This document shows positions 1 through 23,208 of a DNA stretch of 23,208 bases, in pieces. Numbering within the stretch: the stretch's first letter is position 1; each line of letters opens with the position of its first letter. The DNA is from a virus. The translations under genes and the position numbers were made by a program. The notes beneath the pieces are model-generated. The model ran no database searches. It worked only from the letters and a program-made list of their open reading frames with translations, and was not told where the DNA came from. Location: positions 1 through 23,208 of the IMG/VR virus record IMGVR_UViG_3300032163_000108. One strand, written 5' to 3'.

Positions 1-695
1 TGCGGGCACGTCGCACTCCCGCAACCAACCGAGACCTTCGTCATGTCCTGGAAGGGGATCTTCCCGTTCTCATACCCGCCCCAGGCCCCAGAGCCCTGCC
101 CAGACGTAGTACTAGTACCTTGCCCACCAGTCTTGTTGTTGCTCCCAGTGCTATTTCCGGAAGTACCAGAAGAAGCGCCCAGGACGCTGTTCACGATCTT
201 CTGGAAGCCCTTCGGGTCGCCGCCATGCACGCCCGCCTGGTAGCCGATGCCCTCGTGGAGCCTCGCCAAGGCCGACACTTCTAGCTGGCGGCTCTTGATG
301 CCGCTGATGTCCTCGACTATCGCTAGTTGGAGCGAGTAGGGGTAGGAGGTCGCCGCCACGTCCCACCCTATCTGGGGCATCGCATTCACGTAGACAGTGA
401 AGTTCCAGTTCCTAGAGGGCACCCTGAATGAGACTGGGAGCGACGTATGGACGTGGTAGTCCATGATGGCCCGGATGTTCTCGGCTAGGCGCTGTAGCTC
501 CCCACGGGAACCAGCCCTACCCTGGATCGTGAGCGCCTGCACCTGGACCGACAGGAGCTGGACTACCCTGCCCCCGATAGTATCCTGGGAGTTTACGTTT
601 TCCTGGTAGCTCCAGTTGGCAGAGTCGGGATTGAACCGGAAGGTGTGAGATACACCGGGCACTCCTAGGAAGGCGTGGGCCAGCGCACCAGTCAT
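1..695 (-). CDS. Baseplate/tail structural protein, 3' end outside window
   Basis: The frame is open from ATG at 695 to the window edge (231 codons), so the C-terminus is missing. The start follows the tape measure stop (697-699) almost directly, which suggests translational coupling. The N-terminal ~145 residues look like one folded domain with the pattern FxFNPDSxxWSY, then GGRVVQLLSVQVQALTIQG, and later FxVYVNAMPQIGWD and YSLQLAIVED. From memory this resembles a family of myophage proteins encoded just after the tape measure and thought to belong to the tail tip or baseplate. Residues ~175-210 form a Ser/Gly/Thr/Asn-rich linker, and a further segment starts near the edge. The role is inferred from position and this pattern; a LysM-like or hub protein is the main alternative. 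Confidence 0.6.
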   Translation of the reverse strand, partial: MTGALAHAFLGVPGVSHTFRFNPDSANWSYQENVNSQDTIGGRVVQLLSVQVQALTIQGRAGSRGELQRLAENIRAIMDYHVHTSLPVSFRVPSRNWNFTVYVNAMPQIGWDVAATSYPYSLQLAIVEDISGIKSRQLEVSALARLHEGIGYQAGVHGGDPKGFQKIVNSVLGASSGTSGNSTGSNNKTGGQGTSTTSGQGSGAWGGYENGKIPFQDMTKVSVGCGSATCP

Positions 696-696
696 C

Positions 697-3006
697 CTAG
701 CTCCACCACTTCTGCATCTGATTCCACTGGTCGGGGGCGAATCTCACGACGTCACCCTGTGGGGGCTTAGCAGCCTTCTGATCTACGAACTCGTAAGCGG
801 ACACGAACTTGAGGTCGCTGGCCTGCCACGCACCTGATCCAGGCTTCGCCGACATCGTCCCCGTCTTGGTGTCGTAGGACATCTTCGATTTCTCCGCCTC
901 GGTCGCCGTAGCGATCTGGGCGCTTCCATCGGCGAGCATCTGCCCCGCTCTGTCGCCGTTCGCCTGGATCCACTGCCACAGCGGGTGTACCTCCCCATCC
1001 GCCGTCTGGACGTAGGCGTTGTAGACGTCTTTACCCTTGGCGATCGAGTCAAGGGCCGGAATGATCTTCCCACCCTTGGCCAGCCACTTCGTGTACCAAT
1101 CACTGACGGGGTTGGTACTTACCCCACCTGGACCAGTCAACGCACCTATCCCTAGCTGCTGGACGTAAGTACTGGCCATCTGTCCAGTGTCCCCGGACGC
1201 CAGGGCCTGGCTCACGACCCCCGCCCCACCACGGTACCCTCCGAACTTCGGGGCCATCGCCGTCAGCGCAGATTTGACGGTAGTTCCCTGGGCAGATTTC
1301 AATATCGCAGCTTCCTTCTGCTGGGCAGGCGTCCCACCCTTTCCCATTATGCTCTCGATGTACGCGGCGACCGTATTAGCGTCGGACGCATCAGCAGCAG
1401 AAAGCGCACCGATCCCGCTAGGGGCAGGGCCAAGGACCTGCATGGCCGCGTAGAATTGCGGATTGGCCATGATGGCGGCTTGATTCTGCCCAATCCTGAA
1501 GCCCATTCCTTGTAAGAAGTTCTTGACGACCTGCTCAGTCTGTCCTGGGATAGCCATCCCCTGCATCCCTGGCGGGACGTTACCTCCACCAGGAATTGCT
1601 CCAGCTAGATAACCCGGCATCTGGGTGAACCCTACGCCATTCATCTGAGCGACCCCAGCCTGGAGGAACAGGCTCGCCCCGAGGTCAGGTCCTGCATACG
1701 CGCGAAGCGCTGGGTTGACACTCCCGGCCCAGGCGGTCGCCTGGATGGCGGCTGCTGCCGAAGCACCAGTACCGCCCATGCCCATCCCGGTTAGAGTCTC
1801 GACGTTCATCTTATAGTTCTGGGCCATGATAGTAAGGCTGGCATTAGTATTCTTCGCAACGCCCTGCATCACGTCCATCGCGTTGGTGAGGTCCGTGACG
1901 CTACCTCCGGACTTCTCCACTACCTCCTGGAAGAGGTCTACCTGGTCGACGATGTCGCCCATCCCGCGCTTGGCCGCCTGGAAGAGGTAGTCGCGGGCCG
2001 TTCCATACATGCCACCTTTATTCTGGTCAGTGTACCCAGCCTGGAGGGTCTCCTCTTGGAGCTTCCCATAGTCGACACCAGGGTTGAGCAGGTTCATGAT
2101 GGTGGATCTAGCCCCAAGCATGGCTGATCCGCCACCGACCCCTCCGAATACCCCGGTTCCACCGGTCATCCCGGTATACCGCCGGGAGGAGGCGATCTGG
2201 GACGCGCCGAGCTTGTACAGGGCGGCTGCGGCGATGCCTACGGGGATGGCATAGGCAGCAGCTCCACCGAGTCCTCCAAGAAGTCCTGCTGCTTCTCCTC
2301 CTCCAGCTAGAGCTTCTCCGCTTTCACCTATTCCGGCAAGCCTACCGAAACCACCTCCTGTAGTAAGGACGTTCCCGCCTCCTTCACCCATCTGGGCCGC
2401 CCTGCCCGCTGACCAACCCCTCTCCCCATACCCCGCCTTGAATTTGCCAATGGCAGTAGAGATGGGCCCACCACCCTTAGTGAGTCTTGTGTGCTGGGCG
2501 ATCTGTTCCCACGCGGCTAGCCGGACGCTCCCTGGTAGGTGGGTCCTAGCGGCGGGAGGTGGAGCGAACCTAGGAACTTCTTCACCCCCGCCCCCAGGGA
2601 TCAACATCTGGCTGGGCTGGGTCATGCTCAGATTGGGATACTGCGGCGCTCCGTACTGGGGCATCATGCCCATACCGCCCATCATGCCGCCCATCCCAGG
2701 CATCATGCCCCCAGCGCCGATCTGGGCAAGCGTCATCCCAGCGCTGGCGATGGACTGGTAGGAGTTCTGGAGCCGCTGCGTCTGGGCGGCAAGAAGTTCG
2801 GTCTGACGGGTAGCTTGGGCGAGGCGCTGAGTGGTCGATCCGATGATGTCCCCGATGGCTTGGAACCTCTGCTCGGCCTCATCGAGGAGGTCGTTGGTCA
2901 CCTTCAAGTTCTGGAGCAGGTTCCCTAGGTCGGGTTCTACGCCCAGGTCAAGGGTATAGCGGTCGCCGCTTACATTATCGTTTCCTGGGCCGCCAACCTT
3001 AGGCAT
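697..3006 (-). CDS. Tape measure protein
   Basis: A 769-residue protein. Residues ~28-85 are a long amphipathic, probably coiled-coil helix rich in Gln, Leu and Ala. A Met/Gly-rich stretch follows (~97-120, repeating GMGG and GGMM), then Gly/Ala-rich low complexity (~205-250) and a hydrophobic segment (~240-265, AYAIPVGIAAAALYKLG). This mix of coiled coil, Gly/Ala-rich core and a membrane-like segment is typical of tape measure proteins, which set tail length and are injected with the DNA. It lies directly after two overlapping chaperone-like genes and before a baseplate gene, the usual position. The ATG abuts the preceding TAA (3007-3009) without a clear ribosome binding site, so coupling is likely. 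At the usual ~0.15 nm per residue it would give a tail of about 110-115 nm. No lytic domain was recognised. Confidence 0.75.
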   Translation of the reverse strand: MPKVGGPGNDNVSGDRYTLDLGVEPDLGNLLQNLKVTNDLLDEAEQRFQAIGDIIGSTTQRLAQATRQTELLAAQTQRLQNSYQSIASAGMTLAQIGAGGMMPGMGGMMGGMGMMPQYGAPQYPNLSMTQPSQMLIPGGGGEEVPRFAPPPAARTHLPGSVRLAAWEQIAQHTRLTKGGGPISTAIGKFKAGYGERGWSAGRAAQMGEGGGNVLTTGGGFGRLAGIGESGEALAGGGEAAGLLGGLGGAAAYAIPVGIAAAALYKLGASQIASSRRYTGMTGGTGVFGGVGGGSAMLGARSTIMNLLNPGVDYGKLQEETLQAGYTDQNKGGMYGTARDYLFQAAKRGMGDIVDQVDLFQEVVEKSGGSVTDLTNAMDVMQGVAKNTNASLTIMAQNYKMNVETLTGMGMGGTGASAAAAIQATAWAGSVNPALRAYAGPDLGASLFLQAGVAQMNGVGFTQMPGYLAGAIPGGGNVPPGMQGMAIPGQTEQVVKNFLQGMGFRIGQNQAAIMANPQFYAAMQVLGPAPSGIGALSAADASDANTVAAYIESIMGKGGTPAQQKEAAILKSAQGTTVKSALTAMAPKFGGYRGGAGVVSQALASGDTGQMASTYVQQLGIGALTGPGGVSTNPVSDWYTKWLAKGGKIIPALDSIAKGKDVYNAYVQTADGEVHPLWQWIQANGDRAGQMLADGSAQIATATEAEKSKMSYDTKTGTMSAKPGSGAWQASDLKFVSAYEFVDQKAAKPPQGDVVRFAPDQWNQMQKWWS

Positions 3007-3561
3007 TTAATCATCCATCTGATCGAGTTCATCATCGTTGAAGAAGGAGGAGAGCCAGCCAACGGACTCTCTATCCTTATCACTACCTGGGGATTCATCT
3101 TCACTAAACGATCCCAGGGTAGCTAGGAACTCCTCAACACTCTCGGGCACCCGTTCCTCGACGAGCCCGAGCCCAACCTCGACCCCGGCATCGCGCTGCT
3201 TCTTCTCCGAGTACTCCTGGTACAGGGTTGGGTTGTTGATGATCATGCTCTCCTCAAAGACCCTGGTTCTGAGGTTCTCCTCCAGCTCCCTGCGCTTAAT
3301 GATCTCGCCAGCCAGCAGGACGATCTGGACGTCGTTCAGGTCTTGTCCGTTAGAGAAGATTCCCCTGGCGTAGGCCATCGCGGCGTGATTGCGGACCCAC
3401 GAGTCCTCGATGTAGCGCTTCGGGATCTCTACCCTTCTGATGGGAAGCCCTAGGACATGCGCCTCGCGGCGCTGGACGTAGCCAAGTACCTGACCATCTG
3501 GCCCGGCTGCTTCAAGCCAATCGTTCCCGGGGTCTGGTCCATCGAGCCAGGCAGCGTCCAC
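3007..3561 (-). CDS. Tail assembly chaperone candidate, distal partner
   Basis: A 184-residue protein read from GTG at 3561, which shares its first base with the TAG stop of the previous gene (TAGTG). It is in the -1 frame relative to that gene and sits immediately before the tape measure gene. This is the classic place of the second tail-assembly-chaperone frame, often made as a -1 frameshift fusion. Residues ~50-130 are mixed helical (KRYIEDSWVRNHAAMAYARG, then ELEENLRTRVFEES); the C-terminal ~50 residues are acidic and Ser-rich, ending DDELDQMDD. Whether it is made by reinitiation at GTG, by frameshifting, or both cannot be decided from sequence. The function is inferred from position and arrangement only. 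Confidence 0.6.
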   Translation of the reverse strand: MDAAWLDGPDPGNDWLEAAGPDGQVLGYVQRREAHVLGLPIRRVEIPKRYIEDSWVRNHAAMAYARGIFSNGQDLNDVQIVLLAGEIIKRRELEENLRTRVFEESMIINNPTLYQEYSEKKQRDAGVEVGLGLVEERVPESVEEFLATLGSFSEDESPGSDKDRESVGWLSSFFNDDELDQMDD

Positions 3562-4130
3562 TACTCGCCCCCGGCTACCTCTACTTCGTCGACCTGGACT
3601 ACTTCCTGGTTAGGTTCGGCGAGGACCCCAAGCTCCCTGAGTATCTCAAGGGACTTGCCCTCAAGCTCGTTGATCTTGTCGTAGAGGATGTCGATGACCG
3701 GGTCATACCAGTTATCGGTGACGTAGCGGTAGCGCTGTGCGATGACGTCTACCTGCTTTGATCCGGTCAGGAGCGGCTTCCCATCTACGAGCACGAGCCC
3801 TGCCGCAGCGACTGCGGCACGGTAGGCCCTTGCATAGCTGATGGAGGTCTCCAGGTGTTGGATCAGCTCGGTAACCTTGATCTTCTCCCCCGTATGAAGC
3901 GTTCGGACGGTAAAGGAGTGGTACGGTATCTTGACCTCGGCAGTGAGATGCCCGAGGTAGGTCAGCCCCTCGAAAGCCTGCTTCATCTTCGGATCGAATG
4001 AGGAAGCCGCGTCCTCTTCGGACTCAGACTCCTCCTCTGGGGTACCCCAAGCCTGGGGTTCCTCTTCGAATTCGTTCTCGTCCCTAGGGACCTCGCTGAG
4101 TTCCTGCCACTCGGCAGATTCTTCTGGCAT
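3561..4130 (-). CDS. Tail assembly chaperone candidate, proximal partner
   Basis: A 189-residue protein if it starts at ATG 4130. A GTG three codons upstream (4139) is in frame, but GGGAG at 4140-4144 is 8 bases from the ATG and would abut the GTG, so the ATG is preferred. The first ~45 residues are very acidic (runs such as EFEEEP and EEESESEEDAASS). The rest looks globular and helical (VTELIQHLETSISYARAYRAAVAAAG, shortened here to its idea: one long Ala-rich helix), ending in another acidic tail. Together with the overlapping downstream gene and the tape measure gene after it, this fits a chaperone that keeps the tape measure soluble while tube subunits assemble. No sequence signature proves it. 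The -1 frame stays open for only about 20 codons before the stop. Confidence 0.6.
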   Translation of the reverse strand: MPEESAEWQELSEVPRDENEFEEEPQAWGTPEEESESEEDAASSFDPKMKQAFEGLTYLGHLTAEVKIPYHSFTVRTLHTGEKIKVTELIQHLETSISYARAYRAAVAAAGLVLVDGKPLLTGSKQVDVIAQRYRYVTDNWYDPVIDILYDKINELEGKSLEILRELGVLAEPNQEVVQVDEVEVAGGE

Positions 4131-4193
4131 GCTAGACACTCCCGTCTATAGCAGAGTAGGATTAGGCGAGGAGTCGTAGAGGGCTCCCGGAGC

Positions 4194-4219
4194 GGGGGAG
4201 GCCACGGTGGCCTCTCCCC
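4194..4219 (-). terminator. GC-rich hairpin, possible terminator
   Basis: The inverted repeat pairs GGGGGAGGCCA with TGGCCTCTCCCC around a three-base loop, giving about 11 base pairs with one bulged base. It lies 14 bases beyond the stop codon of the 375-residue structural protein and before the tail chaperone genes, where expression often steps down after highly expressed tail genes. There is no clear run of T after the stem on the minus strand, so it may be an mRNA-stabilising or processing hairpin and not a classical intrinsic terminator. Confidence 0.5.
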
Positions 4220-4233
4220 TTCAGTTAGCCGGG

Positions 4234-5361
4234 TTAGTTCTTGTCGAGGAACAGCTTTGCAGTCTTCCTGTGCCTGTTAGCAAAGAGCCTGCTGCGGATC
4301 TCGACGTTTGCGGTTCCAGTGTCGGCAGTCGTGATTGCCGTACCAACGGTCGTTCCTGCAACCACTCCACCAGTAACGGTGGTTGCCACTACACCGGTGC
4401 AACCAGATGGGCTCGTGACGGTGATTGCCGTAACGGCAAGACCCTCCCAAACCCCACCCTCAATGAAGGCCACGGTGTATGGTCCAGCATCAGTATTACC
4501 GGTAACTAGGATGTCACCAGAAGCGATGTTGGCGATCCCCTCAAGGGCCGTCTGAACATCGGATGCAGCAGCATTCGTTCCACGAACAATGGCTGCCGTC
4601 TCGTTGCCCATGAACGTGAGCTTGAATGAGTCGGTCCCACCGAAACTCGACAAGGTAATAACCTGCGTTGCGTTCGTGCGCCCGCTGTCGAACTTCTCAT
4701 CAGTTGTACCAACGTAAACGGGCTCACCGGCATCTACAGACGTGTTTACCTTGACGGCGTAGGCCGTCCCCTCTGTCTGGATCCACCCGTAACTCCCTGC
4801 GGTGATGGTCCCGATTGCAACTCCTGCGAACTCCGGTGTTGCACCGTCGTCAGTAACGTCGCTGATGTCGGAAGTTACAGTAGAGGCGGCCTTGAAGGCC
4901 TTCTGAAGTGCAAGGGTGGTTGTATCTCCACCCCATACGACCACGGAGCCTGCGGCTACAGTAGACGAACCTGCGTCTACCTTGACCAGCTTGAAGGCCG
5001 TCCTGTTGAACCCCTGGACCACGTCACCGAGGGCGAAGGTCTTGGGCGCCTGGGCATCCGAGTTGACCAGCGCGATGGTGGACTTGTTGTTGATGGTGCT
5101 GAGGTCCAATAGGTAGGAGACCGCCGTGCGATCGGTTACGGCATTGGTAGCCGTGAACCCAGGCACGATGTAGGGCGCCGTGTTGAACGTCGGTGCAGCG
5201 ACTACGGCATCGCGGGCTCCACTACTGATCTTCGCCCAGTCGTCTAGGCTGATCACGTAGTTGAAGCCGAACCTCATTTTTACGTTATTAGGTAGAGTAG
5301 CGTCGCTCACGCCTGCACGGAGGGTGACCGTTACACTCTGAACTGCTGTGGGTGTTGCCAT
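4234..5361 (-). CDS. Beta-rich virion protein, tail region, function unknown
   Basis: A 375-residue, Thr/Val/Ala-rich protein with very few charged residues, typical of a phage surface or fibre-like component. The start is firm: AGGAGG lies seven bases before the ATG. Residues 1-230 are not recognised (DWAKISSG near 41-48, VVVWGGDTTT near 140-149). Residues ~233-332 are a copy of a beta-domain that also occurs in the tail sheath and in the Cys-pair neck protein of this window (pattern GTDSFKLTF, then TALEGIANI, then GPYTVAFIEGG). The C-terminal ~20 residues are basic (RLFANRHRKTAKLF). It follows the tube candidate and precedes the chaperones, so a tail decoration or second tube-like role is possible, but that is a guess from position. 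Confidence 0.6.
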   Translation of the reverse strand: MATPTAVQSVTVTLRAGVSDATLPNNVKMRFGFNYVISLDDWAKISSGARDAVVAAPTFNTAPYIVPGFTATNAVTDRTAVSYLLDLSTINNKSTIALVNSDAQAPKTFALGDVVQGFNRTAFKLVKVDAGSSTVAAGSVVVWGGDTTTLALQKAFKAASTVTSDISDVTDDGATPEFAGVAIGTITAGSYGWIQTEGTAYAVKVNTSVDAGEPVYVGTTDEKFDSGRTNATQVITLSSFGGTDSFKLTFMGNETAAIVRGTNAAASDVQTALEGIANIASGDILVTGNTDAGPYTVAFIEGGVWEGLAVTAITVTSPSGCTGVVATTVTGGVVAGTTVGTAITTADTGTANVEIRSRLFANRHRKTAKLFLDKN

Positions 5362-5444
5362 TCGTTATCCTCCTGTGAGGGTGTATCCGCCTTAGCGGGT
5401 GGTATCTGTAGTGAATGCCTTTATCCTCCCCGATTGGTAGTGTA

Positions 5445-5957
5445 TCAACCACCGCGTCGGGTTGTATGAGTATACATTACTGTAATAGTCTTATTAACCG
5501 TCATTGAGTTGATGGCCACCTGCTCGCCGAGGTCAGCATCGACTACTACGGCCCCGTGGTAGATGACCGCACGGGGCTTATGCCCCGGGGGTGGGACGAT
5601 GAGCTTGGTACAGAACACCTTCCCATTCGCAACCGACCTTTCAAACAGGTCGACGATGTCGTTGATGACGCCGTTCTTGAACCCAGGGAGCTGGCGCCAG
5701 ATCTCCTTGTCCCACTCCTCCTTGATGGTCAGGACGAGGGTCCCAGCGCCTGCGGCGCGGGGGAAGGCGATCTCGATAGGGTGTCGCTCATCGAGTGGCT
5801 GAACGGGCTCTGGAGGAGCCACGGGAGCTGGTGGCTGGTCCTGGATAGTCTCGCAGAACTTCAAGTTTGAGCCTGCGTAGCTGAAAAGGGTATAGCCACT
5901 ACCCACAACCCTAAATCTCTGCTGGTTCCAACCGCTAGCTATCGGACCCACCTCCAA
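5445..5957 (-). CDS. Probable tail tube protein
   Basis: A 170-residue protein encoded directly after the sheath, the usual place of the tube gene in contractile-tailed phages. The N-terminal part (RFRVVGSGYTLFSYAG), the central WDKEIWRQLPG and DIVDLF, and the C-terminal IYHGAVVVDADLGE followed by VNKTITVMYTHTTR match, from memory, small tube proteins of myophages with TxG...Y strands at the end. The start is uncertain: TTG at 5957 is the first possible codon after an in-frame TGA, and GTG at 5951 or about 17 codons in are alternatives; none has a strong ribosome binding site. A Pro-rich stretch (~42-57) may be an exposed loop. The 83 bases after its stop hold only a weak hairpin and the next gene's ribosome binding site. 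Confidence 0.6.
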   Translation of the reverse strand: MEVGPIASGWNQQRFRVVGSGYTLFSYAGSNLKFCETIQDQPPAPVAPPEPVQPLDERHPIEIAFPRAAGAGTLVLTIKEEWDKEIWRQLPGFKNGVINDIVDLFERSVANGKVFCTKLIVPPPGHKPRAVIYHGAVVVDADLGEQVAINSMTVNKTITVMYTHTTRRGG

Positions 5958-5991
5958 TCTTCATTCCGATGAATCAATTTGCCTGCTTTCC

Positions 5992-8181
5992 TTATGCTGG
6001 GTTCTGGTTAATTGACTGGAATTCGATCGTACCCGACGAGGTGTCGATGCTGAACTGCACGTGGATGTAGTTCAGCGGTAGAGTTGGCTTGTAGGAGAAT
6101 CGGACCTCGATGAGGGTCGGATTCGAGGGTATCGGGAAGCGGAACTGCACGTCGGAGTAGTCGAAGATAAGTCCCTGGCGCCTCGCCTCTTCCAGGGCGC
6201 TACTGACGGCCGCCATCACCATGTTCGGAGTCTCCGAAGTCTGGGCGGAACCAACGATCGCGCCGCCGTCGAGGGTCTCCTGGATGAAGTCCCTCAGGCG
6301 GTCCCTGGCAGTAACCACGGAGATCTCCCTCGTGTAGACCGAGGTCATGTCGCTCGTGAGTCCGTGCTTGACGATAAGGACGCCCAGTCGATCCTGGAAA
6401 ACGACTAGGACGCCCTTTGACTGCATCGTGAAGATGTTGGCCTGCGTATCCTGGTCGTTGATCCCGACGAACCCGAAGACCTGCTTGCGGGTCAGTGGCT
6501 CCTGGGGAGCCTGTCCAGCCTGGAGCCCGGCCACGGCCACTGCGGCGAAGTAGCCAGGGATCACCAGCGGAGTCTGGGTCCCGTTGTCGAGTTTGAACTG
6601 CGCCGGGGCAACCACGGTGACTCGCTCGTCGTGTAGTTGCTGGGCGGTCGAGATGAAGTCGCTTGAGGTTGGCGCCGGGCTGCTCAGTCCGTCGAGGCTA
6701 ATGTACACCCTGCGCAGGAGCCCCTGCTCGGCCATGTTGTCAACGTGGGATTTAGCGTAGGAGACATCATCGGCTACGCCGCTGAGGACGGCAAGGACGT
6801 TGACCGACTGCTCGAACTCAAGCCTGGCGATGGCATCCTGGATCGGGTGGCTGTCGTTAGGGTTCGTCGCCACCAGGATTAGCTGGGTTGCACCATTGGC
6901 GAATGCTAGCTGGGCTGCGAGCGTCACCTCTGAGTTGATGGCGCTGCCGTCTGCGGTAAGTGACGCGCCATACTTGTCGCGGATCTGGGCGAGGTCGGTG
7001 AACAGAGCTGGGCTGAACTGGGCGGCGTCGGTAGCGCTGAACGTAACGCTGACGGCCGTACCGTCAGAAATCCTCGCGGTGTCCAGGACGCTCAAGGACA
7101 ATGTGTCGTCATTAGTCCCGTAGGTGGTATCGACGCCAGCCCCGATGCGGACCGCGTAGTCGACCCCACTATTCTCAAAGGCGTGTACACTACCGTGGGG
7201 CTTTGGGGTCGTTCCCGAGAATCCCCTAGTCACCGTAATGGTCTGGGGCGAGGAGCCCGAGACTGCCGTGACGTCCATGCGCTCGCCCTCGACGTCGATG
7301 TAGGTATCTACAAGGACCCCTCTGTTACTGACTACCCCGGTAACACCAGATACATCGGTAACCGAAAGGACTGCGACAGCGGTATCAGGATTGAAGAATT
7401 CTACGATGAAGCCCGTATCGGCGATTTCAGAATCAGACCCGTCTGCCTTTAGTACGTGTACATCTGTGATTGCGGCGAGGGCCTCAAGGGCAGCCTTAAT
7501 TCCGGCTTGAGTATAGTTGGTTCCGTTCGTGATAGTTGCGGTCGCTATCCCATCATAGGTCAGCGTAAAGTTATCCGTCCCGCTGAGTCCAGTGAGGGTG
7601 ACCACCTGGACACCGGTTGCCTCGACGACGTTGAAGACCGAAGAGGTGGAAGTGATGGGAGCTGCTAGAACAGCTACGTCGAGCGAAGGAGTATCCGAGT
7701 AGGACTCGGCGGTGTTGACTACCTGGTACTGCCCGTGGGCAGCGGCGTCGGTACCATTCTGGGCGCGGGTGATGGTCCAGCTCTGGCTAGTCCCCGCGCC
7801 ACCGGACGTCACGAGGATCTCCTCGTCGTCGATGAGGATGGTGAACTGACCTACGAGGTTGACCCCGTCGTAGGTCGTCACCGTGGCAGAGGAATCGTCA
7901 TCAGCGATGCCCGTGTCCAGGCTCCCGATGGCCCCAGATACGTACTGGGTACCCAGCAGCCGATCGATGACGTTGATGGTCTCCGGATCGGCCCCAAAGG
8001 TGACCAGGCGAGCCACGGAGGCGGACAGGAGGACGGCAGATTCGGTCACTAACCTGGAGGTCGGAGCGCTGCCCACGATGGCCAAGATGGTCGGTTCAAT
8101 AGCAGAGGTAAATACGACCGGGGGCGTAATCGCCTCAATAGTGACGCCGGGGTCGTTATAGGTACGGAAATCAGTGGGCAC
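5992..8181 (-). CDS. Tail sheath protein
   Basis: A 729-residue protein with GTG start at 8181. The N-terminus (YNDPGVTIE, PTILAIVGSAP) and the C-terminal third (RLRDFIQETLDGG, SSALEEARRQGLIFDYSDV, RFSYKPTLPLNYIHVQFSID) have the layout of contractile-tail sheath subunits, whose N- and C-terminal arms link neighbouring rings. The protein is longer than a minimal sheath because of insertions near the N-terminal third: residues ~108-155 and ~288-336 are two copies of a module with IDxE, TITR/TITVTR, GT and HG, and between them (~192-285) lies the beta-domain shared with two other virion proteins of this window. Such insertions are usually surface decorations. AAGGGG lies 11 bases before the GTG, a rather long spacing. 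This gene is the main evidence for a contractile tail. Confidence 0.82.
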   Translation of the reverse strand: MPTDFRTYNDPGVTIEAITPPVVFTSAIEPTILAIVGSAPTSRLVTESAVLLSASVARLVTFGADPETINVIDRLLGTQYVSGAIGSLDTGIADDDSSATVTTYDGVNLVGQFTILIDDEEILVTSGGAGTSQSWTITRAQNGTDAAAHGQYQVVNTAESYSDTPSLDVAVLAAPITSTSSVFNVVEATGVQVVTLTGLSGTDNFTLTYDGIATATITNGTNYTQAGIKAALEALAAITDVHVLKADGSDSEIADTGFIVEFFNPDTAVAVLSVTDVSGVTGVVSNRGVLVDTYIDVEGERMDVTAVSGSSPQTITVTRGFSGTTPKPHGSVHAFENSGVDYAVRIGAGVDTTYGTNDDTLSLSVLDTARISDGTAVSVTFSATDAAQFSPALFTDLAQIRDKYGASLTADGSAINSEVTLAAQLAFANGATQLILVATNPNDSHPIQDAIARLEFEQSVNVLAVLSGVADDVSYAKSHVDNMAEQGLLRRVYISLDGLSSPAPTSSDFISTAQQLHDERVTVVAPAQFKLDNGTQTPLVIPGYFAAVAVAGLQAGQAPQEPLTRKQVFGFVGINDQDTQANIFTMQSKGVLVVFQDRLGVLIVKHGLTSDMTSVYTREISVVTARDRLRDFIQETLDGGAIVGSAQTSETPNMVMAAVSSALEEARRQGLIFDYSDVQFRFPIPSNPTLIEVRFSYKPTLPLNYIHVQFSIDTSSGTIEFQSINQNPA

Positions 8182-8272
8182 TTTTGGCTTTACCCCTTCA
8201 CTCTCTTAAGCATGCTCATCCACCGCTTACGGCGCTAGGTACCGCCCAATACAGCATCCAACATGGCTTCTT

Positions 8273-9049
8273 TCAGTTCCCCCAATCCTGCCAGTCCCCT
8301 GCGAACGGAGGCACGCTGGTCTCCCCGGAGGCGTCGTCCCCACCCCGCCAAGAGGGCTCCGAGCCCCCTTCGTAGTCGATGTACTCGTAGACCTTGGCGC
8401 TCTTCAGGGGGACTAGGTCCTCGGTGTACTCGTCGGCGTAGAAGGTCCCCAGCATGGAGAACTGGACGGCGGCCTCGTAGCTGACCAGCTCTGGGTCCCA
8501 CGGCGTCCCCATCGAGATGGTGTCCCCCACGGCGTCCACGGACCCCTCCATGATGGTCAGCCCGACCAGGTCGTGGTTCTCCAGGGTGGTGTAGAAGTTG
8601 TTGGTGGCGCTGCGCTTGCGCCCCATCATGATGAGCTTCACTAGGTTGTCCCAGATGCGGTCTCGCTCTTCAGAAGACAGGGCGAAGATCTGGAGCATGC
8701 AGGTGGCTTCGAAGCGCCCCTGGCGGATGAGCTTGTAGCTGGGTGCATCCGGAGCCGGAGAGTCAGCAGTCGTGGAGTGGTCGATCGAGTCCGAGAAGTT
8801 GGCCGCGTCTACCACCTCGTCAGGCATGATGCCTGTCCACTCGACGACGGAAGGCCTGACCTGGACGAGGATGAATGGCCAGTCCTGGGACTCCTCCGGG
8901 TACTCGACCGTGATGCGCCGGGGGAGTGGCTTGTCGTTCAGGGTTAGCTGTGGGTTGTAGGTGTGGGCCTCCTGCCCGTCGTTCCCCCCCTGGTACCAGA
9001 CGCTGCGGAGGGATTCAACGATGGCCGACTTGATTGCGACCAAGAACAT
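8273..9049 (-). CDS. Neck protein, candidate tail terminator
   Basis: A 258-residue protein whose ATG at 9049 overlaps the previous stop by one base (TGATG). The frame is open further upstream inside the gp10-like gene, but that extension has unnatural composition, so the coupled ATG is preferred. Visible elements are ITVEYPEESQDWPFILVQVRP, trimmed here to a beta-strand pair around residues 47-68; GRFEATCMLQIFALSSEERD (~112-131), then WDNLVKLIMMG, and near the end FSMLGTFYADEY. The alternation of strands with the segment ALSSEERDRIWDNLV resembles tail terminator or connector proteins that cap the tail tube. It sits between the gp10-like gene and the sheath gene, the expected location. The C-terminal ~30 residues are Gly/Ser/Trp-rich and probably disordered. 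Confidence 0.5.
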   Translation of the reverse strand: MFLVAIKSAIVESLRSVWYQGGNDGQEAHTYNPQLTLNDKPLPRRITVEYPEESQDWPFILVQVRPSVVEWTGIMPDEVVDAANFSDSIDHSTTADSPAPDAPSYKLIRQGRFEATCMLQIFALSSEERDRIWDNLVKLIMMGRKRSATNNFYTTLENHDLVGLTIMEGSVDAVGDTISMGTPWDPELVSYEAAVQFSMLGTFYADEYTEDLVPLKSAKVYEYIDYEGGSEPSWRGGDDASGETSVPPFAGDWQDWGN

Positions 9050-10671
9050 CAGGCACCCACCTTCTTGAATCTCCCAAAGAATTTCCCAAGCTCTCCGCCA
9101 GAGTTCTGAAGGGCCTCTACCATGTCGTCTGACTTCATGCTCCGGAAGTACTCCTGGATGGCTTGTGTCAGGGCCGGTTGGATGAAGTTCATTGGCTCTA
9201 CCCCGGGGAAGCGCCAACGGATCTTCGAGTAGATGATCTTGCCGCCCTCGTCCCTGGTCAATATCTGAGGCTTGCCCACGTTCTTGGCGACCCTAAAGCT
9301 GATGGAGCCGTTCGGACCCCTAATTGGAATCGTATTATGAGTGAGCGTGTAGCCCGAAGTGACGTAGAGTCCATCCTCTGCCTCAACCGAAATGCACTGC
9401 ATGGGGACGCGGACTCCTTCGGCTACCACCGACTGGATATACTTCCTATCTGCCTTCCCTTTTCTGTTGGAAATGGTAGTTAGATAGCGATTCAATCTCT
9501 TTTCCAGAGGGGCTCTAAAGGGGATCAGATCTTGAGGAAGAGACAGAGTCACCCTCCAACAGGTACGGTCTTGTCTGAATCTTTTGCATGTGTTCACCGA
9601 TGCTCGGCCACCTAAGGACCTAGCAAGGTTTGCAACCCCATCGGCCAAATCTTTACTGGTCGAAGTGAATCCGACGTAAGGGACCCCGTTGAATAACTGA
9701 CAGTGTCCATCAGTATCTAACAACCCCTGGAGCACCATCAATCGATCTCGTATCGAAGCGAATAAATACTCTTCGGGAATGTGCTTCTCCCAAGCTCTTT
9801 TACCCCAGAGGTTTAGCTTTCGGAGAGCTTCTGAAAGTGGGTTACGTTGATTGTCCTTGCCGTGGTAACCTCCGGCGTTCCATCCTTTCTTCCCAGCGAC
9901 TATCCTCCATGAAACACTGCTGTTAGGGTAGGAATTCGACCTATACATGGAAAATTCTTCGGGAAGGACTTTCTTGACCTCATCTATCACTGCCTCTTCA
10001 CCTTCGCCCGCAGAAATAGCAGGACTAGCAGAGACGATACAGCCATCACCAAGAAGTACTCCCAAAAGGTATGGGTGGATGGGAAGCACTCCTCCTGGAG
10101 AAAACTCGATAGGGCCAGGAGTGTCAACGGACCACGTCTCGTGCATCATGCGCGACAGATACTCGGTAGAGACGGTCCTATGGTAGAGATTCCTTCTCCT
10201 GACAGTCCACAGATGATCTCCGCTACACCGTGCAAAAGTCCCATCGCTGAAATTAACAAGATACTGTTCAAGCTCTCCTTGTGGGAATACTCTAACTATC
10301 CGAGTCGCCTGCCCGCTAGAGCCGATGACTTCATCTCCCACTGCAAGCAGCCCCATAGGGACCCACCCACGTGGAGTTAGGATCGGCTCGTCGAGCCCCT
10401 GTGCCTTCCCCTCAAGTGCAGTCATCACGAAGGGCTGAATCCCCTGGTCGAGGTAGAGCAGGTGTATGGCCTGCGGAGGGATATGGATGCCGATCTGCCC
10501 GCGCTGCCACGTTGCCCTCACGAGGCGGCGGCTGTTGTTGGGGCCCACTGGGGCGGTCCTGCGGACTATCTCGGCAGCACGCAGGGATATCTGGTGTGCA
10601 ACATCAGGGGAGATGGGTATCTGCTTACCACGGTAAAACACCTCACCCGAACCTAACGCCCTGTTAGCCAA
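9049..10671 (-). CDS. HK97 gp10-like neck protein interrupted by an intein
   Basis: A 540-residue precursor. Residues 1-89 and 447-540 join into a protein of about 183 residues after splicing. The joined extein reads ...PFVMTALEGK-TIPIRGPNG..., and near its end VEPMNFIQPALTQAIQEYF resembles the PFxxPAL signature of HK97 gp10-like head-tail joining proteins. The first codon is TTG at 10671, overlapping the previous gene's TAA by 8 bases; an in-frame GTG at 10641 is an alternative start. Residues 90-446 are the intein described separately. Splicing must occur for this virion protein to fold, because the intein splits the globular core in the middle. The assignment to the gp10-like group is by pattern; the interruption is certain. 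Confidence 0.75.
   Translation of the reverse strand: MANRALGSGEVFYRGKQIPISPDVAHQISLRAAEIVRRTAPVGPNNSRRLVRATWQRGQIGIHIPPQAIHLLYLDQGIQPFVMTALEGKAQGLDEPILTPRGWVPMGLLAVGDEVIGSSGQATRIVRVFPQGELEQYLVNFSDGTFARCSGDHLWTVRRRNLYHRTVSTEYLSRMMHETWSVDTPGPIEFSPGGVLPIHPYLLGVLLGDGCIVSASPAISAGEGEEAVIDEVKKVLPEEFSMYRSNSYPNSSVSWRIVAGKKGWNAGGYHGKDNQRNPLSEALRKLNLWGKRAWEKHIPEEYLFASIRDRLMVLQGLLDTDGHCQLFNGVPYVGFTSTSKDLADGVANLARSLGGRASVNTCKRFRQDRTCWRVTLSLPQDLIPFRAPLEKRLNRYLTTISNRKGKADRKYIQSVVAEGVRVPMQCISVEAEDGLYVTSGYTLTHNTIPIRGPNGSISFRVAKNVGKPQILTRDEGGKIIYSKIRWRFPGVEPMNFIQPALTQAIQEYFRSMKSDDMVEALQNSGGELGKFFGRFKKVGA
9334..10404 (-). mobile_element. Class 3 intein with LAGLIDADG endonuclease
   Basis: A 357-residue intein, precursor residues 90-446. 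It starts with Ala (AQGLDEPILTPRGW) and not with Cys or Ser, and ends TLTHN before Thr447. The three residues that define class 3 inteins (WCT) are present: Trp155 in block B (GDHLW), Cys426 in block F (QCISV) and Thr444 in block G (LTHN). In this class the block F Cys makes the first branched intermediate. Two dodecapeptide motifs, YLLGVLLGDG (201-210, Asp209) and VLQGLLDTDG (313-322, Asp319/Asp321), keep their acidic residues, so the homing endonuclease looks intact. The N-terminal boundary before Ala90 is chosen because it restores the natural GK-TIPI extein; one or two residues of uncertainty remain. Confidence 0.85.
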
Positions 10672-10915
10672 GGTCTACCCCGAATGGTGATTCGACGGCC
10701 ATCTCTACGTAGTGGTGCTTCTTCCCATCAGCGCTGAACTCAGACTCGACGTCCATCCCGACGTAGTAGTGCTTCTTCCCCTCACGGGACTTGAACTCGG
10801 ACTCGACCGCCAGGATTACGTGGCGGTTGATCTTCGTCGCGTTCTCGGCAGCGAACTCGGAGCGGACGTCCATCCTGACGCTTGATGCCTGGTGTGCACC
10901 CCTCTTGTCGCTCAT
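10664..10915 (-). CDS. Small VESEF-repeat protein, function unknown
   Basis: An 83-residue protein translated from ATG 10915, which overlaps the previous stop as ATGA. Four copies of the pattern (M/A)xVxSxF occur at residues 15-21, 36-41, 54-60 and 72-78, spaced 20, 19 and 18 residues; two of the linkers contain GKKHYYV or GKKHHYV. The protein is almost entirely made of this repeat and has alternating hydrophobic residues suggestive of beta-hairpins. The neck protein just upstream ends with a fifth copy (VHVESPF). Its place among connector genes and its coupling to both neighbours argue that it is translated and possibly part of the neck. No family was recognised. Confidence 0.65.
   Translation of the reverse strand: MSDKRGAHQASSVRMDVRSEFAAENATKINRHVILAVESEFKSREGKKHYYVGMDVESEFSADGKKHHYVEMAVESPFGVDLG
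10682..10873 (-). repeat. Four tandem protein repeats of 18-20 residues
   Basis: The coding sequence repeats a unit that begins MDVRSEF, LAVESEF, MDVESEF and MAVESPF. The unit length falls from 20 to 18 residues along the gene. The conserved V-x-S-x-F core and the GKKH(Y/H)YV linkers indicate internal duplication of a short beta-strand unit. Confidence 0.75.
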
Positions 10916-11985
10916 GGGTGCGTCTCTCGTGCATCGAACGGGCTCTCGACGTGAACCTTTTCGAACCAGCGGCGGTTCTCTACCAACCCCATCTCGACCA
11001 GGCGCTCTTCGTGGCGGGTAAGCGGGACCAGGTTCCAGACGTGTTCGAACGGGACGATCTCAATCCCGCAGGTCTGCCCGACGATCCAGTCCCGGTTGGG
11101 GAATTGGTAGGCGGTCCTAAGCTCGGGTGGCATAATCGCGATTGAGTCGTCTGGGGTACCGGGCCCGGTTCTGATAGTGATCGGCATGACCTCCCTGAGG
11201 AGGAAGCGCCCGTGGACCGTCTTGGGGGTGATGTTGTCCACCTCCCAGGTAGCTATCCTGGCCACGAGGTCAAACTCCTGGACCACGGGCTCGAAGGAGA
11301 ACTCGACCTTGGGGTCCTCGTGCTGGACGACACCGCCGATGGTCCTGGTGGTCTCTGCCTGCTGATCCCCGATGAGCGCAAAGGTCACGTAGATGATCGG
11401 CTCGAAACCGCCGTCGAAGCCGATCCCGTAGCAGTTTTGACACCAGCTATCACCACCCTGCTTGTAGACTGCGGAGATGCGCGCCTGGGTGGAGAGCCCC
11501 CCGGTACCCGCCTGTATCTGGATGACCTCGACGCTTGCCCCAGGGTTCAGTCCGGAACCGTCATAGGTCATGTTCGGGATAGTCTCGACGAAGGACCACT
11601 GCCCCCTGAACTCGACTACCATCCCTAGCTCCCCGATACTGGTACCGCTGACGAAGACGTCCCCCGGGCTGTTGACCTCCAGGGACTCTAGCGCGATCCG
11701 TAGCTCGGACTCACTCGCATCAAACGGGATTGCGCTGGTCTCCTGTCCAGCGAAGGTCAGGGTAAACGTCCCCCCACTCGCGCCGATGATCCGGACCCGC
11801 TGCTGCTCATTCAGCTTTGTACCGGCGGAGCAGACAGTGCAGCGCTTGACCCTGCCCTCGGCGTAGTCCTGGATGTTCCAACGGTGGCGAACAATGACAC
11901 GCTCTCCATATAGCTGGAGGGCCTCGGCGTGCCAGCGCTGCTGGTGGGTCTTAGCCCAGGACTCTGTATTCTTGACTACGAGGAT
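10912..11985 (-). CDS. Cys-pair neck protein with apparent ATC start
   Basis: The reading frame is open and clearly protein-like from 11997 down to the TGA at 10912, but it has no ATG, GTG or TTG until an ATG at 11622, which lies in the middle of a domain. An ATC at 11985 lies seven bases after a near-perfect ribosome binding site, giving 357 residues. The N-terminal region (ESWAKTHQQRWHAEALQLYG, then HRWNIQDYAEG) resembles phage neck proteins. CTVC at residues 49-52 and CQNCYGIGFDGG further on form two Cys pairs that probably bind one zinc. Between them (residues ~63-160) sits the beta-domain also found in the sheath and in the 375-residue protein. The C-terminus ends with a VESPF motif shared with the next gene. 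A homing-endonuclease gene lies immediately upstream. Confidence 0.65.
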   Translation of the reverse strand: MLVVKNTESWAKTHQQRWHAEALQLYGERVIVRHRWNIQDYAEGRVKRCTVCSAGTKLNEQQRVRIIGASGGTFTLTFAGQETSAIPFDASESELRIALESLEVNSPGDVFVSGTSIGELGMVVEFRGQWSFVETIPNMTYDGSGLNPGASVEVIQIQAGTGGLSTQARISAVYKQGGDSWCQNCYGIGFDGGFEPIIYVTFALIGDQQAETTRTIGGVVQHEDPKVEFSFEPVVQEFDLVARIATWEVDNITPKTVHGRFLLREVMPITIRTGPGTPDDSIAIMPPELRTAYQFPNRDWIVGQTCGIEIVPFEHVWNLVPLTRHEERLVEMGLVENRRWFEKVHVESPFDARETHP

Positions 11986-11987
11986 AT

Positions 11988-11999
11988 GATCACCCCTCT
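11988..11999 (-). promoter_or_regulatory. Strong ribosome binding site before an ATC codon
   Basis: On the minus strand the bases read AGAGGGGTGATC, very close to AAGGAGGTGATC, the full complement of the 3' end of bacterial 16S rRNA. The GGGG core is seven bases from the in-frame ATC at 11985. No ATG, GTG or TTG in this frame is within reach, so this site argues that translation begins at ATC. Confidence 0.65.
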
Positions 12000-12033
12000 A
12001 GACTCACCTCTTATGGACGACCCAGCTAAGTGA

Positions 12034-12822
12034 TTAGGCTAAAGAGGACACCGCGATGCCCTTTAGGTAGCGGCGTAACTGCTTGCGGGACCACTCAACA
12101 TCAATAACAGGATCGTACTGATGTAGGAAAGAAGATAGATCCGACTCCCACACGACCTCGCAGGAGAAGCCAGCCTCCTTGTACCACTCGACTGTAGCTT
12201 CAGGATCGTCACCGAGGTGCCAATAGTCTCCGAAAAGTTCTAGGACCTGCTTCTTACCTCGCTTCTTAAAGTCGGGGCAGCGAGTAATGCCTTGGCCAAC
12301 AACAAAAAATCCCCCATCTCCGGTGTGGCGGTATCCTATGGACTCCAGGATCGGCGCGATGAGCATCTCCAATTCGGAGAATGTCCGACCACCCATCTTC
12401 CCCTCGGCGTAGGCCTTCTTCGTGGCCTGGCGCATCTTCTCCTGGTACGCGGGGTCCCGGGTAAGCTTCTGCATCGCAGCTTTACGGCGCTCTTGGCGTT
12501 CTGGGTCGGCCCAGTAGAGTTCGGTGCGGCGACCGATTGATTTCTCAATACGCTCCGGAGAGTACTCCTGATTTAGCAACCCTTCAATGCGCTTAGCACG
12601 CACTTCTGGGTCCCTCCATAGTTCGGCCTGCGCAGTGGACATCTTGGCTTTGGATTCACCCGAGAACTCGCGCCCCTCGGCTGCTGCACCAATCTTGGCC
12701 TTGGATTCATCGGTGTGCTTACTGCCTGTGTGGCCCTTGTTCTTGGCGCGATATTCTGGATCAGCCCATCGCGCCTTGGCGCGTTCGGATGCTGCTCTGT
12801 GCTGTTCTTCCGTCCACTTCAT
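12034..12822 (-). CDS. Free-standing homing endonuclease, NUMOD3-like plus VSR-like nuclease
   Basis: A 262-residue protein with an excellent ribosome binding site (GGAAGGAGG five bases before ATG). The N-terminal ~140 residues are basic, with NUMOD3-like stretches (GSKHTDESKAKIG, FSGESKAKMS) and four W/L-x-x-DPE-type repeats (RWADPEYRAK, LWRDPEVRAK, YWADPERQER, LTRDPAYQEK), likely DNA-binding helices. The C-terminal domain has SELE (Glu150), CPDF (Asp184), VLELFGDYWH (Glu195, Asp199, His202) and VVWESDL. This is the arrangement of VSR-fold nucleases, including EDxHD homing endonucleases from phages. It has no relation to its neighbours, both neck genes, and separates the connector gene from the neck gene that lacks a normal start. 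Free-standing homing enzymes are common in such late operons. No group I intron core fits in the ~100 flanking bases. Confidence 0.82.
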   Translation of the reverse strand: MKWTEEQHRAASERAKARWADPEYRAKNKGHTGSKHTDESKAKIGAAAEGREFSGESKAKMSTAQAELWRDPEVRAKRIEGLLNQEYSPERIEKSIGRRTELYWADPERQERRKAAMQKLTRDPAYQEKMRQATKKAYAEGKMGGRTFSELEMLIAPILESIGYRHTGDGGFFVVGQGITRCPDFKKRGKKQVLELFGDYWHLGDDPEATVEWYKEAGFSCEVVWESDLSSFLHQYDPVIDVEWSRKQLRRYLKGIAVSSLA

Positions 12823-12874
12823 CTGGGCCTCCTTCCTTCCGCCAAGTATACCCCACCTACGTCTTCACTAGGTT

Positions 12875-13750
12875 CTAGAAGAAGCGGCTCAAAACGTAAG
12901 GCCACCTCGGTCGAGCAGGATTAAGATAGCTGATCGGGAAGATACCGCCAGCAAGGAGCATCGAGCGGGCCTTGACGCCGAAGCGCATGTCTCGCTTGAG
13001 CATGTGGAGCATGTGGTCCAGCTCCTCCTTCTCGTGGTCGGCCCTTTGCATCCACATCTGGCTGTACTTCTGGCGATCCACACGGGCTACGTTGACCCCG
13101 ATCGGATCTGGTACCTCCAAGTAGGAGGTGGATAGGTGCTTAAAGGTCTCGTACTGAGTCGCCCTCTCCAAGAGCCCGTACCACCCAGTTGGAAACGGCT
13201 TCGGAGAGTTCGCCCCGACGGTGTAGGGGGGGATGAACGCCTTCGGGGAGCTGTAGTTGATGATGGTGATCGCATCCACGACCATCAACCTGGCGATCGT
13301 CTCGAAGCTGAAGGAGGACTGGGGCAGCTCCCACAGATAGGGACCACCCCTGGTGGAATCGAAAGAATCAGATATCTTGTGGTAGACGTTGTCAACTAGC
13401 TGGCGCTGGGGACCATCGAGGGAGTCGAAGTACGGTTGAGCATCTCCGACGGCGAACTGATATACCACCTGCTTGGAGTCTGGCGAGCTTGCCGCTGGGG
13501 TAGTGACATCGAACGACCAGGTAGCTGTGTAATTGCCCCTGGTGGAGGAGACGTCGGTCGAGAAGACGTAGGAGTAGGTACCCGCCGCGTCCCTAGTGGC
13601 CGTGTCAGCGTCGACCACGGCGGTGTCATCGGACTCCCTTGTTATGGTAATGAGGACGTCACCGTTGGCATCGGTATCTGTACCCAGAACCTGGATGATG
13701 ATGCCGATCTTCTCGGTGGCATACTCGCTGAACGAGTCCCTCCTGCTCAC
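12875..13750 (-). CDS. Connector/neck protein with Ig-like N-terminal domain
   Basis: A 291-residue protein starting with GTG at 13750, overlapping the preceding small gene by four bases (GTGA). Residues ~10-100 look like an all-beta, Ig-like domain (IIIQVLGTDTDANGDV, then GTYSYVFSTD, NYTATWSFDV). The remainder is mostly helical, with SFETIARLMVVDAITIIN and a long charged helix (MWMQRADHEKEELDHMLHML). It lies between capsid and tail genes and directly precedes the neck protein in the ancestral order, so an adaptor or connector role is plausible. The family was not recognised. Its stop TAG lies in a TCTAGA that recurs 875 bases on, beyond the inserted endonuclease gene. Confidence 0.6.
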   Translation of the reverse strand: MSRRDSFSEYATEKIGIIIQVLGTDTDANGDVLITITRESDDTAVVDADTATRDAAGTYSYVFSTDVSSTRGNYTATWSFDVTTPAASSPDSKQVVYQFAVGDAQPYFDSLDGPQRQLVDNVYHKISDSFDSTRGGPYLWELPQSSFSFETIARLMVVDAITIINYSSPKAFIPPYTVGANSPKPFPTGWYGLLERATQYETFKHLSTSYLEVPDPIGVNVARVDRQKYSQMWMQRADHEKEELDHMLHMLKRDMRFGVKARSMLLAGGIFPISYLNPARPRWPYVLSRFF

Positions 13751-13878
13751 TTGCCCACCACCCCACTATCCGAGATGATCCCTAGGTCTTCAACGGTCCC
13801 ATCGGTACGCCTCACGACGGCCCTGACGGTCACCCTGAAGCTACCGGGTACCTGCGGCTCCTCCTGCTGCTCATCCAT
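13747..13878 (-). CDS. 43-residue protein, function unknown
   Basis: A short frame that starts with ATG at 13878, seven bases after the stop of the peptidase gene, and ends in a TGA that overlaps the GTG start of the next gene (GTGA). The product begins MDEQQEEPQVPG and contains FRVTVRAVVRRTDGTVEDLG, two predicted beta-strands joined by a TDGT turn. Gap-free fit between two genes, coupled overlap and protein-like composition support it. A ribosome binding site is weak (TTAGG). The peptide may be a small neck component or a strand-providing partner of the following Ig-like protein; this is inference. Confidence 0.6.
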   Translation of the reverse strand: MDEQQEEPQVPGSFRVTVRAVVRRTDGTVEDLGIISDSGVVGK

Positions 13879-13884
13879 CGCGGC

Positions 13885-14583
13885 CTAACTCGGCCGCCCA
13901 TAGCCGATGATGCCCGCACCATCGCGGATGGCGACCGGCTCGTTAACCGGGTTACGGGTGTCTAGGACCTTGATCGGGCTCCCAAACGAGTAGAACAATC
14001 CGACGTGCGAGGCGTGGTTGCTCGGGATCCCCCGACTGTTCGGGAACCACATGAAGACGAGATCGCCGTGCAGGGCCATGGTGGCGCTTGAGAATTCCCT
14101 TACATTGCTAGCGGTCCTCTGCGCCTCTGCGTTGTGTGGCAGGCTGACCCCTACCGTAGACCAAGCCCACTCCGTAAACCCGGAGCAGTCGAACTCATCC
14201 TTGCCGGGGTCCTCTGGCCCATTGGCCTGGCCAAAGACGTAGGGGACCCCTATCTCGGTAAGTCCAGCCTGGAGGACCAGCTCACCCTTGGGAACCGAGA
14301 CGACATCGATGTGGAAGAGTTCCCTGAACCGCCCGGAGATACGATAGGTCCAGCCGATCTTTCCCTCGTTCCCGATGGTATTTGCAAACCCATTGGAACA
14401 CTTGCTTGGGACGCGCCAGGGACCATGGTCGAGCACGTTGCCGTTTTTTACGTGCTCAAGTCTGACAAGCCTGCTATCAGGTCGATTATGTAGCCTTGCA
14501 GCAATCTCCTCGTCCAGGCGGCCCGGCAAGACGATCCCAGAGGTCCCATCCTTCCTATGAAAAACATATCCTTTGAAAGTCAT
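13885..14583 (-). CDS. NlpC/P60-type cell-wall peptidase
   Basis: A 232-residue protein starting at ATG 14583, chosen because AGGGGA lies seven bases upstream and because longer starts would overlap the previous gene. Residues ~100-232 carry the NlpC/P60 signature: GVPYVFG, then FDCSGFTEWAW with the catalytic Cys133, then HASHVGLFY with the catalytic His193; Asp208 or Asn211 may be the third polar residue. These enzymes cut D-glutamyl-diaminopimelate or similar bonds in peptidoglycan peptides. Residues 1-100 form an unrecognised beta-rich domain that could bind wall or virion. Its position among neck genes, not in a lysis cassette, suggests a virion-associated wall hydrolase used during entry. 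Exact bond specificity cannot be seen. Confidence 0.85.
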   Translation of the reverse strand: MTFKGYVFHRKDGTSGIVLPGRLDEEIAARLHNRPDSRLVRLEHVKNGNVLDHGPWRVPSKCSNGFANTIGNEGKIGWTYRISGRFRELFHIDVVSVPKGELVLQAGLTEIGVPYVFGQANGPEDPGKDEFDCSGFTEWAWSTVGVSLPHNAEAQRTASNVREFSSATMALHGDLVFMWFPNSRGIPSNHASHVGLFYSFGSPIKVLDTRNPVNEPVAIRDGAGIIGYGRPS

Positions 14584-14599
14584 CTCAACATCCCCTAAC

Positions 14600-14974
14600 T
14601 CATGCGGGATCGATCGAAATTGTAAAGGTGATGTCATCGCCCTCATCGACGGGTATCCCGTCGAAGCTGGAATGGACTATCATCGTCCCGCTAGTACTGG
14701 CGCTGAAGTTCCCAGCGTTCGTGATTATCTTGGTGCCGTCGGCTGTGATGGTGCCCTCGACCTGGTATTTGGCTGTCGGCCCAGTGCTCTCAAGGCTTAC
14801 TGTCCCGGCTACCCTGTCTTCAGACTCCTCAGTAAAGAGGGTGGTATCCCCCTTCGCGGCGGTCCCCTCCCCGCTGCCCCATCCGATATACGCGCCGGTG
14901 GTATCTTCAGAACCGGCCATGCGCGCGGCTCCCCACTCTTCCCCCGTGTAGGTCAGTACCGTAACCTTGCTCAT
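14600..14974 (-). CDS. Small beta-rich phage protein, function unknown
   Basis: A 124-residue protein with the pattern YIGWGSGEG-TAAKGDTTLFTE, then RVAGTVSLES and KYQVEGTITADGTK, ending in DITFTISIDPA. From memory many tailed phages encode a protein with the YIGWGxGxxxAxxxDTxLxxE motif near the head-tail boundary, usually unassigned. It probably forms a beta-sandwich, possibly a decoration or head-fibre base protein. ATG 14974 follows the previous stop by two bases, with GGGGAG in the end of that gene serving as ribosome binding site. Its stop is 16 bases before the peptidase start. Confidence 0.65.
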   Translation of the reverse strand: MSKVTVLTYTGEEWGAARMAGSEDTTGAYIGWGSGEGTAAKGDTTLFTEESEDRVAGTVSLESTGPTAKYQVEGTITADGTKIITNAGNFSASTSGTMIVHSSFDGIPVDEGDDITFTISIDPA

Positions 14975-14976
14975 CC

Positions 14977-15246
14977 CTACTCCCCGCTGTCCGTCAGCAC
15001 GGTGGTCCCGCCCTGGGTGGTCCTCGCCTTAGGAGTAGCAGGGGACTCGGCGGGTGGTTCATTGGACTCGTCGAGCTTGTCCCTCCCGGCAGCAAACCCA
15101 GCCGCCGCCTCATCAACAGCGGCGTCGGCATCCCTAGCCGCTTCTACCGCCTGGGCCAGCTCGTCCTTGCCCATGGTCGAGCGGCCTTCGATTTCGAGTG
15201 CTTGGGCCTCGGTGTACAACTCCGCCTTGGTCAGTTCGTCAGCCAT
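14977..15246 (-). CDS. Rho-N-like small head/neck protein
   Basis: An 89-residue protein with AGGAGG five bases before the ATG. Residues 4-34 (LTKAELYTEAQALEIEGRS, then MGKDELAQAV) match the helical Rho N-terminal/SAP-like fold, which in phages is frequent in small head-tail joining or accessory proteins and does not imply transcription termination. The middle is Ala/Asp/Glu-rich and probably extended. The C-terminus reads TTQGGTTVLTDSGE and closely resembles the C-terminus of the next upstream gene (FTQGGGTVWTS), suggesting a shared docking tail. Confidence 0.7.
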   Translation of the reverse strand: MADELTKAELYTEAQALEIEGRSTMGKDELAQAVEAARDADAAVDEAAAGFAAGRDKLDESNEPPAESPATPKARTTQGGTTVLTDSGE

Positions 15247-15272
15247 CTCATCCTCCTAGAACGCATAGCAAA

Positions 15273-15308
15273 GGACCCTGTCTCCCCCCCTTATGAGCGA
15301 CAGGGCCC
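15273..15308 (-). terminator. Hairpin between two small head genes
   Basis: On the minus strand GGGCCCTGTC and GACAGGGTCC form a ten-base-pair stem (one G-U pair) around a 16-base G-rich loop. Only a short TTT follows, so it may act as an attenuator or an mRNA stabiliser. It fills most of the 80-base gap between the genes ending at 15327 and starting at 15246. Confidence 0.45.
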
Positions 15309-15326
15309 TAGGCTTGCACTGCTAGC

Positions 15327-15719
15327 TCAGGAGGTCCAAACGGTACCCCCGCCCTGGGTGAACGAACGCTTCAGGGCGTCGCTTATGGGGATTGACGCCG
15401 CCTCGGGCGCGGCTTCGGCGGGTTCAACAGATACATCTGCATCATCGCCTCCCGCCTCTCCCACGGTGTCTGCGGCTCCCGCATCGACTCCTCCCTGGCC
15501 GCCTCCGAGATCGCTTTCAGCTTCTGCCTTGCTAGGCTTGGCTTCCTCACTTTTGGGTTCCTCGGCGGTCACCCCGATGGAGCCAGCTAAATCATCCATC
15601 GACTGTTCCTCATGGGCTCCTGTTAGGGCCTCACCTAGGCTCTCCAGGCGCGCTTCCTCAAGCGCTTCCTGGCGGGCTTCTTCGGCTAGGTCTACGACCT
15701 TCTTCTTCGCCCTAGGCAT
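15327..15719 (-). CDS. Acidic low-complexity small head protein, function unknown
   Basis: A 130-residue protein. Residues 1-40 are helical and charged (RAKKKVVDLAEEARQEALEE). Residues ~50-115 are an Ala/Glu/Gly/Asp-rich, probably disordered region. The last 20 residues (ISDALKRSFTQGGGTVWTS) look conserved and share TQGGxTVxT with the C-terminus of the following Rho-N-like protein. ATG 15719 is two bases from the previous stop. The disordered chain ending in a conserved tail suggests a linker or scaffold-like accessory that docks through its C-terminus; this is inference. Confidence 0.6.
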   Translation of the reverse strand: MPRAKKKVVDLAEEARQEALEEARLESLGEALTGAHEEQSMDDLAGSIGVTAEEPKSEEAKPSKAEAESDLGGGQGGVDAGAADTVGEAGGDDADVSVEPAEAAPEAASIPISDALKRSFTQGGGTVWTS

Positions 15720-15721
15720 CC

Positions 15722-16276
15722 CTATACCCCCGTGTCCGAGTTCCAGCCCGGGTCGCCTTCCTTGACCGGGTCGGTGACGATCGGGACGATGATCTGGGGT
15801 TCCTCACCGGGTACGACCGGGATGGCCTTCAGCTCGGAGCGGCGGACCGTGGAGGCCTTGTTCGACTTCTGGGACCACACCTGCTTGGCGGTGATGGACT
15901 TCTGCTCGTTGCCGTCGTCGCTCAGGCCCTTCTTGGTGTAGCGGGACCCAACCTCAGAGGCACCCTCTTCGAGTGACTTCATGATGTTGGTGCCCTGGAT
16001 CGAGTCGTCTGGCAAGACGAGCTGGGACGAGCGTGCTGCCTCCTCGGCATCCGTCAGGAAGCGGACCTTCCCGCGTAGGATCGCCCTGCGCAGGTAGCCC
16101 TCCTTGGCCACCTTCACGGGCATGGGGATGATTGACCCGACGGTACCGTGAGGCGACATCGCGTACTTGTCTTTGGTCTTGTCGGAGCGGTATACGCTGT
16201 CCGATGCGAGGAGGTTCTCCACCCAAACCTGGGTGTCTTCGCCCTTGCCTTCAAGGGCGGCGAGTTCATTTGCCAC
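15722..16276 (-). CDS. Conserved-looking head protein, function unknown
   Basis: A 184-residue protein starting with GTG at 16276, six to seven bases after AAGGAG. Recognisable only as a basic, mixed alpha/beta protein: GYLRRAILRGKVRFLTDAEE in the middle, a Lys/Ser-rich stretch (ITAKQVWSQKSNKAST) and a C-terminal IIVPIVTDPV. It is the first ordinary structural gene downstream of the capsid gene once the inserted nuclease gene is set aside, so a head-completion or capsid-vertex role is possible. No family was recognised. Confidence 0.6.
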   Translation of the reverse strand: MANELAALEGKGEDTQVWVENLLASDSVYRSDKTKDKYAMSPHGTVGSIIPMPVKVAKEGYLRRAILRGKVRFLTDAEEAARSSQLVLPDDSIQGTNIMKSLEEGASEVGSRYTKKGLSDDGNEQKSITAKQVWSQKSNKASTVRRSELKAIPVVPGEEPQIIVPIVTDPVKEGDPGWNSDTGV

Positions 16277-16298
16277 GTTGCTCTCCTTCTAGCTCAAG

Positions 16299-16315
16299 GC
16301 CAGCAACACGCTGGC
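16299..16315 (-). other. Small perfect hairpin upstream of a head gene
   Basis: GCCAGC and GCTGGC form a six-base-pair stem with a five-base loop in the 116-base gap between the nuclease gene and the GTG start at 16276. No T run follows. It could be an mRNA processing or stabilising element left at the border of the inserted nuclease gene. Confidence 0.3.
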
Positions 16316-16392
16316 TCCCTATTACGGAGATACGCCCTTCAAGGGGGGCGCACCTCAAGGACAGATACCTGCCTTCGCTGCTTAGGGGCGAG

Positions 16393-17271
16393 CTAGGAGG
16401 GGTTAGACACTAGGAGTGAGAGGAAATCCTCGGGGGAATCGGCCTTGCGGAGGATCTCCAAGAAGGGCTGATCCACGAAGGTAATCCCAGGAACCTCGCG
16501 CTGGACCTGCCTACTACGGCCATCCATCCACCCCTTCACATCCACGATAACCGAATCGCCAACGATGAAGTCGGGGCGGTACTTTCCACCCGAGTACTCA
16601 TATGCAGGACCATCGTAGCGGCGGATCGGGACCTTGAGGAAACCGCAAGTGCCGTAGAAGAGGCTTTCCCACGTGGAATCCAGGATGATAGCATAATCTC
16701 CCTCATTCACCCCGATCTTCTTCTTGAGGATGCCTCGCTTGGCGCAGGCGTTGGAGCAGAACTTCTTGGCCGAGGGATAGTTGATGGGCACGGTCTTCTC
16801 CTCACCGCAGCCGAAACAAGTAAAGGTGACCTGGGAACCCTTCTTAAAAGTGGGCTTCCCGAACTTGTTCCTACAGGCGTCAGAGCAATACATCCTCCAG
16901 TAAGTTGATCCACCACGGGTAGTAGAACGTGGAATAGATTCACCGCAGGCACATGTAGGATCATGGCGCTGGCTCTCGTTGCGACACTTCGTGGAACAGA
17001 ACTTCTGTGCCACCTGCTTACGTATATAGGATTGGCCACACTGCTCACACGTGCGATGCCTGTCCGCCTCTCTTGCTGCATACATGCACTTGGGAGAACA
17101 GAATTTCTGCCTGGTGGGCTCCTTGGGTACAAACTCCTCCTTACATGAAGGGCAGATCTTAGTACGGCGTGCTGCCGCAAGTTGGCGGCAAGATTCAGAG
17201 TGATAGCGCTGGGCCTTGACTGCGTTGAATCCTACTCCACAGTGAGAACATGCCTTCATAACCATGTTCAT
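16393..17271 (-). CDS. Zinc-knuckle array plus PD-(D/E)XK nuclease, probable homing endonuclease
   Basis: A 292-residue protein inserted between the major capsid gene and the next head gene. Residues 1-180 carry about five Cys-rich knuckles of the type CxxC...(K/R)FCSxxC: Cys8/11 with 28, 40/43 with 58/62, 75/78 with 92/96, 107/109 with 129/133, 152/155 with 172/176. The C-terminal ~100 residues contain WESLFYG (Glu202), YRPDFIVGD (Asp234) and VIVDVKGW (Asp244, Lys246), the layout of a PD-(D/E)XK nuclease active site. The array likely reads a DNA target in the capsid gene region. The ribosome binding site is poor (GGTAAGAT before ATG 17271; ATG 17259 is possible). The mixture of fingers and this nuclease type is less common than HNH or GIY-YIG homing enzymes. 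Confidence 0.75.
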   Translation of the reverse strand: MNMVMKACSHCGVGFNAVKAQRYHSESCRQLAAARRTKICPSCKEEFVPKEPTRQKFCSPKCMYAAREADRHRTCEQCGQSYIRKQVAQKFCSTKCRNESQRHDPTCACGESIPRSTTRGGSTYWRMYCSDACRNKFGKPTFKKGSQVTFTCFGCGEEKTVPINYPSAKKFCSNACAKRGILKKKIGVNEGDYAIILDSTWESLFYGTCGFLKVPIRRYDGPAYEYSGGKYRPDFIVGDSVIVDVKGWMDGRSRQVQREVPGITFVDQPFLEILRKADSPEDFLSLLVSNPS

Positions 17272-17350
17272 ATCTTACCACATCATGGGCGAAAGAGTGG
17301 CCCGTCCCTAAAGGGATCAGGCCAAACTCTCTGTCTAGATAAGACTTGGG

Positions 17351-17371
17351 TCATAGGCGATTAGCCTATGA
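17351..17371 (-). other. Perfect inverted repeat overlapping the capsid gene stop
   Basis: TCATAGGC and GCCTATGA form an eight-base-pair stem with a five-base loop, and the TAG of the major capsid gene lies inside one arm. No T run follows on the minus strand. A stabilising or attenuating hairpin after the most highly expressed gene is a natural reading; it may also mark the border of the nuclease gene downstream. Confidence 0.5.
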
Positions 17372-18388
17372 CTTTATGATCCTACCCAAGCCCCTGGGGT
17401 TCAAAACGGACATGGCGACAAGCTCGTCCATGACCCAACCCTTGTGGAACTTCTCGACGGTGTGGTTCTCCTCGACGTCCAGGGAGTACATGACCGGGAA
17501 CACGCCGAGGAACTCGGGTGCCGGGGTCAGGTACACGGTGCCAGCCGGGACTTGGATCGAGCGCTGGATCTGGAACTCACCGAAGGTGAGGATCTTCTCT
17601 CCAGCGACGACGCGGTCCTTGAAGCTGATACCAACCTGGTTCAGGTCCCACTTGTAGAGGTCCCTGTAGTCGGCGGGGTTCATCAGAAGCCTTGCAGCCT
17701 CCAACTCGTGGACGTCGATCTTCGCAACTAGGTCGTAGAAGCTGTCAGGGGTCAAGTAGCCCGAAAGCTCGTTGACCTCGTGGGCTCCAGTCGACACTAG
17801 GTGGTCGGCGTTGGTCCCGTAGCCGGTGATCGCAGTATCGAGGACGGTCACTAGTCGTGCGTCCTCCTGCTTCATGACGGACTGCTTGGACTCGTCCTGC
17901 GCGTACTCGACGATGTTCACGCGAAGGTACCAAAGATCTTCCTTCTTAACCTGCGGGAACGTCGCAATGCGGAACAAGCGAACCGGCGCCTTCTTGCCCT
18001 CGAACGGGGTAACTCGTACCTCGCCCTCGTTGCCGTGAAGGATGTACGCCTGGCCTAGATCGTCCAGGATGTCGTACTCAACCGGGATACCAGGGGTCAG
18101 CGGGTCCTCTAGGAGGACGTTGCGGACCATACCCTGGTAGCGGAGCTTGAGCTGGATCGGGCCGATCATACCCTGGCCCAGCCTCTTCATGTAGTTCTCC
18201 TTGTCCGAAAGGATGGCAGCTAGACGACGCTGCTTCTCACGGGTAGAGACTACGGTCGTTCCACGGGCTTCCTTGAGCTTCGCCTGAGCGCGAAGGATCT
18301 CGGCGACATAGTCGTCGGACTTCTTCGCAACACGAGGCAGAAGGTCAGCATTGTCCACCAGTGGAGCCGGGTTGGCTGCTCTAGTCAT
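17366..18388 (-). CDS. Major capsid protein
   Basis: A 340-residue protein with ATG at 18388 and GGAG 11 bases upstream. Residues ~20-75 are a charged helical arm (DDYVAEILRAQAKLKEARG, KQRRLAAILSD). The central part (LWYLRVNIVEYAQDESKQSV, ITGYGTNADH) and the C-terminal part (AARLLMNPADYRDLYKWD, GEFQIQRSIQVPAGTVYLTPAPEFLG in sense, shortened: a strand-turn-strand P-domain-like segment, then GVFPVMYSLDVEENH) match an HK97-fold capsid subunit. The size, the location after the protease and decoration genes and the strong start agree. It builds the icosahedral shell. It is followed by a hairpin and then by the inserted nuclease gene. Confidence 0.8.
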   Translation of the reverse strand: MTRAANPAPLVDNADLLPRVAKKSDDYVAEILRAQAKLKEARGTTVVSTREKQRRLAAILSDKENYMKRLGQGMIGPIQLKLRYQGMVRNVLLEDPLTPGIPVEYDILDDLGQAYILHGNEGEVRVTPFEGKKAPVRLFRIATFPQVKKEDLWYLRVNIVEYAQDESKQSVMKQEDARLVTVLDTAITGYGTNADHLVSTGAHEVNELSGYLTPDSFYDLVAKIDVHELEAARLLMNPADYRDLYKWDLNQVGISFKDRVVAGEKILTFGEFQIQRSIQVPAGTVYLTPAPEFLGVFPVMYSLDVEENHTVEKFHKGWVMDELVAMSVLNPRGLGRIIKS

Positions 18389-18412
18389 GTTGGTCTTCTC
18401 TCCTCTCTCGGG

Positions 18413-18919
18413 CTAAGCCACGTCGGCAGCGGTCGGCAGTAGGACGCGGATGACGAGGCGAGTCGCGGAGACTACCTCGACGATCTGCGCTGCGGGGCTC
18501 TCGGCGTTGGTAGCGCTGTTCTGACCCGAGATAGCGAGCTTTCCAGCCGCATCCGGGTACAGGAACGCACCAACTGCGATAGAACCCCCCGTGTTGAATG
18601 CTGGCGAATCGATACGGAAGTACGCATCGGGGCCACCCTGCCAAATAGCGAACGGGGCTAGGTCAGCAGGCTGACCGTCCAGGTCGTTAATGGTCGGGTT
18701 GGCGTCCAGTGCGAACAGCCCGTAGGCGATGTCGCCATTTGCAGCAATACGGAATGTACCGTCCGTGTGCAACTTGGCAACCATCCCCGAGTAGATCGGG
18801 GTAGTGGCCTGGTCAGTTACGAACGAAACGGTACCTGCAACCGGCGTTGCCTGGTGCTTCTCAAGGAGTGGGCGTAGAGTTCTGTGTGCGAATGCATTTG
18901 CTAGTGATACTCTGAACAT
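18413..18919 (-). CDS. Probable capsid decoration protein
   Basis: A 168-residue protein with a textbook ribosome binding site (AAGGAGG six bases before ATG). It lies between the protease/scaffold gene and the major capsid gene, the usual place for capsid-stabilising proteins. The body is beta-rich (GTVSFVTDQATTPIYSGMVA, FRIAANGDIAYGLFALD, GGSIAVGAFLYPDAAGKLA) with few Lys and no Cys, similar in style to decoration proteins that bind at the shell's threefold or quasi-threefold sites. The N-terminus (SLANAFAHRTLRPLLE) is a helix that could be cut or act as an anchor. The function is inferred from position and composition. Confidence 0.6.
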   Translation of the reverse strand: MFRVSLANAFAHRTLRPLLEKHQATPVAGTVSFVTDQATTPIYSGMVAKLHTDGTFRIAANGDIAYGLFALDANPTINDLDGQPADLAPFAIWQGGPDAYFRIDSPAFNTGGSIAVGAFLYPDAAGKLAISGQNSATNAESPAAQIVEVVSATRLVIRVLLPTAADVA

Positions 18920-18935
18920 CTATCTCCTCCTTTTC

Positions 18936-21900
18936 TTACAGGAATACAGCGTAATCGTCGGCCGGGTCATCCTCTTCTACCACTGAGCGTGAAACGCTAC
19001 CCAGCGACGGCATACGGATTGGACCCCTGTCCTCGGATGCAGCAACACGAATCCGCCTGCCCGCGACCTTGATCTCCTTGGCCTTGAACTCACGGGTCGC
19101 CTGGATGAAACCATCCAGGGTCGCGTCATCCATCTCTTCGAAGCGCGCAACGTCGGCGTACTTCTCGGCCTCGACTGAAAGTCCGAGGTCGATGCGCTCG
19201 TCGACGAAGTTGGCACAACGAAGAACCTTCGTCTTTGCAGCGGCGATGTGCTGGTCCTCACGGGCCTTCGCTTCTGCGACTCGGGTTGCTTCTTCTTCAA
19301 CGGCGGACTTCTTGTGCTTGCTCGAAAGCTCACACGGCCCGCAGTTGCAAGACCCGTCAGGGCACTCGCAACCGGCCTTGCACTTGGCTGCCTCCTTCGT
19401 AGAAGCCTCAACCTGTGGGTTGACTGGCTCATACGGACGGAGAGCGGCGTCGTTGAAGGGGTTTACCTGCTGTGGCAGGCGCTCACGGAAGGTATCAGCA
19501 ACCGGGAGACCAGTTCCCTGGCCTAGATTGATGACATCCGAGGTGTCTGCTAGTAGCAACTGCTCGGGCTGCTCGATGGCCTTCATCACGTCGATTGTCG
19601 CGTCGGCGCCTACGTCCACTGGGGGCGGGGCGTCGAGGTCACGCACGTCGGTCTGATATACGGCCTCAGCCTTCTTCTCGAACTCATCAGCACGCTCACG
19701 AAGCGCTTCCGCGCGCGCGATGAAGAATTCAGCCTTCCTATCCTGCTGGGACGCGGCCTTCCCTTGTCCCTGGCTGTTCAGCGCCTCGCCTGCCTGCGAT
19801 CCCGGCGGTGGGGTAGTCCCTGGGCCTTGCGGCTGGTTGACTACCGTCACGCCGGACTGGCCGACGGGGCCTGATACATCAGGAGCGTCCAGGTCCTGCA
19901 CGACTGCGGGCGCAGCGGGTGCTGGCTCCAGTGCAGGTTCGAATCCCTCAAGCGGGGTACCACCGGGGATGGCCTGGCCATACGGTGGGACCGAGTTTGC
20001 GGGGGACGTGTCCTGGCGGTAGGTCGGGTCCTGCGGTAGAGTAGCTTCCTTAGCGAAGCTATCAAATCTACTCACAACGTGGTCCTCCTTCCCGCTCTTC
20101 TTCTTATTGTCGTCCTTGGCTTTTTCTGGTGGGGCTTTCTTCTTGCCCTTATCTTCCGAGTCACCCTTGTCCTTGGGCTTGGACTTATCCTTCGAAGGCT
20201 TAGCCTCCTGATTGGAATCGTCCTCGCCTGACTCTGGTGCTCCGGGAGCGGGTGGGCCTTGGGCCCCACCTTCCTCCGATTCGTCCTGAGGGTTCCCATC
20301 TGGCTTCCCCATCGGCATAGCAAGGCCGAGTGGGTCAGTGTTTGGGTCGCCAAGCCCCTCAGGCGGAAGTTCGAATCCACAGTTCTTTGTCGTGATGTTC
20401 TGCACGACATAACTATGGTCTACCCCTACATTCAGATTGAAAACTGGCCCACAGTACGGGGTGAGTTCCAGTTCAGTTATCTGGGCTAGGGGCGTATCTT
20501 GGAAGTTCCAGGTACCACGCTGGCCCTTGTGCGTTCGCTCTAGGGTTGCTACGTGGCCAGTAACCCGATAAACGTCCTTCTTATCATCATGGACCTCTAT
20601 ATTCATCGTCGGTTGGAGTCCAAGCCTCCGACTGACCTCCATCACCTGGAGGGCGAGTACCTCAGATGTCTGCCCCAAGCGGGGATACTTAGTATCTCCA
20701 TCTCCATCGTGGATACCCTCGACGATGATCCGGAGTTTCTCGTTGGGCAGTGTTATCAGCTCGTTTGGGATGTGCTTATTTGCGGAACCACTCCCGAGCC
20801 ATACCGGGAACCATTCACCCAGCGTAGAACTATTCACTTGGACTATCGCACTATCTGAATCTAGATTGAATCGGAGCGAGGTGGTATACCCAGCAGCTTC
20901 GAAGAACGCCCGTACTCGCTCTTGGTATCCAACCTCATCCCGGTGTAGGGAAAAGGTAATCCCCCTAGTGGCGCCACAACCCTCTGCAAGGTAGAGCCCG
21001 ATGACCCAAAGGAATTCATCGGTCAGCTTGAAGGATGTTAGTCCGCGCCGCTCACGCTTCCCCTTGAAGGGCTCTGGGACCTCGACAACCTCAATATCCC
21101 TGACCGACCGATCCAGGGTCATCGAAACCCAATCTCCTACCTTCAAATCCTGGATAGGCTTCCAATCTAAGATGTGATTTCTATTGGCTTCGTTCAATAT
21201 CTCCCTAGGACACTCGGTACCCACTTCCTTGTTACAGAAGGAAGGGAGGCAACCCTGGTGGTCCGTCGTCGGAACCAAAACCCGCAGTGGGTGCTCCGGA
21301 GTAACCAGGACCGGGGAGGTCATAGTTGAAGTCCTCAGGCTGTAGACAAGGCCGTGGACCTCATGCTCGTAGACTTTCTGGACTTCATGGTATTGACCAG
21401 ATTCAGTGAGGACCTTTTCTCCTACCTCAATCGTAGAGATGGGGGCGTACCCACTCTTGGTCCTTACTAATGTATCTGGACCAAAGCAGTTGGTGCAGAC
21501 CATGCCGTTCCACTCTGATCCACAGTTGTGGACCACAAGGTTCTGAATGACATAAGTCGGATCGTTCTCTACCTCTAGGTTGTAAACTGGCCCAATGTAT
21601 GGCACTGCCTCGTTGCGGGTAATACGAGAGAGGGTTGTTCCCTCAAACTTCCACGTTCCACGCTTAGTTTCGTGAGTGCGCGAAAGAGTTGCGACGGTCG
21701 TACCATTGACTGTATAGACTGCCTTCTTGCCTTCTGGATATTGGGTTGAAATCGTAGGCGCTCCGCCGTTTCTAAGTGCCACTTCGGTTATTTGAAGCGC
21801 AAGAACTGGCGAGGTCTGTCCGATGAGATCACGGGATCTGGTCCCGTCTCCATCGAAGATTCCCTGGAGTACGATGTTGACCTTCTCTAGCGGAAGAGTC

Positions 21901-23208
21901 ATTAGTTCTTCGGGTATACTCTTGTTTGCACTGCCACTCCCTAGCCACTGTGGGAACCACCTAGCGAACACGGAGTTGTAGACCTCGACGGTTACTCCAT
22001 TTTCGCCACGTTCCCATGTGCGGGAGTTGATTCCGAACTGAGAGAAGAAGTCTATGATCCGCTGCTGGTAGGCCATTTCATCAGCGTGGAGTCCAAATGA
22101 TAGGGCGCGCTTCCCACCCGAACCTTCAGCGACGTAGAGACCCACAATCCAAAGGAAATCGTCATTAAGTGGAATCGTACTGGGCACCTTTGATGCATAG
22201 CGGAAGCAGTCTGCTGGGACTTCTACGCTCGATATTTCCTGCTCAACCGAGGGAAACCCCAGGGCGACGTATGTCTTCTCAAGGTCTTCTGTAGCCACCC
22301 ACTCTAGGTGGTGGTGCGTTCTTGCAGCATCCCTTTTCAGATTATGTCTACATGATCCAGAAGGAAGGCAGTCTAGGCGGCGCTCTTCTTGCTCCTTACC
22401 ACCTTCAACCTTACGGTGATACCCAACCATGGCTCGCAATGGATGCTCACCAGTCATCCGAATCGGACGTATCGTCGAAGTAGTCTCGATCTCCCTCAAG
22501 AGTCCCGAGAACTGATGTTCATAGACACTGAGGACCTTATTGAAGTCCCCTGATTCGGTCAGAACCTCATCGCCCACCTCAATGGTACTGATCGGCACGT
22601 GGCCGTCACGGGTACGGACGAGCGCTTCGGGGGTAAAGCACTGTGGGCAGTTCAGTTCGTCGCGCAGGGTGTCTACCTCCTGCGGCAGGCTCATCAGGAC
22701 CTTGTCGGCCGTGAACTCAAACTTGCAGTCAAGGCAATTGGCCCCGGTCTTTGAAATCGATATGTCCGTACTACCGCAGGCCTGGCAGAAGTCCGAGGTC
22801 CTGATGGAGGCGACCTTCACCAAGGAGGTCCCCAGGCGCTCGCTGTAGGCGGCGATGGTCTCGCGGCTGCGGCGGAGGTGGGCGAGGGAGCGGTTCCCGG
22901 CTGATGCGAGCATCACGTCAGAGATGAGCGCCGACTCGTCGGCTGGATCGAAGACGAACGAGATCTCGAAGAACGAGACGCCGTAGCAGTCCTCGTAGCA
23001 TAGCTTCTTGATGCGGCTGCCGGTCTTCTGGTCGAGGGTCTCGACTACCCGGCCCTTCATCTGGGGGATATGGGTGCAGTACTGGAGTACGTCGTGCGCC
23101 TTGTTGCTACAGACGGAGCAGATGGTGTACTCGACGTCAGCACCCATGGAGACCGAGTCAATGTCGCCATCTATGATGGCCTGGGCGAGCTTGGGGAAAG
23201 CCTGGGCA
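18936..23208 (-). CDS. Prohead protease/scaffold-like protein with two inteins, 5' end outside window
   Basis: The frame enters from beyond 23208; the ATG at 23147 is internal. Numbering from that ATG there are 1403 residues, of which 741 are intein. After splicing at least 682 residues remain. The N-terminal extein (DGDIDSVSMGADVEYTICSVC, shortened: DSVSMG, CSVC...YCTHI, and GVSFFEISFVFDPADESALI) resembles U35/prohead protease-like maturation proteins, whose FxEISLVxxPAxxxA strand is characteristic. Two zinc ribbons follow: Cys121/124-138/141 and Cys167/170-551/554. The C-extein has a charged Lys/Asp/Glu linker (~950-1022), a helical segment (~1130-1165), a six-Cys cluster (1256-1272) and a scaffold-like C-terminus. 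It probably combines maturation protease and scaffold; catalytic residues cannot be assigned because the N-terminus is missing. Confidence 0.65.
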   Translation of the reverse strand, partial: AQAFPKLAQAIIDGDIDSVSMGADVEYTICSVCSNKAHDVLQYCTHIPQMKGRVVETLDQKTGSRIKKLCYEDCYGVSFFEISFVFDPADESALISDVMLASAGNRSLAHLRRSRETIAAYSERLGTSLVKVASIRTSDFCQACGSTDISISKTGANCLDCKFEFTADKVLMSLPQEVDTLRDELNCPQCFTPEALVRTRDGHVPISTIEVGDEVLTESGDFNKVLSVYEHQFSGLLREIETTSTIRPIRMTGEHPLRAMVGYHRKVEGGKEQEERRLDCLPSGSCRHNLKRDAARTHHHLEWVATEDLEKTYVALGFPSVEQEISSVEVPADCFRYASKVPSTIPLNDDFLWIVGLYVAEGSGGKRALSFGLHADEMAYQQRIIDFFSQFGINSRTWERGENGVTVEVYNSVFARWFPQWLGSGSANKSIPEELMTLPLEKVNIVLQGIFDGDGTRSRDLIGQTSPVLALQITEVALRNGGAPTISTQYPEGKKAVYTVNGTTVATLSRTHETKRGTWKFEGTTLSRITRNEAVPYIGPVYNLEVENDPTYVIQNLVVHNCGSEWNGMVCTNCFGPDTLVRTKSGYAPISTIEVGEKVLTESGQYHEVQKVYEHEVHGLVYSLRTSTMTSPVLVTPEHPLRVLVPTTDHQGCLPSFCNKEVGTECPREILNEANRNHILDWKPIQDLKVGDWVSMTLDRSVRDIEVVEVPEPFKGKRERRGLTSFKLTDEFLWVIGLYLAEGCGATRGITFSLHRDEVGYQERVRAFFEAAGYTTSLRFNLDSDSAIVQVNSSTLGEWFPVWLGSGSANKHIPNELITLPNEKLRIIVEGIHDGDGDTKYPRLGQTSEVLALQVMEVSRRLGLQPTMNIEVHDDKKDVYRVTGHVATLERTHKGQRGTWNFQDTPLAQITELELTPYCGPVFNLNVGVDHSYVVQNITTKNCGFELPPEGLGDPNTDPLGLAMPMGKPDGNPQDESEEGGAQGPPAPGAPESGEDDSNQEAKPSKDKSKPKDKGDSEDKGKKKAPPEKAKDDNKKKSGKEDHVVSRFDSFAKEATLPQDPTYRQDTSPANSVPPYGQAIPGGTPLEGFEPALEPAPAAPAVVQDLDAPDVSGPVGQSGVTVVNQPQGPGTTPPPGSQAGEALNSQGQGKAASQQDRKAEFFIARAEALRERADEFEKKAEAVYQTDVRDLDAPPPVDVGADATIDVMKAIEQPEQLLLADTSDVINLGQGTGLPVADTFRERLPQQVNPFNDAALRPYEPVNPQVEASTKEAAKCKAGCECPDGSCNCGPCELSSKHKKSAVEEEATRVAEAKAREDQHIAAAKTKVLRCANFVDERIDLGLSVEAEKYADVARFEEMDDATLDGFIQATREFKAKEIKVAGRRIRVAASEDRGPIRMPSLGSVSRSVVEEDDPADDYAVFL
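20382..21488 (-). mobile_element. Intein 2 in the protease/scaffold protein
   Basis: A 369-residue intein (precursor residues 554-922), inserted CTN^CGFE. It starts CFGPDTLVRTKSGYAPISTIEVG, trimmed to the block A pattern Cys-x-x-x-T-L-V, has block B PEHPLR, and ends VDHSYVVQNITTKN before Cys923. LAGLIDADG-type motifs WVIGLYLAEG (714-723, Glu722) and VEGIHDGDG (809-817) are intact. Block F His911 is present, but the penultimate residue is Lys921 in place of the usual His. It is a paralogue of intein 1, sharing ISTIEVG, VLTESG, VYEHE/Q and WLGSGSANK. Confidence 0.9.
21525..22640 (-). mobile_element. Intein 1 in the protease/scaffold protein
   Basis: A 372-residue intein (precursor residues 170-541), inserted CPQ^CGSE. 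It begins with Cys170 (CFTPEALVRT), has block B TGEHPLR, and ends NLVVHN before Cys542, so both splice junctions have a nucleophile. The endonuclease motifs WIVGLYVAEG (333-342, Glu341) and LQGIFDGDG (427-435, Asp434) look functional. Block F reads VYNLEVENDPTY: the His commonly found there is replaced by Pro530, while the penultimate His540 is kept. Its extein downstream is only 12 residues long before intein 2 begins. Confidence 0.9.

Follow-up and report, generated by a model that had tools for sequence, protein, structure and literature searches.

A full-length class 3 intein with a LAGLIDADG domain in a probable HK97 gp10-like gene of an actinobacterial-type myophage

Introduction

What distinguishes class 3 inteins is a triad of Trp at B:12, Cys at F:4 and Thr at G:5 in an intein whose position 1 has no nucleophile (PMC3196547, PMC5222942, PMC5050341). 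The solved examples nearest to the intein described here are the DnaB-1 inteins of M. smegmatis (6bs8) and M. chimaera (6rix/6riy), which are mini-inteins without an endonuclease and lie inside a replicative helicase. Full-length class 3 inteins with a LAGLIDADG domain occur at the P-loop GK/(T,S) sites of phage helicases and terminases, as in gp175 of Mycobacterium phage Alice and the MetMV terminase. The reported hosts of mycobacteriophage inteins are terminases and proteins that act in DNA modification or nucleotide metabolism (PMC5050341).

Tail-completion proteins are a different kind of host. A study of the 80alpha neck treats its gp51, lambda gpZ, SPP1 gp16.1 and HK97 gp10 as equivalent members of this group (the Ne1 family; PMC11661146). 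Loss of the group's protein lowers infectivity in lambda (gpZ) and blocks head-tail joining in P2 (gpS) (PMC4362835). In the literature searched, which was covered in part, we did not find an intein reported in a tail-completion protein.

Results

The window, the whole stretch of DNA analyzed here, is an entire IMG/VR virus record of 23,208 bases. It is a fragment, and its genes are read leftward on the minus strand in the order head to tail (Table 1). The ORF of interest lies between the capsid and sheath genes. Its listed start is a TTG codon and its true start is uncertain, with homologues starting near residue 11-17. From 10404 to 9334 the middle of the ORF reads AQGLDEPILTPRGW...CSGDHLW...LLGVLLGDG...LQGLLDTDG...QCISVEAEDGLYVTSGYTLTHN, followed by TIPIRG. 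We conclude with high confidence that ORF 10671-9049 carries a full-length class 3 intein with a LAGLIDADG endonuclease domain, and, with moderate support, that its host is a Ne1/HK97 gp10-like protein of an actinobacterial-type myophage.

Table 1. Features of the window and of the interrupted ORF (positions are those of the whole stretch; intein residues are numbered from A1).
Feature	Position	Strand	Remarks
Long ORF at tape-measure position	697-3006	-	position only; without family match
Tail sheath gene	5992-8181	-	
Host gene, probable HK97 gp10-like tail-completion/neck protein split by intein	9049..10671	-	540 codons; phrog_2819
C-extein	9052..9333	-	starts T(+1)IPIRGPNG
Thr+1 (ORF Thr447)	9331-9333	-	predicted C-extein nucleophile
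Class 3 intein	9334..10404	-	357 residues, A1 to N357
Thr355, T G:5 (ORF T444)	9340-9342	-	followed by His356, Asn357
Cys337, C F:4 (ORF C426)	9394-9396	-	predicted class 3 initiating nucleophile
Second LAGLIDADG motif, LQGLLDTDG (D232)	9706..9732	-	D in 153/154 relatives
First LAGLIDADG motif, LLGVLLGDG (D120)	10042..10068	-	D in 149/154 relatives
Trp66, W B:12 of WCT triad (ORF W155)	10207-10209	-	two residues past block B His64
Block B His64	10213-10215	-	codon
N-extein	10405..10671	-	ends ...PFVMTALEGK; homologues run on uninterrupted as EGK/TVPI
Homing-endonuclease-like gene, free-standing	12034-12822	-	NUMOD3 motif
Homing-endonuclease-like gene, free-standing	16393-17271	-	several Cys clusters, then nuclease-like end; no Pfam match
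Major capsid protein gene	17366-18388	-	phrog_2522
ORF with tandem inteins	18936-23147	-	open to record end, 20 further codons stop to stop
Two tandem class 1-type inteins	20382-21488 and 21525-22640	-	Cys1, +1 Cys; 43% identical, 12 residues apart

The ends of the intein were located by comparison with homologues that lack it. In gp40 of Rhodococcus phage Finch, Gordonia phages and gp109 of Rhodococcus phage E3, as well as in Mycobacterium phages Phrappuccino (gp71), Alice (gp118) and Phabba, the protein runs unbroken through the site as LEGK/TVPI, EGRTIP or near variants, and 18 viral-contig homologues without the insert have the same uninterrupted junction. The junction is therefore Lys89/Ala1 and Asn357/Thr+1, so that the insertion site, ...LEGK/TIPI..., lies between Lys89 and Thr447 of the host ORF, with codons 10402-10404 for A1 and 9334-9336 for N357. 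The host alignment comprised nine homologues, with the intein excised from the two carrying one; by alignment both exteins are intact, and homologues match over their whole length. Empty gp10 sites that retain GK have 17 of 24 central bases in common with the window site. Viral-contig scans with the extein alone or the intein alone as single-protein query returned no matches, and the genome-contig scan gave one weak, unrelated match, so that a prophage allele was not found there. The unbroken homologues, the 540 open codons, the LAGLIDADG_3 match and the matches to terminase and helicase inteins together place the intein beyond chance.

The sequence-only reading had assigned the intein to class 3 from a WCT triad of Trp155, Cys426 and Thr444, an Ala at the N-terminus and a Thr at +1. 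Each of these residues is where that reading put it, to the exact coordinate, and the triad, the HN pair and the +1 Thr are spaced as class 3 requires. Position 1 is an Ala and carries no Ser, Thr or Cys nucleophile, the boundary being set both by the intein-free EGK/TVPI homologues and by alignment to residue 1 of 6bs8. The alignment that this reading had named as able to refute it was run against 6bs8 and 6rix/6riy: by profile and by structure, position 1 lacks a nucleophile and Cys426 occupies F:4. When a nine-sequence intein profile was searched against the PDB, its best matches were two DnaB-1 inteins of class 3, 6bs8 and 6rix, with A1 falling on A1, HLW on HQW, QCI on RCV and THN on THN. 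The solved class 3 inteins align with the window intein from residue 1 to the end; the splicing domains are 31-35% identical at an rmsd of 1.4-1.8 Å, with the same catalytic residues and ends. Phage terminase and helicase intein regions also match, at 4.9e-25 (profile) and < 1e-50 (tblastn). Residues A1, G13, H64, W66, D120, K207, D232, C337, T355, H356 and N357 are invariant in nine aligned inteins. Across a set of 154 distinct relatives, drawn from IMG/VR and from phages, 149 have W66, 153 have C337 and all 154 have the T355/H356/N357 end, and Ala1 recurs in 92.

The claim of an intact LAGLIDADG domain was equally sound: both motifs are present, and the region matches Pfam LAGLIDADG_3 (PF14528) at 2.4e-10. 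The block D Lys (K207) is found in 153/154 relatives. With the two LAGLIDADG acids and this Lys all in place, the intein is a putative homing endonuclease. Host and intein were modelled separately, because aligning the complete precursor to homologues that lack the insert gave a misalignment. The intein model, built with nine-residue extein flanks, reached a pLDDT of 89.4 and a pTM of 0.90. It superposed on class 3 6bs8_C with Z 20.0 and an rmsd of 1.4 Å over 123 residues (35% identity), placing model residue 10 (A1) on residue 1 and 366 (N357) on 139, and it matched PI-SceI over its whole length with Z 28.8.

The host gene belongs to phrog_2819, a family of unknown function that includes Bxz1/Finch-like myophage proteins. 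All 18 of its homologues fall in this family, and three of the 18 also give weak matches to phrog_5, described as tail completion or Neck1 (best value 0.0017). In the window and in the homologues the tail sheath gene comes two genes after this one, which has the capsid-side genes on its other side. The model of an intein-free homologue is of middling confidence (pLDDT 79.5); it opens with a long helix and also contains hairpins and C-terminal helices. Among solved structures the model matched the SaPI1 neck best, at chain P (Z 8.2 over 93 residues, rmsd 4.4; next chain 2.9), and several of its BFVD matches, at E about 0.02, are named HK97-gp10 putative tail component. A Foldseek search of the PDB with the host model gave no significant match, and a sequence search of the PDB with the host gave nothing meaningful. 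The earlier call of an HK97 gp10-like neck protein thus stands with moderate support, from the weak phrog_5 score, the SaPI1 neck chain and the BFVD names: the predicted fold resembles that of the HK97 gp10/SPP1 gp16.1 tail-completion family, with which the host has in common head-tail gene position, size, predicted fold and a weak profile match. Given the lambda and P2 loss phenotypes, removal of the intein is probably required for the host protein to function.

The best phage match to the whole ORF was LE23_82 (QXJ36684.1) of Eggerthella phage LE2-3, which is annotated as a 'PhoH family protein' and lies two genes before the LE2-3 tail sheath. The alignment spans the two exteins as well as the intein (35% identity), and the GK/T junction is identical; the LE23_82 intein has the class 3 residues A1, W, C and THN, and on either side of the intein the protein scores as gp10-like. 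A Pfam search of LE23_82 found LAGLIDADG_3 only and no PhoH domain. Judged by these alignments, LE23_82 is another allele of this gene, interrupted by a class 3 intein at exactly the same position and misannotated as PhoH; its database record describes neither an intein nor a neck protein. No third allele was among the matches listed from viral contigs, phages, plasmids and genome contigs. In a tree of class 3 relatives only, the window and LE2-3 inteins pair at 86/73, a grouping that is not decisive between one invasion of the gp10 site and two. A second LE2-3 gene, LE23_71 (L200:2117-5230), which bears the annotation 'tRNA synthetase', is likely homologous to the ORF of 1403 residues in the window; it has a class 1-type intein of its own at a different Cys (LN/C...HN/CETTTCSVC). 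With LE23_71 and LE23_82 both interrupted, the same pair of genes contains inteins in the two phages.

Related inteins occur in varied hosts. In 110 of the 156 distinct relatives (~70%) the residues just before the intein are GK, mostly in ATPase P-loops, and the +1 residue in these 156 is Thr in 101, Ser in 52 and Cys in 3. The full-length inteins of Alice gp175 and the MetMV terminase are 35-43% identical to that of the window and are preceded by the same GK/ motif; their hosts are ATPases, whereas the gp10 site is a GK/T without the remainder of a Walker A motif. Inteins of the same family also occupy another virion structural host, the portal protein, in three IMG/VR loci (L101, L132, L091). 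Their sites differ from GK/T, being NDA/P...T in L101 and NAA/P...T in L132. These portal hosts match Pfam Phage_portal (2.9e-19 and 1.1e-11) and phrog_104 (8.4e-114), and their inteins are class 3-like. The gene annotated as RNA polymerase beta subunit in Pseudomonas phage EL (L013:1467-4577) has a class 3-type intein at AAGK/SL, which is not Walker A-like, and a DNA polymerase A (L168) has one at VEGK/S, also not P-loop-like. For Caudovirales GX15bay QBQ74860 (L014), annotated PhoH, family searches match its class 3 intein only, and the label is apparently another misannotation driven by the intein.

Discussion

The intein adds one member to a known family, in a host protein for which the literature searched reports no intein. 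Tail-completion proteins, probably important for infectivity, are added to the hosts of class 3 inteins, and with the portal examples these hosts extend past DNA enzymes. Eggerthella phage LE2-3 supplies a second case, in a named phage where splicing is testable. Two annotations are affected: 'PhoH' is corrected to a neck protein, and 'tRNA synthetase' is probably an error for an LE2-3 gene with an intein-like insert. The sequence-only reading had regarded a small structural host as unusual; it is uncommon, but not unique, as the portal inteins attest. Its description of class 3 inteins as rare and mostly confined to replication enzymes and terminases was overstated, as at least 589 relatives were confirmed in one scan and they are plentiful in phages. 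Class 3 is not the rarest class either: class 2 has KlbA as its one known host (PMC3196547).

Several other readings of the locus were weighed. One is that the element is a class 1 or class 2 intein that lacks the N-terminal nucleophile and whose block F Cys is incidental. An Ala at position 1 can also occur in class 2 inteins and in class 1 inteins that have decayed, so Ala1 by itself fits this reading. The full WCT triad does not, nor do the nearest solved structures by sequence, which are class 3, nor the retention of C337 and W66 in nearly all of the 154 relatives, with Ala1 shared by 92; class 2, moreover, is known from KlbA alone (PMC3196547). We give this reading next to no credence. 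That the element is a class 3 intein that no longer splices, leaving the neck gene a pseudogene, is very improbable. There is one documented class 3 pseudogene, Arsp-FB24 Arth_1007 (PMC3196547), but that relic lacks the Cys F:4 that the window intein retains; here both exteins are intact, the catalytic residues for splicing and endonuclease are complete, and the GC3 of the host gene is still high.

A functional class 3 intein might instead be a regulatory one, its conditional splicing timing virion completion to the benefit of the phage. Conditional splicing, in response to stress or zinc, is reported for mycobacterial DnaB inteins (PMC6195587, PMC7360933), and the loss of gpZ from lambda or gpS from P2 impairs infectivity or head-tail joining (PMC4362835). 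Nearly all homologues are intein-free, which argues against a general need, and the sporadic distribution fits a selfish element; we consider regulation very unlikely.

We therefore return to a class 3 intein with a homing endonuclease, and its residues suggest how it would most likely act. Cys337 (F:4), aided by Trp66, His64 and Thr355, would attack the Lys-Ala1 bond; the N-extein would then transfer to Thr+1, and cyclization of Asn357 would free an intact neck protein of roughly 183 residues. In co-infecting phages, the endonuclease would cut those copies of the site that lack the intein, and repair would copy the intein in.

A descent from inteins that occupy GK/(T,S) sites in the P-loops of ATPases is plausible but weakly supported; the shared dipeptide hints at a jump from such a P-loop onto the gp10 GK/T. 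The GK/T site was dropped as proof of a P-loop origin: GK/(S,T,C) occurs once among the 16 S/T/C positions of the extein, so that, given the need for a +1 nucleophile, such a site would be hit by chance about 1 time in 16. In base composition the intein is more AT-rich than the host, with GC 0.509 and GC3 0.513 against extein GC3 of 0.719 and 0.755. GK/(T,S) is suggested as a simple rule for how this lineage reaches new genes. As a tentative proposal, which we hold to be possible rather than probable, class 3 inteins may move beyond a single gene to any GK/(T,S) stretch, the endonuclease and the splicing domain jointly tolerating a Walker-A-like junction; the tail-completion gene would be an ectopic landing outside ATPases, after which the intein would have been retained and passed on between actinobacterial myophages as an allele specific to that site.

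In total, five mobile elements are probably present in the 23 kb fragment (Table 1). The co-occurrence of two Cys-type inteins, also pointed out from the sequence, is real: they are 372 and 369 residues long and match the class 3 intein in short, weak stretches only. Their tandem arrangement and mutual identity suggest that one intein spread to a neighboring Cys site. The listed ATG of the ORF that contains them is probably not the true start, since the ORF is open beyond it and LE23_71 is longer at its start. The site of the pair is a zinc-ribbon-like stretch, NCPQ/CGSEWNGMVCTN/CGFEL, and the second intein ends in TKN, not HN.

Follow-up and report, generated by a model that had tools for sequence, protein, structure and literature searches.

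Two sister inteins interrupt the two knuckles of one zinc-ribbon-like segment in a phage head maturation protease homolog

The interrupted gene and its two inteins

The window analyzed here, a whole virus record of 23,208 bases from IMG/VR, contains on its minus strand a frame of 1,423 codons (18936-23207) that is free of stops throughout and has lost its 5' end at the contig edge. The encoded protein matches phrog_2774 (E = 1e-26) and the head maturation protease family phrog_18299 (E = 1e-5). The gene order is protease, an ORF of 168 aa and major head protein (phrog_2522, E = 3e-107), and the same order is found in Rhodococcus phage Finch, Mycobacterium phage Phrappuccino and Gordonia phage RedWattleHog, in the last of which the counterpart gene is annotated as a capsid maturation protease. 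The phrog_18299 similarity and the place near the major head protein gene bear out an earlier note on this DNA, which had taken the host for a protease/scaffold protein. A structure model of the intein-free homolog L053 (mean pLDDT 53, too weak for ribbon geometry) gave several matches to herpesvirus proteases, with E values of only about 0.1 and a best probability of 0.85.

The N-extein holds the C-terminal part of the protease domain (DSVSMG, C-x2-C...C-x-H cluster, FFEISFVFDPAD), followed by an uninterrupted ribbon and then by VDTLRDELN-CPQ. The C-extein continues from CGFELPPEGLGDPNT into a low-complexity, charged, scaffold-like region and then into a C-terminal part that matches homologs, with which it also shares the aligned motif PPEGL.DPDT. 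A Cys-rich cluster near the C-extein end is possibly a further metal site.

Between the outer exteins, positions 20382-22640 comprise intein 1 (I1), a middle extein and intein 2 (I2) (Table 1). The earlier note had claimed two inteins 12 residues apart in one ribbon, and this stands: its coordinates and letters are correct, the frame is open and the intein models match. In each knuckle, one insert lies immediately before the second Cys. The middle extein supplies the second Cys of knuckle 1, which is the +1 nucleophile of I1, together with the first Cys of knuckle 2. Once the exteins are joined, the sequence reads CPQCGSEWNGMVCTNCGFE, with the C-x2-C-x8-C-x2-C spacing that had been proposed, and the peptide across both junctions would read ...DELNCPQCGSEWNGMVCTNCGFELPPEG....

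Table 1. Features of the window, with the basis of each assignment where one is given (^ marks an intein junction)
Feature	Positions	Strand	Description
N-extein	22641..23207	-	189 aa, ends ...DELNCPQ; phrog_2774, phrog_18299, alignment to phage and IMG/VR homologs
Second, uninterrupted ribbon CQACGSTDISISKTGANCLDC	22725..22787	-	just upstream of VDTLR, from sequence
CPQ	22641..22649	-	first Cys of knuckle 1 and final residues of N-extein; Cys invariant in homologs
I1	21525..22640	-	372 aa, junction ...HN^C, terminus ...NDPTYVIQNLVVHN
I1 motifs	22119-22157 and 21840-21872 (LAGLIDADG)	-	Cys1; TGEHP block B; two LAGLIDADG motifs
Middle extein CGSEWNGMVCTN	21489..21524	-	12 aa; gapless match to uninterrupted ribbons
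I2	20382..21488	-	369 aa, junction ...KN^C, terminus ...VDHSYVVQNITTKN
I2 motifs	20976-21014 and 20694-20726 (LAGLIDADG)	-	Cys1; TPEHP block B; two LAGLIDADG motifs
I2 Cys+1	20379..20381	-	second Cys of knuckle 2; Cys invariant in homologs
C-extein	18936..20381 (18939-20381 without stop)	-	481 aa, starts CGFELPPEG
Cys-rich cluster CKAGCECPDGSCNCGPC	19332-19382	-	near C-extein end
Major head protein gene	17366..18388	-	phrog_2522
Predicted HNH endonuclease gene	16393-17271	-	phrog_1271, E = 6e-28
NUMOD3-containing gene	12034-12822	-	homing-endonuclease-like
Third intein	9334-10398	-	about 355 aa, EGKAQ^GLDEPILTP...YTLTHN^T, inside ORF 9049-10671

The inserts match Hint_2 (E = 7e-19) and LAGLIDADG_3 (E = 6e-9) of Pfam and TIGR01445 (intein_Nterm) of NCBIfam, the last with 29.4 bits against a cut-off of 24.5. 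A Pfam YajC match on both inteins falls in the Hint region and was taken as chance. I1 and I2 each carry the class 1 set of Cys1, T-G/P-E-H, terminal Asn and Cys+1, and their LAGLIDADG pairs have acidic residues (VGLYVAEG/QGIFDGDG and IGLYLAEG/EGIHDGDG). In a fold model of the precursor of modest confidence (pLDDT 60.6, pTM 0.33) the same series of strands and helices appears twice, and the model matches intein and homing-endonuclease structures, TliVMA, PI-SceI and I-DmoI among them (best match 7qsu, E = 4e-14). GC3 is lower in the inteins (0.55-0.59) than in the N-extein (0.86) or the other genes (0.72), which would fit acquired elements. Cys is scarce in the neighboring genes of this phage, with 18 of the 28 Cys in the non-intein genes examined lying within the host protein, so that an intein requiring Cys+1 would find few sites.

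The two inteins differ in their helper His residues, each lacking a different one of the two that most relatives keep: in I1, Pro replaces the block F His and the penultimate His is retained, and I2 retains the block F His and ends in Lys-Asn, with Lys for the penultimate His. Splicing is known for inteins without the penultimate His (Ssp DnaE, by the title of its structure as cited in PMC6805012). Judged from their residues, both I1 and I2 may still splice, perhaps at differing speeds. The same two substitutions would also fit decayed or cleaving inteins, the protein being cleaved at a knuckle so that its N-terminal protease domain acts by itself, and the existence of minimal relatives of 220-237 aa, which are the protease domain alone, points the same way. 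We regard such decay as unlikely, since the frames are open, Cys1, TxxH, Asn, Cys+1 and the endonuclease motifs are intact, one His is kept in each intein, and the C-extein is still recognizable against homologs. For both inteins we infer efficient splicing in vivo and cutting by their endonucleases; given the loss of the block F His in I1 and of the penultimate His in I2, either may splice slowly or cleave.

The uninterrupted ribbon in relatives

To find relatives we searched IMG/VR and GenBank phages with a profile of the N-terminal domain, which yielded 87 distinct proteins. An uninterrupted C-x2-C-x(n)-C-x2-C ribbon follows straight after the conserved VDTLR in 38 of them; it is absent there in 35, and the other 14 are short and end soon past the protease domain. 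The spliced window sequence VDTLRDELNCPQCGSEWNGMVCTNCGFELPPEGLGDPNT aligns without gaps to the ribbons of most relatives, as in L053, where VDTLRDDDVCPQCGSPFNGIECDNCGYITPPEELQDPDT corresponds to VDTLRDELNCPQ, CGSEWNGMVCTN and CGFELPPEGLGDPNT of the window taken in order. The four Cys (C277, C280, C289 and C292) are invariant among 16 aligned intein-free homologs, an alignment from which the GenBank rows were left out, and also in 13 ribbon rows. The search for intein-free homologs had been set beforehand as the refuting test of the joined ribbon, and its 38 distinct orthologous, uninterrupted copies rule out a chance ribbon. Because these relatives carry the ribbon uninterrupted, they define what splicing must restore. 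Moreover, the invariance of the Cys in ribbon-bearing relatives supports the suggestion that both +1 nucleophiles are ribbon ligands.

In database comparisons the ribbon gave a weak Pfam zinc-ribbon match, below the cut-off, and weak PDB matches to rubredoxin and MetRS. With its two conserved CxxC(G) knuckles, the joined ribbon weakly resembles a zinc-ribbon/rubredoxin-type pair and is a putative metal site.

The window also bears the uninterrupted ribbon CQACGSTDISISKTGANCLDC, 75 bases upstream of the interrupted one, and most homologs have a single ribbon here. A MAFFT alignment of 17 rows set this upstream ribbon as the ortholog, which was rejected on the VDTLR anchor and on the ungapped match of the interrupted one.

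No ribbon-sited intein, single-intein forms included, was found in the 86 other relatives. A DNA pattern for single-intein homologs at site 1 (VDTLR, four residues and CxxCF) gave five matches, all unrelated. Scans with the entire protein, either that of the window ORF or that of Eggerthella phage LE2-3, found no relatives, and a scan of genome contigs found one, which has neither ribbon nor intein. The double-intein ribbon arrangement is represented by one genome only.

Origin of the intein pair

I1 and I2 share 46% protein and 56% DNA identity, and they form a sister clade with support of 100/98 in a tree of 13 inteins and of 97/99 with nine inteins. In IMG/VR, the inteins nearest to them are six full-length ones at one site of an unrelated virion protein, inserted at NDCHV^CYG (L090, L091), SRCPN^CHG (L099), SDCTL^CFG (L185), NDHHL^CYG (L183) and ADHEL^CMG (L184). 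All eight inteins, I1 and I2 included, precede the second ligand of a C/H-x-x-C knuckle. The relatives that were aligned (L090, L091 and L099) contain an insert that matches phrog_99 and looks like an AP2-type DNA-binding segment (AP2-like), and this insert is absent from both I1 and I2. Searches of plasmids and GenBank phages for intein relatives found distant inteins only, about 24-26% identical. Compared with I1 and I2, the six relatives are alike in an identity of 42-45% (those aligned) and in their position before the second knuckle ligand; they differ in that there is one intein per gene, in another virion protein and with the additional AP2-like insert, and two of their contigs exceed 300 kb.

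The sequences show a LAGLIDADG intein in each knuckle, the two being sisters; their splicing would restore the ribbon, and we consider it likely that one of these homing inteins was copied into the second knuckle. As to direction and mechanism, we infer that, most simply, one knuckle-targeting homing intein, from a lineage whose sampled members are sited before the second ligand of C/H-x-x-C, would have entered one knuckle and would then have spread to the other, whose DNA partly repeats it. The duplication, if real, is old, I1 and I2 being only 46% identical. Repeated target DNA (TGTGGAT after both junctions) was tried as a proof of duplication and rejected: the I1 and I2 sites match at 17 of 30 nt, which is within the 10-18 of 30 between the two knuckles of intein-free relatives, and the repeat is thus only permissive.

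The two knuckles could also have been invaded separately by two members of this lineage that came from other phages. The lineage is indeed present in other phages, neighboring inteins of archaeal mcm come and go independently (PMC10643990), and the tree would look no different if, instead of a duplication, a single unsampled lineage had supplied both inteins. Nevertheless, I1 and I2 are mutually nearest (100/98), both are without the AP2-like insert, and no single ribbon-sited intein occurs among the 86 other homologs, which makes separate arrivals rather unlikely. Because the source is an IMG/VR virus contig, an assembly artifact that set allelic inteins of a mixed population in tandem has to be weighed as well. 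It is highly improbable, as I1 and I2 are too divergent for collapse and each intein has its own knuckle with orthologous extein on either side.

Class 1 inteins splice by an N-S shift at Cys1, transfer to Cys+1, cyclization of Asn and an S-N shift. In each of I1 and I2, the N-S shift would leave Cys1 in a thioester with the preceding residue, the chain would transfer to Cys+1, itself a ribbon ligand, Asn would cyclize, and an S-N shift would join the exteins; two such reactions would restore the full ribbon.

Ribbon formation, metal and comparison with known systems

The earlier note further took formation of the ribbon to require the exit of both inteins, and maturation to be gated by double splicing. 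Neither claim is supported, as stated, by the present data. Because each intein begins with Cys and precedes Cys, the knuckle letters are intact in the precursor, which retains CPQ-C and CTN-C. The chain from which only I1 has been spliced, CPQCGSEWNGMVCTNC-FGPDT..., has four Cys at normal spacing, the fourth being the catalytic Cys1 of I2; a four-Cys ribbon could form once I1 alone has spliced, and it could then bind metal. As to maturation, DSVSMG and all protease parts come before both inserts, and 49 of the 87 homologs are without the ribbon, which is thus not a general requirement.

It might nevertheless be that a knuckle-bound metal controls the inteins. In this version CPQCGSEWNGMVCTNC would close on a metal through Cys1 of I2 and delay I2, and the order of splicing and the metal level would set the yield. 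All four Cys are present in the I1-spliced intermediate, the ribbon resembles zinc-ribbon and rubredoxin knuckles, and other inteins are blocked by zinc on a catalytic Cys: in M. smegmatis DnaBi1 the block is reversible and seen in a crystal structure (PMC7360933), and in the Prp8 intein it is reversible with a Kd near 1 nM (PMC6805012). Against this, the same geometry would arise with any Cys1 intein that precedes the second Cys in a CxxC knuckle, so that selection is not required, and the lack of the ribbon in more than half of the homologs makes a regulatory need doubtful. We hold metal control of this kind to be improbable. Quite unlikely, too, is a metal-dependent relay, in which I1 would splice first and Cys1 of I2 would be held as a ligand until the metal is lost or exchanged, or else cross-splicing between I1 and I2. 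If the relay were true, assembly of the scaffold half would follow the metal state. If the I1 N-half spliced with the I2 C-half, the protein would be shorter and would carry a single chimeric knuckle, CPQCGFE; two of the four Cys would be lost if the outer exteins were joined directly (CPQCGFELPPEG, 12 residues skipped), as had been predicted.

Neighboring inteins are already known. To our knowledge, no other inteins stand only 12 residues apart in one putative metal site with both +1 nucleophiles as predicted ligands of the same ion, and a literature search covering few subscription journals found no such pair. The arrangement is confirmed and unusual, and it is built of known elements. The haloarchaeal MCM (MCM-a and MCM-d) is alike in having neighboring LAGLIDADG inteins at conserved sites of one gene, but there the sites are in the ATPase domain of a cellular helicase and were invaded by separate inteins (PMC10643990), whereas in the window sister inteins occupy sites 36 bp apart in a single metal ribbon, which belongs to a structural protein of a phage. 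Two neighboring homing inteins in archaeal mcm hinder joint homing into an empty allele (PMC10643990), and the same burden is expected for I1 and I2 because their sites are only 36 bp apart. M. smegmatis DnaB likewise has two inteins per protein (PMC6195587), one of them a mini-intein (PMC10643990), and zinc blocks one through its catalytic Cys (PMC7360933); however, the gene and the intein lineage are different, and no zinc liganded by the host protein at the splice site is reported there.

Another counterpart is LE23_71 of Eggerthella phage LE2-3, an intein-bearing homolog of the same host protein. Unlike I1 and I2, its intein is inserted just after DTVSMG and not in the ribbon, CPICGSPDFDGIYCDVC, which is uninterrupted, and it is only 27-30% identical to them. 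LE23_71 (L004, 4617-7730) is annotated as a tRNA synthetase and is a head maturation protease homolog; the likeness of its ribbon to the zinc ribbon of MetRS may account for the mistaken annotation. The LE2-3 portal protein, at the start of locus L004, also bears an intein. Furthermore, a portal-like phage protein (L094) has two inteins that both end in GTYN^S, with a middle extein of 51 residues.

This naturally occurring double-intein gene could serve to test how cross-splicing is avoided between two inteins of the same chain, whether control of an intein nucleophile by a host metal site is possible, and whether homing inteins can spread within a gene by way of internal repeats such as its two knuckles. 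For the double-intein precursor, the intein-free relatives are the exact control protein.

The window has at least five mobile elements of nuclease type in about 23 kb: three inteins, an HNH gene and a NUMOD3 gene. The predicted HNH endonuclease gene comes next after that of the major head protein, on its downstream side, and the NUMOD3-containing gene lies between virion genes. The third intein has no Cys1, a Trp near block B (GDHLW), a block F Cys (QCISVE) and Thr+1, and from these residues it looks like a class 3 intein; the C-extein of its host protein matches phrog_2819.
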